Positions 1 to 64,000 of a DNA stretch of 64,000 nucleotides are shown piece by piece. Numbering within the stretch: position 1 is the first letter of the stretch; the number at the start of each line of letters is the position of its first letter. Both the position numbers and the translations under genes were made by a program. Source of the DNA: a virus; IMG/VR virus record IMGVR_UViG_3300036861_001161, positions 1-64,000 of that record, one strand, 5' to 3'. The notes under the pieces were generated by a model. It was given only the letters and a program-made list of their open reading frames with translations, searched no databases and was not told the DNA's origin.

Positions 1-403
1 GTTACTCGCGGCACTCCGGGACGCCGTCTTTGAGCGGTATTGGCCTGACGCCATCTTGCTGCGTTTGTGTCCCCATGCTCCAGGCGCGCGCTGCATCTGT
101 CGCACACCTCATCCTCTCCTGCTCTGTAACATCATGCATCACGTCTCTATGGCGTTAGAGGAGCGCCATGAGCTCGCCTTACAAACGAGCGACGTGCTCT
201 ATGTCGGGGATATGGCGAGTGACCGCGAAGCCGCTGAGCGCGCCGGGATAGATTTTTGTTTCGCTGGGGATTTTTTTGGGTGGGGCGATCCCGAACCCAC
301 CGCCCTAGACGCAGCCCGCTCCCAGTTCGCGGCTGGCGACGCCCCAGAGGAGGAGGATCGTGAGCATGGGAAATCTTTTCCTGCTGAGGAGGGCCTGCGA
401 TGA
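1..403 (+). CDS. HAD-superfamily phosphatase, C-terminal part (truncated by window edge)
   Basis: The frame is open to the left edge of the window, so only the C-terminal part is seen. It has the HAD phosphatase signature VGDMASDREAAERAGI (motif IV with two acidic residues) near residue 67, preceded by CICRTPHP, which matches the C-x-C-R-K-P element of the GmhB / polynucleotide 3'-phosphatase branch. Such enzymes remove phosphate from sugars or from nucleic-acid 3' ends; in phages the kinase-phosphatase type repairs tRNA or DNA ends. The lysine of the RKP motif is threonine here. The stop overlaps the next start (ATGA). HAD membership is secure; the substrate is unknown. Confidence 0.75.
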   Translation, partial: LLAALRDAVFERYWPDAILLRLCPHAPGARCICRTPHPLLLCNIMHHVSMALEERHELALQTSDVLYVGDMASDREAAERAGIDFCFAGDFFGWGDPEPTALDAARSQFAAGDAPEEEDREHGKSFPAEEGLR

Positions 404-726
404 GCCGCTGGTTTCCCGTTCCCCTCACAGCCCGGCATCTGGCCCATGGCGATCCGTGGAATTGCTATAGCTGCCCCGTCGCCCTCGCCCTCGAAGAAGC
501 GACCGGGCAGGGCTGGTACGTGACCGACGATACCGCCAGGATGGAACTCCTCCATGGATGGTCATGGCGTCCGCCCGGCGGACACATCTGGCGCTTTCCG
601 CCCTGGGTGCGAGCCCTCATTCGCCGGATTGATCGCCGCGAACCCGTGACGCCATGTATGCTCCGACTGCCGAGGCGTTTTGTTCCCTTTTTCATACAAG
701 AGAGCACCGGGCGTGATGCAGGATAA
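400..726 (+). CDS. Phage hypothetical protein, 108 aa
   Basis: The start codon overlaps the stop of the HAD gene, so the two are probably translationally coupled. The protein is basic and tryptophan-rich, with an N-terminal stretch GDPWNCYSCPVALALEEA containing two closely spaced cysteines, followed by an acidic GWYVTDD segment. No catalytic motif is visible. The length and Cys-x-x-Cys segment recall small phage proteins of unknown role in early or middle modules, but I cannot name a family. Confidence 0.6.
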   Translation: MSRWFPVPLTARHLAHGDPWNCYSCPVALALEEATGQGWYVTDDTARMELLHGWSWRPPGGHIWRFPPWVRALIRRIDRREPVTPCMLRLPRRFVPFFIQESTGRDAG

Positions 727-762
727 GGTGGGGCGGGGTTTTGTCACCTTTAAGGAACAATC

Positions 763-1728
763 ATGGGAAAAACGACTATCCGTTGGTTTGACGTATCAAT
801 AAACCCTATCCGCGCCCATGTATCGATGAACCCTATCCGCGGAGATATCAAGCCCTTTCTTGACTCCACACGTTTTGATGAAGTACTGCGTCGCAAAAAA
901 CCAAGAAAATATGTGTGGTGCGATAGGACGGATATCTTTGGCGAGTGGGTGCCTGATGCATGGATTGATCAGATAGCCGGCATGATGTGGGACGCCCACT
1001 GGCATACGCATATCATTCTGAGTAAACATCCTGAACGGATGCAGCACTACTTCGCGAGCAAAGACCGTGCCCACAGTATCGCCTGTGCCAGCCATACACT
1101 CTTCCAAGCACGGGACCCCCGGAAAGCCGCCGCAGTCCCGGTGGAAGCGTTTGTGGCGGCGCTGTCTTTACCACTCCACAATCTCTGGCTTGGTACGAGC
1201 ATCGAGAACCAGGCGACCGCTGACGAGCGCATCCCCTTCCTACTTCAAACACCGGCGGCCATCCGGTTTCTCTCTGCAGAGCCCTTGCTGGAGGCGATTG
1301 ATTTCCGCCTTGATCACCAGGGCATCCCGCATGGTCGCTGGGGTGAAGCGCTCGGTCCCTGTGGCTATTACTGTGATGAAGCGGTCGGTCATATCGATCA
1401 TAGGACACGCATCGATCAGATCATCTGCGGGGGTGAGAGCGGGCCGCATGCCAGGCCGTGTGACCTGTCGTGGATCGAGGACATCATTGCCCAGTGTGAT
1501 ACGGCGGGGATCAGCTGCTTCATCAAACAGCTGGGCGCCCGTCCTTGGATGACAGACTTGCGATCCCATGAAGGATTCCCCGCACATATTTATAGCCGGA
1601 CCGATACAACAGGGAGCCATCCTTCAGCCTATGAATTACATGGGTTCAAAAGTAAAGCAGCTGCGGATCCTCTTGAGTGGCCAGCAGGGATCCGCGTCCA
1701 GGAATTCCCCGTAAGGCAAGGAGCTTAG
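763..1728 (+). CDS. Gp37/Gp68 family (DUF5131) protein lacking its three-cysteine motif
   Basis: From about residue 40 onward the protein follows the DUF5131 (phage Gp37/Gp68) pattern: KKPRKYVWCDRTDIFGEWVPD, then WHTHIILSKHPERM, then LWLGTSIENQATADERIP, then FLSAEPLLEAIDF, then IICGGESGPHARP and a C-terminal FIKQLGA. Family members normally begin with NPxRGC and three closely spaced cysteines that resemble a radical-SAM cluster. Here the N-terminus instead reads SINPIRAHV then SMNPIRGDI, a nine-residue tandem duplication (27-bp repeat at 796-814 and 823-841), and none of the three cysteines is present. The start is set by AAGGA eight bases upstream. Probably an inactivated or repurposed copy; the family's reaction is not established. 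Confidence 0.85.
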   Translation: MGKTTIRWFDVSINPIRAHVSMNPIRGDIKPFLDSTRFDEVLRRKKPRKYVWCDRTDIFGEWVPDAWIDQIAGMMWDAHWHTHIILSKHPERMQHYFASKDRAHSIACASHTLFQARDPRKAAAVPVEAFVAALSLPLHNLWLGTSIENQATADERIPFLLQTPAAIRFLSAEPLLEAIDFRLDHQGIPHGRWGEALGPCGYYCDEAVGHIDHRTRIDQIICGGESGPHARPCDLSWIEDIIAQCDTAGISCFIKQLGARPWMTDLRSHEGFPAHIYSRTDTTGSHPSAYELHGFKSKAAADPLEWPAGIRVQEFPVRQGA

Positions 1729-1731
1729 CCG

Positions 1732-2208
1732 ATGTCCTGGTGGGAAGAACCGGTCACGATTTATCTCGATCATCTCCGGACCGTCAATGAACTCAATACG
1801 TCTCAGCGGGAGCATTGGACAACCAAACATAAGCGGGCGAAGCTGCAACGAAGTACGACGTTTCATTGGCTCCAACACTTGTTGCCCCATGAGCCCATGC
1901 CATGGCCTCTGAAAATCGTACTCACACGCATTAGCCCGCGGGCGTTGGACTATGATGGGCTGGTCGCCTCATTAAAGCATGTCGTTGATGGGGTAGCAGA
2001 CTACCTCATGGGTGCGTATGGCACCGGCCAAGACCGGCAACCAGACCTCTTCTGGCGGTATGGTCAACGCCATGGCAAGCCCAAAGAGTATGGTGTAGAG
2101 ATCATTCTTATCCCTCTCAATACACAGGAGGCCGCCAGGATCATCCAAGCCATCACCATGCTGAACGATCACGAACATCTCATCACCGACATTGGAAAGG
2201 ACAAATGA
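1732..2208 (+). CDS. RusA-like Holliday junction resolvase
   Basis: The 158-residue protein has the RusA arrangement: a beta-rich N-terminus, then DYDGLVASLKHVVDGVADYL carrying the conserved acidic residues, and a C-terminal KEYGVEIILIP strand. RusA enzymes are homodimeric, Mg-dependent endonucleases that resolve four-way junctions formed during phage replication and recombination. The family usually reads D-x-D-N-L; here it is D-Y-D-G-L, so one position is relaxed. AAGGAG lies nine bases upstream of the ATG. It follows the DUF5131 gene by three bases and overlaps the HTH gene, suggesting one transcript. Confidence 0.75.
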   Translation: MSWWEEPVTIYLDHLRTVNELNTSQREHWTTKHKRAKLQRSTTFHWLQHLLPHEPMPWPLKIVLTRISPRALDYDGLVASLKHVVDGVADYLMGAYGTGQDRQPDLFWRYGQRHGKPKEYGVEIILIPLNTQEAARIIQAITMLNDHEHLITDIGKDK

Positions 2209-2480
2209 TGCGTGACAAGCCCACGACAGTGCTCATCGTCATCACTCCGGAAGAACACGCTACCCTGACCTCCTGGCAGCGCACCACGACCATGCCGGCG
2301 GGCCTCCAACGACGGGGCCAGATTATTCTGTTGCTCGGGCAAGGCGTCCCGATGACGCAGATTGCCGTGAGGGTGGGCATGACGCGGCGCCATATTTACA
2401 AGTGGATGCGACGCTGGCAGGCCGCGGGCCTCGCCGGACTCCACAGTGCCCCGTGTGGACGCCCGAGGCGGAGTGCCTGA
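2205..2480 (+). CDS. Helix-turn-helix protein, IS630-transposase-like N-terminal domain
   Basis: Residues 12-80 follow the HTH found at the start of IS630-type transposases: PEEHATLTSWQRTTT, then RRGQIILLLGQGVPMTQIAV, then GMTRRHIYKWMRRWQAAGLA and a GLHSAPCGRPRR tail. No DDE catalytic domain follows, since the frame stops after 91 codons. It is therefore either a domesticated DNA-binding protein or a truncated transposase. The start overlaps the RusA stop (AAATGATG) with AAAGGA just upstream, so it sits in the operon as a translated unit, which favours a real small regulator over debris. Confidence 0.6.
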   Translation: MMRDKPTTVLIVITPEEHATLTSWQRTTTMPAGLQRRGQIILLLGQGVPMTQIAVRVGMTRRHIYKWMRRWQAAGLAGLHSAPCGRPRRSA

Positions 2481-2557
2481 CACGCACCGCCGTAACACGA
2501 GCGTTTTGCAGCGGTGAAAGCGCGTAACGAAGATCATATTTTTTGCAGCCCCCTTTG

Positions 2558-2566
2558 TGCTATAGT
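2558..2566 (+). promoter_or_regulatory. Extended -10 promoter candidate TGCTATAGT
   Basis: TG-C-TATAGT lies 50 bases before the start of the exported protein gene. The same nine bases occur before the HNH-like gene at 52.3 kb and, on the minus strand, at 35.6 kb. There is no good -35 box, as is usual for extended -10 promoters. Confidence 0.4.
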
Positions 2567-2615
2567 GTTCCCCTCTCTTTCCCTGAGAACTTCCGTTTCC
2601 CTGAAGGAGTGTCGG

Positions 2616-2996
2616 ATGCAGCCGTCTCTCTCTGTCCTTCGTCTATGTGTGTGCAGCCTCAGTCTCCTCCTCCTGCTGGGGCTGGTCGGACGGGGACAGG
2701 CGCAGGGAGGTATTGATCTATCACAGCCGCTGACCTATTCCTCAGCAAGCCTTGGCGATATCTGTCACTGGACAGGATTTCCTCCCCAAGAGGTCAGAGA
2801 GGAGTTTGACGTGGCGGGTGGCAGGATGCGCCAATGGTATGAACGGCTCCCTCGCTATAAAGATCTCTCCTGTGTCGAATATTATGGCATCATCCGGGCG
2901 CGCTATCTCGCCTCCAAGACGCAGCACTGGAGAGACATGCTGATCTGGCAGTGCTGGTACGATGATCCATGTGCATGTGAGCAGGATAGGAGTTAA
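2616..2996 (+). CDS. Exported hypothetical protein, 126 aa
   Basis: The ATG at 2616 is chosen because AAGGAG lies six bases upstream. Earlier in-frame starts lack a ribosome site and would place the signal peptide internally. A clear signal peptide (LSLLLLLGLVGRGQA, cleavage about residue 30) is followed by a roughly 95-residue mature domain with several cysteines (DICHWTGF, LSCVEYYG, WQCWYDDPCACE) that could form disulphides in the periplasm. Function not recognised. It is the last sizeable gene of the plus-strand block. Confidence 0.65.
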   Translation: MQPSLSVLRLCVCSLSLLLLLGLVGRGQAQGGIDLSQPLTYSSASLGDICHWTGFPPQEVREEFDVAGGRMRQWYERLPRYKDLSCVEYYGIIRARYLASKTQHWRDMLIWQCWYDDPCACEQDRS

Positions 2997-2999
2997 GCG

Positions 3000-3083
3000 A
3001 TGCTAGAAGGTCTGAAAGTCATAGGCACGATGCTCGCGCATCGCTTTCCCCAGGAATATAGAAGATTATTTTTTGGGGCGTGA
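3000..3083 (+). CDS. Possible 27-residue peptide gene
   Basis: A 28-codon frame (MLEGLKVIGTMLAHRF...) starts seven bases after the exported-protein stop, with AGGAG about eight bases upstream inside the previous gene. The spacing suggests coupling. Nothing in the peptide identifies it, and a frame this short could be chance. Confidence 0.3.
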   Translation: MLEGLKVIGTMLAHRFPQEYRRLFFGA

Positions 3084-3103
3084 TCCTCTAGCACTAGGGG
3101 ATC
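3082..3103. terminator. Hairpin between convergent gene blocks
   Basis: GATCCTCTA and TAGGGGATC form a nine-pair stem with one G-U pair and a four-base loop, between the end of the plus-strand block and the minus-strand endolysin. No T-run follows on either strand, so a terminator role is only suggested by position. Confidence 0.3.
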
Positions 3104-3161
3104 AAACATACTTACCCGCCACCAACCGCGCCCAACTCCGCAGATACTGCGCCTGACAGTC

Positions 3162-3527
3162 CTAGATGCCTGGGCGCGGCGACTGCCGTAGTTCAAAATG
3201 ATTTGCATCCACGAGCTTTGGAATGCGTCCTCCCCAGTAACAATGGGGGTCTAGTCCTTCCCAGTACACGCCCAGCGTCGTATAGTGGCTCGGTGCAGTC
3301 AGGTAGACTCCATCCTTAAAGAGCGATAAGTCGATCGCGAGCTTTTTCGTGTGCTGACTGTTTTTCGTCTTCGTGGAGCCGCGCTGGTAGTATATATCCT
3401 GCATTTCCTGGGGACGAAAAGTCTCGCCGTACCGTAATTGATACCCTTGATCCAAGATGAATTGGATGAAGGTCACTGAGAGTACCACGAAGAGTTCTTG
3501 GGCCTTCCCTAACGCGAGAGCCATCAT
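3162..3527 (-). CDS. Endolysin, M15-family L-Ala-D-Glu peptidase
   Basis: The 121-residue protein matches the M15 endolysins that cut the peptide stem of peptidoglycan. It shows GYQLRYGETFRP, then the zinc-ligand segment SQHTKKLAIDL (H and D spaced by six residues), then HCYWGGRIPK and a C-terminal NHFEL with the third zinc-ligand histidine. The start at 3527 is preferred because AAAGGTGAT lies eight bases upstream; a start at 3596 would add an unrelated N-terminus. There is no signal peptide, so release would need a holin. A 34-residue ORF overlaps its start by ATGA. Confidence 0.88.
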   Translation of the reverse strand: MMALALGKAQELFVVLSVTFIQFILDQGYQLRYGETFRPQEMQDIYYQRGSTKTKNSQHTKKLAIDLSLFKDGVYLTAPSHYTTLGVYWEGLDPHCYWGGRIPKLVDANHFELRQSPRPGI

Positions 3528-3628
3528 GATTGCATCACCTTTATCCCATAGGCACCAGTCCCCGCCAGCGCCTTCCCACACCAGGACAACTGACACAACA
3601 ATCCGTTGGGTTCATCCTTGCGTGCCAT
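3524..3628 (-). CDS. 34-residue ORF coupled to the endolysin
   Basis: Between the antirepressor and the endolysin lies a 35-codon frame beginning MARKDEPNGLLCQLSWCGK. It has a near-perfect ribosome site (GGAGGT, four bases before the ATG), and its stop overlaps the endolysin start as ATGA. The coding frame, strong RBS and coupling make it a credible small gene that could set endolysin translation. It has no membrane segment, so it is not a holin. Function unknown. Confidence 0.55.
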   Translation of the reverse strand: MARKDEPNGLLCQLSWCGKALAGTGAYGIKVMQS

Positions 3629-3630
3629 CA

Positions 3631-4362
3631 TTACCTCCGATAGGCTACAGATGCTTCCCGGCTGAAGAAACTCAGTTGCCGTGTTGCTTGCTCATAAGCA
3701 GCGGCAATGGTATAGGGACTGTAGTAGGGGCAGAGGTAGTCATAGTTCTCAGGGCGGAACATATCGGGGTCTTCCATGTCACGGCAGGTCGCCCGAAGAT
3801 GGGCGAGGACCGGCTTGGGCAGAAATGGCTTACTGTGGCGTCGTAACCAGTCTTCAATACGAAACTTATCCGCTGGCGGTTGACGTTCAACCAACGCAGC
3901 AATTTGGAGGGCCTGTTCCTCTTGTCGTGCCTCTATTGCGCTTGCCCGTTGCTCAAACTCCACGTTGATGTGAGCTTGGGCAAGAAACATTTCTGCGGTT
4001 GTAAGTGCTTTATGGGATGGTCGTTCAAGTACTTCTCGCTCACATTCGAGAAACCAGAGGCGTGCTTCTTTCCCCTTGGCAGTCTTTTCCACCATAGAGA
4101 GTTCTTTACACATCTCGAAGGAGAGATAATACTCAATTGGCGGGTTTGGGTTTGCGCTACTAGAATCGTAGTATCTTGTAAAATCAATACCTTGCACAAA
4201 CCCATACTGGGCAATCCGCTTTGTAATCCAATCATTAAACCGCTGTTTCACTTCTAAAAAAGCATAGAGATCACGGGCATTGACGGTGTTCACGGTGTCG
4301 GTGCCTATTTGGCGCCGAGCAAATGGAATCAACATGGATGTGGTAGACTTGTGGGTAGTCAA
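3631..4362 (-). CDS. AntA/AntB-type phage antirepressor
   Basis: Residues 20-115 form an AntA domain: NTVNARDLYAFLEVKQRFND, then FVQGIDFTRYY, then YYLSFEMCKELSMVEKTAKG and ARLWFLECE. Such proteins bind and inactivate phage repressors, or act as DNA-binding regulators. The C-terminal half contains a helical, glutamate-rich segment and a KFRIEDWL region, a typical variable tail. The gene uses a TTG start supported by GGAAGGAAA seven bases upstream. Antirepressors usually sit in early or lysogeny regions; here it lies beside the endolysin at the end of the late operon, so it may act late. Confidence 0.85.
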   Translation of the reverse strand: MTTHKSTTSMLIPFARRQIGTDTVNTVNARDLYAFLEVKQRFNDWITKRIAQYGFVQGIDFTRYYDSSSANPNPPIEYYLSFEMCKELSMVEKTAKGKEARLWFLECEREVLERPSHKALTTAEMFLAQAHINVEFEQRASAIEARQEEQALQIAALVERQPPADKFRIEDWLRRHSKPFLPKPVLAHLRATCRDMEDPDMFRPENYDYLCPYYSPYTIAAAYEQATRQLSFFSREASVAYRR

Positions 4363-4397
4363 GACAGTTTCCTTCCTAGAGGACTGTTTTGGTCAGC

Positions 4398-4427
4398 GGT
4401 GTTGAGGTGTTTGCGCATCTCGACACC
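4398..4427 (-). promoter_or_regulatory. Leader hairpin upstream of the antirepressor
   Basis: GGTGTCGAG and CTCAACACC (minus strand) pair as a nine-base stem with a 12-base loop in the presumed leader between the candidate promoter and the antirepressor. No T-run follows, so it is more likely an RNA structure than a terminator. Confidence 0.35.
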
Positions 4428-4433
4428 GCGCTC

Positions 4434-4442
4434 ATTGTACCA
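4434..4442 (-). promoter_or_regulatory. Extended -10 promoter candidate TGGTACAAT
   Basis: TG-G-TACAAT on the minus strand, about 75 bases upstream of the antirepressor start, could give a short transcript for antirepressor, micro-ORF and endolysin independent of the long upstream operon. No convincing -35 box was seen at 17 bases. Confidence 0.35.
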
Positions 4443-4490
4443 TACATCGTGCCGACAATCCCTCCGCATACCAGCGAACTCGCTCTTTCT

Positions 4491-4712
4491 TTACCACTTC
4501 TGCTCTAGACAAGTCGCGAGATCCACCCCGCCAGTCGCCGTGATTCCGCGAATGCTCACATACGGACCGATATTTCCCTGATAGGAAAGGCACGATTGCA
4601 CATTGCGCTCGTTGAGCCTGCTCGCATACGTCGAGATTTTCTCACTGTCGGGCGACGTGACGCAGCCCGTCCAGAGCAGCGCCACGGCCGTGATCAGGAT
4701 CCAGTGCAGCAT
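4491..4712 (-). CDS. Small lipoprotein (outer-membrane spanin-like candidate)
   Basis: The 73-residue product begins MLHWILITAVALLWTGCVTS, a signal peptide ending in a lipobox-like WTGC, so the mature protein should be an acylated periplasmic lipoprotein of about 57 residues. The start at 4712 overlaps the upstream stop (TAATG). Its size and position near the endolysin, together with the membrane-anchored coiled-coil genes upstream, are what an o-spanin would show. It is not proline-rich and has two further cysteines, unlike classical Rz1, so the role is inferred. Confidence 0.65.
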   Translation of the reverse strand: MLHWILITAVALLWTGCVTSPDSEKISTYASRLNERNVQSCLSYQGNIGPYVSIRGITATGGVDLATCLEQKW

Positions 4713-5122
4713 TACGGCAGCACGGGCGCTGGAATCTCCACGACACACGGTTCGCTCCAGATACCTTTAGGGGCTCCAGCTTGCAACGGGCCGCCGGCAT
4801 GCTTGGGAGCCGGCAGCGCCCGCACATGGACCGTCAGCGCAGCAAAATCATCCAGGACAATCACGTCCGGGGGCGCCAGGAGAAAATCACTGTCGACGAT
4901 AATACTCCCATCCGCGAGAATCCCAATCATCTCGACCTGATAGGCGTTCGCATCAGCGATCAGGTCCCAGGCCACTATGACGTCCGTACCCACCACGGGA
5001 CAGACCACATTCTCTGGGGCTGGGAGTTTCGCCTGGCCCGGTGGGACCAGCGGCGGGGCGGCAAAGGCCGTAGAGGCGAGCACGAGGGTAAGGGCGCAGA
5101 GGGTTGCAGCAAACGTCTTCAT
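4712..5122 (-). CDS. Exported protein with fibronectin-III-like fold
   Basis: A clean signal peptide (MKTFAATLCALTLVLASTAFA) is followed by a domain of about 110 residues with the strand pattern of an FN3 module: a P-AP-ENVVCPVVGTDVIVAWD start, ANAYQVEMIGI in the middle and LTVHVRALP near the end. It resembles the neighbouring exported proteins at 6.5-7.2 kb and 47.7 kb, which also begin with an aWD-type strand. No enzyme motif is seen. It probably acts in the periplasm or at the surface as part of cassette A. Confidence 0.65.
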   Translation of the reverse strand: MKTFAATLCALTLVLASTAFAAPPLVPPGQAKLPAPENVVCPVVGTDVIVAWDLIADANAYQVEMIGILADGSIIVDSDFLLAPPDVIVLDDFAALTVHVRALPAPKHAGGPLQAGAPKGIWSEPCVVEIPAPVLP

Positions 5123-5200
5123 CCAGAGATTCCTTTTTTATAAGTAAGTAACCAGATCCTGCCAAAGTATACCAACAAATCCTCCGAGGCACTCCTGGAG

Positions 5201-5623
5201 TCACAGCAGCAGCGGAGGCAACTGCGCTGGCGTCTCGCGAAACCGGATGAAGGCCATCGTGAGCTGGCGCGCCCCATCCTGGAGCGGGGCCAGATCCGCG
5301 ATCACCGGAATCTCATGGCCATCGGCATGCCGGGCGAAGATTTCTATGCCCATGCGCCGGTGGATACGCGGTGTCCGTTCATAGGTCGTGCGGAGCAAGA
5401 CATGTTTGGTCCGTAAGCGTTCAGGAACCAAAACTTCGACGGGCTCCCCCACGAGGCTGCCCCGGGCGTAGCCGGCGAGCGTCTCCAACACCAGATTGGT
5501 TGCCAGGATGCGTCCGAGCGCATCCACAATAACAATGCCATCCTGCATCACATCGATTATTTCTTGTATCAGGCCCGGACCGAAAGGTTCGGTGGGCTCC
5601 TGGAATGGCAGTTCCTCATTCAT
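5201..5623 (-). CDS. Stand-alone PAS domain protein
   Basis: Residues 17-125 form one PAS domain: IIDVMQDGIVIVDALGRILA, then LETLAGYARGSLVGEPVEVL, then a central helix with HRRMG and FARHADGHEIPVIADLAPL, the strand order typical of sensor-kinase PAS modules. No kinase, GGDEF or HTH domain is attached. PAS domains bind small ligands or cofactors, or mediate dimer contacts, and are very unusual in phage late operons. The start overlaps the upstream coiled-coil/membrane gene by ATGA, so the two are made together and may interact. A host-derived moron is the simplest origin. Confidence 0.82.
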   Translation of the reverse strand: MNEELPFQEPTEPFGPGLIQEIIDVMQDGIVIVDALGRILATNLVLETLAGYARGSLVGEPVEVLVPERLRTKHVLLRTTYERTPRIHRRMGIEIFARHADGHEIPVIADLAPLQDGARQLTMAFIRFRETPAQLPPLLL

Positions 5624-6066
5624 TTCAGCGGCCCTCCTCTACTGCCGACCCAGAGCGCGAGGAAGGCCCCGGCGACCGCAAAGACGAGTCCGACCGCCAG
5701 ATTGCCGAGAAACCGAAACCACCACTCCCGGCCCGATTTCTGACTGGTCTCCAGCAGAAGCAACCGTTGCTCTATCGGGCCGATCTTTTGCAGCGTCGGG
5801 ATATTGAATGTCTCATGAGCTTCGAGGAGCGCGAGGCGTTGTTCCACCAGGAGGACCCGCGTGATGATCGGCAAGGTGCTGCCATTTCCCTCACGGATTA
5901 ATTGATTCAGCGCCGTGAGGATCTTGCGTAATTCCGTCAGATCATTTTGGAGATGGACGATCTCACGGAGCGTGCCTTGCAGATCACTCATGACCCGTTG
6001 CATATTGATGACCGTGGCGTTGACTTCCCGACTCAGACGGCCAAATTCACTGGCATCATCAGCCAT
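5620..6066 (-). CDS. Coiled-coil protein with C-terminal membrane anchor
   Basis: About 110 residues of heptad-rich helix (LQNDLTELRKILTALNQLI, IEQRLLLLETSQK) are followed by one hydrophobic segment (FLGNLAVGLVFAVAGAFLAL) and a short basic tail. The layout resembles XhlA-type or tail-anchored phage lysis accessory proteins, but a holin cannot be claimed from one membrane span. It overlaps the PAS gene and sits in the lysis-proximal part of the operon. Confidence 0.6.
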   Translation of the reverse strand: MADDASEFGRLSREVNATVINMQRVMSDLQGTLREIVHLQNDLTELRKILTALNQLIREGNGSTLPIITRVLLVEQRLALLEAHETFNIPTLQKIGPIEQRLLLLETSQKSGREWWFRFLGNLAVGLVFAVAGAFLALWVGSRGGPLK

Positions 6067-6074
6067 CGCACCCT

Positions 6075-6479
6075 CTATTTCTTCGACAGGGGCGAGGAGG
6101 GCCGCACAAGCGGACGTTGGGCATAGACCAGATCGTTCAGTCGGGCATTCAGGGTGTCCACTTTCTTTTCCAGGAGGCTCACATTGAGGACGTTCGTCAG
6201 TTGTTGCCCCTTCATGGATTCGAGCAGCACCGCGCGGTCTTCGAGTTTGCCGCGCAACGTCGCAATCTCCTCACGAAAGGCTTTGAGTTCGGTCATGACG
6301 CCGGTGCGTCGGGCTTGCTCCGCACCGATGGTGTCAATTTTGCCGTCCAGCACAATCATGACAATCACGACCACGATGATAAACACGCAGCACATCAGCC
6401 AGAGCGCCACGAATGACCGGTCTCTGGGGGTGAAACTCGGTGAGGACGTGATCGGCTCTTGCTGAGAAGATTCGCTCAA
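6075..6479 (-). CDS. Membrane-anchored coiled-coil protein (i-spanin-like candidate)
   Basis: One N-terminal membrane segment (FVALWLMCCVFIIVVVIVMI) is followed by a long periplasmic coiled coil (LKAFREEIATLRGKLEDRAV, LLEKKVDTLNARLNDLVY). This is the topology of an inner-membrane spanin, which with an outer-membrane lipoprotein joins the two membranes during lysis. The lipoprotein at 4491-4712 in the same operon is a possible partner. The genes are separated rather than nested as in lambda Rz/Rz1, so the assignment is tentative. Confidence 0.55.
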   Translation of the reverse strand: MSESSQQEPITSSPSFTPRDRSFVALWLMCCVFIIVVVIVMIVLDGKIDTIGAEQARRTGVMTELKAFREEIATLRGKLEDRAVLLESMKGQQLTNVLNVSLLEKKVDTLNARLNDLVYAQRPLVRPSSPLSKK

Positions 6480-6895
6480 GGAGCCGGCCTCCTGAATGTG
6501 GTCTTCCGCTTCAACGTCAGCGGCGCAGTCACCTCCCGTAGATTCGTCGCGGGGGGCGGCTTGGTCAATAGGATACGTTTACAGATCACGTTACTGAGAT
6601 CGCCCCGGCCTTGCCCATCGAGGCCCTTCGGCTGGACGCCCCAACATTCGGTTTCTCCCTGGAGCGCCGTGCGATCAATATAGGCCCTGATATTTGCCGC
6701 CAAGGGCATGCCTGGGAGATCGGTCAGCGGCGCGCACGTCATACTCCCTGCGGGGACCGTGCAGCGCAGGACATACCATCCCTCGATCGGGGCCACGCCA
6801 TAATCCCACGCCATACTGAATGTGGCCGTCTGGGCATGCACCGGCATGATCCAACAACCCAGAAGCATGACCAGTCCGAGCATGAAGAATACCAT
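6476..6895 (-). CDS. Exported FN3-like protein
   Basis: Signal peptide MVFFMLGLVMLLGCWIMPVHA precedes a mature domain starting TATFSMAWDYGVAPIEGWYV with cysteines at regular places (VLRCTVP, MTCAPL, ETECWG, NVICKR). The pattern is an extracellular beta-sandwich stabilised by disulphides. It belongs with the adjacent genes at 6906 and 4712, and with 47723 in cassette B, which share the aWDy/eWtw start and a terminal Asn-x-x-Cys. Function unknown. Confidence 0.6.
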   Translation of the reverse strand: MVFFMLGLVMLLGCWIMPVHAQTATFSMAWDYGVAPIEGWYVLRCTVPAGSMTCAPLTDLPGMPLAANIRAYIDRTALQGETECWGVQPKGLDGQGRGDLSNVICKRILLTKPPPATNLREVTAPLTLKRKTTFRRPAP

Positions 6896-6905
6896 AGCGA
6901 CTCCT

Positions 6906-7229
6906 TCAGTGCAGACAGATACGATTAGAGGACTCTGAACGCGCTGGCTTATCCAGGACTATCACTTCAAAACACCGCACTTTTTGCTGAGGCACCCGCA
7001 CCCGTGTCTGCCGCCGCTGGGGCCCGAGCTGCTGCACATCCCGCATAACACAGCTCGGGCCTTCCTGCTGGCAGCCGCGCAGCACAAACCCGGTATGGCT
7101 GGGAGGGGCCGCCGGCACATAGTCCCACGCGAGGAGGGCGGGCCGGGCCGTAGCCAGGGGGATGACACCGAGTAGATTCACCATCAGCAGGCCTGCCCAT
7201 CTGATGATCATTGGACTTATTGTGGACAT
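6906..7229 (-). CDS. Exported FN3-like protein, short
   Basis: The N-terminus MSTISPMIIRWAGLLMVNLLGVIPLATA is a signal peptide. The mature 80 residues start RPALLAWDYVPAAPPSHTGF and contain paired cysteines (GCQQEGPSCVM, VRCFEVIV, NRICLH). It is a shorter relative of the 6476-6895 product and overlaps the next upstream gene by 13 bases. Probably the same kind of disulphide-bonded beta module. Confidence 0.6.
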   Translation of the reverse strand: MSTISPMIIRWAGLLMVNLLGVIPLATARPALLAWDYVPAAPPSHTGFVLRGCQQEGPSCVMRDVQQLGPQRRQTRVRVPQQKVRCFEVIVLDKPARSESSNRICLH

Positions 7230-7528
7230 CCCTGCGCCTCAATATCGTCACTGACGATGGTCACGCCATATTCGGCGAACGCCCGCATGATGATGAGATT
7301 TTTGATCGCGGGACAAATGTTGGGCCCGGTCAACGCGGTGCGCGCGCCACATTCCACCACCGCGCGCATATCCAGTGTCCAGGGTTTCAGAATTAATGGC
7401 GCACACACCTGTGTCCCGGACGGATTCGGCGTATGGATCGCGTCATTGTCGGCATAAAAGAGTGGGCCAACGATGACAAGCACTTTCAGGGTCAACGGGA
7501 GCAGAAGCATGTATGTGAGATTTTTCAT
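7217..7528 (-). CDS. Exported hypothetical protein, 103 aa
   Basis: A hydrophobic N-terminus (MKNLTYMLLLPLTLKVLVIV) is followed by about 75 residues with five cysteines (TQVCAPLI, VVECGART, PNICPAI, EAQGCPQ), which suggests oxidative folding outside the cytoplasm. The frame overlaps the downstream gene by 13 bases. No known domain recognised. Confidence 0.55.
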   Translation of the reverse strand: MKNLTYMLLLPLTLKVLVIVGPLFYADNDAIHTPNPSGTQVCAPLILKPWTLDMRAVVECGARTALTGPNICPAIKNLIIMRAFAEYGVTIVSDDIEAQGCPQ

Positions 7529-7538
7529 CGTATGTGTA

Positions 7539-8144
7539 TCATGGCTTAAAGATATCCACGCTCAAGGCTCGTAGCACTAAAGAGGCCCCGGCAATATTGC
7601 TCCCCCAATTGGACGTAAAGGTCCAAGCTAAACTTCCATTCGTGGCTAACGCCACGGGCTGTGGTGTGACATTATTGTCCCCATCAAAGCCCACCGCCGT
7701 GAGATAACTTAGTGGTCCGGAATAGGTATTGACGCTTGCCCCCGGTGCGGCAGCAATGATCGTCTGAAAACACAAGGTGGAACTCATGCCAGTGAGATTC
7801 GTCGCGGGTGCACTCGCGGTGCCTGGGGCAACCAGCGTCGTGGTCCCTGCGGCCCCCGCCTTCAGTTTCATAAGGAGGGTCGGTGCCGTCGCGCCGGTCG
7901 TGACGCTGACCGTGGCGCAGGCCTGAAGTACACTATTCGCGGTGAGGAAATTGGCATCGATTGTGCAAACGAGTGAGTGAGCAAAATCGGTCCCAAAGGT
8001 AGCGGTGGCAACATTCGTGGTGCCTCCTGTCTGGGAGCATTTGTACCATCCCTGGCCCTTCGCGATCCATTCGCTCGGAGACGCTGCACGAGCACCCCAC
8101 GGGAAACATACCATACAGAGGAGCCCAAGAAACCAACGTCTCAT
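7539..8144 (-). CDS. Exported protein homologous to the C-terminal domain of the beta-helix protein
   Basis: The start at 8144 overlaps the upstream stop by ATGA and gives a signal peptide MRRWFLGLLCMVCFPWGARA. The mature 180 residues align throughout with the last 180 residues of the 1004-residue protein just upstream: SEWIAKGQGWYKC against SEWAARGTAPLRC, GTDFAHSLVCTI against GTDFIHNLACTL, and PGASVNTYSGPLSYL against PGASVPTYSASLTPL. It is therefore a separately encoded copy of that domain, probably a jelly-roll capping or binding module. Confidence 0.7.
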   Translation of the reverse strand: MRRWFLGLLCMVCFPWGARAASPSEWIAKGQGWYKCSQTGGTTNVATATFGTDFAHSLVCTIDANFLTANSVLQACATVSVTTGATAPTLLMKLKAGAAGTTTLVAPGTASAPATNLTGMSSTLCFQTIIAAAPGASVNTYSGPLSYLTAVGFDGDNNVTPQPVALATNGSLAWTFTSNWGSNIAGASLVLRALSVDIFKP

Positions 8145-11100
8145 GGCCGGAGGACCTCCATCGTCAGGGCTAAGGGCGTGAGGAGGTTTTGACCTGAACC
8201 TGCCGCGACCCACGTACTGGCCAGCGTCCAGTTGGTTGCTGCATTCGTCGCCACATTCACCGGCTGCAACATCCCATTATTCTTGGTGCCACTCGCCATC
8301 GTTCCGCTCAACGGGGTGAGTGAGGCGGAATAGGTGGGGACGCTCGCCCCAGGTGATCCAGCGATGGTGGTGAGCCAGCAGAGCCAGGACGTGCGATTCG
8401 TCAGGCCAGGCTCCGGCGTCGCACTGTTGGCGGGCGCCGCAAGGGTTATCCCCTCTGCCCGGAGCTTGAAGAAAAAGGCCTGGGGCGGCGTTTCAGTAGT
8501 CATCTGGGCGAGGACACAGGTTTTGAGCTGGGCACCATTCTGTAAGCTATTCGCGGGTAAGGTGCAGGCCAGGTTGTGAATGAAATCCGTCCCTGCCCCA
8601 ACGGTGCTGGCGTTGGTATCCCCGCCCACCGTTGCACAGCGTAAGGGCGCTGTGCCACGGGCCGCCCATTCTGACGACACCGCCGGAGTCCCCAGAATCC
8701 CGAAAAGGCTGCTCGTATCACTCGTCATACCGGTGGCGCTGGCCACAAGCGTATAGCTTGATGCCGCGGCCGTGAGCGCCAGATCACTAAAGGTTGCAAT
8801 CCCCCCAACGGCCGCCTGCGTGAGGGTCCCATTCAGAGTACTCCCCCCGGGATTGGCTCCCAGGGCTACGGTAATGGTCTGCGTCGTTGCAAAGAGATTA
8901 TTCGCTCCATCTTCGAACTGCACAGTGATGGGCGGCAGCGTTTGTCCCACCAGCACGGTTTGTGGCTGGGCGGTGAAGCGCAGATGGGTCGGTCCCACGG
9001 TCTGCTGAAACACGGTACTAGTGGTGCTCGGAAGGCCCGACACGGTCGCCATAAGCGTATAGGTCCCTCCGGCATTAATCGACAGATCGTTGAACGTCGC
9101 GATACCGCCGACGGCCCCACGGCTCACTGTCCCTGCCAGGGTGCCCGTGCCCATCCCTGTCGTATAGAGGGCCCGGAGTTCTGCTGCCGCCGTATACGGC
9201 CCTGCATTGGCCGCGGTGAGTGCCCGAAGCCGCAGATAGTGCCCTTGCCGCTCAGAGAATGTGACCGTTTTCTCGGTAAAGTCATTCGGCCAGGTCCCTG
9301 TCGCCGCTGCCGTTCCCCACGTACTCCCATTCAGTGAGGTATATACCTCATACTGGCCAATATTGCCGTTGTCGCCACCAGCACTGGGTCGCGGCAGATA
9401 GGTCATCCCGGTCAGCGCATAGTCAGCCCCAAGATTCACCTGAATTTCATGCGGGGGCGGCGGGGATGAAACAGAGAAATCGGTATGCCAAAACGTCGCG
9501 GGATTATTGTCGACAGCCCGAGGGCCATCATATCCCGTATTCTGGCTATCGACGAAGACGACCGACGTGCTCCCAAAGGGAACGATGGCGGTGGCCGGCG
9601 TGAGGGCGATCATGACGACGTTCGTGGCACTACTGATGAGATTCCCGCTACTATCCTGGAGCTGCACCTGGATAGCCGGCAGCGTCTGTCCCACGGGGGT
9701 GGTTTGGGGTTGCACACTGAAGACCAGCTGGGAGGGCGTGGGTCCGGCGGAGGGCAGGGTGCAGCCGTTGGCGTTGACGTTGAGCCGCACACGCACGTCA
9801 AAACACGAGTCCCCCGCGCTGTCATTGACGCCTGCGACAATAGCGCCGCAGGGAAACTGACTCGTCGTGGGATCCCAGAGCGGCTGACTGGTGAGGACGC
9901 CGTCCTGGTAGCGATAGAGGATGTTGGCACCGATGTCAGCGCCGTTCTGTCCAGCCCCTTTGGCCGGACTGCCCGTGGGAATAAACACTTTGCACGTGCC
10001 AAGATTCGGGTCTGAAGTCAGTATGTTCGTATAATGCGAATCGGTCAGTGCAGGCGAGGCAGGCGTCCCGTTGCCAAAGATTATAATATGATCAAAAGAC
10101 CAATCAGACTGACCAGAGATTTCAAAGCCTATGGTCTTATTCATTATAAGAATATTTTTCCCATATATCGTCGCGGCTCCGTCGCCCGTATAGCCCGATT
10201 CGACATCAGCCGCAAAACCCGTTCCCGTGCCATCAATAAATGTGCAATTGTCGCAATGTGTATTTTTATTGCCTCGGAAATAGCCGCCAATCTCGTAATC
10301 GCCGATCGAGAGATGATTCGTCAATTGGGTATTCTGTGGCATACTATCCAGACTGTTGCCATAATCGATACGCACATTGAAGACGACACCCTTGGGATTG
10401 TTGAGCGTAATATTCCCGTAATACTGATTCCCAATGGCACTGGTTTTCGCTTGCAGATCCATCCCGGTGTTCCAGTCTTCAAAAATGTTGTTTTCAACGA
10501 TAGTGGTATTACAGGGATAGCACGAAAAGCCGGTATCGCCTCGGAAGGGATCGGCAGAATCCCCAGGGTAATCTCGTGAATGAAAATAATTGCGGCGCAG
10601 CGTATTGCCCGTGGGGGAGTACCCAGGCGAGCCTGAAAACAACATAATCCCATGACGATGGGCAAAGTAGCCTTCATTTTCTTCCAGCAACGAATAATCA
10701 ACATCCGTGAGAGACAGGAGATGGACATTCTGGTTCCTATTCGTGTAGGCAAGCAGTAATCGGCGAAAGGTGAGATGGCTTCCACCGGTGACTTCAACGA
10801 CCGATTGCCATGAACTCCCGCCACCTGCATAATCAGCGCTCGTCGCATAGAGCCCCTGAAATACCCAGTAGGAGCAACCATAGATGACTAAGGCGCCTTG
10901 AGAGCCGTCACTTTGCAGATGCGCTTGCCGCTCATTCTGCGCACGAATGGTAATCGGCTGGGTGCTGGTGCCGTTGTTCGGGGCGCCATTACAATCAATC
11001 AAGATCGGCGCATAGGTACCATTAGTCAGGGTGAGCGTATCTCCGGGGATGAGCTGATTGATGGATGCCGTCATGTTATCCCCCGGTCCAATGGTCAGGG

Positions 11101-11155
11101 AGACGGCGTGGCTCAGGCTGGGGAGGAGGAGCCAGAGGAGCAACAGGAGCATCAT
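8141..11155 (-). CDS. Exported right-handed beta-helix protein with nested discoidin domain
   Basis: Signal peptide MMLLLLLWLLLPSLSHA leads into a parallel beta-helix (about residues 18-455, pectate-lyase-like, with short N-x-I/N-x-F coil repeats). An Ig-like repeat (about 475-715) is interrupted by an F5/8-type-C discoidin domain (about 538-663; DSQNTGYDGPRAVDNNP, ATFWHTDF, YEVYTSLNGSTWG). A second, uninterrupted Ig-like repeat follows (about 727-812), then a domain shared with the next gene (about 825-1004). Such architecture binds or trims polysaccharide. In virions it would be a tailspike, but this one carries an export signal. Catalytic residues were not identified. Confidence 0.8.
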   Translation of the reverse strand: MMLLLLLWLLLPSLSHAVSLTIGPGDNMTASINQLIPGDTLTLTNGTYAPILIDCNGAPNNGTSTQPITIRAQNERQAHLQSDGSQGALVIYGCSYWVFQGLYATSADYAGGGSSWQSVVEVTGGSHLTFRRLLLAYTNRNQNVHLLSLTDVDYSLLEENEGYFAHRHGIMLFSGSPGYSPTGNTLRRNYFHSRDYPGDSADPFRGDTGFSCYPCNTTIVENNIFEDWNTGMDLQAKTSAIGNQYYGNITLNNPKGVVFNVRIDYGNSLDSMPQNTQLTNHLSIGDYEIGGYFRGNKNTHCDNCTFIDGTGTGFAADVESGYTGDGAATIYGKNILIMNKTIGFEISGQSDWSFDHIIIFGNGTPASPALTDSHYTNILTSDPNLGTCKVFIPTGSPAKGAGQNGADIGANILYRYQDGVLTSQPLWDPTTSQFPCGAIVAGVNDSAGDSCFDVRVRLNVNANGCTLPSAGPTPSQLVFSVQPQTTPVGQTLPAIQVQLQDSSGNLISSATNVVMIALTPATAIVPFGSTSVVFVDSQNTGYDGPRAVDNNPATFWHTDFSVSSPPPPHEIQVNLGADYALTGMTYLPRPSAGGDNGNIGQYEVYTSLNGSTWGTAAATGTWPNDFTEKTVTFSERQGHYLRLRALTAANAGPYTAAAELRALYTTGMGTGTLAGTVSRGAVGGIATFNDLSINAGGTYTLMATVSGLPSTTSTVFQQTVGPTHLRFTAQPQTVLVGQTLPPITVQFEDGANNLFATTQTITVALGANPGGSTLNGTLTQAAVGGIATFSDLALTAAASSYTLVASATGMTSDTSSLFGILGTPAVSSEWAARGTAPLRCATVGGDTNASTVGAGTDFIHNLACTLPANSLQNGAQLKTCVLAQMTTETPPQAFFFKLRAEGITLAAPANSATPEPGLTNRTSWLCWLTTIAGSPGASVPTYSASLTPLSGTMASGTKNNGMLQPVNVATNAATNWTLASTWVAAGSGQNLLTPLALTMEVLRP

Positions 11156-13419
11156 GGCAGCACCACCGCTTGCGATCCTGTGTTCATCAGCGTTGTAAGC
11201 TGTAACTTAGGATAGCCTGTTGAGATCGAGTTCAGGGACGAATTAACATTCACTTGAATATCTCCAGCGGTAGTTACCGTAAACGTGACAACAAGCGTCG
11301 CCGTCGCCAAGGAGGAATCTTTGATATTTCCTACCTGGGAACACCGGGCGGTCTCGGTCGCAATTACCGACGCTTTGTTGATGGCATGACAGACCACCCA
11401 TCCTTCTTCGAGCTGGACATCGGTGCCATTAAATACATGTGCCCCATAGGCGAGCATGATACTCGCCCCGGTATTGCTCGCCACCGTCAAATTTGCCACC
11501 GTTGTGGTCACGTTATTGGCCAGGGTCTTGTAGCCCCCAAGAATCATTTTATCGACATGCACATTATCACTCGTCCCAGTACTACCTGCGGTGGTCGTGC
11601 CCTGGAAGCGCAGTACGCCCCGCCCCGTCCCTGTGGAGAGCCCCGTCTGGAAGATGATCCCGCCCGCATCTTTATTCGTGGACCCACTTGTCGCTGAGCC
11701 GCCAGGGGCCGTCCAGGGCTGCCCGGCCGTATTGCTCGTGGTATTCCGTTCCATACCCACAGTGCGGGGCGCGGCACCTCCGAAGAGCACGCCACCGGTA
11801 CTGACGGTCTGCAGCCGGAGATTCCCACTCCCCTTGGCATTCAGATCGACACCTACGTCAGCAGCGCTCCCGATCGCCGTCAGCACCGTCGGATTCCCGG
11901 TCGCCTGCCCCGTGACATCAAGTCCAGTATCGACACTCCCAGCGCTATAGTTGACACGAAAGGCCGGGTTGGTCACCCCATTAAAGCCTATGGTAAACGC
12001 ACTGCTGGTCACCCGGCCCCGCTCCAGATTATTGGTCCGTAGGAACACCGGGACATCGTTGAAGGCCCGCAGGTCGACCCCGTCGGCCCCGACGCTCAGG
12101 AGCGAGATATACCGGGAGCCTGCGCCATCGCCGCCCTGATAGCTCAAGGACCCTTTCGCCGTACTATTGTTATCGTACAGTGTATGACTGAGCGTCTGGT
12201 TGGTCGCACTGCCCGCTTGCCGGATTTCCGCACTTGGTCCCAGGAGATGCAGGAGCGTATTTGCGGTCACCCCGAGACCGAGACGGCCGTTGCTGTCCAC
12301 ATTCCAGACCCCCGCCACTACCGGGGCGATGAGGGTCGGGGACGTCTGCTTGACGTAGTTTCCCGTACCAGTCGTGGCCACGCCTTGAAGCGTGGTCTGG
12401 CTGGCGAACTCTGCGGTCTGTCCGGCCACAGGTGTCCCGGTATTGGAGAGATTCCCCCCGCCTGCCGGCGTACACCAGGTCCCATTTCCGCACCATACCG
12501 TGGAAGCACTGGCGTTCGTGCCGTTGTTGAGGCGGCTGATGGCCAGATTCCCCGTGACATCTGTGCCGAGATCCCAGAGGCTTCTTCGGATGGCCACATG
12601 CCAGTTTGGGGTCGTGCGACTCGCGAGCGTAATTTCCAGTTCATCATTGAGCAGGGAGACTGCTCTGGTGGCATCTACGGTCGCATTCAGCCGCTCACCA
12701 GTGGCCGGTTGCACGACGCATTGCCCCGTGCCCGCATCGACTTTGATCACGCGGTAGGTGCCAACCGTGCTTGCTGCGGCGCCGGGGAGCGTGAGCGAGA
12801 CGGTGCTAGCCCCACTTGTACACGCTACCACGTTATGGGCGCCCAGCGTCGTATTACTGGCCAGCGCACTGACATTGGGATTGGCCGACAGAATCGCCGT
12901 GGCATTGATGGTCAGAGCCGTCGAGGGTGCCACCGTCGTTCCAGCTGCCAGGTAGGCCGCCAGGGCCGCGGTAGTACCACTACTCACAACCCCGCTCCCG
13001 CTGCCGCCTCCCGCGCTGCCGAGCGATTGGGCCTGCATGTTTGTGCCGTCATAGCAGGCTTCCAGCAATTGCCCGATGCCGAGGTCATTGGCGGCCAAGT
13101 CCGTTTGCACGCCGGCCATGGCTTTCTTGATAGCCTTCGCGCCGAGTCCATTCACGTTAAGCGTCGCCGCTCCGGTATTGGCGGAGGCCGCTTTGATCAG
13201 GAAGCAGGTGCCGGGGCGGTACGTCGTGATCGAGGGATTGAGGGTGCAGGTGAGGGTATTCGCCGTGCCCCCGGCGAGACAATAATTGAAAGCCCCGGCG
13301 ATCGTGCGATTCCCGTTGATCAGCTGACCCTGGGCATGCACCGAGAGTGCCGTGAGGAGGAGGAGCATGAAACTCCAGCCACTACATCGTCTCCCTCGGC
13401 GCAGTTGACGTCTCGTCAT
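11152..13419 (-). CDS. Exported tail-fibre-like protein (paralogue 1), 755 aa
   Basis: The ATG at 13419 overlaps the upstream stop (ATGA) and yields a basic N-region and signal peptide (RRCSGWSFMLLLLTALSVHA). The mature N-terminus GQLINGNRTIAGAFNYCLAG and the fibre-like core ATLNVNGLGAKAIKK are shared with the genes at 14728, 50278 and 51565. Further on it has fibre-like segments (RLNNGTNASASTVWCGNGTW, NSTAKGSLSYQGGDG) and a beta-rich C-terminal domain. Phage fibres normally lack signal peptides, so this is either a fibre module redirected to the cell surface or a virion part with an unusual route. The sequence is clear; the role is inference. Confidence 0.75.
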   Translation of the reverse strand: MTRRQLRRGRRCSGWSFMLLLLTALSVHAQGQLINGNRTIAGAFNYCLAGGTANTLTCTLNPSITTYRPGTCFLIKAASANTGAATLNVNGLGAKAIKKAMAGVQTDLAANDLGIGQLLEACYDGTNMQAQSLGSAGGGSGSGVVSSGTTAALAAYLAAGTTVAPSTALTINATAILSANPNVSALASNTTLGAHNVVACTSGASTVSLTLPGAAASTVGTYRVIKVDAGTGQCVVQPATGERLNATVDATRAVSLLNDELEITLASRTTPNWHVAIRRSLWDLGTDVTGNLAISRLNNGTNASASTVWCGNGTWCTPAGGGNLSNTGTPVAGQTAEFASQTTLQGVATTGTGNYVKQTSPTLIAPVVAGVWNVDSNGRLGLGVTANTLLHLLGPSAEIRQAGSATNQTLSHTLYDNNSTAKGSLSYQGGDGAGSRYISLLSVGADGVDLRAFNDVPVFLRTNNLERGRVTSSAFTIGFNGVTNPAFRVNYSAGSVDTGLDVTGQATGNPTVLTAIGSAADVGVDLNAKGSGNLRLQTVSTGGVLFGGAAPRTVGMERNTTSNTAGQPWTAPGGSATSGSTNKDAGGIIFQTGLSTGTGRGVLRFQGTTTAGSTGTSDNVHVDKMILGGYKTLANNVTTTVANLTVASNTGASIMLAYGAHVFNGTDVQLEEGWVVCHAINKASVIATETARCSQVGNIKDSSLATATLVVTFTVTTAGDIQVNVNSSLNSISTGYPKLQLTTLMNTGSQAVVLP

Positions 13420-13949
13420 GGCCTTACGAGCCTCCGCAGGGCAAAGAGACACCGGGCCACCTTTTTCTGGACTGTCGTCAATTCATCATTGATCCCATGC
13501 AGGGCAGCTTTAAAGGTCGTCAGATTGAGCGTCCCGATCCCATCAATTTGCGTTGCCAGCGCATCGTGGCGTGTGTCCAGCGCTGTCCCAACGGCCGCCA
13601 AATTGGCCACACTGCATACCTCGCTCGCCGCTAATTCATCCAGATAGGCCTGCACAGCGGCAGCCGCAGCAGCGAGCGCCGCATCGACCGCGTCTTTTTC
13701 TCCCTGCGTCATTTCCGTTGCCAATCCCGCCACGACTTTGAGGTAGCGACGTGCCACCGTCTGGAGGAGGGTCCGCTGAGCCGGCGTGTCGCCTTCGGGA
13801 ATGACACTACACGTGCCATCCGTCACGGTGGTCGGGTCAACGGAGGGAAGATACCGCGTCAAGCGGGTCGTATTTCCACAGACGACGTCATGACCCCACG
13901 CAACCACAGGAAGCAGGACCAGGAGGAAAAGGACAAGCCCCAGACGCAT
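13416..13949 (-). CDS. Exported helical protein, 177 aa
   Basis: Signal peptide MRLGLVLFLLVLLPVVAWG is followed by HDVVCGNTTRLTRYLPSVDP and a long alanine-rich helical region (VDAALAAAAAAVQAYLDELA) with two cysteines. The final 50 residues look like a coiled coil. The gene overlaps the downstream fibre-like gene by ATGA. No family recognised; a periplasmic structural or chaperone role in cassette A is possible. Confidence 0.6.
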   Translation of the reverse strand: MRLGLVLFLLVLLPVVAWGHDVVCGNTTRLTRYLPSVDPTTVTDGTCSVIPEGDTPAQRTLLQTVARRYLKVVAGLATEMTQGEKDAVDAALAAAAAAVQAYLDELAASEVCSVANLAAVGTALDTRHDALATQIDGIGTLNLTTFKAALHGINDELTTVQKKVARCLFALRRLVRP

Positions 13950-13951
13950 CG

Positions 13952-14713
13952 CTAATTCGCTCCCCAGGGAGAGGACAGGAGCTCACTGGCACGACAGGTG
14001 ACCCCTGTGGTATTCGCTTCAGCCGCCATAAGCATCGTGTTTCCGGTCAGGGTCCCTGAGCGCTGCAGAAAGGCATACCCATCCGCCGAGGTCCCATCCG
14101 CACAGTCATCAAGCACCCAGTACATCGTGCCATTGTGGAGGTGGCCGTAGCGGAGCCGGCTCGACGCGAGCGCGAGAATGTCAGTGGCCGACAGCGCCGT
14201 GGGAAAGACACGGACATCCTCCAGCAGCCCATTAAAGGTCAGCCCACTGACGATATTGGTTTTACATAGGGTCATATCAAACGCGATATTACTCGTATCA
14301 CCACTCGCCGTACTCCCTGCAGACACACCGTTGACATAGAGTTCCAGTATGCCAGCCCCATGAACCAGGGCGAGATGGGTCCAGGTATCAACCGTATACG
14401 TCCCGCCCACCTCAGCAGACGCCCCATCATTATTGACCGCCCAAAAGAGGTCCTGCCCGGCCACCGTGGCTCGGAAGAGGCCCACATTCCCCTCGTACTC
14501 CCCGGCGAGGCCTTGTCCCAGAGACGCGCTGCCTACCGAGGGGGAGGAACCGGTGGGTTTCGCCCACAGGGTGATCGTGGCCGCCGACGCCGTCAGCGCA
14601 TCACTGGTCGGCCCATCAAAACCATCGTCATCCACGCCGTCGCAGAGAATCGCCGCGTGAATCGACGTGGCGAGGAGCAAGAGACTGAGGAACACACCAC
14701 AGGTTCTTTTCAT
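13952..14713 (-). CDS. Exported LamG/concanavalin-like lectin domain protein
   Basis: After a signal peptide (MKRTCGVFLSLLLLATSIHA) the protein is one LamG-type jelly roll: ATITLWAKPTGSSPS, then DTWTHLALVHGAGILELYVN, then the family hallmark FNGLLEDVRVFPTALSATDI. LamG domains bind glycans or proteins. Cysteines near both ends (LCDGVDD, VTCRAS) could close the fold. The counterpart in cassette B is the jelly-roll gene at 49619. Confidence 0.8.
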   Translation of the reverse strand: MKRTCGVFLSLLLLATSIHAAILCDGVDDDGFDGPTSDALTASAATITLWAKPTGSSPSVGSASLGQGLAGEYEGNVGLFRATVAGQDLFWAVNNDGASAEVGGTYTVDTWTHLALVHGAGILELYVNGVSAGSTASGDTSNIAFDMTLCKTNIVSGLTFNGLLEDVRVFPTALSATDILALASSRLRYGHLHNGTMYWVLDDCADGTSADGYAFLQRSGTLTGNTMLMAAEANTTGVTCRASELLSSPWGAN

Positions 14714-14727
14714 AACATTTTATCCTG

Positions 14728-17058
14728 TTACTGCTTGGTAAACTCTAGCATAACTCCAACTATCTCAAGGTCCCCGGTGGACGTATCAGCACTATCCGCC
14801 GGTGCCCGGCAGAGCTTGATTTTGGTCAAATCTCCTGCTGACATCGAGTCATTATTCGTGAGCGGACACACAATCTGGCCCAGGAAACCTACGGTCCCTG
14901 GTACGGCGGCATCGTCACAATTATTCACCGTCGCGTAGGAATCGGTGTTGATATCCGCGCTATCGCCTGGGGTGACTGCCATGACGGAGATGTCCACCGA
15001 TACGCCGCCAGACGACGCACTGAGCATCGAATAAAGGACGCGCACCTGTGGACTCGTGCCATAGTCGGGGGGCATGACGAATTGCCACCAGACACATTCC
15101 TGAGTCGTGTCATCAAAGAGAATCCGCGTATTGTTCTCGCTATTGTCGATGACGCCGGGGTTGGTCGTAGGGAGCTTGGCAGCCCCGACCGGGAGTTGCA
15201 CATACGCCTTGGCGATGGTGGCGATGACGACTTCGTTGCTAAGGGTTGCATTGCTAGTCGTGGTGACATAGGTGGCGCTCAGTGGGGCTACGGCGAGCAT
15301 GGTTTGCGCGGTCGCAATACTCAGGGCTTCCGGCACGCCGGTGCCTGCCGTGTTGCGCCCGAGGAAGGTGGCGGTGGCCAGATTCGCCATCTTCGCCAGT
15401 GTGACCGTGGCCGCCGGAATCGTGGTCGCGAGACTACCGGCCGTGGTCGTCACATCACCCGTCAGCGCAGGGAAGTTCGCCGCGGGAAGGGCCGTGAGCC
15501 CTTGGATGGTCGTGGAACCCGTCCAGAGGGCCAGCTGGCCACTGGTCGGCGTGCCACTGTTACTGACGTTGCCCCCACCTGACGGCGTGGCCTGCGTACC
15601 GTCAGAACGATAAAACGTTGTGGTGGAGCCCGTGCCTTTGGGCATAAATCCATGCGCAGAGGTGGAGGCATTATTCGTCGTAACGTCCGTGAGCGCCAAG
15701 GCCGCTTCCGCGAGCGTCCCACCTCCGGCGGCATTTGTATGCGTATGCCCCGCATTCACAAAGCTGGCAATTGCCGGCGTGGTAAGGTCTGGGGAGACTT
15801 GCCGTACTAAGGCGCCGGTCCCCGTTGTACCGCCGAGCATCGTCAAAGCGGTTGTCGGAGTGAGGGCTTCCGGGTCGCCCGTCCCTCCCGTATTGCGTCC
15901 TAAGAACGTCGGGCTCGTGAGATCGGCCATCTTGGCCAGAGTCACGGCATTATTGGCAATCGTCGCGGCAAGACTACCGGCAGAGGTGGTAACATCTCCG
16001 ATGATCGCTGGGAAATTCGTCGCTGGGAGGGTCGTGACGCCCTGAATCGTCGTCGCGCTTGTCCAGAGGGCCAGCTGACCACTCGTCGGGGTGGGAACAT
16101 TCGAAACATTCCCTCCGCCAGTAGGTGTACACCAGGTCCCGTTGCCGCACCATACGGTGGAGGCTGACGCATTCGTGCCACTGTTGAGGCGACTCACCGG
16201 AAGATTGCCCGTGACATCCGTCCCCAGATCGACGAGCAGCCGCCGCCGCGCGGCATGCCAGTTCGGCGTTCCCGTATTGAGGAGGGTGATCTCAAGCTCA
16301 TCATTGACGAGCACGGCCGCCAGCGTCCCATTGATCGTGCCGTTGAGCCGTTCCCCCGTCGCGGGCTGCGCCACGCATTGGCCGGCCCCGGTATCCACTT
16401 TGACGACTCGGTAGAGACCAGCGGTCGTAGTGGCCGCTGGGGGTAACGTCAACGTTTTGTCTGTGGCCCCCGCCGTGCAGGGAATGACGTAATGTGCGCT
16501 GAGGCTCGTATTGCCGGACACGGGAGTAAATTGCGGCTTGATGGTGAGGACATCGGTCGCGTTGACGGTGAGGGCCGTGGTTGGACTCACGGTCGTCCCA
16601 GCACTGAGGTAGGCGGCAAGCGTAGCGGCTCCTCCACTCGCTACCGTGCCACTGCCACTTCCCGAGCCACCACCGAGGGACTGGGCCTGCATGTTGACGC
16701 CGTCATAACACGCCTCCAGCAACTGGTCGATGCCCAGGTCATTGGCGGCAAGGTTCGTCTGGATGCCCAGGACCGCTTTCTTCAGGGTTGTGGCGCCGAG
16801 ACCATTGACGTTCAGCGTGGCAGAGGCCGTATTAGTGGCGGTGACATGGACGAGGAAGCAGGTACCGGGCCGATATTGGGTAATGGCTGGATTCAATGTG
16901 CAGGTGAGAGCGTTCGCCGTACCCCCGGCGGTACAAAAATTAAACGCCCCGGCGATCGTCCGGTTCCCATTGATGAGTTGCCCTTGTCCATAGGCCAACG
17001 ATGAGGCAAGGAGCCACAGAAACAGCGTTGTGTGCCACGGGGAGAGCCGCGCCTGCAT
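14728..17058 (-). CDS. Exported tail-fibre-like protein (paralogue 2), 776 aa
   Basis: Signal peptide MQARLSPWHTTLFLWLLASS...LAYG, then GQGQLINGNRTIAGAFNFC and ATLNVNGLGATTLKK as in paralogue 1, with long stretches of near identity between the two. The middle contains classic tail-fibre repeats, including NNAVTLAKMADLTSPTFLGR and VTLAKMANLATATFLGRN in two tandem copies, each preceded by SGQLALWT(S/G)(A/S)TTIQG. The C-terminal 150 residues form a different beta domain. The fibre origin is certain from the repeats; the export signal makes its destination unclear. Confidence 0.78.
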   Translation of the reverse strand: MQARLSPWHTTLFLWLLASSLAYGQGQLINGNRTIAGAFNFCTAGGTANALTCTLNPAITQYRPGTCFLVHVTATNTASATLNVNGLGATTLKKAVLGIQTNLAANDLGIDQLLEACYDGVNMQAQSLGGGSGSGSGTVASGGAATLAAYLSAGTTVSPTTALTVNATDVLTIKPQFTPVSGNTSLSAHYVIPCTAGATDKTLTLPPAATTTAGLYRVVKVDTGAGQCVAQPATGERLNGTINGTLAAVLVNDELEITLLNTGTPNWHAARRRLLVDLGTDVTGNLPVSRLNSGTNASASTVWCGNGTWCTPTGGGNVSNVPTPTSGQLALWTSATTIQGVTTLPATNFPAIIGDVTTSAGSLAATIANNAVTLAKMADLTSPTFLGRNTGGTGDPEALTPTTALTMLGGTTGTGALVRQVSPDLTTPAIASFVNAGHTHTNAAGGGTLAEAALALTDVTTNNASTSAHGFMPKGTGSTTTFYRSDGTQATPSGGGNVSNSGTPTSGQLALWTGSTTIQGLTALPAANFPALTGDVTTTAGSLATTIPAATVTLAKMANLATATFLGRNTAGTGVPEALSIATAQTMLAVAPLSATYVTTTSNATLSNEVVIATIAKAYVQLPVGAAKLPTTNPGVIDNSENNTRILFDDTTQECVWWQFVMPPDYGTSPQVRVLYSMLSASSGGVSVDISVMAVTPGDSADINTDSYATVNNCDDAAVPGTVGFLGQIVCPLTNNDSMSAGDLTKIKLCRAPADSADTSTGDLEIVGVMLEFTKQ

Positions 17059-17195
17059 GAGAGAATCTCATCATGAGATCGTGGAGTGCGCCGGCTCATC
17101 ACCCTACTACAGCAGCGGGTGGGGGATACCAGAAGATTGTAGAAAGCATAACAGAGAATACCCTAACATACGAGAAGCAAGAGACACGCCTATGA

Positions 17196-18704
17196 TCAAG
17201 GGCTACGCACCTGCAAGGCCTGGACCTGGGCTTTGAGCGTGCCAACTTCCCCTGCTAGTTCTTTCACGGCGTTCACGAGTGCATAGATCATCGCATGGCC
17301 GTTATAATCTAAGATATCTATGTCAGTCTCCTCAGGTGTGAGCTTTCCTTTATGACTTCCGATCATATACGGCGCGACCGGCTGCACGTCCTGGGCAATC
17401 ACCCCGACATATTCCTGTCGGTCAACGGGTATCCCCCCTTTGCCGTTGTAGCAAAACCATTGGGGCTGGATCTGCAGAATGAGAGCCAGGCCATCCTGAT
17501 AGGGTCGCAGGACCTCCTTCAAACGCCCATCCGAAAGCGTTGCCCAGGTACTGGTGGCGAGCTTACGCGCGAGATCAGTGGACAGATCGAGCTGATGCGT
17601 CGAGGGGGTAACGCCGAGGCCCACGCGTCCAGTGTTCGTATCAATATCCACCCGTGTGACGGCCCCGGTGCGCTCCTGAATAAGGACGTGGTGCCCTGAG
17701 CCTGGCTGAAGATAGAGATTCCCCGTGCCACTCCGCACCCGTACCGCCGTGCTATCGACGACACCCCCGTCCTGGATCGTAAAGTCATTACCCGTGATCG
17801 CTGGCGCAGTGCACAGCACCAAGGTTCCTAATTGCGCCTGCCCGAACGTGACCACGACATCAAAGGTCGTGGGATGAACCGTCAACGATTCAGGAGCGAG
17901 GGCCGCCGCCAGCGGCGAGGTATTGTCATAGACCTGGAAGAGCAAGGCTTTGGTGGCGAGGTTGTGCGTCGTGCCGGGAATGTTGACGGTGGTCGTGCCG
18001 GGCAGGGTATGCACATACTGCGGGCCGGGCGAGGCAAGGATGATGGTCCCTGTTTGCGGCTGGCCGAACGTCAATCGCACGTCAAAATTGCCGGAATCGA
18101 CCGTCAGGGATTCCGGCTCGATTGCGGCGGCGGGCGTTGCAGCGTCATAGATTTGGAAGAGGAGATTCTTCGTCCCCAGCTGGTGGACGGCGCCTGGAAT
18201 GTCGAAGAGAATGACGCCGGTAAAGGTCGTGACATACAATGGCGGACTCGCATTGAGGACGACGATACCGCTCTGGGTCTGGCCAAAACTTGCCGCGAGG
18301 GTATAGGTAGCCTGATCAATCGTGACCAGTACCATTTCCGTCGAGAGCGCGGCGGCAGGAATCTGGGCATCGTAGACCTGAAACAGGACGGCAGGGGAAC
18401 CCAGATTGGATAAGGTGCCAGGGATACTTACGGCCGTGGTATTACTAAAGGAAATGACGCCTGCCGCCGTACTGCCGCCCGGGAGAAACTGTTGCAAGCG
18501 GGCCGCGACACTGCCATAGACGCCCTGGGGGTTCGCCCCTAACGCGGTCTCTATTTTGATAAGGGCATCAAGGATATCGTTCATCACTTCCATGTCAATG
18601 CGCGAAGCGGAATCAGGTCCCGCGCCATCCGCATTGACAAACGTCTGGCGGGAATCGATGGCCAGTGAATAACTGGAATTATTGCCACTCCCGAGCTGCG
18701 ACAC
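17196..18704 (-). CDS. Tail fibre with S74 intramolecular chaperone domain
   Basis: The GTG at 18704 is chosen because AAGGAGG lies just upstream; the longer frame would run through the previous gene. Residues about 95-310 hold three copies of a module of about 70 residues (IPGTTHNLATKALLFQVYD; LTVHPTTFDVVVTFGQAQLG). The C-terminus is an endosialidase-type chaperone (peptidase S74): TLSDGRLKEVLRP with the Ser-Lys pair, YVGVIAQDVQPVAP, and a final coiled coil. These domains trimerise the fibre and then cut themselves off. There is no signal peptide, so this is an ordinary virion fibre beside the tail-tip genes. Confidence 0.88.
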   Translation of the reverse strand: MSQLGSGNNSSYSLAIDSRQTFVNADGAGPDSASRIDMEVMNDILDALIKIETALGANPQGVYGSVAARLQQFLPGGSTAAGVISFSNTTAVSIPGTLSNLGSPAVLFQVYDAQIPAAALSTEMVLVTIDQATYTLAASFGQTQSGIVVLNASPPLYVTTFTGVILFDIPGAVHQLGTKNLLFQIYDAATPAAAIEPESLTVDSGNFDVRLTFGQPQTGTIILASPGPQYVHTLPGTTTVNIPGTTHNLATKALLFQVYDNTSPLAAALAPESLTVHPTTFDVVVTFGQAQLGTLVLCTAPAITGNDFTIQDGGVVDSTAVRVRSGTGNLYLQPGSGHHVLIQERTGAVTRVDIDTNTGRVGLGVTPSTHQLDLSTDLARKLATSTWATLSDGRLKEVLRPYQDGLALILQIQPQWFCYNGKGGIPVDRQEYVGVIAQDVQPVAPYMIGSHKGKLTPEETDIDILDYNGHAMIYALVNAVKELAGEVGTLKAQVQALQVRSP

Positions 18705-18705
18705 G

Positions 18706-18906
18706 TTAGCCTCCTTGCCCAGCGCCAGGCCGGGGGTGGGTCCTGAGATATTCGCGGATGGCGCGTCGCACATCCTGAGCATCCAGGCGCGGCAAGGTCA
18801 GGGCTTGCCGCAAAACGTTCAGTTGCTGAACGAGCAAGGTAAGCACCATCTGGGTCTCATAGGAGACGGTGGTATCAAGGGTGACGCGGTGATCCAGGCG
18901 TGGCAT
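18706..18906 (-). CDS. Small tail-associated protein, 66 aa
   Basis: The ATG at 18906 follows AAGGAG by nine bases and lies inside the end of the upstream reading region. The product (MPRLDHRVTLDTTVSYETQM...) is mostly helical, with LTLLVQQLNVLRQAL. It is packed between two fibre genes with one-base spacing to the next start (TAACGTG). Function unknown; a fibre-assembly or connector role fits the position. Confidence 0.6.
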   Translation of the reverse strand: MPRLDHRVTLDTTVSYETQMVLTLLVQQLNVLRQALTLPRLDAQDVRRAIREYLRTHPRPGAGQGG

Positions 18907-18907
18907 G

Positions 18908-19879
18908 TCAAGCGGCTCCTTCACTCATCAGAATTATTTCCTCTAGCATGACACTCAGATCACCAGAGCGGGGTGGGGAGCCACTGCTCTCCAGGATCAC
19001 GGCATCGAGTAACAAGCTTGCACTGCCTACGATGGAAAGCGTCCCCTGCGCGGTCAGGAGCGCCGGCGCACCCACGAGGGCGGCGGTGGCCTGGATGGGG
19101 AGAACTCCCATACTCTCCAGCGTCTGGGCCTGGAGGAGAGCGTTTAGATTCCCTTGTATCGCCATACTGCCGATGCTGCTGACCAGCACCGCAGCCGTCG
19201 TGAGACTGCTTGTGGCCTGGAGCGCCAGGGTGCCCGCACTCGTCAGATGGGCATCCTCCGTCGTCAGGGCGGTGGTCAGCATGGTCGTCAGCGTCGTGGT
19301 GGCGCTCATGCTCGCATCCACAAGGGTCGCCGTGAGACTCCCCTGGATACCGACCTGCCCCGTACTACTCATTTGGGCCGATGCGAGCGTGAGTGCACCG
19401 GTTCCAAGCACGGCCACGCTTCCGGTCGAAGAGAGGATCGTCTCAGCAGCATCGACGGCCCAGATGATGACATCTGCGGCCACATAGCCCGGCATCGTCA
19501 CCAAGCGGACCTGAAACCGTTGCGCCACCTCCGACGTCAGCAGCAGGGTCGGATCTCCTGTCGTCAAGACCGTGGGAGTGCCATTGACCAACAGCGTACA
19601 TTCAACGAACGGCGCAACGGTAATGGCGCATTCGGCCAGACCATCGGCAATAAAGGACGAAGGAACGGTGGTAATCGTGAGCAACGTTTTCGCCGTGAGG
19701 ACCCCTGCAAGCACCTCATACGCCTGTTGCCGCTGGTTCTCGATATCCCATGGGGGCATGAGATAGCCATACATGGGGTCATCCTCGACGATCTGGGCCT
19801 CAATGAGGGCCTGATTATTCGATTCATAGAGCGAACGAATCTGCCCGGTACTGAGAAGGTATTGAAGCAACTGTGCCAT
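18908..19879 (-). CDS. Tail fibre/tip protein with 21-residue repeats
   Basis: The N-terminal 140 residues look like a head-binding or tip-attachment domain (LLQYLLSTGQIRSLYESNNQ). The C-terminal half is built from roughly 21-residue repeats ending in L-x-I-Q (GNLNALLQAQTLESMGVLPI, ATAALVGAPALLTAQGTLSI, GSASLLLDAVILESSG), which suggests a beta-solenoid or trimeric beta shaft. The ATG at 19879 is preferred because the earlier TTG overlaps the upstream stop. It follows the tip protein directly, a normal place for fibre genes. Confidence 0.7.
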   Translation of the reverse strand: MAQLLQYLLSTGQIRSLYESNNQALIEAQIVEDDPMYGYLMPPWDIENQRQQAYEVLAGVLTAKTLLTITTVPSSFIADGLAECAITVAPFVECTLLVNGTPTVLTTGDPTLLLTSEVAQRFQVRLVTMPGYVAADVIIWAVDAAETILSSTGSVAVLGTGALTLASAQMSSTGQVGIQGSLTATLVDASMSATTTLTTMLTTALTTEDAHLTSAGTLALQATSSLTTAAVLVSSIGSMAIQGNLNALLQAQTLESMGVLPIQATAALVGAPALLTAQGTLSIVGSASLLLDAVILESSGSPPRSGDLSVMLEEIILMSEGAA

Positions 19880-19881
19880 GG

Positions 19882-22800
19882 TCAACGCCTGCGTCGCATG
19901 CCGACGAACGTCGAATTATTCAGCGTCACCTCATTGGTACTCGCGGTGCCGAAGTAACTCACCACAAACAGTTTATTCGTCATGTTCGTTGGGACGTTAT
20001 AGACCATTTGCAGCATAATACTGCCTTCCAGGACGCCCCCGAAGATCGTAATGTCCCAGATTGGCCCCAGTTGGGAATCTTCTTTGAGCATAATCTGCAT
20101 GCGATCCGTCGTCACACTGAGCTGTCCCAAGCCCTTAAACACGAACCAGAGCTGATCGCCTGCCTCCAGGGAGGGAAACAAGATGGCCGCATGCGTCACC
20201 TCGGTATTAGTGGTACTTCCGGGATTGCTTGTCACACGAATGACTTCCGTGACCGCATTGACCGCCACGGACGGGGTCGTGACGGCCGCCGGCGCAATCC
20301 CGGCCGTCTGGACGCCACTATCGAATCGCCACATCAGTTGCCCGGCTGCGTTATAGATGAGGAGTCCATAGTCAGGAAACCCCGCTTGCGTCAGATTCCC
20401 CATAAGCACCCGCAGCGCATTACTTCCATCCAACACTGCGATATTTTGCTGTACACCCTGCAACCGCAACTGCGGCCCCACCCCAATGCTGATGTCGGCC
20501 TGGATGGTTCCTGCGATGATTTTGTTGGCGCTCAGGTTGCTCACATGCGCATCGGTAATCAGCGCATTGGCGATTTGGGCCGACGTGGTGATGACCGCCG
20601 TATCGGTGCGTAGGTGTTGGGATGCAATGGTGGCCGCAGTGATCTTTTGTGCCGTAATGCTGTTATCGGCAATGCCGAGGGTCTGGGCCCCATCCGTGAA
20701 ATTCCACATGAGCTGGCCGGCGGCATTAAAAATGCGCATCCCCCAATCCGTGGAGAGCGCGCCAAGTTTGCCGAGTTGGACGCGCGTGCCCCCAACCTGG
20801 TCAATGATAAAGATTTGTTGATTCGGACCATCAAGAAAAATTTGCGTGGCCACGCCGAGATTGACGAGCGCTTGGATCGTTCCCGCCGTGATTTTGCCTG
20901 CCGAAAGGCTACTGACATGCGCATTGGTAATAATGGCATCACGAATCTGGGCGCCCTGGGTAATCAGTTCTCCCGTAGTCACCTTGGCTGCCGTCACAAT
21001 CTGATCGCCCAGGTCATTGGTCACCGCCTGGGCACTCGTCGCACTCAGACCTGCCGTATCCGCTGGCACAAAGGTGCTGAGATTCTCGGAACTATCTTTG
21101 GCACGAAACCAGTAATACCAGGTCTGCCCGGTGAGCAGGCCCTCATGCACGAGGGATTCCCGTGCTTCCCCAACTTTATTCGCGGTCGTGCGGTTATTGA
21201 TCAGCGAGGCCCAGATTTCGACTGCGACATAATCGCGGTCAGGTGGCGGGGTCCAGAGCAGGGCGATCGCCCGAAAACTCCCAAAGGCCGTGAGATTCGT
21301 CGGCGTTCCTGGCGCGACCGTATCAGTCCCGGTCGTAGTCGAGACTTCCATCGTAAACGGCGAGACATTATGGAACCGGTCAAAGGCTAGGATCCGACAG
21401 AAGATCGTCACATTCCCAGGGACAGATTCCAACCGGACCGACGTCTGACTTTTGTCCACGCTGAACACGGTCGGGGTGAGACTCGGATCGACGCGAAAAT
21501 GGACCTCATAACCGGCCAGGTCACTTTCGGTATTGGCCGTCCAGTTCGCCTGTACCCAGGGAATGATCGTCCCATCAGCGCTGACGGTGGTGCCGGTACT
21601 CAGGCTCAGTCCGATGGGCAAGGCGGGAGGAATGGTATCCAGACTATCGGCATTGATTGAGACGGGTGTAAAGCTGGCAATCTGGCTGCGGAGGCCTGGG
21701 CCAAACGTATCATAGGGCAGAATGTAGACGTAGTAGGTCACATCGGCAAGGAGATTGCCAGGGAAAAGTTTTTGGAATCGAATGCTCACATCCTGATAGA
21801 TGGCAAGCGGCGGATTCACCGTATCCAGGTGGACTTCATAATGATCAAAATCACGTGGCTCAAAAAATTGATTATAGTCGATCAGCGCCGCCTGAAAGAG
21901 CGCTTTCACTTCCGGGATAAGGTCTGTCATGTCCGGCGGAGGGTTCGTCACAGTGATCGTTACTGGATCCAGGGATATCCGCCCGGTATTCGTGCGCGCA
22001 TACACGAGAAATTGGATGGTGCGCTGGGCACCTGATTGCCCCTGCCGCACATGATCCTCAGCGTTTTGCTCTAGGGTATACGTCCATTGCACGCTTTGCC
22101 CTGGAGGTCCGGTGGAGACCGTCGTGCGGCGTAGCAGGCTCAGTTGCCCAGGCATCCAGACTTCAACGATATAATCTTGGACAAAAAACGTTGCCGAAAA
22201 GAGGGGACTATTGGCGACGGGATCCCACTCGATATGAATATCTCTGCCCTCAAATTCTGTCTCGCCAACACGTTGTCCCCGCAAGCGCAGATTGAGGACT
22301 GTCGATGGGAAAAAATCCGGCGTCGTGGCTCCGGAGACATGGATGAGGGCTTCCCGGGCGCCGAGTTCATTCGGGACACCCCGTTGGGAGATAGGCACCA
22401 CCCGGTAAACATAGGTTACATGAGAGGTGACCGTATAATCATCAAAATCAAGGATATGCCCGGTCACCTGAAAGAGGGGCGCATAGTTCAGATTGCTATC
22501 CTGCTGGGAGACACCCGCCTGGGCGATGCCGGCGGCAGCAATCCCTGCCAGATCCCCACTCAGGACCGTCCGCCGAAACACCATCGCGCCGCCATAGGGG
22601 GCAAAGCCAGCAGTCAGCGCGGCTACATCCCAGGAAATGTTGACCACATGCAAGGAGGCACCACTTGGCTGAATGCGCGTGACTTCCGTGAGAATGAGCG
22701 AGGTGATAGCCGGAGGCGGCCCGAGCGGATTAAATAGCACTGTTGTTACTGGGAGTGGCGAGGCATTCGGCTCATCATAGATGGAGGGATTATGAATGAC

Positions 22801-25002
22801 GGCCTGCAAAGTGAGCGTCGTCGCACTCGAGCGTTTCAGGTTGACGACGCGAAAGACTTTGACAGCGCTATCCGCGACACCGACTACGGCGCCAAAGGCC
22901 CAGAGACTGGTCCTGGGCGCGGGGGTCTGGCCGAGGGGGGTTGCCAGCGCCAGCGTGGTGGCCGGGCCATCGCCAAAGTAGATGACCGGACGCATCTCCA
23001 CTACGTCGTTCTCATGGCGCACATACACGAGATAGGACTGTGCACCGACAAAGGTGACCGTCTCATCCAGGGTGAGCATCGTCATGGTGCTGCCGGCCTG
23101 GACGCGGCCTGACACGCCCCAGCCGGGGAGGGGATGCGCGAAGCGCAAGAGATCATGGGGTTGTAAGACCAGCGCATCGAGGGCGCAGGTACATTCGAGC
23201 GTCAAGGTTTCATACCGGCGCCGGTTCAGCTCAAATTGGAGCGCTCGCATAATGCGCGAGGCCTTGGTTACGCCACGGATCTCCAGACTGGCTTTCCGAA
23301 CATCAGCAGGCCAGTTGTCCATCGTCGGCCAGGTCAGGACGTCCTGTTGAAACTCATTGTCCTGATTCGCGTAGCGAGCCTCCATCACATTGATGCGGTC
23401 CACATCGCGGGTATAGGTGAGCTTGAGATCACTGCAATTGGCCCAGGAGAGCAATTGCACAGGGGGATCGTCGCGCGTGGGACGCGGAGTCCAGAGCCCT
23501 TCACTCTTAAAGAGCAGTGTCCGACTCGCCCCCTGCATTTCCAGTACTGCCGATTGCGCACGACTGTCACGGTCCAGCACATAGTTAAACGTATGGCGGG
23601 TTTCCCCATCAATCACCTGGTCACAATAGGCAGCCCAGGCGGCAAACGCGCCCAGGTCAATCTCAGCATCAGGAATCCCCAGGCCATAGCGCGTATCCGT
23701 GAGGAAATCCATCATGCACCAGGCCGGATTATCCGACCAGGTCAGCCCGGACGCGAATGATCCGACACGCACTGTACGTCCGCGCACATCAAGGGTAATG
23801 TTGGGCAGGGCACCCTGGAGGGCATTCGTGGCGACCGAGCGCAAGCCAAGCAACGCGGTATTGGGATAGGTCTGGATGTTCTGTTGGATCTCGGTCACAG
23901 ACTCAAGGGTGGGCTTCCAGCGGTCGCGTTGCTCATTATTGTTCTTGACAGCGACCAGCGCCAGACGAATGTCATACGTCCCCAGGGGCAGGCCTTCCCG
24001 ACGAATACCCAGCCGTACGGGACTGGTACGGGCGGCCGTGATATCCCAGTCCAGGGGACCATTCCAGCCCTCAGCATTGCGTTGATAGTAATACCGGACG
24101 CTGACCGCATTGTCTTCTTTGTTGCCATCACTTGTAAAATGGTACAGTCCTTCATTAAATACGATATTCAGAATAAACGCCTGCACGGGTACTGTGGTCG
24201 TATAGATGATCTCATTCGTGGGAATCTCACGCCCATCCGCAAACGTCTGGCGCGTCTCCCCAAAGGCCGGCAGGGGGCCTTGATCGGACGTGCCCAGGGC
24301 AAACGACGGCACTACGCCAGGGAAATTGGCCAGCGGCTGCCCATTAATTTGGATGGTCTCCGGGAGCAATGTCGCGTCAATCGGGCCTTCACCGAGAGCA
24401 ATAAGCATGGTCAACGTCGGCGGAGTCGCGACGGCCGTCAGGCTGCGCTGCGATTGCCCGACATCGACGACGGTCATGGCCTGATCCACCGACGCGCTGA
24501 GCAGTTGCCCGCCGACCCGATGCCGGCCATAGATCACGGGCACCACTGCTCCAGGGCCAATCGCGGTGCGAATCCCTTCCCAGCTGAAGGTGGCCTCATC
24601 CGGGGCCTGGATATGCGGTTTTGCGGGAGGGAAGAGCAGGTAAGTCAGACCTGTCACAGCAAGGGAGACGGCGAGGCCGACGGCGAAGGTAATCAGCAGT
24701 GCGGGCGTGACGACGGGATCACCCCAGCGCGGAATGACCAGTATCTCATCGCCTGGGCGCAGAGTCAGCGAGAGGTATTCTTCATCGAGAAGCACCCGTC
24801 CATTCAGGATAATACGTTCTGCCGTCAGGGTATCATAGAATGTGAGAACATCAATGACAGTGCCAGGCAATGGGATCTCTGTGCGCCAGATGCGCCAGGA
24901 ACCATCCGCAGCCCGGATGGGGGAGCAGAGGATTGCGAGCGTGGCGGTCGCCACAGACTGCAATTCAGGATCGCATATTTCAGGAATGAGGGCTGTAGCC
25001 AT
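19882..25002 (-). CDS. Tail tip / host-specificity protein, gpI-gpJ-like fusion
   Basis: Residues about 60-95 look like the beta-grasp tail of lambda-type gpI (ERIILNGRVLLDEEYLSLTL, RPGDEILVIPRWGDP), and a hydrophobic stretch follows (LLITFAVGLAVSLAVTGL). The protein then becomes a gpJ-type tip (FSWEGIRTAIGPGAVVPVIY, RDVDRINVMEARYANQDNE). Several FN3 domains follow (from about 870), and the C-terminus has two similar repeats around ITAQKITAATIASQHLRT and LITDAHVSNLSANKIIAGTI. gpI and gpJ are usually separate genes. The tip contacts the host receptor and closes the tail tube. Order NlpC, tip, fibres matches lambdoid siphophages. Confidence 0.85.
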   Translation of the reverse strand: MATALIPEICDPELQSVATATLAILCSPIRAADGSWRIWRTEIPLPGTVIDVLTFYDTLTAERIILNGRVLLDEEYLSLTLRPGDEILVIPRWGDPVVTPALLITFAVGLAVSLAVTGLTYLLFPPAKPHIQAPDEATFSWEGIRTAIGPGAVVPVIYGRHRVGGQLLSASVDQAMTVVDVGQSQRSLTAVATPPTLTMLIALGEGPIDATLLPETIQINGQPLANFPGVVPSFALGTSDQGPLPAFGETRQTFADGREIPTNEIIYTTTVPVQAFILNIVFNEGLYHFTSDGNKEDNAVSVRYYYQRNAEGWNGPLDWDITAARTSPVRLGIRREGLPLGTYDIRLALVAVKNNNEQRDRWKPTLESVTEIQQNIQTYPNTALLGLRSVATNALQGALPNITLDVRGRTVRVGSFASGLTWSDNPAWCMMDFLTDTRYGLGIPDAEIDLGAFAAWAAYCDQVIDGETRHTFNYVLDRDSRAQSAVLEMQGASRTLLFKSEGLWTPRPTRDDPPVQLLSWANCSDLKLTYTRDVDRINVMEARYANQDNEFQQDVLTWPTMDNWPADVRKASLEIRGVTKASRIMRALQFELNRRRYETLTLECTCALDALVLQPHDLLRFAHPLPGWGVSGRVQAGSTMTMLTLDETVTFVGAQSYLVYVRHENDVVEMRPVIYFGDGPATTLALATPLGQTPAPRTSLWAFGAVVGVADSAVKVFRVVNLKRSSATTLTLQAVIHNPSIYDEPNASPLPVTTVLFNPLGPPPAITSLILTEVTRIQPSGASLHVVNISWDVAALTAGFAPYGGAMVFRRTVLSGDLAGIAAAGIAQAGVSQQDSNLNYAPLFQVTGHILDFDDYTVTSHVTYVYRVVPISQRGVPNELGAREALIHVSGATTPDFFPSTVLNLRLRGQRVGETEFEGRDIHIEWDPVANSPLFSATFFVQDYIVEVWMPGQLSLLRRTTVSTGPPGQSVQWTYTLEQNAEDHVRQGQSGAQRTIQFLVYARTNTGRISLDPVTITVTNPPPDMTDLIPEVKALFQAALIDYNQFFEPRDFDHYEVHLDTVNPPLAIYQDVSIRFQKLFPGNLLADVTYYVYILPYDTFGPGLRSQIASFTPVSINADSLDTIPPALPIGLSLSTGTTVSADGTIIPWVQANWTANTESDLAGYEVHFRVDPSLTPTVFSVDKSQTSVRLESVPGNVTIFCRILAFDRFHNVSPFTMEVSTTTGTDTVAPGTPTNLTAFGSFRAIALLWTPPPDRDYVAVEIWASLINNRTTANKVGEARESLVHEGLLTGQTWYYWFRAKDSSENLSTFVPADTAGLSATSAQAVTNDLGDQIVTAAKVTTGELITQGAQIRDAIITNAHVSSLSAGKITAGTIQALVNLGVATQIFLDGPNQQIFIIDQVGGTRVQLGKLGALSTDWGMRIFNAAGQLMWNFTDGAQTLGIADNSITAQKITAATIASQHLRTDTAVITTSAQIANALITDAHVSNLSANKIIAGTIQADISIGVGPQLRLQGVQQNIAVLDGSNALRVLMGNLTQAGFPDYGLLIYNAAGQLMWRFDSGVQTAGIAPAAVTTPSVAVNAVTEVIRVTSNPGSTTNTEVTHAAILFPSLEAGDQLWFVFKGLGQLSVTTDRMQIMLKEDSQLGPIWDITIFGGVLEGSIMLQMVYNVPTNMTNKLFVVSYFGTASTNEVTLNNSTFVGMRRRR

Positions 25003-25023
25003 GGATTCTCAATGAGTAGATGC

Positions 25024-25072
25024 AGTCACATAGTCACATAGACGTATAGTCACATAAATACATAATCACACG
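25024..25072. repeat. AGTCACATA direct repeats on an 8-base grid
   Basis: AGTCACATA occurs at 25024, 25032 and 25048, with a degenerate copy (AATCACAC) at 25064. Starts are spaced 8, 16 and 16 bases. They sit in the 114-base gap between the NlpC gene and the tip gene, which otherwise holds only a 20-codon frame behind a GGAG. Confidence 0.6.
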
Positions 25073-25116
25073 GGTCCATAATAGTCGCGAATAATTTGGA
25101 GATCGTGTTCATTAGA

Positions 25117-25515
25117 TCACTCCATCAGTCTTCGTAACCGCGCGACTTGTAACAATTTTGGCCGCCACCTACGCAGGCGTTCTATCGCCACGCCGGTCGC
25201 TGCCGTTCTGGCATGGACGAAAGTGGTCTCATCCACGACGAGGCCAACATGGGTGCTCCAGGGCCGATCATCGCGCTCGCAACAGATGTACAAGTCCCAG
25301 GGTTGCACGAGCGTTAACGGATTGCGCTCGTCGCCGCGAAACCAGATCTCGCCCATAATCGTGGCGGCCTGGGTGGGCTGCTCGGCAATGTCGAGGGCAA
25401 AACCTTCGATGAGCAGACGACGAACCAGGCCCCAGCAATCGTAGGCCTCATATGACGTGCCGAGCAGAGGGTCGACGAGTTCGCGAATATTGGGAAGCCG
25501 AAGAGCCTGATTCAT
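25117..25515 (-). CDS. NlpC/P60-type tail assembly peptidase (gpK-like)
   Basis: The 132-residue protein carries the NlpC/P60 layout: catalytic cysteine in YEAYDCWGLVRRLL, histidine in STHVGLVVDETTFVHA, and an RLRRW tail. In lambda-like phages gpK is fused to or precedes gpI and is needed for tail-tip assembly, and may open peptidoglycan during entry. The position directly before the gpI-gpJ gene supports this. TAGGTA lies about six bases before the ATG. Confidence 0.82.
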   Translation of the reverse strand: MNQALRLPNIRELVDPLLGTSYEAYDCWGLVRRLLIEGFALDIAEQPTQAATIMGEIWFRGDERNPLTLVQPWDLYICCERDDRPWSTHVGLVVDETTFVHARTAATGVAIERLRRWRPKLLQVARLRRLME

Positions 25516-25543
25516 GTCATACCTACTCTATAGTTCAATTAGA

Positions 25544-26053
25544 TTAATTCCTTCTTGGTATATTCTGAAAACCGGAACTGGAGGTGAATCGACGTCTTGG
25601 AACTGTCGCGGTCAGCGTCACCCCTTCAGCTTGGAGGTCAAGTGTTGCCGTGATAAGATCGGTGGTCACTGATACCACCGTAAATACTTGGCCGGAGCTA
25701 AAAGGACTTTGATCAGGTTGCTGGGCATCGATTTCAAATATTGTTACCCGCCAATCGGGATCAGCCGCCTGTGCCCAATAATTCTCCAGTAAAGATTGAA
25801 AAGTTTGATCCACGTTCGCCGCCGTGACGCGAATATTCACTAAGGCCGCGGTGGTGGCTTCCTCCAGGCTATCCACGGTCACGGGGAAGCGTAAGTAGGT
25901 GAATCCATGAAACACAATATCCTGGTCATAGTTGACGAGGCGAAAGGGGACTGGAGCGCCTTGAATATCGACGAGAAAAGCCCAGGTCCAAACGTGGTCA
26001 CTCTCGAGCCGGTTCTTCTCGATGGCGAGAGCTGCAGAGAGCAAACGGGCCAT
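25544..26053 (-). CDS. Minor tail protein, DUF1833-like (gpL position)
   Basis: 169 residues with the pattern PFRLVNYDQDIVFHGFTYLR, then a FPVTVDSLEEATTAALVNIR region, typical of DUF1833-type tail proteins that occupy the gpL position. The role is probably a ring in the tail tip. Its ribosome site (AAAGG) lies in the 3' arm of a large hairpin at 26057-26101, so translation may be regulated. Confidence 0.65.
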   Translation of the reverse strand: MARLLSAALAIEKNRLESDHVWTWAFLVDIQGAPVPFRLVNYDQDIVFHGFTYLRFPVTVDSLEEATTAALVNIRVTAANVDQTFQSLLENYWAQAADPDWRVTIFEIDAQQPDQSPFSSGQVFTVVSVTTDLITATLDLQAEGVTLTATVPRRRFTSSSGFQNIPRRN

Positions 26054-26056
26054 GCA

Positions 26057-26101
26057 GGGAGCCTTTCTGTCCCCGACGTATCACGGGGGGAAAAGGCTCC
26101 C
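26057..26101 (-). promoter_or_regulatory. Hairpin covering the gpL-like gene ribosome site
   Basis: GGGAGCCTTT and AAAGGCTCCC pair perfectly over ten bases, with a further five G-C pairs (CCCCC/GGGGA-side) inside and a loop of about ten bases. On the minus strand the downstream arm contains AAAGG, nine bases before the ATG at 26053. Confidence 0.6.
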
Positions 26102-26185
26102 TCTACTACTGACGAGGCGTAGAGGAGATACCTAAGACATCGTGCATTGCTGAGAGAACAAAGGGTTTGAGCTTCTTCTTGCCCC

Positions 26186-26770
26186 CTAAAACACCTCTTC
26201 AATCAAGACGGTCCAGGAATAATAGCCACTACGGCGATTGACCGAGATCACTTGATCCGGTCCGATGATCGTGGCCGGCGTCGGGGCCGTGTCTTCCGCA
26301 TAGACCACAATGGCATTCGGCAGATATTGCACAACGCTCACCTGCCCTCCTGGGCCAGCCCCAGAGGACCCATTGAGGGCCAGCGTGGCGGCGTCCAGCC
26401 GCGTGATTTGCCAGAAACCAATGAGGGACGATGGCCCGCTGACAATCCCGAGCCACTGGCCGGTAATCAAGCCGTGGGCATAACTCAGCAGCACGGGAGT
26501 GGTGGCCTGAAACGTGGCAATATCAATAGCTGTAGGATGCCAAAATTGACACGGGATCACATTGGCCCGCTGCGTCAGAATAAAATCACGAATGATGCGG
26601 AGCGCTTCCGTCGTCTGCCCAAGATAGTCGAGAGTGTAGCGACGCCGGGGACGACTCGTGCGTGCGCGCCTGACCGTATAGCCTGCATCGACCTGATAGG
26701 ATAATACCGGGTCGATAATGGCCGGGGCTGAGACATGGGAGGGCACGGGAGCTAACGGGAAAAGGGCCAT
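26186..26770 (-). CDS. Minor tail protein, gpM-like
   Basis: 194 residues beginning MALFPLAPVPSHVSAPAIID, with a YTVRRARTSRPRRRYTLDYL core and an IPCQFWHPTAID segment. This pattern marks the small tail-tip proteins encoded directly after the tape measure in lambdoid siphophages. It is followed by a 132-base gap without a convincing gene. Confidence 0.65.
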   Translation of the reverse strand: MALFPLAPVPSHVSAPAIIDPVLSYQVDAGYTVRRARTSRPRRRYTLDYLGQTTEALRIIRDFILTQRANVIPCQFWHPTAIDIATFQATTPVLLSYAHGLITGQWLGIVSGPSSLIGFWQITRLDAATLALNGSSGAGPGGQVSVVQYLPNAIVVYAEDTAPTPATIIGPDQVISVNRRSGYYSWTVLIEEVF

Positions 26771-26784
26771 AGCTCATCTCCTGC

Positions 26785-29712
26785 CTAGCGGGCCGTGGTG
26801 CGCATCATCCTGACAATCGGACTCCGTTCCCCTTGCGCCATATTCATGAGCACCTCGTTTATAATGGCCTCCCGACCGAGCGCGCGCTGGCGACCTGCTT
26901 CCTCTTCAGCTTGTTCCCGTGTCACGACGTTGATGATGGCGATATTGTTTGCCGCCTGGCCCCCGGCAGAAGGCCCCGCCCGAAACGCCTCGCTCATCAG
27001 CGCCTTCATCTGTGGTTGGTTCAACACGTACTCAGGATTCATCGCAGGATTCTCCCCTGCAAGGATGTTGGTGGGTTTGTTCACAATGGCGCCGCCCTGT
27101 GTAAAGAGCAGCGGCGGCGGATTGAGCGGCGCGGTGCCCCCTGGTCCCCCAATGTACTCGGCGCCCCCAGCCGGCGTTGTGGTCAGCCCGGACGTCACCC
27201 CACCAAGGATGAGCCCGGTTCCAAACCGAATCAATGCCCGGAAGGCTTCCTGGGAGGCAATCTGCGCCATCGATTGGAGGATCGACTGCGCCATGGCGCG
27301 AAAGGCACCAGCCACCGTAGCAGTCCCATTCGCAATACTCAGCAGGGCATTGGTCCAGGCGCTCCCAACGGCATTGCCAAACTGCTCAAAAAGTTCAGCA
27401 ACCTTGTTGAGGCGCTCCTGGGCGGTGATCTGGGCACGCAAGCGCTCGGCGCGCTCCCGGCCTTCCGGCGTCACAATCTTGGCGTCCTCCAGCTGGCGCA
27501 AGCGCACATCAAGCCGCTCATCCTTGGGGGCACGCAGCTGGTCGAGGGTTCCTTGCAGTTTGGCGAGGGCTTCCGCTTCGGTGCGGGCGGCTTTCTGCGC
27601 ATCGGTATACAACCTGAAACTGTTGGCAGCTTCCTCGACGAGTCCAGGCACCTTCGCCATAACGGCGGTACTGGCCTGGATGGCTTCGTTGAGCCGTTCG
27701 GCTTCTTCGGCAGACTCAGTTTGGCGTAAACGGGCCGTCAGCATCGTCGCCGTATCGGCATCGCGCGCTTCTTTCGTCAGGCCGTACTGCGCAGCAAGAC
27801 GTTGGAGACGCTCCAGCGCGCGAGTATCAGCTTGTTCCACCCGCTTGCTCGCAGCTTCAACCGCGCTGGCCATTGCTGCCTCGGCCTGTTCCTGCTCCCG
27901 TACGCGCTGACGGGCATCCTGCAGGGCTTGCTGCATGGATTTTTCTGCGTCCTGCTCGGCCTCCCGCTCACGTTCATGAACCCGCTGCCGGATAGTCTGG
28001 ACTTCGGTTTTTGCCTGTTGAGGAAGTTCCTTTTCGGCTTGCAGCGCGGCTGAAATGTCATTGGCGCCTGCCATAAGTGTGGCCAGCCGGGGACCAATTG
28101 CCTGAAGGAGTTCAGGTGAGAACTTACTAATCTCGACTTCCAGCTGTTGGAGGGTCTTGTTCCAGGCCTCGAGTTTTTCCTTGTTTGCGTCAACGCCCGT
28201 CAGGATACCGGCCGTTTTATCAAACTTCTCGAGCGCCTTCGTGCCTTCCTCAAGCTTCTTGATAATCTCATCAAGAACCGTTTCCACTGGACCAGGTCCG
28301 GTTGCTCCCGCGCCGCCTTCGGCTTGGAGCCGCGCCTGGAAGGCCGCAATCGCGCCAGGAACTTTCGAGTCACCAGTCCGTCCCGCCTGCGCCTCCTGGA
28401 GTTGTTGGAGGCGCGCGCGCATCTCCTCAATCATGGGACCGGGGCTCGCCCCTTGCCGTTCAAGACCTGCCCGCTGCTTGAGGAGTTCATTGAGCGCAAA
28501 GCGCAGGTCTTCAATCTCTTGCTGCCGGGCACGAATATCGGGTGAAAGCTTCTCCAACCCAGGAGGTACAGGACGAATCGGCCCCCCAAGCTGCTTTTCG
28601 CGGTCTTCGGCCCCTTTGCGCAAGGAGGCAAGAAGGTTCGCCGCCGTATCGGCCAGGCTTTGTAAGAGGGTGAGCAAGCCCGACGAGGCAATATTGTCTT
28701 TCAGGAGCGTCAGTTCATTGCCGAGCCGGGTAAACGCTGCGGTCGTGGACTGACTCGCTGCATCGGCCGCACCACCCAGCTCCATCCGGAGTTGCTCCGC
28801 CAGCTTTTCGACAAAGGGAATCGCCTCGACGGTACCCGTGCGTATCATCTTTTCCAGCTCTTGCGTCGTCACGCCCATGGCGCGGGCCGCGATCTGGAAC
28901 GCGCCTGGCAGGGCATTCCCAAGCTGGCGCCGGAGCTCCTCCATCGACACAGTACCCTTGGAGATCATCTGCTCTAATGCGAGCAGTGCACTATGGGTCT
29001 GCTGACTGCTCGCTCCCATCGCACGACTGGCCATCGTCACCGCTTCGAAGACGCGTTGGCCCCGATCCCCTTCCAGCACGGTACCGCGGATAGCCCCAGC
29101 AAAGTTGCGGAAGGCGGCCGTCGTTTGGAGGGTATCAATGCCGAGACGATTGGAGAGGGAAATGAGGGTGGCGAACGTGCGTTCCCCCTGGGTTTGTCCA
29201 CCCGTGAGGGCCGCCATGCCAAGGCGCAGGAGTTCGAGCTTCGCGCCGGTCTCCACGATGGAAACGGCAAACTGCCGCAACTCGCCAATCACAGCCCGTA
29301 GCGAGGTCGCAATGCCGAGCCCGCCCGCCACCCCGAGCATCGTCCGCCAGACGTCCTGAGCCCGCCGGGCTTCTTCGTTGGCCTGGCGTTGTTCTTCCCG
29401 TTGTTGGCGGGTCGCTTCGCGCAGCACGTCTTGCTGTTTGGTATAGGCGAGGGCGGCAGTCGAAGTTTGGGTATAAGCCTGCGTGCTTTCACGGACGGCT
29501 TCAGCGAGGGCTTTCAGGGACGCCGCCGTCTGGGCACTCCCTTGCGCGGCACCCTGCTGCGCCTGGTGCATCTGGCTCAGAGCCTGCTGGACCTGTGCGA
29601 CGGCTTGCGTGAGTTGCGTAAGCTGCTGGAGCGCCTGCTGCATCTGGCGTTGGAAGTCAGATGTATCAGCCCTAAGTCTGGCTGTAATATCGCCGATGGA
29701 GATGTCAGCCAC
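26785..29712 (-). CDS. Tape measure protein
   Basis: 975 residues. Residues 1-120 are glutamine/alanine coiled coil (QRQMQQALQQLTQLTQAVAQ). Residues about 140-330 form the tape-measure domain (GIDTLQTTAAFRNFAGAIRG, ISKGTVSMEELRRQLGNALP, AFTRLGNELTLLKDNI). A long charged coiled coil follows, and the C-terminus carries hydrophobic glycine-rich segments (ALIRFGTGLILGGVTSGLTT). By the usual rule of about 0.15 nm per residue the tail would be roughly 145 nm. It starts at GTG with AAGG upstream. Immediately upstream the strand switches to a plus-oriented cassette. Confidence 0.92.
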   Translation of the reverse strand: MADISIGDITARLRADTSDFQRQMQQALQQLTQLTQAVAQVQQALSQMHQAQQGAAQGSAQTAASLKALAEAVRESTQAYTQTSTAALAYTKQQDVLREATRQQREEQRQANEEARRAQDVWRTMLGVAGGLGIATSLRAVIGELRQFAVSIVETGAKLELLRLGMAALTGGQTQGERTFATLISLSNRLGIDTLQTTAAFRNFAGAIRGTVLEGDRGQRVFEAVTMASRAMGASSQQTHSALLALEQMISKGTVSMEELRRQLGNALPGAFQIAARAMGVTTQELEKMIRTGTVEAIPFVEKLAEQLRMELGGAADAASQSTTAAFTRLGNELTLLKDNIASSGLLTLLQSLADTAANLLASLRKGAEDREKQLGGPIRPVPPGLEKLSPDIRARQQEIEDLRFALNELLKQRAGLERQGASPGPMIEEMRARLQQLQEAQAGRTGDSKVPGAIAAFQARLQAEGGAGATGPGPVETVLDEIIKKLEEGTKALEKFDKTAGILTGVDANKEKLEAWNKTLQQLEVEISKFSPELLQAIGPRLATLMAGANDISAALQAEKELPQQAKTEVQTIRQRVHEREREAEQDAEKSMQQALQDARQRVREQEQAEAAMASAVEAASKRVEQADTRALERLQRLAAQYGLTKEARDADTATMLTARLRQTESAEEAERLNEAIQASTAVMAKVPGLVEEAANSFRLYTDAQKAARTEAEALAKLQGTLDQLRAPKDERLDVRLRQLEDAKIVTPEGRERAERLRAQITAQERLNKVAELFEQFGNAVGSAWTNALLSIANGTATVAGAFRAMAQSILQSMAQIASQEAFRALIRFGTGLILGGVTSGLTTTPAGGAEYIGGPGGTAPLNPPPLLFTQGGAIVNKPTNILAGENPAMNPEYVLNQPQMKALMSEAFRAGPSAGGQAANNIAIINVVTREQAEEEAGRQRALGREAIINEVLMNMAQGERSPIVRMMRTTAR

Positions 29713-29722
29713 AATTTAGCCC

Positions 29723-29751
29723 TTGCGTATTTACGTATTCAGAGCTATGCT
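29723..29751 (+). promoter_or_regulatory. Sigma-70-like promoter for the plus-strand moron cassette
   Basis: TTGCGT and TATGCT are separated by exactly 17 bases, just outside the start of the tape measure gene and pointing into the plus-strand genes at 29.8-30.9 kb. Predicted transcription starts at the edge of the 17-bp repeats. Confidence 0.5.
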
Positions 29752-29752
29752 A

Positions 29753-29794
29753 GGAGCACTCTTAGTAAAGGAGCACTCTTAGTAAAGGAGCACT
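29753..29794 (+). repeat. 17-bp tandem repeat carrying ribosome-site copies
   Basis: GGAGCACTCTTAGTAAA is repeated twice in tandem (29753 and 29770), and a third copy is cut to eight bases. Each junction creates AAAGGAG. The last copy is about six bases before the ATG at 29799 and acts as its ribosome site. Confidence 0.75.
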
Positions 29795-29798
29795 GCGA

Positions 29799-30077
29799 AT
29801 GCCGAACGGTCGTTCCCATGCCAATATTTCACTGTCAACCCCCCTCTGGCGTCTGTTTCGCAAGGGGTGTCTCGATCACGAAACCTCAGCCAGTAAGGAG
29901 ATAGAGCGATTCATCTCTACCCAATTACTCGCGTGGCATCTCCTGCCGCCTCTCCAAAAAGAAGGACCAGATGCTTTGGACAGGGCGGATGCTGCGTCCA
30001 TCGTGACCTTTACGTCGATACTTCAGCAGGCAGGTGAGATCTTTGATACACTCTGTCCTGCAAAGAAAGGTCCATAA
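29799..30077 (+). CDS. Plus-strand moron protein, 92 aa
   Basis: The protein starts MPNGRSHANISLSTPLWRLF and continues with SKEIERFISTQLLAWHLLPP. The opening beta-strand plus two helices vaguely recalls ribbon-helix-helix regulators, but this is weak. AAAGGAG from the upstream 17-bp repeat serves as RBS. It is oriented against the late genes, as morons inserted with their own promoter usually are. Function not recognised. Confidence 0.55.
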   Translation: MPNGRSHANISLSTPLWRLFRKGCLDHETSASKEIERFISTQLLAWHLLPPLQKEGPDALDRADAASIVTFTSILQQAGEIFDTLCPAKKGP

Positions 30078-30078
30078 C

Positions 30079-30510
30079 ATGTTTTGGAAAACGCTTCTTG
30101 GACTCACCCTTCTGCTGAGGCTTCCCTCCATACTCTCAGCGGCCCCGGATGCCGAGACCATGCGCCTGGAAGCACTCGCCCTCTGTCAGGCGATGCCGTA
30201 CCGCTGCGCACCACCACCGACCATTGCCGCCCTGGAAAGGACCCATCCTGAAGTCAATGTGCTCTGTGCCGAATTACTTGCGCCCTTGCAAGCCATTCGT
30301 AATGCCTTTACTTATCATCGCCGCACGACAGCACAGGAAGACCAGCAATGGAATGCCTGGAGAACCTCATGTGCGCCTACCGAGTGGCAGACCCGCTTGA
30401 CGTCGAGAGTTCGTCCTCTGCCTCTCCCTGTCTTTTCTAGTACCGTAGAATGCCGCACCACGTCGAGTGCGAGTGGGGATTATATTGCGACAACTTGTCA
30501 CGCCTATTAG
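30079..30510 (+). CDS. Exported moron protein, 143 aa
   Basis: The ATG at 30079 lies just after the previous stop, with GAAAGG upstream. Signal peptide MFWKTLLGLTLLLRLPSILSA is followed by a mainly helical domain with four or more cysteines (LALCQAMPYRCAPPP, NVLCAELL, RTSCAPTE, VECRTT, TTCHAY). An extracytoplasmic, disulphide-bonded product such as a superinfection-exclusion factor is plausible but unproven. Confidence 0.6.
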   Translation: MFWKTLLGLTLLLRLPSILSAAPDAETMRLEALALCQAMPYRCAPPPTIAALERTHPEVNVLCAELLAPLQAIRNAFTYHRRTTAQEDQQWNAWRTSCAPTEWQTRLTSRVRPLPLPVFSSTVECRTTSSASGDYIATTCHAY

Positions 30511-30634
30511 TAACTCTTTCACTCCGGAGCCTGATACATGCCACCGCTGCGCCGGCATCCCCGACGAATCTGACGACACTGTGGCGCACGTTTCACAGCG
30601 TCTGTATTCATTGTGGTCTCTCGGCAAGCCATGA
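30485..30634 (+). CDS. Possible 49-residue zinc-knuckle protein
   Basis: A TTG-started frame overlapping the end of the previous gene encodes a peptide with DTCHRCAGIPDESDDTVAHV followed by a short helix. The C-x-x-C pair and acidic/hydrophobic pattern look coding, but the ribosome site (GTGGGGA) is weak and an alternative frame also exists here. Confidence 0.35.
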   Translation: MRQLVTPISNSFTPEPDTCHRCAGIPDESDDTVAHVSQRLYSLWSLGKP

Positions 30635-30705
30635 GATAGAATGCTTGCTGCACGCACAATGAACGGAGTGGAATAGCACATCATCTTTCCGGAAAGAAGG
30701 ATGTC

Positions 30706-30891
30706 ATGGCATGGAAATATCTCCTCCTCCTCGCCCTCCTCCTCGCGCAGTCTGCCTGCTCACGTGAATTCGCCGTAGCCGCACTGCAGGGCTTTGAACG
30801 TGGCGCCACCGCTCCGCAAACCGTATGTATGACGCGCTATCAGTCGCATAAAGGCAATGGAGCCTACTACGCGAGTTGCAATACCTACTGA
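30706..30891 (+). CDS. Small lipoprotein moron, 61 aa
   Basis: MAWKYLLLLALLLAQSACSR is a signal peptide with lipobox AQSAC, so the mature product is an acylated peptide of about 44 residues with two more cysteines (TVCMTRY, ASCNTY). AAGGA lies nine bases before the ATG. Small phage lipoproteins encoded in plus-oriented morons often block re-infection, but that is inference. It is the last plus-strand gene before convergence with the tail chaperone. Confidence 0.65.
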   Translation: MAWKYLLLLALLLAQSACSREFAVAALQGFERGATAPQTVCMTRYQSHKGNGAYYASCNTY

Positions 30892-30976
30892 TGCAAAGGA
30901 CAACGGTGCATGGACAGCCTGCATCACAACAAATACCAGTCACTCGGAGTGAATACGTCTATACATGCTGAACCGT

Positions 30977-31716
30977 CTAGTTGTCCATCCGTTGCCCGTT
31001 ATACAGCGCGTTGAGCATCTGAACCCGCTCTAGTAAATCTCCCTGCGTGGGCTGTACTGCTGGTCCTGGAGCAGGCTCCTGCTGCTGAAACCCATGTCCC
31101 AGCCAGCTCGTGACTTCTTCCAGCGTAAACGGCGTCGGTCGCGTATCACTATCCCTGTGCACATTCGCCAAGAGCATCGCACTAAGCGCAGCCCGCCGAT
31201 CTTCCCGCGCCTGCACCTGGCGATAGCGCACCGACAGCAAGTCCACCTCATGCAACGTGAGTCCCCAAAACTCAAGGTCACTCAGCCCTAGCTCAACACG
31301 GCCATAGGCCCAGAGGGAGTCCCAGGCAATCCAGCCGGAAAAGGGTCCGCTGGGGCCTCACCGTTGGACATGGACTCTGGGACAGCCGGCGCCGTCGCGG
31401 CGTTCCAGGCTTGGAGAATGACATCGATGATCGTTGGCAGCTGCCCTAGATCCATGATGTCTTGCGTTTGTTCGAGTGTGAGTCTGGGATCTTCATGCAA
31501 AAGTCCTTGCCATAAAATGACGGACAAATCGTTGAACCCCAATGTTTCGCTATTTCCTAACGTCTGAAACAGACTGACTTTCCGTCCCCAGAGCTTCGAG
31601 AGTTCAATCTCTGCCCGAAAGATAGCCCGATTCCTGAGGCGCACATGGCGCCGCTTATCAAGATCGATCGGAAAGGAGGGGACGACTGAATCATAAGATT
31701 CATACTCAAAAGGCAT
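30977..31716 (-). CDS. Tail assembly chaperone, long (-1 frameshift) form, gpGT-like
   Basis: Two overlapping frames join at a canonical -1 slippery heptamer C-CCT-TTT (31339-31345), which lies in the correct phase at codons 125-126 of the upstream frame. After the shift the -1 frame reads SGWIAWDSLWAYGRVELGLS, then DLEFWGLTLHEVDLLSVRYR and QVQAREDRRAALSAMLLANV, a typical GT-type extension, giving 246 residues. No start with a ribosome site exists for the downstream frame alone. The long form chaperones the tape measure during tail assembly, and the gene lies between tail tube and tape measure as expected. Confidence 0.85.
31288..31716 (-). CDS. Tail assembly chaperone, short form (gpG-like)
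   Basis: The 142-residue zero-frame product starts MPFEYESYDSVVPSFPIDLD and contains RNRAIFRAEIELSKLWGRKV and TLGFNDLSVILWQGLLHEDP, consistent with the G-type chaperone that coats the tape measure. AGGAAAGGA lies six bases before the ATG. It is made when ribosomes do not shift at CCCTTTT and would be in excess over the long form. The 132-base gap upstream contains only a weak 22-codon frame. Confidence 0.8.
   Translation of the reverse strand: MPFEYESYDSVVPSFPIDLDKRRHVRLRNRAIFRAEIELSKLWGRKVSLFQTLGNSETLGFNDLSVILWQGLLHEDPRLTLEQTQDIMDLGQLPTIIDVILQAWNAATAPAVPESMSNGEAPADPFPAGLPGTPSGPMAVLS
31339..31345 (-). promoter_or_regulatory. -1 ribosomal frameshift site CCCTTTT
   Basis: X-XXY-YYZ heptamer in the zero frame of the tail chaperone. 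Slippage on CCT-TTT gives the -1 frame used for the C-terminal extension. A downstream stimulatory structure was not worked out. Confidence 0.8.
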
Positions 31717-31848
31717 AGTTTCCTTTCCTATGGATCGAGGCGCATAGGGCGGCGCCGGGCCAGATCAATCGTTATCAGTGGTACAATCGATGGCATAATG
31801 TGTATAGATCTCCCTAGTATACAAGGATAGATAATGCCTGAGCGTCTG

Positions 31849-32253
31849 TTAGTTCATCGTGATCGGTCCATCAACTGTAAGATCCACATTAAGTTGAAGT
31901 TGGCCATTGACCGGGGCGCCAGGGACGCGGTAATTGGTGACAAACGCATTGAAAGTCCAAATGGGGCTACCTGCCGGGGGATAGAGGACCCGGAAGGCCG
32001 TGGAGGCACGCGCGAGCATGGCGGTTTTCAGGGCGATATGTTGGGCATTCGTAGGTACAAAATTGAACGTAGCTCTAATAGTTCCACCGTCGAGCAAAGT
32101 TGGTATTTTGCTCGACCATCCATTGCCATCATGCGCACTAGTATCAACAGTACCAAACTGCCCGCCTAGCTCAGTCAGGTTTACAAGTTCAGGAATAGTC
32201 GTAGTGCCCTGTTGCAATTGGATGCCGTATGCGGCGAGAGCCTGAGTAGGCAT
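31849..32253 (-). CDS. Tail tube protein, copy 1
   Basis: The ATG at 32253 follows AAGGAGG by six bases. The 134-residue protein (MPTQALAAYGIQLQQGTTTI; VDTSAHDGNGWSSKIPTLLD; QLQLNVDLTVDGPITMN) has the pattern of siphophage major tail proteins that stack as hexameric rings. A longer homologue lies at 34382. It directly precedes the tail chaperone in transcription order, the normal place for the tube gene, so this copy is the likelier main tube subunit. Confidence 0.8.
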   Translation of the reverse strand: MPTQALAAYGIQLQQGTTTIPELVNLTELGGQFGTVDTSAHDGNGWSSKIPTLLDGGTIRATFNFVPTNAQHIALKTAMLARASTAFRVLYPPAGSPIWTFNAFVTNYRVPGAPVNGQLQLNVDLTVDGPITMN

Positions 32254-32379
32254 TGAGAGCCTCCTTATTCCCATCTATGGAAATAGGTTGAGGCTCTGTG
32301 CGCTACCGGAAGGCGTGCGAGGATACCTACGGATGACGGATGTGATCTATTTTTACTTCTTTTTCCTCTCTAAATCGGC

Positions 32380-32447
32380 TATAATCCTAGGCCTGGTGGC
32401 GACTGATCATCGCCCGTCATAAGCCCTCGGTGCTAACCCACTGAGGG
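32380..32447 (+). promoter_or_regulatory. TATAAT box and leader hairpin for the HNH gene
   Basis: A perfect TATAAT (32380-32385) is followed by a hairpin, CCCTCGGTG / CACTGAGGG with one G-U pair (32424-32447). GGAGGA then precedes the GTG at 32485. The -35 region is poor. The rest of the 208-base gap between tail tube and HNH gene shows no frame worth calling. Confidence 0.45.
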
Positions 32448-32484
32448 GCCAGGTACCCGTCATTCCCTCGGTTAGGAGGAGCCT

Positions 32485-33276
32485 GTGAATATCCCACAAG
32501 AAAAAAGATGTCTCAAATGTCTCGAAACAAAATCCCTTGATGAATTTGGGAAAGATAAGTACCAGTCCGATAGACACGCAACGCGATGCCTTCTTTGTAA
32601 ACGGCAGAAAAGTGCTGACTATAGGAAAAAGAATCCAGAGAAGGCAAGGGCAGCGAGCGCGGCATGGAAGACAGAAAATCCTGCAAAGGTTCTTGCGTAT
32701 GCTGATGCCCATAGAGAGCGTAAAAATACGCGACGCAGAGAAAGGTATCGTGAGAATCCTGAAAGAGAGCTGGCTGTAAACGCGACGTACTATTACAGTC
32801 ATAAGGATGAATTGCGCCCAGTACGTGCGGCATGGGAAGCCTCGAACAAACCTCAGCGCAAAGCGAAAAGACTTGAAACCTTCCTGAAAGATCCAGAAGG
32901 CAACCTTGAGAAACGACACAAACGTGATGCGGACTGGCTTGTAAAACATCCGGGATATTCGACAGAAAAATGGGCACGGCGGCGGGCACGAATAGCCAAT
33001 TCGCCCGCCAATGACTTTACGGCGGCTCAATTCGAGGAAATCAAAGCCGCTCAAAAGCATCGCTGTTATCATTGTGGTAAACGTCGCAAGTTGACTCGTG
33101 ATCACGTCGTTCCTGTTATCCAAAATGGTGCACATACCGTACAAAATATTGTAGCGCTCTGCCTCGAATGTAATAGCCGTAAGAAAGATGGGGATGTTCT
33201 TGGTCCAACACAGTTAAACCTTCTCACTGAAGCACCTCCCAAACCCTACAAACCTCGCACCAAGAAAGTTGCCTAA
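32485..33276 (+). CDS. HNH homing endonuclease (free-standing), copy 1
   Basis: 263 residues, plus strand, GTG start four bases after GGAGGA. The N-terminus is a C-x-x-C zinc knuckle pair (KRCLKCLETKSLDEFGKD, TRCLLCKRQ), the middle is a very basic helical region of NPE/NPA repeats, and the C-terminus is an HNH nuclease: HRCYHCGKRRKLTRDHVVPV then NIVALCLECNSRKK. The last residues YKPRTKKV are identical to the end of the HNH gene at 60.1 kb, so the two are paralogues. It interrupts the minus-strand late genes between the two tail-tube copies, as mobile endonuclease genes often do. Confidence 0.88.
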   Translation: MNIPQEKRCLKCLETKSLDEFGKDKYQSDRHATRCLLCKRQKSADYRKKNPEKARAASAAWKTENPAKVLAYADAHRERKNTRRRERYRENPERELAVNATYYYSHKDELRPVRAAWEASNKPQRKAKRLETFLKDPEGNLEKRHKRDADWLVKHPGYSTEKWARRRARIANSPANDFTAAQFEEIKAAQKHRCYHCGKRRKLTRDHVVPVIQNGAHTVQNIVALCLECNSRKKDGDVLGPTQLNLLTEAPPKPYKPRTKKVA

Positions 33277-33278
33277 TC

Positions 33279-33548
33279 ATGACTCATCATTCCTTTTTTC
33301 ATCTCGTCCCATCCAACGACCTCCCTGAGGAGCACGACTCCCACCTGGCCTGGTGCGCGTCCCTCTCTGAAGCCGAGCATCACGCTGCCATGGAGCAGGG
33401 GATGGCCCTGGGGGAGCAGCTCTTTGAGGCGATTGATGCCTATTGTGCAGCCCATCAGGAGACCTCTTACGGCGTCATCCTCGAAGCCCTGCGCTACATG
33501 CAATGGTACCTCGAACGCGAACTAGCGGAGGAGAGCGCCGATGCCTGA
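33279..33548 (+). CDS. Hypothetical protein, 89 aa, downstream of HNH
   Basis: The ATG lies three bases after the HNH stop, so both are likely on one transcript. The product is acidic and helical (AAMEQGMALGEQLFEAIDAY, GVILEALRYMQWYLERELAE). No family recognised. It may be cargo carried with the endonuclease gene or a chance frame in a GC-rich stretch; the consistent helical composition favours coding. Confidence 0.5.
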   Translation: MTHHSFFHLVPSNDLPEEHDSHLAWCASLSEAEHHAAMEQGMALGEQLFEAIDAYCAAHQETSYGVILEALRYMQWYLERELAEESADA

Positions 33549-33563
33549 CCTCCATCCCCGCCG

Positions 33564-33773
33564 TTAGGCGCGGCTACTGGGCGGCTGGGAGAGCGAGGCG
33601 CGGATACTCTGGCAGATCGTCACGCCACCCATCACGGCCCCGATGGCCCACGCACTCTCCGGAATCTCGCCGACGCTTGTTTTGGCGGTGAGTAGGGCAC
33701 CACCCATCGCGACCCCGCCTGCCGCGAGGGCATCGACTACGAGCCGTATGATCCGTCGTGTGTCGTCGGTCAT
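33564..33773 (-). CDS. Small membrane protein, 69 aa
   Basis: The start at 33773 overlaps the upstream stop by ATGA. MTDDTRRIIRLVVDALAAGG leads into two moderately hydrophobic, alanine/glycine-rich helices (GVAMGGALLTAKTS, WAIGAVMGGVTICQSIRASL). The size and two-helix hairpin could fit a class II holin, but the helices are weakly hydrophobic. It lies with two other membrane-associated genes between the tube paralogues. Confidence 0.55.
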   Translation of the reverse strand: MTDDTRRIIRLVVDALAAGGVAMGGALLTAKTSVGEIPESAWAIGAVMGGVTICQSIRASLSQPPSSRA

Positions 33774-34255
33774 TCTGTCACGCCCTTGCATGGCACCGGC
33801 CGCACCGTATCGGTCCCTGTGAGCGGTGTCCCATCCGTCGTGACCGCCGTAAGCGTCACTTCGGTACTCTCGCAGGTGACGCCGATGGCTGGCGTAGGGA
33901 AGTGGCAGATCAGATCGATGCACGTATCCCCATTGACGTCTTCCAGGTCGCAGTGCTCCCCAGTGGCTCCCCCAAGCTTCACGCTGGTGACATCTACGGT
34001 CAGCGGATCAAATGTCGCACTACAAAGCAGCGCCGCCGGAACTTTGCCATGGGCCTGCACGTTGAGGGGATTCACGTCACTGTCGGGCTTGACGTCAATC
34101 TCGATGACCAGCGGGACTTCTTGCGCATTGAGAAAGGCGATGATCCCAAGCAGCAGCGCTATCCAGCCGATTATGAGATACCAGAAAAATCCTGAAGACC
34201 TTGCCACAGGCTTCCTTTCCTTAGCGTCCCAAGGGTAGCGACCGTAGTAATTCAC
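33770..34255 (-). CDS. Membrane-anchored exported domain protein, 161 aa
   Basis: One N-terminal membrane helix (GFFWYLIIGWIALLLGIIAF) anchors an external domain with the pattern EIDVKPDSDVNPLNVQAHGK, VPAALLCSATFDPLTVDVTS and CIDLICHFPTPAIGV. This domain is known from many secreted bacterial proteins (IDVKPxSDPNxI repeats) and is a calcium-type beta module. In phage it may be a host-derived surface protein. It overlaps the next gene by ATGA. Confidence 0.65.
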   Translation of the reverse strand: MNYYGRYPWDAKERKPVARSSGFFWYLIIGWIALLLGIIAFLNAQEVPLVIEIDVKPDSDVNPLNVQAHGKVPAALLCSATFDPLTVDVTSVKLGGATGEHCDLEDVNGDTCIDLICHFPTPAIGVTCESTEVTLTAVTTDGTPLTGTDTVRPVPCKGVTE

Positions 34256-34373
34256 AGAGCGCTAGGAGCACGACGGGCACCCAGAGTGGACAATAACTCA
34301 GAGATGAAGCGATGGCACAAATGAAGGCGGCCATGGCCAAGAGCATCGTGACAGTGATCGTGACGGTGAGCAT
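34221..34373 (-). CDS. Small membrane protein, 50 aa
   Basis: A 51-codon frame begins MLTVTITVTMLLAMAAFICA and continues with a second hydrophobic segment (YCPLWVPVVLLALCELL), so two membrane helices in 50 residues. AGGAGA lies six bases before the ATG. It starts just after the second tail-tube gene and overlaps the next gene by 35 bases. It is a plausible holin or membrane peptide, but function is unproven. Confidence 0.6.
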   Translation of the reverse strand: MLTVTITVTMLLAMAAFICAIASSLSYCPLWVPVVLLALCELLRSLPLGR

Positions 34374-34381
34374 CAGGTCTC

Positions 34382-35062
34382 CTATGCTGCTGCTGACAAG
34401 ATCGGCGCATCCACCATCTCAATCATCGTGGCCGCTGTCAGAATCCCGGCCACTGGTCCGGCGACATGATGCCCGGTCACCCATCCGGAGAACCACCACG
34501 CGCTCTTGAGCGTATCGGGAAACACGAGCAAGTACGAGCGCCGCGTTTTGGTGAGCAAGAGATACTCTAACCCTGTAGTCGGATTATGGGTCGCATGCCC
34601 AGGAACCAGGTTCAAGGAGAGCCGCACCGTATTCCCACTGAGCAGCGTCGGGACTCGACTGGTCCAGTTATTGCCGTCATGGGCACTCGTCTCGACAAGC
34701 GTGGCTTGTATACCGGCATCCTCTATATTGGTTACTTCGGCAATCGTCGCATACGTATCGTTGCGCACGACCGTACCGGGGGATGTATAGGCTCCGTTAC
34801 CTGCGGAGCCCCGAAGAAGGAGATGGGTCGCATCGACACGGGCGGCGATCCAGTAGGGATTCGCGAGGGTGTTATTTGCCGCGGTATTGCCGCCGACCCC
34901 CGCCACCGTAATCACGTCGACATCGGTGATCCCATGGGCCGTGGCTGTTTGAATGACAATCGGGGTGACATTCGTGGCGCCAGTGATGGCCACGGAGGCC
35001 AAGGCTACCCCATCTCCTAATCTCAGCTGGATGCCATAGGCCGCTATAGCCTGAGTCGTCAT
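34382..35062 (-). CDS. Tail tube protein, copy 2, with inserted beta domain
   Basis: The ends align with copy 1 at 31849: MTTQAIAAYGIQLRLGDG, then VETSAHDGNNWTSRVPTLLS, then VRLSLNLVPG. After residue 18 there is an extra segment of about 75 residues (GATNVTPIVIQTATAHGITD, VAGVGGNTAANNTLANPYWI, GSAGNGAYTSPGTVV) with the pattern of a small beta domain common on phage surface proteins. It may decorate the tail tube or form a specialised ring. AGGAG lies eight bases before the ATG. Confidence 0.75.
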   Translation of the reverse strand: MTTQAIAAYGIQLRLGDGVALASVAITGATNVTPIVIQTATAHGITDVDVITVAGVGGNTAANNTLANPYWIAARVDATHLLLRGSAGNGAYTSPGTVVRNDTYATIAEVTNIEDAGIQATLVETSAHDGNNWTSRVPTLLSGNTVRLSLNLVPGHATHNPTTGLEYLLLTKTRRSYLLVFPDTLKSAWWFSGWVTGHHVAGPVAGILTAATMIEMVDAPILSAAA

Positions 35063-35196
35063 CGCCGGCGCTCCTCTTGCAGGATGGCCGCCAGCTTACG
35101 CAGCGCGCGGACATCACGCTTGGCGCAGCACCACCAATGCAGGCGGGTGATATGATAGCGCATGAGACGCCATAGATGTCTGAGAGTCATCGGCAT
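35059..35196 (-). CDS. Small basic protein, 45 aa
   Basis: The ATG at 35196 is preceded by GAAGG, and the stop overlaps the tube-copy-2 start (ATGA). The product MPMTLRHLWRLMRYHITRLH is strongly basic with a WWCCAKRD segment. It is too short to classify, but RBS and coupling support translation. Confidence 0.5.
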   Translation of the reverse strand: MPMTLRHLWRLMRYHITRLHWWCCAKRDVRALRKLAAILQEERRR

Positions 35197-35230
35197 GTCC
35201 CTTCTACCGCGATCGCTTGCGTAGCCATGA

Positions 35231-35449
35231 CTATACCTCTTCTTCAGGCATAGGAGCTTTCGGGGGCACCGGGGCGGGCTGCATAGCCTCAGGAGGAGAT
35301 GCACCCTTGATCAGTGCCACGCCCTCATGAAGGAATCCCATATGGACCTCGAGTTGCGTGAGACTCCACGCATCATAGCCACAGAGGAGACAGACATACT
35401 GCGGCACGTCGCTCCAGGGTCGTTCAATATAGGTAGGATCGCCAGGCAT
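35231..35449 (-). CDS. C2H2 zinc-finger protein, 72 aa
   Basis: The ATG at 35449 has GGAG nine bases upstream; a longer frame would run back through the terminator at 35465-35522. QYVCLLCGYDAWSLTQLEVH followed by MGFLH forms a C-x2-C ... H-x4-H finger, and the C-terminus is proline-rich. Phage tail regions often hold such small fingers of unknown role. The small protein at 41865 has a similar CVYCGAMFHESH pattern. Confidence 0.65.
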   Translation of the reverse strand: MPGDPTYIERPWSDVPQYVCLLCGYDAWSLTQLEVHMGFLHEGVALIKGASPPEAMQPAPVPPKAPMPEEEV

Positions 35450-35464
35450 GCATTCCGCTCCAAC

Positions 35465-35522
35465 AAAAAAAAGAGCCAGAGTATGATGAGGACCAGGGGG
35501 AATCCTCGTCACGCTCCGGCTC
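35465..35522 (-). terminator. Rho-independent terminator (minus strand)
   Basis: GAGCCGGAG pairs with CTCTGGCTC, with an inner GACGAGGA / TCCTCATC helix, and is followed on the minus strand by eight T residues. It lies between the 76-residue gene at 35621 and the zinc-finger gene, and only about 75 bases after a promoter-like TGCTATAGT, so it may attenuate. Confidence 0.8.
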
Positions 35523-35594
35523 TTCACGCTACAGCAGGCACAGCGCGGCAAGATACCAGTAGTTCACTTTCAGCGCAGACATACGAGCGCCATG

Positions 35595-35603
35595 ACTATA
35601 GCA
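35595..35603 (-). promoter_or_regulatory. Extended -10 promoter candidate TGCTATAGT
   Basis: The same nine bases as at 2558 and 52267, here on the minus strand, just beyond the 35621 gene and upstream of the terminator and zinc-finger gene. No -35 box was recognised. Confidence 0.35.
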
Positions 35604-35620
35604 GAAGTCACAGCAATATT

Positions 35621-35851
35621 CTACCAGGATGTGTGGCGTTGGTAGTAGCGCTCAAGCGTCATGGGGACAGCCAGGTCGATCTCAGTGAGTTCTTGCGAAG
35701 AGCACCCTAGCCGTAGGAGGCAGGCCCGAAGCACATTGTCACTTTCGACATACTCCTGGGACCAACAGGCAAACTCACTGGCCGCCGCACGGCATTCTCC
35801 CGCAAGATGCTTGATAGCATCCTGACGTGACACAATATCACTTGCACGCAT
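35621..35851 (-). CDS. Hypothetical protein, 76 aa
   Basis: MRASDIVSRQDAIKHLAGEC opens an all-helical acidic protein with three cysteines. GGAGG lies five bases before the ATG, a strong ribosome site. No similarity recognised. It sits between the BppU-like gene and the terminator. Confidence 0.6.
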   Translation of the reverse strand: MRASDIVSRQDAIKHLAGECRAAASEFACWSQEYVESDNVLRACLLRLGCSSQELTEIDLAVPMTLERYYQRHTSW

Positions 35852-35938
35852 CGCTGCCTCCGTATCGCCTACGCCCGTGCGCGCTCAATCCCAATGCCAA
35901 TCTGATAAGCATATTTTACTATACGCCACTAAGGCACG

Positions 35939-36265
35939 CTAGACGAGTTGCCCAACAATCTTGATATGGAAATACCCATCATTGGGAAACGAAATCACCG
36001 TGCCATCCGTCCACGTCACCTGCCACTCGGCCTCGTAGACGCCGGCGGCGCGCATTTGCGGCGTGGGCCAGGTATACCGGACCTGGCCCGCCGGTTCACT
36101 CAGAATTTCGACGGGCGTTAAGGCTTCGGTCGTACCGTCCCTGCCACGTAAATGGAGCACAATCGTCGTGGCCCCGAGATTGACCGGCTCCAGATTTTCA
36201 TCAAGCAGCGTATCATCAAGCGTCGGCTCCGTATCGCCGACTTTCATGATAAATTCCTGGGGCAT
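35939..36265 (-). CDS. Baseplate-upper-protein-like Ig domain protein (BppU N-terminal type)
   Basis: MKVGDTEPTLDDTLLDENLE, then VRYTWPTPQMRAAGVYEAEW and VISFPNDGYFHIKIVGQL give the characteristic BppU-type N-terminal Ig fold that attaches receptor-binding proteins in Gram-positive siphophages and occurs widely on phage structural proteins. Here the 108-residue domain stands alone, two bases downstream of the giant repeat fibre, which it may anchor. Confidence 0.75.
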   Translation of the reverse strand: MPQEFIMKVGDTEPTLDDTLLDENLEPVNLGATTIVLHLRGRDGTTEALTPVEILSEPAGQVRYTWPTPQMRAAGVYEAEWQVTWTDGTVISFPNDGYFHIKIVGQLV

Positions 36266-36267
36266 CG

Positions 36268-39200
36268 CTATCCTCCCACCGATGTGACCTGACGTTTTTG
36301 GGCGATGCCTGGCTGGCTACGAGCCGTACGCAAGCGGCCATGCAGATGCCGCCGAGGGATACCAATAAGACTGGCCGTCGCGCTCCAGGACCCGGTGCTG
36401 CCGAGGAGACTACTTGCGAGCAGCGTCACGGTACTGCCGCTCTGCCCCTGACTGGGACGCACTTCACTGATGAGTGCGACCGCCAGGGCCTGCTCTTGCA
36501 GCAAGCGCGCCAAGATTTCATGGGCAACCACCTGCGGAAGACTCCGGAGGGTGCCGCCGCGTTGGGCGAGAGCACTGACGACTTCTGCCGTCACGGCCTG
36601 AATCACGGCGGGATGGGACAACACCGAGTTTGCCAGACGCTGCGCACTGGCCTCCATATGGCCGGTGGCTTGCAAGCCCGGCAGCGTAAAATTCTGCCCC
36701 TGTATTTGGACGAGGCGGGCGAGGATTTGCGAAATGCGTAGCGTCGAGCTCGTGCCTTGCGCCTGGCCGGTGGCAGCATGGATCTGGCTCAGGAGACTAC
36801 TCGCCAGTGCTTGAATCAACGCAGGACGCGTGAGTATTTGATTCACGCTCCGTGACGCCAGACCCTGTATGCTGGCCGGCCGGGCAAGAAGACTGCTACT
36901 GACATGGCTCGAAGCGCCATGCAGCATGGCCCCTGATGCCCGCAGGCTACTGGCGAGTTCCAGGGTAAACGCATGGATGACCTCAGGACGGGCGAGGACG
37001 GAACTCGCCACGCGGGTCATCTGCCCGGCCAGATGCGCACTTCCCACTGCCCCGCCGGCCTGGCTCGGGACGCTACGTATCTGGCCGCTGCCTACCCGTA
37101 GGGAACTCGTCAATGCTCCGGCCACAGCATGAACCACAGGTGTGCGGGCCAGGACTTCACTCGCGAGGCGCGTCATCTGCGCATGGAAGATCCCGCTTCC
37201 CGTGCGCACGCTACTGGCAACGCGAGTGCTCGTCCCCTGGAGGAGGCCCAATCCGGTGCGAAGCGAACTGGCGACTCGGCTTGCCAGTGCCTGAACCTGC
37301 ACAGCCCGGAAGGCTACGGCATGACCAATCCGCGCACTGCTGGCCTGCTCATGAGCTGCCGCAGCCCGGAGGCTACTAGCGATGCGTACCGCAACCCCGG
37401 AGGCATGGACCGTTACGGAGACGACACCAGGCGTGAGACCAACTCCTACTCCATGAAGCATCCCACTGGCGGTACGCAGGGAGGAGGCCACGCGGATGGC
37501 ATTGACCTGGATCATGCCTGTTGCCGCACGAATTTCACTGGCCATCCGCGTGGCCTGGGCATGTGCCGTCCCACTGCCAGCCCGGAGACTGCTCGCCAGC
37601 CGCGCCGTTTGTGCCGTGATCGTCGCCACGCGTCCGGTGATGGCACTACCGATATGGGCCGTCGTATCATACACAACCCCACTGCCAGCCCGGAGACTGC
37701 TGGCAATTCGGCTCGTGCTCGCCGTGACCTGCCCGGCAACCGCCAGCGTGCCGGCTGGTAACGGGGTTCCTGTGGCATGGACCATGGCCGTACCGGCGCG
37801 GAGCGAACTTGCGAGCCGCGTCGCGCTACTCTGTTCTTGTCCCGTACTGAGGCGGCTGGCACTCGCAACCCGCGTCATGGTATCGTGGATGGTGGCACTC
37901 CCAGCACGGAGACTGCTCGCGAGCCGAACGCTACTCGCCTGCTCCTGGGCACTGCTCGCCCGAATCGCACTGCCCACACCGACGCTGCTGGCTTGGAGAT
38001 GCGCAGCACCTGCCCTCAACGACGAGGCGATCTTTCCAGCACTGGCGCCCATGAACCCTGTTTTTGCCAGAATAGCACTCGCAATCGGCCCGGCCTGGCC
38101 CTGCTGATGCCCACTCCCCGTGCGAAGATTCGTGGTGACACGAGGAGCGGCTGGCCCCGCCATGCTGCCACTCACCTCGACCGCAGCCGCGCCAGGAGAT
38201 GTAATGGCGATGCGATAGACGGGGAGAGCGGCACTCAACAGGACCGTCCCACTTTGCAGTTGGTCAAAGCGTACCGTGACATCCTTGTTGCCCGTGTCAA
38301 TCGTCACGCTGGCCGGCTCGATCAGGGCTATGGCAGGACTGCCGGCATCCCAAATCTGCCACACGAGATCTGGGGTAAGGAGATTATGGAGTGTGCCAGC
38401 AATCGTAAACTGTGTTTCACCCGTAAAGGGATGCACATACACGGGCGTCCCGACACTCACGAGGATGGTCCCGCTCTGCGACTGATCAAAGGTGACATCG
38501 ACATTCTTACTGGCAGTCGTGACGGTAACACTTGCGGCCGCTAGCAAGGCGGCAGGCGTCGCCGCATCGCGCAGCTGGACAAACAGATTCGCCGTGCCCA
38601 GATTGTGGGTCGTGCCATTGACGGTGAATGATGGGGCCGCAAACCCCTGCGTATAGGGTGCAGGGGCTTGGCGCAGAAGGATGATGCCAGCGGGCGGGAA
38701 ATAAAAGGCAATCGCGACATCAAAGCTCGTCGGATGAATCGTGATGGTCCCAGGTTCGACCGTGAGCGCGGTGCCTACCGTATCATAGGCCTGGACCAGA
38801 ATATTCCCCGTCCCAAATTGATGCGTGGTGCCGGGCACGAGCACAGTCGTCGCAAGAGTCGTCGGTTGAATGGCCACCAGGCGCGCATGCGCACTGAGTC
38901 CAGCCGTCGAGGACCGCACCGCACTGGCTACCCGCTGCGAGGTGGCCTGGACCCTGCCGGTGCCTGTTTGTTGTGCCGCGCTTGTCGCCACTGGCAGGGT
39001 GATCGACACGGGCGTGGCCGCACTCAACACCACGACCCCGGCTTGCAGTTGCGTGAACGTGATCTTGACCTGAAAAGTAGTTGGATGAATCGTCACCGAG
39101 CCCGGCGTAAGCGCAGCACGTACCGGCGTCACGTCATCATAGACGTGCACGCGCAAGGCGGCCGTCGCCAGCCCATGGGTACTTCCGTCAAGGACGACTT

Positions 39201-41826
39201 CCATGGTCGAGGTAAAGGCATGCACAAAAGCGGGAAGCCCGCGACTGAGAATGAGCGTCCCGCTCTGATTCTGCCGGAAGACGAGATCGACGGCGGCATT
39301 ATCCGTCCGGACTGTCAAGGATCCTGGCTCCACAACCTGAGCAGGCGTACCCGCATCGAGCAGTTGCCAGGCGAGATCGGCACTGCCTAAGCCATGCGTG
39401 CCCCCTGGGATATTCAGGCTGCCCTGGCCAGTAAACGGCAAGACATAGGGCGCCGGGATCAGATGAATGATTACCCGCGTATTTTCGCCCTGGGTTTCCC
39501 GCACAATGACATCAAATGTGGTGGGATGAATCGTGATGGATGCCGGCTCAAGGACTCGCAATGGGCTTGCGGTATCAGTAGCCTCCACAAAGAGGTTCCC
39601 ACTCCCAACGCCATGCGTCGTGCCGGGCACCATGATGGTAACGGCGAGGCTCGTCGGAAATCCCGCAATGAGGGTGGCATGGCCGGCGAGCCGTCCACTC
39701 CCGGCTCGCACACTACTGGCGAGCCGTGTCGTTTGGGCCTGCGCCTGCCCGATGCCGATTCGTAGACTGCTCGCGACTTGCGTACTACTGGCATGCTCGA
39801 TGCCTGTACCAGCCTGCACGAGGTTGCCACTCGGTACGCCTGAGCCGGCAATATGTCCACTGCCGGACCGCAGACTACTCGCCACCCGGCTGCTCATCGC
39901 CTGCTCCTGGACGGTACTCGCACGGAGTTCACTCGCCACGCGTATCGTGGTGACCTGCACTTGGGCAGCCCCAGCGCGAAGCGAGCTACTCACGGCACTC
40001 CGCGTAGCCTGTTCCTGGACAGTGCTGACGCGCACTTCACTCGCAAGGCGTACGGTACTGGCCTGCGCCTGCCCGCTGCCGGACCGCACACTACTCGCCA
40101 CGCGGGCGGTTGTGGCCTGCGCGAGAGCCGTTGCAGCCCGGAGACTACTGGTAAGACGCGTCGTCGTGGCCTGCGCCTGGCCACTGCCGATGCGCTGCGA
40201 GCTAGCGACATGAGCCGCACTGGCCTGCGCTGTTCCACTGCCAGCTCGCAGACTACTGGCGAGGCGTATGCTACTCGCCTGCTCACTCACCGTAACGCTT
40301 TTGATACCAGCCGGAGTAAAGAGGGCACGCTGTTCCACGGTCGTCAGCAAGGTGACCTGGCCATCCTGCACCGTGAATGCGGCAGCATAGCGGGTCGGAG
40401 GGGCCGCGAGCACGATAGTGCCTGCCTGGGCTTGTCGAAACGTGATTTCGACATTAAAACTCGTCGGATCAATCGTCACCCGGCCAGGGCGCAGCGCGGC
40501 AGGCGTTCCTGCGGCATCATAGACTTGCCAGAAGAGATCAGCGGTTCCCAGGTTATGCGTGGTCCCAGGAATACTCCAGGTAGCAAAACTGCCAAAAGTT
40601 TCGGTATAGCGGGCGCTGGGGGCGGCGAGGATGACTGTCCCACTTTGGGACTGTGCAAAGGTGAGCGTCACGTTGAACGATCCGGGAGCGACGGTCACCG
40701 AGCCTGGCTCAAGGCGTCTTGGAGGGCTCGCGGCATCCCAGACCTCCCAGAGTAACGCCGTCGTCCCGAGATTGTGCGTCGTCCCCGGAATACTCCAGAC
40801 GATATCGGAGAAGCTTCCGCTATACTGCGGCATGGCGCTGCTGAGCAGGATACGACCACTCTGTCCCTGGCGGAACGTGGCCGTGACATCGAAGCTCGTC
40901 GCATCCATGGTGACGCGCCCGGCCTCAATGGCTTCTCGTGGGGAAGCATTATCGACGAAGCGCACGAGGAGGTTGGCGGTCCCCTGGCGATGCGCCACGC
41001 CGGGCACCCGCAGCGTCAAGCCTGTGGGCTGCAGCGCGGCCTGAAGTGCGGCCGTCGCCTGCTGTTGTCCGCTGCCAGCTCGGGTGGCATTGGCCGTGCC
41101 TATCCGTGAGGCCTGGGCGGCACCACTGCCAGCGCGTAAACTACTGGCGATACGAGCTGCCGTAGCCTGCGCTGATCCTGCTCCCGCCGTGGTCGCGAGG
41201 AAGATTAAGGTCTGCGAAAACTCCCACCAGGGATTGCGGGCGGTTGTCTCACCAGAATCCCCCGCGGTCAGATCGGTGGCATTGTCATTGCCGTAACTCA
41301 GCGTGACCGTACGGTCCACGGCCGTGGCCGAGCGAAACCCCCACTCGATGACGAGATAATCCCCGGCCGTCGCCGATTGGGTCGTGAGGGTAATCGCCGT
41401 CGCTTCTGCCACATCGGCGAATTGACGATTGGTTAGGGTATTCGTCACAAATTCATGGGGGGCACTGGTGGCGGCATCGCTCGCGGTTTGGGCCAACAGT
41501 ACCGCACGATCCGCCCCGCCGGGTTGCACGATTTTGACGGCCATGGCCAGCGTCCCACTCGCCCCATTATTATTCTGCATGGCGCGCATCTGGCCGCTGA
41601 TGCTGCCCGCAATCGATTGAGCAGCCAACGGACCAATGATGGTCCGCCCCATGGCCTGCGCAATAGTCGCGATGCCTGTGGCCTCGGTCTTCGAGGTCAT
41701 GGCCGAACCGTCATTTTTGGCGAGCGTGCCGGGCACCGTCACGGGATTAATCTGGTTGGCAAAATTCCAGGTCGAGGGCGTCACGCCGACCGCCCCAGAA
41801 ACCTTCGTATAAATGCGGGTTGCCAT
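36268..41826 (-). CDS. Giant repeat fibre/adhesin, 1852 aa
   Basis: Residues 1-210 form a non-repetitive virion-type domain (NNNGASGTLAMAVKIVQPGG). The rest alternates two modules. One is about 70 residues (IPGTTHNLGTADLFWQVYDA; VTIDPTSFNVEITF; QAGTIVLA), with about nine copies, also present three times in the S74 fibre. The other is an 18-residue repeat with core RVASSLRAGSGQAQA, in long tandem runs of several dozen copies that degenerate toward the C-terminus (ILARP, VIQA variants). There are essentially no cysteines, no signal peptide and no enzyme motif. Probably a very long fibre. It lies far from the tail-tip genes, upstream of the tube genes. Confidence 0.8.
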   Translation of the reverse strand: MATRIYTKVSGAVGVTPSTWNFANQINPVTVPGTLAKNDGSAMTSKTEATGIATIAQAMGRTIIGPLAAQSIAGSISGQMRAMQNNNGASGTLAMAVKIVQPGGADRAVLLAQTASDAATSAPHEFVTNTLTNRQFADVAEATAITLTTQSATAGDYLVIEWGFRSATAVDRTVTLSYGNDNATDLTAGDSGETTARNPWWEFSQTLIFLATTAGAGSAQATAARIASSLRAGSGAAQASRIGTANATRAGSGQQQATAALQAALQPTGLTLRVPGVAHRQGTANLLVRFVDNASPREAIEAGRVTMDATSFDVTATFRQGQSGRILLSSAMPQYSGSFSDIVWSIPGTTHNLGTTALLWEVWDAASPPRRLEPGSVTVAPGSFNVTLTFAQSQSGTVILAAPSARYTETFGSFATWSIPGTTHNLGTADLFWQVYDAAGTPAALRPGRVTIDPTSFNVEITFRQAQAGTIVLAAPPTRYAAAFTVQDGQVTLLTTVEQRALFTPAGIKSVTVSEQASSIRLASSLRAGSGTAQASAAHVASSQRIGSGQAQATTTRLTSSLRAATALAQATTARVASSVRSGSGQAQASTVRLASEVRVSTVQEQATRSAVSSSLRAGAAQVQVTTIRVASELRASTVQEQAMSSRVASSLRSGSGHIAGSGVPSGNLVQAGTGIEHASSTQVASSLRIGIGQAQAQTTRLASSVRAGSGRLAGHATLIAGFPTSLAVTIMVPGTTHGVGSGNLFVEATDTASPLRVLEPASITIHPTTFDVIVRETQGENTRVIIHLIPAPYVLPFTGQGSLNIPGGTHGLGSADLAWQLLDAGTPAQVVEPGSLTVRTDNAAVDLVFRQNQSGTLILSRGLPAFVHAFTSTMEVVLDGSTHGLATAALRVHVYDDVTPVRAALTPGSVTIHPTTFQVKITFTQLQAGVVVLSAATPVSITLPVATSAAQQTGTGRVQATSQRVASAVRSSTAGLSAHARLVAIQPTTLATTVLVPGTTHQFGTGNILVQAYDTVGTALTVEPGTITIHPTSFDVAIAFYFPPAGIILLRQAPAPYTQGFAAPSFTVNGTTHNLGTANLFVQLRDAATPAALLAAASVTVTTASKNVDVTFDQSQSGTILVSVGTPVYVHPFTGETQFTIAGTLHNLLTPDLVWQIWDAGSPAIALIEPASVTIDTGNKDVTVRFDQLQSGTVLLSAALPVYRIAITSPGAAAVEVSGSMAGPAAPRVTTNLRTGSGHQQGQAGPIASAILAKTGFMGASAGKIASSLRAGAAHLQASSVGVGSAIRASSAQEQASSVRLASSLRAGSATIHDTMTRVASASRLSTGQEQSSATRLASSLRAGTAMVHATGTPLPAGTLAVAGQVTASTSRIASSLRAGSGVVYDTTAHIGSAITGRVATITAQTARLASSLRAGSGTAHAQATRMASEIRAATGMIQVNAIRVASSLRTASGMLHGVGVGLTPGVVSVTVHASGVAVRIASSLRAAAAHEQASSARIGHAVAFRAVQVQALASRVASSLRTGLGLLQGTSTRVASSVRTGSGIFHAQMTRLASEVLARTPVVHAVAGALTSSLRVGSGQIRSVPSQAGGAVGSAHLAGQMTRVASSVLARPEVIHAFTLELASSLRASGAMLHGASSHVSSSLLARPASIQGLASRSVNQILTRPALIQALASSLLSQIHAATGQAQGTSSTLRISQILARLVQIQGQNFTLPGLQATGHMEASAQRLANSVLSHPAVIQAVTAEVVSALAQRGGTLRSLPQVVAHEILARLLQEQALAVALISEVRPSQGQSGSTVTLLASSLLGSTGSWSATASLIGIPRRHLHGRLRTARSQPGIAQKRQVTSVGG

Positions 41827-41864
41827 ATCAGGATATCACCATGGCGCCAGGGAGATGTCTGCGC

Positions 41865-42023
41865 TTATCCAGGAGAACGAGGGTCATGAGGCGCTGACGT
41901 GGCGCCGACCGTGAGCACAAGTTCGTGCGACTCATGGAACATGGCGCCACAATAGACGCAGATATACTTCCCTTCCGGGAGTTTCTGGACGAAATGGGTA
42001 CCTGCCTCACACATCGCAGTCAT
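41865..42023 (-). CDS. Small zinc-finger protein, 52 aa
   Basis: The ATG at 42023 is preceded by GAGAGGT. EGKYICVYCGAMFHESHELV supplies C-x2-C and two histidines, a small zinc finger. It starts four bases after the Lar-like gene stop, so it is coupled. Similar in type to the 35231 product. Confidence 0.55.
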   Translation of the reverse strand: MTAMCEAGTHFVQKLPEGKYICVYCGAMFHESHELVLTVGATSAPHDPRSPG

Positions 42024-42027
42024 CACG

Positions 42028-42393
42028 CTACCTCTCCATAGCCGCAATGCCAGCGCACCACTCGAGGAATGCCGCACACGTCTGTGGCTGGCCGGAACGG
42101 CTATAAATATCGACGGCCTCTTCCATGAGGTCCACCATCGCCGGCGTGAGGCGTGCCTGTAACATGGTGGCTTCGATGGCTTGCGCCTCCTCGGCACTCA
42201 CGTCACGCATGGGATTGGCCTCGTCCCAAGCTTCGACGGCTTCCTCCATACTCGTGCCTGCGACGGCATTGCCACAGCCGGTACACGTGACCCAATAGGC
42301 CGGGTCGCGCCATTCCATGGCTTCGACTTTGCGGGGGCCCGCGCAGTTGGCACAGGGATGGGTTGAGACGTCATGGGCAACGGGTTCGGACAT
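42028..42393 (-). CDS. Lar-like zinc-ribbon protein A
   Basis: Residues 12-60 resemble the restriction-alleviation protein Lar fold: HPCANCAGPRKVEAMEW, then YWVTCTGCGNAVAGTS and EEAVEAWDEAN. Two C-x-x-C pairs give one zinc site. The C-terminal 60 residues are helical. Lar relieves type I restriction, but many phage zinc ribbons of this shape have no known role. A clear paralogue lies at 42767. Confidence 0.65.
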   Translation of the reverse strand: MSEPVAHDVSTHPCANCAGPRKVEAMEWRDPAYWVTCTGCGNAVAGTSMEEAVEAWDEANPMRDVSAEEAQAIEATMLQARLTPAMVDLMEEAVDIYSRSGQPQTCAAFLEWCAGIAAMER

Positions 42394-42411
42394 GGGAGGG
42401 TCTCCTTCTAG

Positions 42412-42546
42412 TTAAAGATCGTCTAGCATCTTGGGAGTGGGCTTACCTGCTATGGCATGACACCACTCAACAAACTCCTCGGCACGAAAACGAATGAGGA
42501 CAGGCCCTGCCTCTGTCTCAGCTTCGATGATCACTGGTTCGGTCAT
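42412..42546 (-). CDS. Small acidic protein, 44 aa
   Basis: The ATG at 42546 has AAGGAACC upstream, and the frame overlaps the end of the 73-residue gene. MTEPVIIEAETEAGPVLIRF reads as a small beta hairpin followed by a helix (AEEFVEWCHAIAG). Not recognised. Confidence 0.5.
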   Translation of the reverse strand: MTEPVIIEAETEAGPVLIRFRAEEFVEWCHAIAGKPTPKMLDDL

Positions 42547-42739
42547 CCTCAGGTTCCTTCCGTAACGCATGCTGATCCATCCAGGTCGCAATCTGGCGCA
42601 ATTCCCCTGCGGTAAAGTCACCGTCGAGCGTGGCCCGATCAGCCTGACAGGGCCAATCAATATACTCGGCATAGGTGCCCGCTGTAAAAATACTTCCATC
42701 AGGTTGTATCTGCCCTCCAAGCATATCGCGGTCTGCCAT
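42518..42739 (-). CDS. Hypothetical protein, 73 aa
   Basis: MADRDMLGGQIQPDGSIFTA, followed by YAEYIDWPCQADRATLDGDF and ELRQIATWMDQHA. GAGGAG lies about ten bases before the ATG. The sequence looks like a compact globular protein of unknown role in the small-gene cluster between the two Lar-like paralogues. Confidence 0.55.
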   Translation of the reverse strand: MADRDMLGGQIQPDGSIFTAGTYAEYIDWPCQADRATLDGDFTAGELRQIATWMDQHALRKEPEDDRTSDHRS

Positions 42740-42766
42740 GGAATACGTCTCCTCGTGCCGTTGACG

Positions 42767-43126
42767 TTACGGCGTAGCCACGGTAGTGCACCACGTCAGA
42801 AAAGTGGCCAGGTTCTGGGTCTCTGCCGAATGACTAAACACGAGTGCCGCGTCTTGAATGATGGCATCCACGGCGGGCGTCAGGGTTGCCTCAAGGATGG
42901 TCACTTCCATCGCATAGGCGTCTTCCGGCGTCACCGTGCGCGTTGGGTTATCCAGATCCCAGGCGGCCACGACCTCTGCGACGCTATCCCCGGCTGCATA
43001 CCGACCATCGCCGAGACAAATCACCCAATAGGACGGGACACGCCAGCTCATCGATTGGACCACGCGGGCGCCGGCGCAGGTAGCGCAGGGATTCGTGGCA
43101 TCGGCATAGTCGACCGGATCCGACAT
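42767..43126 (-). CDS. Lar-like protein B, second zinc knuckle lost
   Basis: Aligns end to end with the 42028 product (MSDPVDYADATNPCATCAGA; AEVVAAWDLDNPTRTVTPED; LATFLTWCT). The first C-x-x-C is kept, but the second has become VICLGDGRYAAGD, with one of its two cysteines gone. It therefore probably no longer binds zinc in the usual way. The tandem copies with three small genes between them look like a local duplication followed by divergence. Confidence 0.6.
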   Translation of the reverse strand: MSDPVDYADATNPCATCAGARVVQSMSWRVPSYWVICLGDGRYAAGDSVAEVVAAWDLDNPTRTVTPEDAYAMEVTILEATLTPAVDAIIQDAALVFSHSAETQNLATFLTWCTTVATP

Positions 43127-43141
43127 GGGGACGGCTCCTTT

Positions 43142-43885
43142 CTAAGGCACAGGGGAGAGGGGAACATCTCCTAAAGGTTGATTGGCATCTTCTAGGGGCT
43201 CCTCAACAAACCAGGTTGGGACGGCACGACGGCCGCATTCATATTCATACAGTCGGTTATGATTGCAGCAACGGACATCCAGATCGTCAAGAGCGCGTGA
43301 GCCATCAAGAATGATGGAGTACATATCCATCCCGAATTTGCCCTTATCATCTCCACGACCATTGAGATGGTTAATGTCAAGCACACGCAAGTCAGTTATG
43401 CCACAAATCACACATTTTCCGCCAAGCTTGTTAATGGCTTCCGCCTTGAATTTCCAGAGATATTCAATCATGCGTTTCTGATGGCGCTCTTTATTGTTCT
43501 CGTAATATGTTTTCCCAAACTTTGGATTTCTTTCACGCCATCGCTTACTACGTTTGTTCGCATCGCCAGGATTGCGATCCTCCCAAGATGTTACTAAGGC
43601 ATCATGGCATGTCTTGCATCGTCGGAGTTTTCGTTTTTGAAATGCCGGATACCAATTCTCTTCGGTAAGTTTCACGCCACATTTTTTACAATCTCTATTC
43701 CCGTCACATTGTGGACATCGTTTCTCGGTACATGCAACGCCACATCCTGCGCAGAAGCGTCGAGGAATTTTCCCTTGGTAACAAAAACAACACCAGCCGA
43801 CATTTGCTTTGCGAAGAGAGGGATACCAAATCTCATCATGAAGTTCGATCCCACATCCTCGACAGTACTTCGCAATCACTTTCAT
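43142..43885 (-). CDS. Zinc-finger HNH-like homing endonuclease
   Basis: Four C-x-x-C knuckles occupy residues 8-95 (KYCRGCGIELHDEIWYPS, GWCCFCYQG, RFCAGCGVAC, RDCKKCGVKLTEENWYPA). A basic helical linker (NPGDANKRSKRWRERNPK) follows, then a nuclease core with GGKCVICGITDLRVLDINHL and DLDVRCCNHNRLYEYECG. The layout matches free-standing HNH-type endonucleases seen among phage structural genes. An eight-pair hairpin abuts its start codon and covers the GGAG ribosome site. Confidence 0.75.
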   Translation of the reverse strand: MKVIAKYCRGCGIELHDEIWYPSLRKANVGWCCFCYQGKIPRRFCAGCGVACTEKRCPQCDGNRDCKKCGVKLTEENWYPAFQKRKLRRCKTCHDALVTSWEDRNPGDANKRSKRWRERNPKFGKTYYENNKERHQKRMIEYLWKFKAEAINKLGGKCVICGITDLRVLDINHLNGRGDDKGKFGMDMYSIILDGSRALDDLDVRCCNHNRLYEYECGRRAVPTWFVEEPLEDANQPLGDVPLSPVP

Positions 43886-43886
43886 T

Positions 43887-43925
43887 GAGAGTCTCCATCA
43901 TTGGGTTGTAACAAAGAAGACTCTC
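43887..43925 (-). promoter_or_regulatory. RBS-occluding hairpin before the zinc-HNH gene
   Basis: GAGAGTCT and AGACTCTC pair perfectly over eight bases with a loop of about 23 bases. The downstream arm overlaps GGAGA and ends one base before the ATG at 43885. The remaining AT-rich bases up to 44013 contain TATAGT and TATACT on the minus strand, a likely promoter area. Confidence 0.65.
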
Positions 43926-44013
43926 AGTATACTATACATTTCATAAATATACATCTAGAAAATGTATAAATCGCTTTTTATTGACCACCTTCATCATTCA
44001 TACTATACTAGTA

Positions 44014-44820
44014 CTAAGTATTCTGGAACGTGTAGGTCGTTGCGAGGGTGCCTAAATTGCTGACGTTAAGCACGCTGAATGAGTCATGTGTCAGCAGAAA
44101 ACTCCAGAACGGTGAGGTGGTCGTCACGTTCTTCAGCCCCACCTCTGTATAGGCCCGGTCGGCAGTGGCGGTGATCGTAAATGCGACCGTAAAGGTCCCC
44201 GTCGCGCCAGCACCCGACACGGTATTCACCGTGACCGAGGCTTGCGTCTCGGTCTGAGTTTGCATATTCGTGTCAGCCACCGTTGCAGCTGTCACGCCAG
44301 TGCCTGCACAGCCGAGCATCGAGTTCACGCCACCGTTCATCGTCTTATCCACCGAACGGCCAGTCCCACCTACATCGGTCACCGTCGTAGTCGTCCCCAT
44401 CAGGCCGACACGCACCAGGTTGGCAAATACGTTGGTACACAGGTTCGCCGGGCCTTCACGCAGCCCCACCAGCTTCTTCTTGCAGCCACAGGCTTTGCCC
44501 CAGTGCGCCTTATGGTGGCAGGGATCGTAGGCTCGCACCTGGAGGTCAATGCGAAAGTGATTGGGGTCAATTTTCGGCTCGCTGCGGCCCTCCATCCAAT
44601 GGCCCGTCTTCACATCACGAAAGCGCACCGTCGCGGGTGCAATACGCGGCAGCGCGAGATCGGAGGTGAGGCCGGCATAGTCAATGCCGCGCGCCGCATA
44701 GTGACTTTTCTCAATCAGATGGCGCTGAATAAGTCCTGACAATTCCTGTGGCGTGAGGACTTCCGCTAGAGCAGGGGGAATGACTATCGATGTCAGAGAT
44801 GCAGTATTAATCATAGACAT
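44014..44820 (-). CDS. Phage structural protein with C-terminal beta domain
   Basis: 268 residues. The N-terminus looks like an assembly domain (PQELSGLIQRHLIEKSHYAA). The middle has a cysteine/histidine-rich turn (YDPCHHKAHWGKACGCKKKL), and the C-terminal 100 residues (GAGATGTFTVAFTITATADR; YTEVGLKNVTTTSPFWSFLL; THDSFSVLNVSNLGTLATTY) match a beta module common on tail proteins. Exact position in the virion is unknown. Confidence 0.65.
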   Translation of the reverse strand: MSMINTASLTSIVIPPALAEVLTPQELSGLIQRHLIEKSHYAARGIDYAGLTSDLALPRIAPATVRFRDVKTGHWMEGRSEPKIDPNHFRIDLQVRAYDPCHHKAHWGKACGCKKKLVGLREGPANLCTNVFANLVRVGLMGTTTTVTDVGGTGRSVDKTMNGGVNSMLGCAGTGVTAATVADTNMQTQTETQASVTVNTVSGAGATGTFTVAFTITATADRAYTEVGLKNVTTTSPFWSFLLTHDSFSVLNVSNLGTLATTYTFQNT

Positions 44821-44974
44821 GGGAGAAACTCTCCTTCCTCACGAGAACTCTCGGGAGTCCCTGGTGTGAGGCAACGGGAAAATCGCACAGAGCTTGTGCG
44901 GAGCATCAAACAGAGACATGCTAGGAAGAATGAATTCTCCTCTTCATTCCCTTCCTCGAATGACCCTCTCTATC

Positions 44975-45042
44975 GCCAGGCGTCAGGCGGTGCTGGATGA
45001 GAGGGAGAGAGCCCGGCACCCCGGCATTGCCTGACGCCTGGC
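44975..45042 (-). promoter_or_regulatory. Large inverted repeat in the 365-base gap
   Basis: GCCAGGCGTCAGGC and GCCTGACGCCTGGC pair perfectly over 14 bases, with an inner GGTGC/GCACC, in the leader of the 44014 gene. No T-run follows. Besides this and the terminator at 45083, the gap 44821-45185 shows no credible gene. Confidence 0.6.
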
Positions 45043-45082
45043 GCCACGGTGAGGCAAAAACGGGACAGTTGTTAGTCATGCC

Positions 45083-45129
45083 AAAAAAAAGAGGCGCATC
45101 GTTTCAGCTCATCTCTGAAACGATGCGCC
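45083..45129 (-). terminator. Rho-independent terminator of the LAGLIDADG gene
   Basis: A perfect 15-base stem (GGCGCATCGTTTCAG with its complement, seven-base loop) is followed on the minus strand by TC and eight T residues, just beyond the stop at 45186. Confidence 0.9.
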
Positions 45130-45185
45130 TTCTTGTAATACCTGCAAGGGCTTACGCCAATAGCGCCTGTCAGAACATTCTAATA

Positions 45186-46313
45186 CTATGCAATGGTCTT
45201 TATATCCCCACTTCCTTGGGTTGCGGTCCGTATCTTATAGTGGACAATATTGAGGATCGTTTTCTTCGACACGTGATACTCATCGGCCAATCCCTGAAGG
45301 CCGATACCGCCAGCGGCATAGCGCTGGCGAATCTCTTCTGTGGATGCATCGCTCAGCTTCGAACGCGGGTGCTTCTCACCTTGGATGCTGGGATTCGTGT
45401 AGCCTTTGGAGCGCGGAGCCTTCGCACCAAGGGCCAGTTGAACCCGTTGCCGTGCGGCGTATTCGGGGTCTTCCCACATCTTCTGGCGGGTCGTCTTCAT
45501 GCGAGCAATGGTTTCAGGTGACTTCGGGATACCCTTGCGAGAGACAGGCGTTTTGACGCTGTCGATTATAATGCCGTCAGGAAACAACGGCGTCTCAAGG
45601 AGAGGAGTTTCTTCTAGAAGAATAGGATTGTTGCGTACAGCCCTTGCTCGTCGTATGCGCTTCGTTAAGCGTATGCCACGAGTAAAGAAATGCATGTAGA
45701 CCGTGCGATAATGCGCACCAGCTTCTTTAGCAATTTCGGCAATAGTCATCCCGTTCTCGAACTGTGCATGCAACTTCTCATATCCATATTCGGCGAGAAT
45801 CCCATAGGCACCTTCTGCCGGTCCGCGTCTCCGCCCATTAATGCCATGCCGTAGGAAAAAACTCGCGACTGCCCCATCGCTAACGCCAATCTTTTCTGCA
45901 ATCTGTCGCTGAGTAAGACCTTCTACATGATAGAGTCGCGTAATTTCCTCAGCGCCAACGCGTCCCAATATACCCCACGTTTCTTTTTGGGCAGTGCGAT
46001 GCACTTTTGCCCACTCCATCATTTCCTGGAGTTCCTGTTGCTTAATAAGAAGATAAGGAAGCATTGCTTCCCCGACTCGCAGGATATCAGCAACACGAGT
46101 AATGGCAAGACAATATCCTAGTTTATATCCTTCTTTCTTTGTGGCTGGATTCAGAATGCCACATCCTATAAATTCCTTAATCGCCTCTAAACTCCTCTTG
46201 TGAGTATTCGCCCATGAAAGAGAAATAAGAATATAGTCAGGGCGACTGGGTGCAGCTTTGAAATGTACATGTCCTTCCCCATCAAAATACCCAGCAATGT
46301 ATGACCAATCCAT
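45186..46313 (-). CDS. LAGLIDADG homing endonuclease with HTH repeats
   Basis: The ATG at 46313 follows AAAGAGG. MDWSYIAGYFDGEGHVHFKA is the LAGLIDADG motif with its acidic residue, so this is a one-motif enzyme that would act as a dimer. Three resolvase-like HTH segments follow (LTQRQIAEKIGVSDGAVASF, MTIAEIAKEAGAHYRTVYMH, LQGLADEYHVSKKTILNIVH), with an NUMOD-like KGIPKSPETIARMKTTRQKM between. Free-standing, between structural genes. It has its own hairpin leader and terminator, so it is a self-contained mobile unit. Confidence 0.88.
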   Translation of the reverse strand: MDWSYIAGYFDGEGHVHFKAAPSRPDYILISLSWANTHKRSLEAIKEFIGCGILNPATKKEGYKLGYCLAITRVADILRVGEAMLPYLLIKQQELQEMMEWAKVHRTAQKETWGILGRVGAEEITRLYHVEGLTQRQIAEKIGVSDGAVASFFLRHGINGRRRGPAEGAYGILAEYGYEKLHAQFENGMTIAEIAKEAGAHYRTVYMHFFTRGIRLTKRIRRARAVRNNPILLEETPLLETPLFPDGIIIDSVKTPVSRKGIPKSPETIARMKTTRQKMWEDPEYAARQRVQLALGAKAPRSKGYTNPSIQGEKHPRSKLSDASTEEIRQRYAAGGIGLQGLADEYHVSKKTILNIVHYKIRTATQGSGDIKTIA

Positions 46314-46321
46314 AATAGCCT

Positions 46322-46351
46322 CTTTCTTGTGAAGTTCGACACACAAGAAAG
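46322..46351 (-). promoter_or_regulatory. RBS-occluding hairpin before the LAGLIDADG gene
   Basis: CTTTCTTGTG and CACAAGAAAG pair perfectly over ten bases with a ten-base loop. The 3' arm runs into AAAGAGG, the ribosome site of the ATG at 46313. Upstream lies an AT-rich stretch (46375-46465) without a gene. Confidence 0.65.
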
Positions 46352-46465
46352 GATAGCATTATTTTTAATTAACTGCAATGAATACATAACTATCGTAAAC
46401 ACATTAACAATATATCGTATCCTTTTCTTAGTGTGAATACTATATAAAATATTGATATTATTGGC

Positions 46466-46873
46466 TCACGCGTTTCCGATAGTAAATGAAAAGGAATTTA
46501 CGGTGAATGATTGTCCAAGAGCAAAACTGGTATTGTCAACTTGCATATCTCCACCATCACCCGTCATGGTGACCGTGCCTTGTGCATGACAGGTCGTCCC
46601 GGCCGTATCATGAATACGGAAATGTCCTGCCGTCCCGGTGGCATCCGCAGACGTGTCTTGCCACGTGCCCGACTTTGCCTTGGTTCCACCGGAGGAAGCC
46701 GCCATCCAATCCGATGGCAATGCCAGCGTGGCCAGGACCACGCCCTGGTTGGGTGCTGCGCAATTGGCAGGCTTGGCGCCGGTGCGTATGGTAAGCATGG
46801 GCGACGTGCTCACGACCGACTCAAAGGCATCGGCCATGGCGTCTCTGACCGGAACACTAAACTGGAGGGCCAT
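46466..46873 (-). CDS. Phage structural protein, 135 aa
   Basis: The ATG at 46873 is chosen because the longer frame runs through the terminator at 46900-46942. MALQFSVPVRDAMADAFESV, IRTGAKPANCAAPNQGVVLA, LPSDWMAASSGGTKAKSGTW and AGHFRIHDTAGTTCHAQGTV form a pattern widespread in phage structural regions. The C-terminus is beta-rich (FTVNSFSFTIGNA). Probably a tail or fibre-associated virion protein of unknown role. Confidence 0.75.
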   Translation of the reverse strand: MALQFSVPVRDAMADAFESVVSTSPMLTIRTGAKPANCAAPNQGVVLATLALPSDWMAASSGGTKAKSGTWQDTSADATGTAGHFRIHDTAGTTCHAQGTVTMTGDGGDMQVDNTSFALGQSFTVNSFSFTIGNA

Positions 46874-46899
46874 AGGTACTCTTTCTGCTGCTGCACAAT

Positions 46900-46942
46900 A
46901 AAAAAGCCGGGTCTCACTGGAGTGATGTCCAGCGAGCCCGGC
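46900..46942 (-). terminator. Rho-independent terminator (minus strand)
   Basis: GCCGGGCTCGCTGGA pairs with TCCAGTGAGACCCGGC with one bulge and one wobble, followed by TTTTTTATT. It lies between the 77-residue gene at 47020 and the structural gene at 46466. Confidence 0.85.
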
Positions 46943-47019
46943 TCGGGGCACTACCTGCGCGGCGTGCCTGTGATACCGTCTGTCATTTCAGGATAACAAC
47001 ATACCGTTATGCCAGGTGA

Positions 47020-47253
47020 TTAGGGTTCCATGTGATACTGCCTCAGGTGTTCTCGATACGCAGTACGTCGCTGGCGTTGCGCATCCGTCATGAACGCGGC
47101 ATGGATATCGCGTTTTTCAACAAAATGGTATGCCGTCATCGCCTCGGCAAGCGAGCGAAGGCTTTCCACGTAGGCGATCGGAGCACCACGCAGGTGAGCC
47201 AGGTACGCCTCCATCACCACCGCATTGAACAGAGTAACATCAATATCGTCCAT
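47020..47253 (-). CDS. Hypothetical protein, 77 aa
   Basis: The ATG at 47253 follows GAGGGAGAG. MDDIDVTLFNAVVMEAYLAH, then SLRSLAEAMTAYHFVEKRDI and QRQRRTAYREHLRQYHMEP: a helical, basic-tailed protein. Last gene before the terminator at 46900. Not recognised. The 158-base gap upstream contains no convincing frame. Confidence 0.55.
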   Translation of the reverse strand: MDDIDVTLFNAVVMEAYLAHLRGAPIAYVESLRSLAEAMTAYHFVEKRDIHAAFMTDAQRQRRTAYREHLRQYHMEP

Positions 47254-47411
47254 GGCTCTCTCCCTCGACCTTCTCGACAATGAGGATCGCGGCTTCCCGT
47301 CTCCGTATAGCATAAAGGTACGAGTCTATGCACGGTTTTGCTACTGATAGTTACCCCGTCAATGCCCAGAATGATAACGGGCACGGCACAACTGAAGGTA
47401 CCAGGACGGCC

Positions 47412-47714
47412 TTACGGCGTGGCGCCATTCCCTGGCGGCTTCGCCTCCTGCCCTGACGATTCGTCCTTCGGCGGTGCCTGTCTCAGCGTCTTCAGTTCCT
47501 GATCGAGCCGTTGATAGGCCATAGATAACTGCCGAGCCTGGACCCAGATATCCGCCCAGTCACGCTTACACTGCTCGTGGTCCTGGGTCGTGCGCTCCAG
47601 GAGTTTTTGCGTCACGTCAGCCTGGTGCTGAAGCTTCAGGTCCGGCTCTTGAGCCAAGGTCATAAGTGGTACGGTCAGGACGCCGAGCACCAGCAGTCGC
47701 CACACAAGTGGCAT
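47412..47714 (-). CDS. Exported coiled-coil protein, 100 aa
   Basis: TAGGAG lies five bases before the ATG at 47714. Signal peptide MPLVWRLLVLGVLTVPLMTLA is followed by a mature coiled coil (KLQHQADVTQKLLERTTQDH; LSMAYQRLDQELKTLRQ) and a proline/glycine tail. Periplasmic. It occupies in cassette B roughly the place the coiled-coil membrane proteins hold in cassette A. Confidence 0.65.
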   Translation of the reverse strand: MPLVWRLLVLGVLTVPLMTLAQEPDLKLQHQADVTQKLLERTTQDHEQCKRDWADIWVQARQLSMAYQRLDQELKTLRQAPPKDESSGQEAKPPGNGATP

Positions 47715-47722
47715 AGAGTCTC

Positions 47723-48322
47723 CTACGGACTGCATGCAGTATTCGAATATGGTCCGACTATAGCGCCCGTCGTCACCGCCATCCGGTAGCAATAGTTTTC
47801 TGTCGGGAGCACCATCGTATCGATCCATGACCGATCAGTGAGCGCTAAGGACGCCACCAGCTCCATCGTACACGGTTGCGGGGCTACGCACCGTTCCATC
47901 CGGAAGGCATCCCCCTCACCACCACCCCAGGTCCATTCGACGGTAATCGGCCCTGGAGGCGGCGGGGGCGAGGTCAGCGTCACGGTCAGCGCGTCGGTCT
48001 TCGTGTTACCCGCCGCATCTCGCGCGGTCACCGTGACGATATTCGTCCCCAGTTGAAGCGCCACGGAGGCCGACCAGCTGGTAGTCCCTGCCGCCGTCCC
48101 GCTCCCGCCTCGGTCATTCACCCACGTCACTTGCGTGACCCCGACATTGTCGGACGCAGTCCCTCCGATCAGGAGCGGCGTCGTGGATGTTGTGTAGGTT
48201 GGCGATGACGTCGGGGTCATGATCGCGATCGTCGGTTTCTGGTGATCCACCGCCTTCGCTGAGCGGGCCGCGAGCGGCAGCACCGTCCCAAGCATAAGCA
48301 TGATCCACGTCAAGATCCGCAT
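47723..48322 (-). CDS. Exported Ig-like plus FN3-like protein
   Basis: Signal peptide MRILTWIMLMLGTVLPLAAR...AKA. Residues about 28-118 are a bacterial Ig-like repeat (GGTASDNVGVTQVTWVNDRG, LQLGTNIVTVTARDAAGNTK). After PPPPPGP comes an FN3-like domain (ITVEWTWGGGEGDAFRMERC, YCYRMAVTTGAIVGPYSNTA) with the same strand and cysteine pattern as the exported proteins near 6.5 kb. Start and upstream stop overlap (TAATG). Confidence 0.7.
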   Translation of the reverse strand: MRILTWIMLMLGTVLPLAARSAKAVDHQKPTIAIMTPTSSPTYTTSTTPLLIGGTASDNVGVTQVTWVNDRGGSGTAAGTTSWSASVALQLGTNIVTVTARDAAGNTKTDALTVTLTSPPPPPGPITVEWTWGGGEGDAFRMERCVAPQPCTMELVASLALTDRSWIDTMVLPTENYCYRMAVTTGAIVGPYSNTACSP

Positions 48323-49614
48323 TAGCGTATGATCCTCACAATGGTCGGCACGCTGCTGCCACTTACGACAAACTCATAGGCGCCAATGTCATACGCTAAG
48401 CCTTGCGGTCGTGTCACTCCGTCAAAATCTGTGGTAAAGACCCCACTTAAATTGAATCCAGCATCAAGAGCATCACTACCAGATTGAAGATGAAAGTCAT
48501 TTCCAGCAGCATTCACAAACGCTGGGTTGCCTCCTGTGCATAAGCCTGATAACGTAGCATTACATAAGTTATTTGACAGCGTGGTACTCACGCCGTCATC
48601 AACCATATTGGTGGCATTATTGTAATAGATATTGTTCCTAATAACAGTGCCGGAAGCACTTCCCTGCACCTCTATACCAAGGGTGGTATTATTATAAACT
48701 GTATTATTGTAGACTTGATTATTCGTAGAACCGGTGGCGAAGGCGACGAGCATGCCTTTGATGTTTCCATAGACGATATTGTTGTATGCTTGATTATTAC
48801 TTCCAGAGGAAAGAATAAAAGCTGACCATTCTGTTCCTCCCCGAGCATCAGGAAAGAATCCATTACCATGGAAGATATTATTGCGAATGATATTATCACT
48901 GACATCTGTATGACCTGTATTAAAAAGATGAAGGCCATATCCTCCATTATCGTATATCTCATTCCCCTCAAAAAGATTATCATGTCCAGTGACATAGAGC
49001 CCGTAACAATCGGCAAAAGCCTGTTCCGTGCACGGGGTATTCCCACCAAAATAACCAGCGTCATGAATCTTGGTATTGAGAACCTCAAAGAAATAACAAC
49101 CCGAAATGATATTTTGCTCTCTAGCATTCTTGATTTCACTATTACTAATGCGGATATTATTGCTGTCATTACCGGTCGCAAAGCCATTCGCTTTACCGGA
49201 AGCGTCAAGTACAACATTATTAATGACAAAATACGTCACAGGAGCCCCTGCGCCAAAAGTAATAACCCCGTCACTGGCGCCGGTAATCGTCACGGTCTCA
49301 CCAGTATATCCTGACATGGTCACTGGATTATTCCAATCAGTCCCATTGGGAACGGTTTGTCCTTGGGAATAAATCCGCTCGGCATACGTGCCACTTCGAA
49401 TGTACAGCGTATCGCCTGGGCTGAGACATGGTAAGCCACTGGCAATAGTCAGCTTTGAATTACTACTTGTACAGGCACTTGGAGCCGTACTACATGTCGC
49501 ATTGGCACATGTAACGCCATCAGAGCCTTGCTTCGAAACATAATAGGTTACCGCTTCGGCATCAATGGTGATCATCAGAAGAAGAAAGGCGAGAATACTG
49601 CTGTGAATTTTCAT
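48322..49614 (-). CDS. Exported right-handed beta-helix protein, 430 aa
   Basis: The ATG at 49614 gives signal peptide MKIHSSILAFLLLMITIDAEA; the longer frame would overlap the upstream gene. The mature protein is a parallel beta-helix with DUF1565-type opening (YYVSKQGSDGVTCANATC, LSPGDTLYIRSGTYAERIYS) and repeated coils (NVVLDASGKANGFATGNDSN, NIVYGNIKGMLVAFATGSTN). The ending DFDGVTRPQGLAYDIGAYEF is typical of secreted bacterial beta-helix proteins. Probably polysaccharide binding. Counterpart of the 8141 gene, without the extra domains. Confidence 0.78.
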   Translation of the reverse strand: MKIHSSILAFLLLMITIDAEAVTYYVSKQGSDGVTCANATCSTAPSACTSSNSKLTIASGLPCLSPGDTLYIRSGTYAERIYSQGQTVPNGTDWNNPVTMSGYTGETVTITGASDGVITFGAGAPVTYFVINNVVLDASGKANGFATGNDSNNIRISNSEIKNAREQNIISGCYFFEVLNTKIHDAGYFGGNTPCTEQAFADCYGLYVTGHDNLFEGNEIYDNGGYGLHLFNTGHTDVSDNIIRNNIFHGNGFFPDARGGTEWSAFILSSGSNNQAYNNIVYGNIKGMLVAFATGSTNNQVYNNTVYNNTTLGIEVQGSASGTVIRNNIYYNNATNMVDDGVSTTLSNNLCNATLSGLCTGGNPAFVNAAGNDFHLQSGSDALDAGFNLSGVFTTDFDGVTRPQGLAYDIGAYEFVVSGSSVPTIVRIIR

Positions 49615-49618
49615 GCGA

Positions 49619-50278
49619 CTAATTCCCACTATTGCACTGAAAGTTGTCAACACTATTCGTGGCACTAAAGACGGACATCCCCGCATGGGTTTGGGTAACT
49701 AATCTCGCTGCAGCCGTGTCGGATATGACGCCGTTGGTTCCTAAGATGGTGTCCAAAGACCCGTTCTTGTACATCGTTAAGGTGACGGTCGCTCCTGTCC
49801 CGGAAACCGTGATTTTCATCGTATCTCCCGTGGCCCATGTGCCTCCTTGCGTATCGAGTAAAGTAAAAGATCCAGCGTTGATCCTATAGACTTGACGATC
49901 CCCATAGTTATAGGCATAGTAACAATAGCCATCGGCTTGTGTTAAGCTGACACGTACACATACCCCGACATTCTCAGTGCTGGTAAACGTCCCGATGGTC
50001 ACTTGTCCGTAATGGGTCGTGGTCAGATCATTGGGATTCCATGCGGCGAGCGTATCTTGACCAGCGGTTCCTGTGGCCGCATTGCTCGCCACGTTCATCG
50101 TGCTGAGGACATTGGTCCAATTCGTTCCGAGACCACCATTCGCCCGGTTGAAGTCGTCCGTAAATGGACCACCTGCTGCTACAGCAATAGGAGCGCGTCG
50201 TTTGACGAGCATATCCGCATGAAGACTGAGTGGACTTATGCAGATGACGAGGAGGACCACCCATCGGACATATCGCAT
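49619..50278 (-). CDS. Exported jelly-roll protein, 219 aa
   Basis: Signal peptide MRYVRWVVLLVICISPLSLHA, then a concanavalin-like sandwich: GGPFTDDFNRANGGLGTNWT, NVGVCVRVSLTQADGYCYYA, GDTMKITVSGTGATVTLTMY and a C-terminal VDNFQCNSGN. This pattern is known from secreted lectin-like proteins. It is the cassette B counterpart of the LamG gene at 13952. Confidence 0.7.
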   Translation of the reverse strand: MRYVRWVVLLVICISPLSLHADMLVKRRAPIAVAAGGPFTDDFNRANGGLGTNWTNVLSTMNVASNAATGTAGQDTLAAWNPNDLTTTHYGQVTIGTFTSTENVGVCVRVSLTQADGYCYYAYNYGDRQVYRINAGSFTLLDTQGGTWATGDTMKITVSGTGATVTLTMYKNGSLDTILGTNGVISDTAAARLVTQTHAGMSVFSATNSVDNFQCNSGN

Positions 50279-51450
50279 TACTGCGCTCTCCTCATGGTGA
50301 GTTCGACTCCACTGAGCCGCGCCACTGACGCGCCCGCAAGCGTGTCTGAGGCATGGGCGGGATCACGCAACACCCGCACATGCATCAATTCGCCTGCCGC
50401 ACAGCCGGTCGTGGTGATACCTGTAACAGACGCCATATTCCATTGATTCGTCGTGGCTTTCGCCGTGGAGGTGACCGTCGAGGCCGTGTTGAAGGCCGTT
50501 GAGTTACTTTCTTCTTCGGCATCAGCGAGGCAAGACGTGGCGATTTGCCATACGACGGCATTTGCAATCACGGTAGTACGCCAAACAAACTTGGCATCTA
50601 TCGTCCCCGACCAATCACTCGGTAATAACAGCGTCTGTTGCATGGAGAGGCTTCCGCTGTCAGTGGCAAAATCCGCGACCCCACTTTGGAGATTCGTAAA
50701 AGTGAGACAAGCCGCAACGGCAGGACTCGCGGTGGGTGTATCCCAGATCAGCGTGGCCGTAGTATTCTGGCAAACCGCAGCGGGGAGCCAGATCTTGGAG
50801 ACTGTCGTGAGCACGTTGCCCGTGCCTTCGGCATCGTAGGTTTTGCCCGTCAGGGTCTGGGTATCCGTCGTGCCGACGACAGCTCCACTCGGTGCAGTCA
50901 CCGTTCCCAAGACGCCGGATGCCAGGGTCGCCAATCCCGTGCCCGTCGCCCGCTTCCCCGTTTTGCCGGCAGTACCTGAAAACAGCATGACTTCACTGTC
51001 GACCGAGGTGGCCGTGTTGCTCGAAAAATCTCCGGCGCCGCCCAGTTGTGACTGCATCTGGAAATTATCAGCAGTACTGTCATAGACCACCGTGATATAT
51101 TGCCCCGCCCGAATGTCATTATCCGCGAGTGTGGTGGCCAGGCCGCCGACGACTTTCACAATCGTTTTGACGCCGACGCCATTCAGATTGAGCGTGGCGG
51201 CGCCCACGTTGGCATTGGGGGCCTTAAACTGATACTGCGCGCCCGTGATGTAGGTGGTAATGGGTGGCACGAGCGCGCAGGCATAGGCATCCCCCGTACT
51301 GGTGTCCGTGACACAGGTATTGAGGGTACCAACGAGGACGCGATCACCATTTATTAATTGAGATTGTCCTCGAGCATGAGAGGGGAAGAGGACAACCAGG
51401 AGCGCAAGCCAGAGCCATCGTTGAACCATCATCGCGCGCCCATGCTCCAT
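50278..51450 (-). CDS. Exported tail-fibre-like protein (paralogue 3), 390 aa
   Basis: AGGAGATACTG precedes the ATG at 51450. Signal peptide (VQRWLWLALLVVLFPSHARG) then QSQLINGDRVLVGTLNTCVT and ATLNLNGVGVKTIVKVVGGL, the same N-terminal module as the genes at 11152 and 14728. The C-terminal 150 residues form a beta domain (LPSDWSGTIDAKFVWRTTVI; CAAGELMHVRVLRDPAHASD) common on virion proteins. The combination of export signal and fibre module recurs here in cassette B. The stop overlaps the next start (TAATG). Confidence 0.75.
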   Translation of the reverse strand: MEHGRAMMVQRWLWLALLVVLFPSHARGQSQLINGDRVLVGTLNTCVTDTSTGDAYACALVPPITTYITGAQYQFKAPNANVGAATLNLNGVGVKTIVKVVGGLATTLADNDIRAGQYITVVYDSTADNFQMQSQLGGAGDFSSNTATSVDSEVMLFSGTAGKTGKRATGTGLATLASGVLGTVTAPSGAVVGTTDTQTLTGKTYDAEGTGNVLTTVSKIWLPAAVCQNTTATLIWDTPTASPAVAACLTFTNLQSGVADFATDSGSLSMQQTLLLPSDWSGTIDAKFVWRTTVIANAVVWQIATSCLADAEEESNSTAFNTASTVTSTAKATTNQWNMASVTGITTTGCAAGELMHVRVLRDPAHASDTLAGASVARLSGVELTMRRAQ

Positions 51451-51460
51451 CAGTATCTCC

Positions 51461-51568
51461 TCAGCGAATAAGCCACAAAATGACCGGCGCGACCCATTTT
51501 TTGATGGTCTTGGCGGCCAACCCATTCAGGGCTAACGTCGCCTGCCCGGTGCAAGAAGGACGAGTCAT
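51461..51568 (-). CDS. 35-residue peptide with fibre-module core
   Basis: A frame whose ATG overlaps the upstream fibre-like gene stop (ATGA) encodes MTRPSCTGQATLALNGLAAK followed by TIKKWVAPVILWLIR. The TLxLNGLxxKTIKK core is the same as in the four exported fibre-like paralogues, followed by a hydrophobic tail. It is either a decayed fifth copy cut at both ends or a genuine micro-protein. Confidence 0.45.
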   Translation of the reverse strand: MTRPSCTGQATLALNGLAAKTIKKWVAPVILWLIR

Positions 51569-52296
51569 CGCAGCACCCGCCAGTTTAAAGTGACGGCTCC
51601 TGGTGTTATACTAGAGCTAGTTGCATTGCAAACTTTGAAATTAACAGTATTAGAAGTAGGGTACACATCGATCCTCAACGTCCCCGTGGTGGCCGGGGTA
51701 TATCCTGTAACTGCCGTCACATTCCCATTGAAACTGGCGAGCACGACATCTGTGGTCAACGTCCCGGTCGCCGTGGCCGTGACTAACGCCGGCTCCCCCG
51801 AGTCACCCGTACATTTGGCCGAGGAAAGCGCGCTTGTGCCGAGGGCTGTCGCCCCACTCGCAATCGTGGTAGGCACATTCCCCGACTGCGAGAGCATTTG
51901 CATATTGGTGCCATCGTAGATCACATCAACGATCTGGCCAGCCCGGATATCTCCTGCGATCAGGTCGGTGGTAATGCTCCCGGTAAGCTTCTTGATCGTC
52001 TTGACGCCCAGGCTATTCAAATTGAGGGACGCCGCGCCGGTATTCGTCGTAAACGGTTTGAACGTGTACCGCGTCCCTATCCTATAGCCAGCAATGGCTG
52101 GCACCAGGGGACAGCGATAGGTATTGACATTCGTATCGTCATCGCTCGCCTCGGCACAATAATTGAGGCTTCCCGTAATAATGCGAGAGCCATTTATTAG
52201 TTGAGATTGTCCTATGCTATATTGCGGGATGAGACAAGCAAGAAAAATGCAGAAAAGCGTCTGATATGCTATAGTACGTAGATATGGCTTACGCAA
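51565..52296 (-). CDS. Exported tail-fibre-like protein (paralogue 4), 243 aa
   Basis: A TTG start at 52296 gives signal peptide MRKPYLRTIAYQTLFCIFLA...YSIG followed by QSQLINGSRIITGSLNYCAE and ASLNLNSLGVKTIKKLTGSI. An ATG at 52329 is an alternative. The C-terminal 90 residues are a beta domain (ATATGTLTTDVVLASFNGNV). Its GAGGG ribosome site lies in a hairpin at 52300-52326 shared with the divergent HNH-like gene. First gene of cassette B. Confidence 0.7.
   Translation of the reverse strand: MRKPYLRTIAYQTLFCIFLACLIPQYSIGQSQLINGSRIITGSLNYCAEASDDDTNVNTYRCPLVPAIAGYRIGTRYTFKPFTTNTGAASLNLNSLGVKTIKKLTGSITTDLIAGDIRAGQIVDVIYDGTNMQMLSQSGNVPTTIASGATALGTSALSSAKCTGDSGEPALVTATATGTLTTDVVLASFNGNVTAVTGYTPATTGTLRIDVYPTSNTVNFKVCNATSSSITPGAVTLNWRVLR
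52267..52275 (+). promoter_or_regulatory. Extended -10 promoter candidate TGCTATAGT
   Basis: Identical to the elements at 2558 (plus) and 35595 (minus). It points toward the HNH-like gene and lies antisense inside the signal-peptide codons of the fibre-like gene. Confidence 0.45.
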
Positions 52297-52299
52297 AAA

Positions 52300-52326
52300 C
52301 CCTCGCGCTGTGCAACCAGCCGAGGG
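52300..52326. promoter_or_regulatory. Divergent hairpin between fibre-like and HNH-like genes
   Basis: CCCTCG-C-GCTG and CAGC-CGAGGG pair over ten bases with one bulged base and a six-base loop. On the minus strand the last arm (GAGGG) is the only ribosome-site-like sequence before the TTG at 52296. On the plus strand it lies in the HNH-like leader. Confidence 0.55.
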
Positions 52327-52360
52327 CATGGCACCAGACTTCTGGGATAGAGAAGCACCG

Positions 52361-53035
52361 ATGCGAGACAAGTCTACCATACTACGCCCCACGACGAAAG
52401 ATCTCACCGGACAATCCTTTGGCGGCTGGACCGTTGTTGACTTTGCAGGCTATGTCCATGGAAATAACTGCTGGGCATGCCAATGCTGTTGCGGTACAAC
52501 CCGCAATGTTCTCGGATTTTCTCTCCGCAATGGACGTTCTCAGTCATGTGGATGCCTTGGCCATATCAAAACAGGGCAATCTGCCAAAACGCATGGACAA
52601 AGCCGTACTCCTGAATACCGAGTCTGGCAACAGATGCTTCAACGCTGCGAAAATCCCATGGCTCAGGGATATCAACTTTATGGCGCCAGGGGGATTGCCG
52701 TCTGTGAGACATGGCATGACTTCATGACCTTCTATACTGATCTTGGTCCGCGCCCTTCGTCTAGACATAGTCTTGAGAGAAAGAATAATGCTCATGGATA
52801 TACTCCTGATAACTGCATATGGGCAACAGCGCTTGTGCAAAGTCGCAATACAAGAAGGAATATCCTTATTACTTATAATGGCATCACTCAATGTCTCCAA
52901 CAATGGTCTCTATCTACAGGTATCCTCGCTGATACAATAGGACGTCGGTTAAAACATGGATGGCCAATCAAAGAAGCATTAACTCTTATGCCATCACATT
53001 CTAACAAGTCTAAAGCTTTGTTTAAATCGCCTTAG
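52361..53035 (+). CDS. HNH-like homing endonuclease with NUMOD-type C-terminus
   Basis: The ATG at 52361 gives a normal N-terminus (MRDKSTILRPTTKDLTGQSF). Zinc knuckles follow (NNCWACQCCCGT, SQSCGCLGH), then TPEYRVWQQMLQRCENP, YQLYGARGIAVCETWHDFMT and HSLERKNNAHGYTPDNCIWA, a nuclease pattern frequent in free-standing phage endonucleases. It ends with an HTH-like tail (ITQCLQQWSLSTGILADTIG, RRLKHGWPIKEALT). An upstream GTG at 52310 is in frame but lies in the hairpin. The 3' end overlaps the tail-terminator gene by 14 bases. Confidence 0.75.
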   Translation: MRDKSTILRPTTKDLTGQSFGGWTVVDFAGYVHGNNCWACQCCCGTTRNVLGFSLRNGRSQSCGCLGHIKTGQSAKTHGQSRTPEYRVWQQMLQRCENPMAQGYQLYGARGIAVCETWHDFMTFYTDLGPRPSSRHSLERKNNAHGYTPDNCIWATALVQSRNTRRNILITYNGITQCLQQWSLSTGILADTIGRRLKHGWPIKEALTLMPSHSNKSKALFKSP

Positions 53036-53438
53036 CGCACCTCACGTTGAACACAATGACGGGTCGACTCATTTGGTCACTATGAAGGAAAAAGGGACTT
53101 TGCAACGCTTGCACGAATAAATAAAATGTCCCATTGATGGTTATATTACTGAGACCATCCAAGGCCAGAAACGCCGCCTGGGCACGCGCTCTGGCCTCAG
53201 CATAGTCGTAAGGCGCACCTCTTACGACTACTTGAACTACTGGCTGCTCAAAGGAGGCCTGCTGAATATTGTGTATATGAAATGGTGGCAGACCTGCACT
53301 TTCGATGATGGCCATAATCGCATCATGCACCGGCGCGAGAGGCGAATCCATCGGCAGCCCGCCCTTGAACAGATCGGTCTGGAGCGTGGCCACGCCCTGC
53401 GCTTGCAGGTAACTCCCCAGGTCGTCCAGCAGCGCCAT
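53022..53438 (-). CDS. Tail terminator / minor capsid protein (PF12691-like)
   Basis: 138 residues: MALLDDLGSYLQAQGVATLQ, VVQVVVRGAPYDYAEARARA, and GTFYLFVQALQSPFFLHSDQ with a final RPVIVFNVR. This pattern matches the phage minor-capsid family that occupies the tail-completion position after the gp10-like gene. Its last codons overlap the convergent HNH-like gene. Confidence 0.75.
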   Translation of the reverse strand: MALLDDLGSYLQAQGVATLQTDLFKGGLPMDSPLAPVHDAIMAIIESAGLPPFHIHNIQQASFEQPVVQVVVRGAPYDYAEARARAQAAFLALDGLSNITINGTFYLFVQALQSPFFLHSDQMSRPVIVFNVRCAKAI

Positions 53439-53704
53439 TACTCCTCCACCGGTGGCCGCACATGCCGCGTGAGTACCAGGTCGATTTCCTTCTGGATCAC
53501 GCCATCCTGGACGGCAAAGCGCACCACCACCTCCACATGCATCCCCCGCCGCAAGATCTGCGGCATCTGTTCTTCGAGCAGCGCTACGAGGAACCGCCGC
53601 TGCGCCTGGTTCTGTGGACGCTCCAGGAGGAGTTCCTGGCGTGCGTCCGTGAGCGGCTGGATCGGGCGGCCGTAACTGTCACGCCGCGACTGGGGCAGGG
53701 CCAT
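53438..53704 (-). CDS. Head-tail connector region protein, 88 aa
   Basis: The ATG at 53704 overlaps the upstream stop (ATGA). The protein has a SRRDSYGRPIQPLTDARQEL opening and an HVEVVVRFAVQDGVIQKEID strand pair. Position between the gp10-like and tail-terminator genes suggests a neck role. Not recognised by family. Confidence 0.55.
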   Translation of the reverse strand: MALPQSRRDSYGRPIQPLTDARQELLLERPQNQAQRRFLVALLEEQMPQILRRGMHVEVVVRFAVQDGVIQKEIDLVLTRHVRPPVEE

Positions 53705-54093
53705 CACACGCCTCCCAGGTGTTGACGGATCGCAGCAGCTAAACGTTCAGCCATCCCTTGAGTGGCCTCGAAAAACGGTTGTTGTAGATAAAAAGCCTGG
53801 CCCACAGGATGGTGTACATCAGTCCTAAAATGCACGACTGCGGCATACGGTGCCAGCCCATTGCCGCCATAGCTGAGTTTTACCACCGACTCAGGGCCCG
53901 GCGCGCTCTCAGTCTCGACGCGACCTGTGCTCTTAAGTAAACCAGTGTCAACCGGAACAAGAGGCTGACTGGCCGCCATGATGCGCGTGGCTTCCTCATA
54001 GATCGCCTGAGCGGCAGCAGCCAGCACGCCAGCGGGCATCGTAGCGAGCTTCTGCTGGAGACCTTCGATACCTTCAAGATCGAGAACTGCCAC
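53704..54093 (-). CDS. HK97 gp10-like neck/tail protein
   Basis: 129 residues with LVPVDTGLLKSTGRVETESA, the hallmark of HK97 gp10-like proteins, then KLSYGGNGLAPYAAVVHF and a C-terminal VGQAFYLQQPFFEATQGMAE. Such proteins complete the tail or neck. It overlaps the upstream gene by 20 bases. Confidence 0.82.
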   Translation of the reverse strand: MAVLDLEGIEGLQQKLATMPAGVLAAAAQAIYEEATRIMAASQPLVPVDTGLLKSTGRVETESAPGPESVVKLSYGGNGLAPYAAVVHFRTDVHHPVGQAFYLQQPFFEATQGMAERLAAAIRQHLGGV

Positions 54094-54352
54094 AACGTCT
54101 CCGTATTGTAATCTGTTCTAAGAGCGCCGTAGCTATCGCTTCATCATCATCATCCCTAAAGGGATTATCTGGTACTGTTTTCATAACGGCGATGGCGTGC
54201 CTGACCCATGCTGTCGCATCCCGGGCATGGCGTTGTATGCGTTCCGGCGTGGTGATAGCACATACCCCGGCCATGAACGGATCTTCAACACCAATGGGGA
54301 TCGCTACGCCGGCCATCCGTGCAGCAATAAGACGTTTCACCGCTAGTCCCAT
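54074..54352 (-). CDS. Hypothetical protein, 92 aa
   Basis: GGAG lies about ten bases before the ATG at 54352. MGLAVKRLIAARMAGVAIPI, then an ERIQRHARDATAWVRHAIAV helix and an acidic DDDDEAIATALLEQI tail. Located among neck genes. Not recognised. Confidence 0.55.
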   Translation of the reverse strand: MGLAVKRLIAARMAGVAIPIGVEDPFMAGVCAITTPERIQRHARDATAWVRHAIAVMKTVPDNPFRDDDDEAIATALLEQITIRRRCGSSRS

Positions 54353-54357
54353 AGACG

Positions 54358-54552
54358 TTAACTCCAAGCATCCGCGGCGCGCCGGTTTCTGCGGATGAGT
54401 ATCACCATCTCAAAGGCCACATCTTCAGCCATCGCCCACTGATCATAATAACTCGTCACATCAGGACGTATTGCCTGGACCGCGATGTGGATCTCAGCTA
54501 CAAACTCCTCAGCGAGCTGCCTGTTTTTCTCATCGGTCATCATGTACGCCAC
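54358..54552 (-). CDS. Hypothetical protein, 64 aa
   Basis: TAGTG links it to the upstream stop if the GTG at 54552 is used; an ATG at 54543 is an alternative. The product (MTDEKNRQLAEEFVAEIHIA; YDQWAMAEDVAFEMVILI) is helical and acidic. Not recognised. Confidence 0.5.
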   Translation of the reverse strand: MAYMMTDEKNRQLAEEFVAEIHIAVQAIRPDVTSYYDQWAMAEDVAFEMVILIRRNRRAADAWS

Positions 54553-54866
54553 TAGAGCGATACCTCATGATGCGACACGTTGCCATCGAGATCCTTCGGG
54601 CTATAGAGCACCAGGATAGGCGGTCTGGTCCCATCGGACAATACAAGCTGATCACGCATATCTATCGTCACGTCCCCATCCAGAAACACCCGGCTACGGC
54701 TCACGCGCTCCTGTCCCGTCGCATCCACGACACGCCGGACCTTATACTCCACACGCGCGGAACGACTCACCGGTGTCGCATAGTTCGGCTTGCCGTAGGC
54801 GTCCTGCCCGGCATAAGCCGCATGCTGGACGGTATCCGTGAACAGGCGCAAGAAAGCTGGATGCAT
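54552..54866 (-). CDS. Head closure / minor capsid protein
   Basis: 104 residues: MHPAFLRLFTDTVQHAAYAG, DAYGKPNYATPVSRSARVEY, FLDGDVTIDMRDQLVLSDGT and a last GNVSHHEVSL. The opening LRLFTDTV and the closing H-H-E-V pattern belong to phage head-closure proteins that sit on the connector. The gene lies directly after the adaptor gene, as expected. Confidence 0.7.
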   Translation of the reverse strand: MHPAFLRLFTDTVQHAAYAGQDAYGKPNYATPVSRSARVEYKVRRVVDATGQERVSRSRVFLDGDVTIDMRDQLVLSDGTRPPILVLYSPKDLDGNVSHHEVSL

Positions 54867-54878
54867 TGGGTGTCCTTG

Positions 54879-55472
54879 TCAACAGCGGCGCAACGGCACC
54901 ATCGCACTTCCCGCAATCGTCCCATACCATCGCAGCATATGGCGGATGTCCGGGGGGATCATCTGCGCGGCCCTCCAGGACGAGGGACGTGGGGCCTGCT
55001 GAAAGGCGATCGTCGTGTCCCCAAGACTGAGCGAGCGAATGTTCTGCTGGCCATCGAGCGCCTGGACGGACTCGCTCTGATCACGCAACAGGGCGAGCGC
55101 ATAGAAGGCCGTGGCCCGCTGAATCACGATCGGAATGGTCTCCTGCGAGACGATACGCCCATATTGGTCCACCTGCCCCGTCATCGGCCAGGCTAAGGCT
55201 TGCGTGCGGGTCAAGGGATGGCCAAACCAGTTGACCTGTTCATCAAGCAGCCGTGTCGCCCAGATGAGAGCAGCCGTCCGGAGTTGCAGATCCTGTTCCC
55301 CATACCAGGCCGCCAGATCGCCCCGCAGCGCGGCCGTCGCACGGCGTGAAGTATCCTCGGGAAAGTTCCATGGTTCCCGATGGAGGCGTTCCGAGAGCAA
55401 GGTATCCGCCTCGATGAGGGTCACGTAACTATTCGCCGTCGGACTAGCGGGGGTCGCATCAAGCACCAGCAC
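54879..55472 (-). CDS. Head-tail adaptor, DnaT-like family
   Basis: 197 residues: ANSYVTLIEADTLLSERLHR, AALIWATRLLDEQVNWFGHP, RTQALAWPMTGQVDQYGRIV and IPIVIQRATAFYALALL. This is the DnaT-like phage family that in structural clusters acts as the head-tail adaptor. GTG start at 55472 or 55466. Gene order MCP, adaptor, closure, gp10 is canonical. Confidence 0.72.
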   Translation of the reverse strand: MLVLDATPASPTANSYVTLIEADTLLSERLHREPWNFPEDTSRRATAALRGDLAAWYGEQDLQLRTAALIWATRLLDEQVNWFGHPLTRTQALAWPMTGQVDQYGRIVSQETIPIVIQRATAFYALALLRDQSESVQALDGQQNIRSLSLGDTTIAFQQAPRPSSWRAAQMIPPDIRHMLRWYGTIAGSAMVPLRRC

Positions 55473-55480
55473 ACTCCCTC

Positions 55481-55732
55481 TTACGCTGGAATCACGTGAA
55501 TACCGACACTGTTGAAGATTCCCACGTCCGTCGCCAAGGTCAGCACGTAATCACCCACCACGTCCGCCACAAATGAGGGCGTGGCCGTCAAGGCATCGGC
55601 CAGCATGCCTGTATATCCGGCAGGGATCACCGTCATAGCCCAACAATACGCATTGGCGCTGGACGCAGAGCCATCCAGGGCCACGGTCGTGCCGGCCGTC
55701 ACTTCTTGGGAGAGCCCAGGCAGGGCCGCCAT
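55481..55732 (-). CDS. PKD/Ig-like small protein, possible capsid decoration
   Basis: 83 residues with a PKD-type fold: VTAGTTVALDGSASSANAYC, WAMTVIPAGYTGML and PSFVADVVGDYVLTLAT. It has no signal peptide. Single Ig-like proteins encoded between the major capsid and adaptor genes are often capsid decorations. Start overlaps the upstream stop (TAATG). Confidence 0.65.
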   Translation of the reverse strand: MAALPGLSQEVTAGTTVALDGSASSANAYCWAMTVIPAGYTGMLADALTATPSFVADVVGDYVLTLATDVGIFNSVGIHVIPA

Positions 55733-55992
55733 TATTTCTTCTCCGCAGCCGCATGGCTCGCCCGCGCTTCTGCCCGCGTCTCGATATGCGACGCCGCCGG
55801 CTCCGGGGATGCGGCTGGGGCCTTCAGGATGGGCTCCACATAGGGCGGGTAAACACTTGGGTCATACGCCAACCCCTGCGCATATTCCCACGCCGTGGCA
55901 CCGGCCCGGTAATCGCGGGCATTGATGATCATGTAGCCTTCCGGGGTATCCGGACGGGAGACCTTTAGGGTTTCCAGCTGGTCATAGGCCAT
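55732..55992 (-). CDS. Hypothetical head-region protein, 86 aa
   Basis: AAGGAGG lies about nine bases before the ATG at 55992. MAYDQLETLKVSRPDTPEGY, MIINARDYRAGATAWEYAQG, then a proline/alanine-rich charged tail ending in KK. The central part resembles small head proteins found after the capsid gene in other phages. Role unknown. Confidence 0.6.
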   Translation of the reverse strand: MAYDQLETLKVSRPDTPEGYMIINARDYRAGATAWEYAQGLAYDPSVYPPYVEPILKAPAASPEPAASHIETRAEARASHAAAEKK

Positions 55993-56021
55993 AGAACGTT
56001 CCTCCTTGCAGGACAGAAAGA

Positions 56022-56567
56022 TTAGGTAGAGGTCTGCTGTGCTGAACTTTGCCGCCAGACAACGCCATCGCTCATGACCCCAAGACAACTATTCGCCAGG
56101 AGCGCGACGTTCGCCCCGGCTTGCAACATCATCAGGGCATTTTGGTCTATAGTTATGGTATTCGTTGTTCCCACATTACAGACCAACATCATACATCCCG
56201 GCACAGTCGTAGCCGCTGTAATACTATTTGTCGTATCAGTAGTGACCGCACCAGCCGCCGTAATGCGTTTGACGCCCCCACAGGCATCTGCCGCAATCGT
56301 CCCGCCCGCGCCAATGGTCTGCGTGGCGGGCATGATCACCCAGGCCCCGGCGGTCGCAGTGGTCCTGACCGAGGTCACGTCACTGCCACCGACCTGCACG
56401 ACGCCGGTACTGGGGGTGCTCATACCGGAGAGCTTGGTTTCGCCCAGGACTAATCCGGTAACGAACTGAAAGATATCAGTGCGGCGATAATACTCCTGGG
56501 CGACCAGGTAGCTACTGGTGAGCAGGACTGCCAGCAGGGCGAGGGAGAGAATGGTTTTTCGCGGCAT
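56022..56567 (-). CDS. Exported beta-rich protein in the head module, 181 aa
   Basis: AAAGGACATCT precedes the ATG at 56567. Signal peptide MPRKTILSLALLAVLLTSSY...VAQ is followed by a beta-rich domain (TPSTGVVQVGGSDVTSVRTT, VPGCMMLVCNVGTTNTITID, ANVALLANSCLGVMSDGVVW) of the kind used in capsid or fibre surface proteins. Its place among head genes with an export signal is odd and parallels cassettes A and B. Confidence 0.65.
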   Translation of the reverse strand: MPRKTILSLALLAVLLTSSYLVAQEYYRRTDIFQFVTGLVLGETKLSGMSTPSTGVVQVGGSDVTSVRTTATAGAWVIMPATQTIGAGGTIAADACGGVKRITAAGAVTTDTTNSITAATTVPGCMMLVCNVGTTNTITIDQNALMMLQAGANVALLANSCLGVMSDGVVWRQSSAQQTST

Positions 56568-56616
56568 AGATGTCCTTTCTGCGCTCTTAAGAGAGTCCAT
56601 AGCCGTGCAGACAACG

Positions 56617-56653
56617 AAAAAAGGGACGTCAGGCAGGTGCACCTGAACGTCCC
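56617..56653 (-). terminator. Rho-independent terminator downstream of the GIY-YIG gene
   Basis: GGGACGT and ACGTCCC close a stem that contains CAGGTGCACCTG, followed on the minus strand by six T residues. It separates the capsid/GIY-YIG unit from the 56022 gene. Confidence 0.82.
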
Positions 56654-56723
56654 TAAAGACGATGTGCATGATCACGCTAGCTAGGCGAGACTATGCACGG
56701 CTATAGAGTTGTATCGACTGAAC

Positions 56724-57821
56724 TCATTCCTCCGTATCGATATAAGTGGCACGGCCCGTCTTCAACCGATACTTGACTTGCATACGCGTATAGCCACTAT
56801 CGCGGGCGGCATCCATAATCGAGGGATAGACAACGCCATCCAGAAGAATAGCGCGGGCGTTAGGGTTTTTCTTTCCAGAGTGGGCTGCTACCATCTTTGC
56901 ACGAGCTTCTGGCGTATGCTTTCTTCCCGCATTCAATCCCCCCAGCCCTTGATGCGATTCGCTGAGTTTGGCACGATGCTCTTCAGAGAGTGGCCCTTGT
57001 TTCAGACCTTTATTCCAGGCTTTTCGGCCTTTTGCTGCTTCGGCAATCTTACGCCTCGTTTCCTCAGAATGGGTGCGTCCCTGCATTGCATTCCCATGCT
57101 CAGCCTGGTGCGCCCGTACTGCGGCGGCAATCTGCGTCTTTGTATCCTCTGTATGCTCCCGGCCAATCCAGGGATGTTGACCTTCTGCGTATCGTTTCAC
57201 AGCTTGGTCTCTGAGTTTTTGCTTGTGATCTTCTGTTTTTGGTTTGCCTCGCACCGAGGCCATCATGGCTTCGTGATGGGCCTCAGAAATTATCTGACCC
57301 TGCCGTGCGTCTGACAATTTCTGCCTATGCTCCTCAGACAGCAATTTGCCATACATATGGTTCTTGTCGCCTAGCTGAGCCTCACTCATTTTCTGCCGCT
57401 GCTCAAGAGACTTCGGAATGCCACGGTGGCGATTGCCAACAGCTTCACGAGTGGCAAGAGAAATTGGGATGCCTAGCTTCGCAAGAGAGATACGCTGCTT
57501 CGCCTCCTCAGACATAACACGCCCGAGTGCTCCCTCACCACCGAGCGTGAGGTTATACCCATGCCCAGTTGGGGCAAACGTGTTGTACTCCTGGATCGCA
57601 GCGCATTCCATAACTACTAAGGCTTCCCAATCGGTAGCTTCAGCGAGCATTTCCACCGTAAATGCCTCTATACCATATTTGCGGATAGCCCGCGCAAGCG
57701 CCTGAGCACCGCCAGTTTTCGCGTTGGAATAGTGTCGTTGCCACCGATGGCGCAAAGGTTGAGTAGTAATACCGACATAACCCTTTAGATTGACCGTATT
57801 ACGAACTAGATAGAGATACAC
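56724..57821 (-). CDS. GIY-YIG homing endonuclease with NUMOD3 repeats
   Basis: A GTG start follows AGGAGG by six bases. Residues 1-95 are a GIY-YIG domain: YLYLVRNTVNLKGYVGITTQ, PLRHRWQRHYSNA, and the distal GHGYNLTLGGEG. Residues about 100-315 contain around eight NUMOD3 DNA-binding repeats (SEEAKQRISLAKLGIPIS, SEEHRQKLSDARQGQ, SEETRRKIAEAAKGRKAWNK). The C-terminus is an NUMOD1-like HTH (YPSIMDAARDSGYTRMQVKY). It lies 75 bases after the last capsid exon and may help move the capsid introns. Expression is gated by a 17-pair hairpin. Confidence 0.92.
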   Translation of the reverse strand: MYLYLVRNTVNLKGYVGITTQPLRHRWQRHYSNAKTGGAQALARAIRKYGIEAFTVEMLAEATDWEALVVMECAAIQEYNTFAPTGHGYNLTLGGEGALGRVMSEEAKQRISLAKLGIPISLATREAVGNRHRGIPKSLEQRQKMSEAQLGDKNHMYGKLLSEEHRQKLSDARQGQIISEAHHEAMMASVRGKPKTEDHKQKLRDQAVKRYAEGQHPWIGREHTEDTKTQIAAAVRAHQAEHGNAMQGRTHSEETRRKIAEAAKGRKAWNKGLKQGPLSEEHRAKLSESHQGLGGLNAGRKHTPEARAKMVAAHSGKKNPNARAILLDGVVYPSIMDAARDSGYTRMQVKYRLKTGRATYIDTEE

Positions 57822-57866
57822 TTTGAACCTCCTGTTGAGAGATATCGTAGAGGTTCAAAGTGTATC
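57815..57866 (-). promoter_or_regulatory. 17-pair hairpin sequestering RBS and start of the GIY-YIG gene
   Basis: GATACACTTTGAACCTC (57850-57866 on the minus strand) pairs perfectly with the complementary arm at 57815-57831, with an 18-base loop. The downstream arm contains the GGAGG core's GAGG, the spacer and the GTG start itself, so translation needs the stem opened, or transcription starting inside it. Confidence 0.85.
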
Positions 57867-57895
57867 ATGTTTTAGCCTGTATATCAATAGCTAGC

Positions 57896-59865
57896 TCACC
57901 CAGCTAGGATCACTGCTAATTCGGGACGTACTAATTGCCGATGGTGTTATCGCCATGGCTCTTTATCCATAGCTTCTGTATGTCGCCATACAGTCCAGAC
58001 TATCTCTTCATCTCACAACTGAGATGCCGGGCGCTCGTGTCGGCTGCATCACTGGTCGAGTGGTATGCCGTTAGTCGTTGCACCTTCTCCGTATCCCTAC
58101 GAAGCTTGGCTCAGGGTTGTCTGCATGAGAGGTTCCCTGAATTCACCCGGTTGGCACTCATAGCTTACGCTATGAGGGGGCAATAGTTCTCTTCCACCCC
58201 GTACAAAACGTCATAGGAGAACCTGGTCCTCTTGTGCTCTCGACTAATTTCAAGGCGTAAGTTCACGCCAGTCAGCGGATCCCCGATGGCCTGCACCAAC
58301 GAATCCGCCAGTTGCAGGTCTGCGAGGGGGCGCGAGGCGAAGGCGGCGGCATCGCGGTGGAAGATCAGGTTGCGCACATAGCCCGCGCCACCGACGGGGC
58401 CTTTGAAGGTGACCACGGCAGTCGTGGCAAAGCCGCCCGTTGGCGCCGCTGGCGCAAACGTGACGCCGGTAATAGCGTTGGCTGCGGCCGTCAACGTCGT
58501 GGCATTGGTGACCACGAAGGTGCCGCTCACGCCGGCCACGCTGAAAATCTCGCCGGTCAGAATCGTCCCGGTCAGTGAGGTCTCATTGATATTCATGGTG
58601 GTCGCACCCGCAGCCACGGTGCCGTTGACCTTCGCGGCATGGATGGAGCCGTTCGTCAAGGTTCCGGTAGGGCGAACGACGATGTTCTGATCCATGAACC
58701 AGTCTGCGCCCATCTTGGTGCCTATCTGTCCGAGAATGATGCCTTGCGTATTGCCCGCCCAGGACGTGTCTTGAAACGCCCGGAGATTGAGCGCCGCGCC
58801 TTCGGCATCGGGGTCCAGCACGACGCGCCGGTCGCCCATAGGCGCCAGCTGGCGGTTGAGGACGGCGCGACCGGACGTGTAGACGGCGGTATCAGGCACA
58901 ATATTGGGGGAGACCGGGGTGCTGAAGGGCGTGGTGCCCGCCGTGCCGACAAAGCCGTAGACGCCGTTAAAAGCGGCAATCGTATCGGTATCCATCACCT
59001 GGCAGACCGCCTTGATAGCCTCCGAAGCCTGCATGGGCATCGTGCCTTCCATGGCGTCCATCATGTCTTTATCAGTCAAATAGAACGGGGCTTCTTTCCA
59101 CCGGTTTAAAACCACCACGACAGACGTCGGGGCAATGTCGGCGGTCGAGGGCGGGGTGGCCGCAGGAGTCACGTCCTGGACCGCGATAGCGCTAGGGATG
59201 GGTATGTTTATTGAGTCCCCGCGCTGTGCGGCCATCGTGTCATAGCCACGGTTGACTCATCGATGTTATCGTGAGGGCTCTTTATCCCTCACTTCTGCAT
59301 GTCACCATGCAGAGCAGACTATCTCATCATCCCAGAAGGATGCCGCGCGCTCGTGGGGTTTTACTGCCATGGCTGTCTAGCGGTAGGCTCCATACCCTAG
59401 TCGTTGAACCTTCCGTGGGTTTCCCCAGCGGCTTGGCTGCTGATTGTCTCAAAGAGAGGTCCCAGCAATTCACGCGGTATACATCTCTAAATTACTTTAG
59501 AGAGGGCCAGTCAATCTAGCCTTGGCATTACGGTATTTGCTCTTAGTGCCATTAGCCCCTGCACACTGTTACCGTAGAAGCTTTTTATCTTCTACTTCTT
59601 TCCATCACTGGAAAGATCAGGCCATCTCTTCATCTCGATTGCCTGAGATGTCGGGCGCTCGTGTCGGCTGCATCACTGGTCTAGTGGTATGCCGTTGGCC
59701 GTTGCACCTTCACCCTATCCCTAGGGTGCTTGGCTCAGGATTGTCTTGTGGTATACCACAAGAGGTTCCCTGAATTCACCCGATGTACATCTGTGACTCG
59801 CGCCACAGAGAGCCCAGAAATTAAGCAAGGAGCTTAGGAAGAACCGCAGTAAGAATATTGGCCAC
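57896..59865 (-). CDS. Major capsid protein, P22 coat family, four exons (three group I introns)
   Basis: Exons on the minus strand: 59824-59865, 59518-59561, 58196-59257 and 57896-57938. Joined they give 1191 nt and 396 residues in one frame: exon 1 MANILTAVLPKLLA (GTG start after AAGGAGG), exon 2 QGLMALRANTVMPR plus two bases, exon 3 VNRGYDTMAAQRGDSINIPI onward to FSYDVLYG, exon 4 QLVRPELAVILAG. Each exon boundary falls inside sequence conserved in P22-type coat proteins, and unspliced RNA hits a stop within a few codons of every 5' site. The middle includes a FSVAGVSGTFVV beta insert. It forms the icosahedral shell; the scaffold gene lies upstream. Confidence 0.92.
57939..58195 (-). ncRNA. 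Group I intron 3 of the capsid gene
   Basis: About 257 nt. P1 pairs exon GGGGU with internal guide GCCCC, giving the usual U-G at the splice site. Core elements include AACCCTGAGCCAAGC, the P7 halves GACTA and TAGTC, a P9 hairpin CTGTATG-GCGA-CATACAG, and a terminal G. No ORF inside. Very similar to intron 1. The same mRNA results if both cuts move by one G. P10 pairing is weak. Confidence 0.9.
59258..59517 (-). ncRNA. Group I intron 2 of the capsid gene
   Basis: About 260 nt. P1 pairs exon GGCU with guide GGCC (U-G at the cut). The five bases just before the guide, UGACU, pair perfectly with the 3' exon AGUCA (P10), which fixes both splice sites. The P7 halves are GACTA and TAGTC, and P9 is CTGCATG-GTGA-CATGCAG. 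Ends in G. More diverged from introns 1 and 3. Confidence 0.92.
59562..59823 (-). ncRNA. Group I intron 1 of the capsid gene
   Basis: About 262 nt, starting TAATTTCTGGGC and ending GTGTG. P1 is short (exon GCU with guide GGC). P10 pairs UUUCUG with exon CAGGGG, using G-U pairs. Its core AATCCTGAGCCAAGC matches intron 3, but its P7 halves are GGCCA and TGGCC, a compensated change from GACTA/TAGTC. No ORF inside. Confidence 0.9.
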
Positions 59866-59964
59866 TGAATGGGCCTCCTTGTTCGCTTGATGAACATGAA
59901 GCCCCTCGGGGGCCAACATCGAACCGCTCGGCGGAAGGATGTTTGAAAAATCCGATGAAGATGC

Positions 59965-59995
59965 GAAGCATTCTCTCGGAGACATGCTTCTTTTT
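59965..59995 (+). terminator. Terminator-like hairpin in the capsid leader
   Basis: GAAGCAT-TCTC and GAGA-C-ATGCTTC form an 11-pair stem with one bulge, followed by TTTTT on the plus strand. No plus-strand gene lies before it, so it may instead be an RNA structure in the minus-strand capsid leader. Confidence 0.4.
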
Positions 59996-60009
59996 AGAGC
60001 GTACATCAA

Positions 60010-60038
60010 ATAAAACAGTAATGCAACTCGTAGTGCAA
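60010..60038 (-). promoter_or_regulatory. Possible capsid promoter
   Basis: TTGCAC and TTTTAT on the minus strand are 17 bases apart, about 145 bases before the capsid GTG. Only four of six bases match in each box. Confidence 0.3.
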
Positions 60039-60043
60039 TATGA

Positions 60044-60086
60044 TATAATTACGAGGTAATGACAAATGGACGTTTGCCATTACCTC
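60044..60086 (+). promoter_or_regulatory. TATAAT box and leader hairpin for the second HNH gene
   Basis: A perfect TATAAT (60044-60049) is followed by GAGGTAATG and CATTACCTC, a nine-pair stem with an inner CAAA/TTTG (60053-60086). GGGAGG then precedes the ATG at 60123. The architecture resembles that before the HNH gene at 32485. Confidence 0.5.
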
Positions 60087-60122
60087 TGACCATACCACGG
60101 ACCTAAGAGGGAGGCCCGCTGC

Positions 60123-61028
60123 ATGACTGACGCCAGTATTACACCGCCGCCACTTATTTGCAATGCCTGTCCCGATGAAAAAACCCTAGAAGATTTCTAT
60201 TACAGTAAAACTGGCAAACGTCTACAGCCGTGCAAGCGTTGCATTGCGATGAGATATGCCGCCAATGGAGAAATCAACCGCGCAAGAAAGCGTCGTGCCT
60301 ATGCCGCTGATCCTGCAAAGCATCAAGCTCAGGGGCGGGCGAGTCATGCCGCACATCGTGAAGAACGACAAGCTAAACAAAAAGTCTATCGTGATACTCA
60401 CAAGGAAAAACGTACAATCAAGAAACATGAGTATTACGAAGAAAACCGCGAGGATATTCTTACAAAAGACCGCGCGTATAACGCAGAACACAAAGAGGAA
60501 AGGGCAGCAAAGAATCCTGAGTGGAATCTGAAAAATAAAGAGAAGGTCGCCATCGATAACCACAATCGGTACATGGCGAAACAGGAAGAACGTCAAGCAG
60601 CACAGCGCGCCTACAATGCTGCAAACCCTGACAAGAAGCGTGCAAGTGATCGATTAAATCGAAAGAACCACCCAGATATCCAGCTGACATTGCAAGCACG
60701 AAAGCGAGCCAGGAAGCGTAATGCGCCTATCAATGACTTAAGTCATGGACAGTGGTTAGAAATTCAGGTCCATTTCTTCTATGCCTGCGTCTATTGTCCA
60801 TGGGACTATGAAAAATGTTTTCACAAAACCCATTCGCTAACACAAGACCATATCATTGCCTTAATAAATGGCGGTAACCATACAGTTCCTAACGTTATCC
60901 CAGCATGCCGGCATTGTAACAGTAAGAAACATACTGGCCCACCCACACGTTACGTCCAGCCACTCTTCTTTACAAGCGCTCCCCCAAAACTCTACAAACC
61001 CCGCACCAAGAAAGTAGGTTCGCTATGA
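60123..61028 (+). CDS. HNH homing endonuclease (free-standing), copy 2
   Basis: 301 residues. N-terminal zinc knuckles (ICNACPDEKTLEDFYYSKTG, QPCKRCIAMRY), a long basic helical linker rich in lysine, glutamate and asparagine, then an HNH core: CVYCPWDYEKC, LTQDHIIALINGGNHTVPNV and IPACRHCNSKKHTGP. The last segment LYKPRTKKV is shared with the HNH gene at 32485. It lies between the scaffold-side genes and the capsid gene, opposite in strand, and is a candidate mobile partner of the capsid introns. Confidence 0.88.
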   Translation: MTDASITPPPLICNACPDEKTLEDFYYSKTGKRLQPCKRCIAMRYAANGEINRARKRRAYAADPAKHQAQGRASHAAHREERQAKQKVYRDTHKEKRTIKKHEYYEENREDILTKDRAYNAEHKEERAAKNPEWNLKNKEKVAIDNHNRYMAKQEERQAAQRAYNAANPDKKRASDRLNRKNHPDIQLTLQARKRARKRNAPINDLSHGQWLEIQVHFFYACVYCPWDYEKCFHKTHSLTQDHIIALINGGNHTVPNVIPACRHCNSKKHTGPPTRYVQPLFFTSAPPKLYKPRTKKVGSL

Positions 61029-61080
61029 ATACCGCCTATCCCCTGTGTTCGCGGCCTCCCTATGGAGACAATGGCGCTTC

Positions 61081-61233
61081 TCAGCCAATAATCTCCTTAC
61101 AGCCATGACAGATAATCGCACAATACGGGCGTTTTCATAAGCATCTCAAGAAGCGCTGGGGCCGTTGGACTTGGCCTCGCAGAAACTCAGGAAAGCATGT
61201 ACCGCAGCGGGGACAGACTTCATAGGCATAAGG
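61081..61233 (-). pseudogene. Relic of a zinc-ribbon gene
   Basis: A minus-strand frame reads YEVCPRCGTCFPEFLRGQVQ, then a TGA at 61135-61137, and continues in the same frame as KRPYCAIICHGCKEIIG. The four C-x-x-C-type positions look like one zinc-ribbon protein interrupted by a stop, and there is no start codon upstream (TAG instead). It lies beside the HNH gene end, so insertion damage is possible. Sequencing error or stop readthrough are alternatives. Confidence 0.4.
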
Positions 61234-61280
61234 CTATCCCCGTAAGCGAGAGACCTCGTCCGGCATACGGCTAACCTAGA

Positions 61281-61442
61281 CTATTTCTTTTTGGGTTTTA
61301 TGCCAGGAACATGGCCCTCTGATATATTTATTGCCTGGACCTGTTTGACCGCTGCCTCTTTGGTCGCATGCGATCCATACTCCTTCCCCTTATCATCAAC
61401 CACGACAAACTTCTTCCCTTTCTTGGCACTATGCACCGGCAT
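61281..61442 (-). CDS. Small basic head-region protein, 53 aa
   Basis: A 54-codon frame begins MPVHSAKKGKKFVVVDDKGK, then EYGSHATKEAAVKQVQAIN and ends KPKKK. AAAGGG lies about seven bases before the ATG. Short lysine-rich proteins with a K-A-A-K-Q-x-x-A-I core occur in many phage head clusters. The gene follows the scaffold gene by 20 bases. Role unknown. Confidence 0.65.
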   Translation of the reverse strand: MPVHSAKKGKKFVVVDDKGKEYGSHATKEAAVKQVQAINISEGHVPGIKPKKK

Positions 61443-61462
61443 TGGTGTCCCTTTCTTCGGGC

Positions 61463-62224
61463 TTATGCACTCATATCGACTTCGACTTCCCCACGGGCGA
61501 TCTTCTCCAAATTCTGAAGAAATGCCTTGGAATCACTAGCCGCCACCACATTGCGCCCATTCCGGCTCTGTCCCCCCAGTCCGTTATTGGCCCCACCCCC
61601 GCTACTGCTCTTGAAATAATGCGGATACGTCTTGCTCAGACCGCCGAGCCATTCTTCCATGCTCAGAAACCTGGATGGTTCGCGGTCACTATAGATGGGG
61701 TCTTCGCCTTGAAATGGGACGACCTTGCCTTCAGTAACACGAAACACGCGCGAGGCGCGCGTCTGCAAATCCTCCAGGGCGGTCTCATGAATTCCCACCT
61801 TAGGCGCAGCCATGGCCACTTCATTGGAGATAAGGGCATGGTGGAACTTCATCTCATTGGCTTTGGCCACGGCATCGCGCTCAGCAAACATCCCTTCGTA
61901 TTTTTTGGCGAGGCGTGCCTCGACCTCGGTAATTTGCTTCTGGATATCCGTCGGCGCGGCCTTGAGCGATTTGTATTCGTCAGGGTCAATATCCTTGTAT
62001 TTCCCCTGAAACTCGGCATGCTCGGTTTGCAGGGCTTCGTAATCTTTTTGCAGCTTCTCTTTGTCACGATTCAACGCTCTATTATTCGTTCTAAATTCAT
62101 TCAGCATATCCTTCGTGACATAGCCTTCCACATCCAGTATCCATTTCCCGTCTTTTTCGACCAGATGCTCCCGCAACGGTTCAGGCGCATCGTCTTGTGA
62201 ATCGTACATTCCTTTGAGTGCCAC
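61463..62224 (-). CDS. Scaffolding protein
   Basis: 253 residues, GTG start after AGGAGA. YVTKDMLNEFRTNNRALNRD leads into a long coiled coil (KEKLQKDYEALQTEHAEFQG; DIQKQITEVEARLAKKYEGM), then AMAAPKVGIHETALEDLQTR. A glycine/serine/asparagine-rich linker follows, and the end is acidic (FLQNLEKIARGEVEVDMS). Composition and position just before the capsid gene mark it as the internal scaffold that shapes the procapsid. Confidence 0.82.
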   Translation of the reverse strand: MALKGMYDSQDDAPEPLREHLVEKDGKWILDVEGYVTKDMLNEFRTNNRALNRDKEKLQKDYEALQTEHAEFQGKYKDIDPDEYKSLKAAPTDIQKQITEVEARLAKKYEGMFAERDAVAKANEMKFHHALISNEVAMAAPKVGIHETALEDLQTRASRVFRVTEGKVVPFQGEDPIYSDREPSRFLSMEEWLGGLSKTYPHYFKSSSGGGANNGLGGQSRNGRNVVAASDSKAFLQNLEKIARGEVEVDMSA

Positions 62225-62226
62225 AA

Positions 62227-62460
62227 CTATTTCTCCTGTCCTTCCTCGGGACCTTCATGGGCAGTCGTTGCCCAATTCCATGCGGTACGCGCCTGTGTGG
62301 CGCCCGGGCGCCAGGGTCCACGCAATCCACAGGCCGTACAGGTGACCCAAAACCCTGACGTTGAACTATACACGCTTACAAGACCCTCGCCCATCTGCAC
62401 ATGTACGGCTGTGTGGCAGAATAGACAGGGAGCCAATGCCGTCTCCCCTTCTTCACTCAT
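62227..62460 (-). CDS. Lar-like zinc-ribbon protein, 77 aa
   Basis: AAGGAG lies five bases before the ATG. APCLFCHTAVHVQMGEG, then GFWVTCTACGLRGPWRPGAT and ARTAWNWATT follow the Lar restri­ction-alleviation pattern: two C-x-x-C pairs and a final A-x-x-x-W-N. It could protect phage DNA from type I restriction early in infection, though its late location makes this uncertain. Related in fold to the genes at 42028 and 42767. Confidence 0.7.
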   Translation of the reverse strand: MSEEGETALAPCLFCHTAVHVQMGEGLVSVYSSTSGFWVTCTACGLRGPWRPGATQARTAWNWATTAHEGPEEGQEK

Positions 62461-62534
62461 AGAAACTCCTTCGTGGAGACTGCCTGCTTCAGGCGGCAGA
62501 GGAAAGTGAGGACGACAAACATGCGGTGCCTCGC

Positions 62535-62825
62535 CTATGATTCTTTCAAGCAGAAAAGAATAGGAACGATCTGGGGACTATCGGAAGGCAGGTGGCACGA
62601 TGCCAGCGGCATCATGCGATACCCTGACGGACAGACAGAGGTGTTCATCATCCACAGGACCGTGCGCGCCGGCACCCCGTCACGCACCGGAGACCCCTGC
62701 GTCGACATATGCACAGAGAACTGCCACCAGACAAGAAGGATGGCTACCAGAAGAACGATCAGGAGCCAGCGCATAGGTGAGGACCTTGTACTTGGGAGTT
62801 GTGAAAGCGTCCTGGTTAAGGTCAT
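62535..62825 (-). CDS. Single-span membrane protein, 96 aa
   Basis: The ATG overlaps the upstream stop (ATGA). One membrane helix (MRWLLIVLLVAILLVWWQF) at residues 18-36 is followed by a 60-residue tail with three cysteines (TSVCPSGYRM, LASCHLPSD, PILFCLKES). Probably N-in with the tail in the periplasm. Not recognised. Confidence 0.55.
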   Translation of the reverse strand: MTLTRTLSQLPSTRSSPMRWLLIVLLVAILLVWWQFSVHMSTQGSPVRDGVPARTVLWMMNTSVCPSGYRMMPLASCHLPSDSPQIVPILFCLKES

Positions 62826-63082
62826 GGCACAGATGACACGAATCCACCATGGTCCACGCTTCTTTCCTGCATCACGTCTTGCACTCCCTCCAGTGTGCGA
62901 CTCCAGCCTACCGGTTTGAGCCAGAGAAAGACCTGGGCGCCCTCGGCGTTATGGCCGGCAATTTCAAATACGTCATAGCCGGCAAAAACCTTCTCTCCGC
63001 GTCCAAAGTACGATGGCTTCCGGTCAAACCTGGTCCGGCTCGGCATCACGGCATACTTGATGTCATCAGACATTCCGACCAT
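62822..63082 (-). CDS. Hypothetical head-region protein, 86 aa
   Basis: AAAGGAG lies seven bases before the ATG. MVGMSDDIKYAVMPSRTRFD, then KVFAGYDVFEIAGHNAEGAQ and a WSRTLEGVQDVMQER helix. The strands suggest a small alpha/beta protein. Not recognised. Confidence 0.6.
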   Translation of the reverse strand: MVGMSDDIKYAVMPSRTRFDRKPSYFGRGEKVFAGYDVFEIAGHNAEGAQVFLWLKPVGWSRTLEGVQDVMQERSVDHGGFVSSVP

Positions 63083-63142
63083 TAATTGGCTCCTTTCGCA
63101 GGCACCTCTTTCCCGTTCTCCTTGGGCAGATCGGCCACCGCC

Positions 63143-63664
63143 TCATCCCGCTTCTCCCTGGGCCGCGCGTAACCGCCGTATCTCTTCGATCAACAGAGGC
63201 ACGGCCGTATGACACAGCATATAGAAATTGGCATTGGCATGACTCTCGCGGGCATTGCCGGTGATCGCGGTCAACACCGCGCCATGCGCTTCAATCTCCT
63301 CAGATGTCCCAAGAGACACGCCATACACGCGGTCCCCAAGAGTCTTCAGTAAGGCTTCCTGAAACCATGCGACCGGATCATCCTCGTCCGGAATGTGGAC
63401 GACATGGACCGGCGGCTGACTCGCCTGCTGCGCATACCAGGCCATCCGCTCCAGGACGTGCTCAGGTAATACCTCGGTTGTCGCGAGAGATGCAGGATCA
63501 TCGGGCATGGACTCCTCCGCCCTGAGGGCAAGGCCGTGCATCTCGAGCACAAAAGTGCCACCCTCCTCATGTAGCTGAGCGCCGTAGCCGGCAGCCTCGA
63601 GCTTGCCCCAGATTTCGACAAAGGCATCAACACTGATATCCAGAAGCGCATATGTGTCTGTCAC
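63143..63664 (-). CDS. Hypothetical head-region protein, 173 aa
   Basis: A GTG start overlaps the upstream stop (GTGA) with AAGGAAGG before it. MTDTYALLDISVDAFVEIWG, EGGTFVLEMHGLALRAEESM, then DPVAWFQEALLKTLGDRVYG and a helical end. It lies between the minor head gene and the scaffold. No family recognised. Confidence 0.6.
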   Translation of the reverse strand: MTDTYALLDISVDAFVEIWGKLEAAGYGAQLHEEGGTFVLEMHGLALRAEESMPDDPASLATTEVLPEHVLERMAWYAQQASQPPVHVVHIPDEDDPVAWFQEALLKTLGDRVYGVSLGTSEEIEAHGAVLTAITGNARESHANANFYMLCHTAVPLLIEEIRRLRAAQGEAG

Positions 63665-64000
63665 AGCAAGCCTTCCTTAAGTACTACGGCTATTATGGAT
63701 CTACACCGCGGGTGATAGGGAGGTCCTGAGAGATACTGGAGGTTATGCCCTATAGGAGCATATGTCACCGGATCAAAGCGCTTGCCGTCTCGCTCGCGGC
63801 AGATGGCGGATGTCCGTTCATCCATAGTTGCATCATGGCGGAGATACGCAATCTGTTCACTATGAACCTGAACCACCACTTCCTTGGCCTGGGTCAGTGC
63901 CATCGCGGTCTGCGCCTCGGCGACCATCTCTGCCGTGCGCAGCGCCTGGGCCATCAGCCCATCCTTCCTCTGAAGCGACGGCGTTCCGGTCACCCGTCGC
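63661..64000 (-). CDS. Minor head / head morphogenesis protein, C-terminal part (truncated by window edge)
   Basis: The frame is open to the right edge. The visible C-terminus has TMDERTSAICRERDGKRFDP and SGPPYHPRCRSIIAVVL, the hallmark of the Mu gpF / SPP1 gp7 head morphogenesis family, in which D-x-R-T-x-x-x-C and P-x-H-P-x-C-R are nearly invariant. These proteins sit at the portal and help DNA ejection. The portal and terminase genes would lie just outside the window. Confidence 0.82.
   Translation of the reverse strand, partial: RRVTGTPSLQRKDGLMAQALRTAEMVAEAQTAMALTQAKEVVVQVHSEQIAYLRHDATMDERTSAICRERDGKRFDPVTYAPIGHNLQYLSGPPYHPRCRSIIAVVLKEGLL

Follow-up and report, generated by a model that had tools for sequence, protein, structure and literature searches.

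A P22-like phage major capsid gene split by three predicted ORF-less group I introns and bracketed by free-standing endonuclease genes

The question raised by this locus is how a phage could obtain its major capsid protein from a gene that lies in four pieces. The window, i.e., the whole stretch of DNA that was analysed, comprises the first 64,000 bases of a virus record from a metagenome (65,498 bp), which derives from an uncultured phage. The capsid gene occupies positions 57896-59865 on its minus strand, exactly where the initial annotation had placed it, and is organized as follows:

59874..59880, minus strand: Shine-Dalgarno sequence AAGGAGG of the capsid gene, 8 nt upstream of the start
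59824..59865, minus strand: exon 1, 42 nt, with the GTG start at 59865
59562..59823, minus strand: predicted group I intron 1, 262 nt, no ORF, RF00028 score of 75.3 bits
59518..59561, minus strand: exon 2, 44 nt
59258..59517, minus strand: predicted group I intron 2, 260 nt, no ORF, RF00028 score of 84.0 bits
58196..59257, minus strand: exon 3, 1062 nt
57939..58195, minus strand: predicted group I intron 3, 257 nt, no ORF, RF00028 score of 88.9 bits
57896..57938, minus strand: exon 4, 43 nt, with the TGA stop at 57898-57896

When joined, the four exons (42 + 44 + 1062 + 43 nt) form a single 396-codon frame from GTG to TGA. The boundaries of intron 3 are ambiguous by one base (GGGGT/GG...CG/GC), and the spliced mRNA is identical either way. 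Read-through of the unspliced message is blocked at once by TAA in intron 1 (GCT/TAA), by TGA as the third codon after entry into intron 2, and by TAA once ten codons of intron 3 have been read, the last being visible in the ORF 59235-58165. Thus, both the early in-frame stop that had been proposed for every intron and the dependence of the capsid on splicing find support in the sequence. Over its whole length (residues 1-396), the joined product matches the major head protein family PHROG 283 (E = 3.5e-67), and profile matches were also obtained to the solved major capsid proteins 8zdh, 8e16 and 9jwb. In alignments with uninterrupted homologues (L004-L007), to which it is 50-56% identical, there is no gap at any of the three junctions (residues 14/15, 29 and 383), which, together with the open frame, bears out the proposal of an unbroken 396-residue protein encoded by four exons. 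The P22-type assignment holds through the relatives: all nine aligned homologues match Pfam family PF11651 (P22_CoatProtein, best E = 2.1e-48), whereas the spliced protein of the window has no PF11651 match itself and is assigned by PHROG 283 only. Among isolates, Vibrio phages such as SSP002 are closest; their capsid gene is in one piece, and its product is 49% identical over the full length.

The identification of the three interrupting elements as group I introns is well supported by covariance and structure. All three cover the full Rfam model RF00028 and score 75.3-88.9 bits against a gathering cut-off of 50 bits, with E-values between 2e-21 and 3e-17 for a search space of 64 kb. No further RF00028 match was found in the 65,498-bp record, and no other Rfam RNA family reached its gathering threshold in the window. 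The structure derived from the three-intron alignment consists of P1, P2, P3, P4, P5, P6, P6a, P7, P8, P9 and P9.1, with 97.7% of the cells paired. The helices, including the P3/P7 pseudoknot, are formed in all three introns except for the ends of P1 and one pair of P6a. Compensatory changes altering both sides are found in 31 of the 59 pairs, a number reached in none of 500 shuffles; when the partner strand was slid by 1-3 columns, pairing fell to 35-46% and compensatory pairs to 1-6. Each intron has a U-G pair at the 5' splice site and a terminal G, and GNRA loops cap P2 and P9; these group I features, most of them listed in the initial annotation, can be read directly from the sequence. An insert of 35-45 nt between the 5' strand of P7 and the 3' strand of P3 forms a paired arm in all three and may correspond to the P7.1/P7.2 insert of subgroup IA; subtype IA2 accounts for more than half of the group I introns in viruses (PMC11835236). 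P1 of intron 1 has just three exon-guide pairs, and the 3' exon CAG pairs with CUG; in intron 2, P10 is formed between AGUCAA of the 3' exon and UUGACU next to the guide, and inspection of the intron 3 sequence revealed no clear P10. An endonuclease reading frame is absent inside all three introns.

Very probably, therefore, this is a capsid gene carrying three ORF-less, IA-like, self-splicing group I introns that are near-neutral mobile passengers and arrived by co-conversion, perhaps aided by endonucleases. Judging from structure and homology, each intron would fold in the pre-mRNA into a P1-P9.1 ribozyme, an external guanosine would lead to cleavage after the U of the P1 U-G pair, and the exons would be joined at the terminal G to yield one 396-residue capsid protein from four exons. 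The stops at or just behind the 5' splice sites would bar ribosomes from the intron cores and render unspliced mRNA useless. Entry into the gene probably occurred by co-conversion during co-infection, and the endonucleases encoded on either side may have helped in trans.

These endonuclease genes and their surroundings are as follows:

56724..57821, minus strand: free-standing GIY-YIG homing endonuclease with NUMOD3 motifs and an I-TevI-like DNA-binding domain (PF01541, PF07460, PF20987; PHROG 314), directly downstream of the capsid gene
57815..57866, minus strand: 18-bp hairpin, a perfect inverted repeat, containing the Shine-Dalgarno sequence and GTG start of the GIY-YIG gene (-29.2 kcal/mol, z -6.4)
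60123..61028, plus strand: free-standing HNH endonuclease (PF01844, PF14279; PHROG 8660), between the scaffold and capsid genes
61463..62224, minus strand: head scaffolding protein gene, upstream neighbour of the capsid gene (PHROG 206, E = 2.8e-25)

The spacing between scaffold and capsid genes is ~60-450 bp in relatives versus 1.6 kb here, where the interval contains the HNH gene, and a GIY-YIG gene adjoining the capsid gene was not seen in relatives. Two more HNH genes are located on the plus strand (32629-33273 and 52310-53035), the first of which is 33% identical to the capsid-adjacent one. The closest parallel to the GIY-YIG gene is the T4 td intron endonuclease I-TevI, with which it shares the nuclease type, an I-TevI-like DNA-binding domain and a hairpin masking the Shine-Dalgarno sequence (PMC2988022); unlike I-TevI, it is free-standing beside the introns rather than intron-borne. 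The equivalent hairpin delays translation of T4 endonucleases (PMC2988022), and translational control by the hairpin over the GIY-YIG start is likely by analogy. For ORF-less introns, mobility by collaborative homing has been described (PMC3984707). Its layout, ORF-less introns with a free-standing endonuclease adjoining the insertion gene, is present here, making collaborative homing of these introns plausible. Flanking endonucleases were also considered as a general trait of intron-rich capsid genes, and this idea was rejected: GIY-YIG and HNH (PF01844) genes occur in 3 and 6, respectively, of 40 multi-intron capsid records, the window's own included and many of them short fragments. Since most such records show neither gene, flanking endonucleases are not required.

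Three introns in one capsid gene had been considered exceptional, and this view did not survive a broader search. Within the family itself, no introns were found in the 18 closest IMG/VR homologues, and among 29 capsid homologues from GTDB genomes there is one convincing case, the contig L223 from a bin assigned to cyanobacteria (Xenococcaceae), whose 43% identical capsid gene contains one group I intron (3523-3761) near codon 178, a fourth site in the family. We also found no description of introns in this P22-like capsid family in the open-licence literature. Outside the family, a covariance model built from the three introns of the window (R1) was run on viral contigs sharing short core motifs and yielded more than 200 matches, a number that includes redundant contigs and partial hits. 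The interrupted reading frames form three large clusters, which comprise 14, 14 and 9 spliced ORFs and in which every tested representative is a major head protein (PHROG 1357, 1328 and 9953); the same holds for L195 and L206 (PHROG 267). Of 75 scanned exon products, 28 or more match major head families if each is counted once, although the sample was selected by similarity to the window's introns and the fraction is no census. Two metagenomic contigs exceed the count of three: L102 encodes a 329-residue capsid protein in five collinear exons separated by four introns, all over the Rfam cut-off, and the capsid gene of L118 likewise has five collinear exons and four introns over the cut-off. 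The first spliced-ORF predictions were greedy and may include intron-borne frames; for L102 and L118 the exon order was rechecked against less interrupted homologues. L033 and L053 apparently contain five and four introns. Dense group I intron arrays in PHROG 1357 capsid genes, some with inserted frames, are found in L033 (9756-12907), L053 (2129-4885) and L046 (5901-7585). The closest intron relative (L199, 2522-2782, 209.5 bits) resides in another virion structural gene (PHROG 6121). EBPR siphovirus 1 (L091, JF412302.1), which carries a related intron at 4971-5235, was rejected as the same case, its head gene being a different one (~1,268 residues); there, head protein gp47, HNH gp48 and gp49 look like one intron-split gene with the HNH frame intron-borne.

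Published systems point in the same direction. In crAss-like phages (Zeta cMAG OLRF01000054 and the Delta group), the tailed-phage major capsid gene is likewise in many pieces, five in the case described by Yutin 2021, where three of the four intervening gaps contain group I intron domains (PMC7886860). However, those introns were found through their encoded endonuclease domains, whereas the introns described here are ORF-less, 257-262 nt long and located in a P22-like capsid gene. Single capsid introns are known in mycobacteriophage LittleE and in Tuc2009, as cited there (PMC3706429). Introns of LittleE (capsid) and BAKA (tail) are also group I-like and in virion genes, BAKA's being 265 nt long and ORF-less, and their splicing was demonstrated by RT-PCR; by contrast to our case, there is a single intron per gene, and that of LittleE holds an endonuclease gene (PMC3706429). 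Twort orf142 (tail tube) and the polymerase and terminase genes of Bastillevirinae contain two or three IA-type group I introns each, but these are not capsid genes, and Bastillevirinae introns average 802 nt (PMC11878797). In Faustovirus E12, the major capsid gene likewise has several introns of group I (5 of 12), along with GIY-YIG endonucleases, although this is a eukaryotic giant virus of unrelated biology with long, partly spliceosome-like introns (PMC6247863). Thus, the kind of arrangement was already known and the count of three is no record; the gene represents a recurrent pattern and not a unique oddity.

Several other explanations of the introns were weighed against near-neutral passengers. 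It is exceedingly improbable that they are degenerate inserts in a dying or mis-assembled capsid pseudogene; the record is a metagenomic contig, yet its 396 exon codons lack stops and frameshifts, and compensatory changes maintain the helices in all three introns, which decay would break. Somewhat more credit, though still little, can be given to the introns being regulators, with splicing timing or limiting capsid output and exon 2 being skippable through cross-pairing of a splice site with the guide of another intron. Indeed, the guide of intron 1 can pair with GGCU, the 5' splice site of exon 2, at least as well as with its own, and neighbouring group I introns show exon skipping in Twort orf142 and SIOphi polymerase (PMC11878797). 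However, skipping of the 44-nt exon 2 shifts the frame and leads to a stop after five codons, yielding no alternative protein. Relatives with 50-56% identity are intron-free. Variation between close capsid genes further argues against a needed role: L111, which is 70-100% identical to L102 depending on the exon, carries only the first of its four introns, and L189, 92-97% identical to L118, is without two of them.

A different origin, considered unlikely, is proliferation of the introns within the gene: they would have reverse-spliced into the abundant capsid mRNA, with later reverse transcription and recombination. Introns at different sites of the same capsid gene are more alike than under shuffled labels (0.618 versus 0.569, p = 2e-4), which hints at local spread. 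Moreover, introns from different positions in the same capsid gene form sister pairs in L195 (80% identity), two sites fall in a joint clade in L163/L211, and reverse splicing is a proposed route of ectopic spread (PMC3984707). On the other hand, a common local intron pool would also produce within-gene similarity, and no reverse transcriptase (PF00078) was found in the window's record or in 13 other intron-bearing records. Intron 2 is also not sister to the other two: in the tree, introns 1 and 3 lie on one side of a split with support of 0.997 and intron 2 on the other. Introns 1 and 3 are recovered as sisters with low support (0.221) and may be copies of one lineage, and intron 2 is, by its position in the tree, a separate one. 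The within-gene likeness and the separate placement of intron 2 thus suggest at least two independent arrivals and possibly one local copy, with co-conversion of passenger introns remaining the preferred origin. Unusually conserved stretches around the three insertion sites were not demonstrated (p ~0.1). The two 99%-identical introns of L054 (4144-4408 and 6514-6778) were rejected as recent ectopic copies, since the upstream flank is duplicated too and provides no evidence of transposition; each precedes a different reading frame behind a shared upstream leader, maybe a duplicated leader or a ribozyme-controlled cassette. A broader proposal can be put forward tentatively, as possible: tailed-phage major capsid genes might in general act as hot spots for short ORF-less group I introns of a single broad clade, which would jump ectopically to new sites within the gene and be aided between phages by border endonucleases.

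The locus provides a clean, well-supported case of a phage whose main shell protein would depend on three splicing events, with endonuclease candidates at both borders of the gene. It also serves as a warning that gene callers will miss or truncate capsid genes split by introns. Phage introns have been viewed as settling mainly in genes of DNA and nucleotide metabolism (PMC11878797). By contrast, the relatives found here indicate that short group I introns have invaded capsid genes repeatedly in several tailed-phage families, often as multiple introns in the same gene, a pattern that parallels the capsid gene introns of giant viruses (PMC6247863) and of mirusviruses, in which 4-22 introns are present (PMC12768974).
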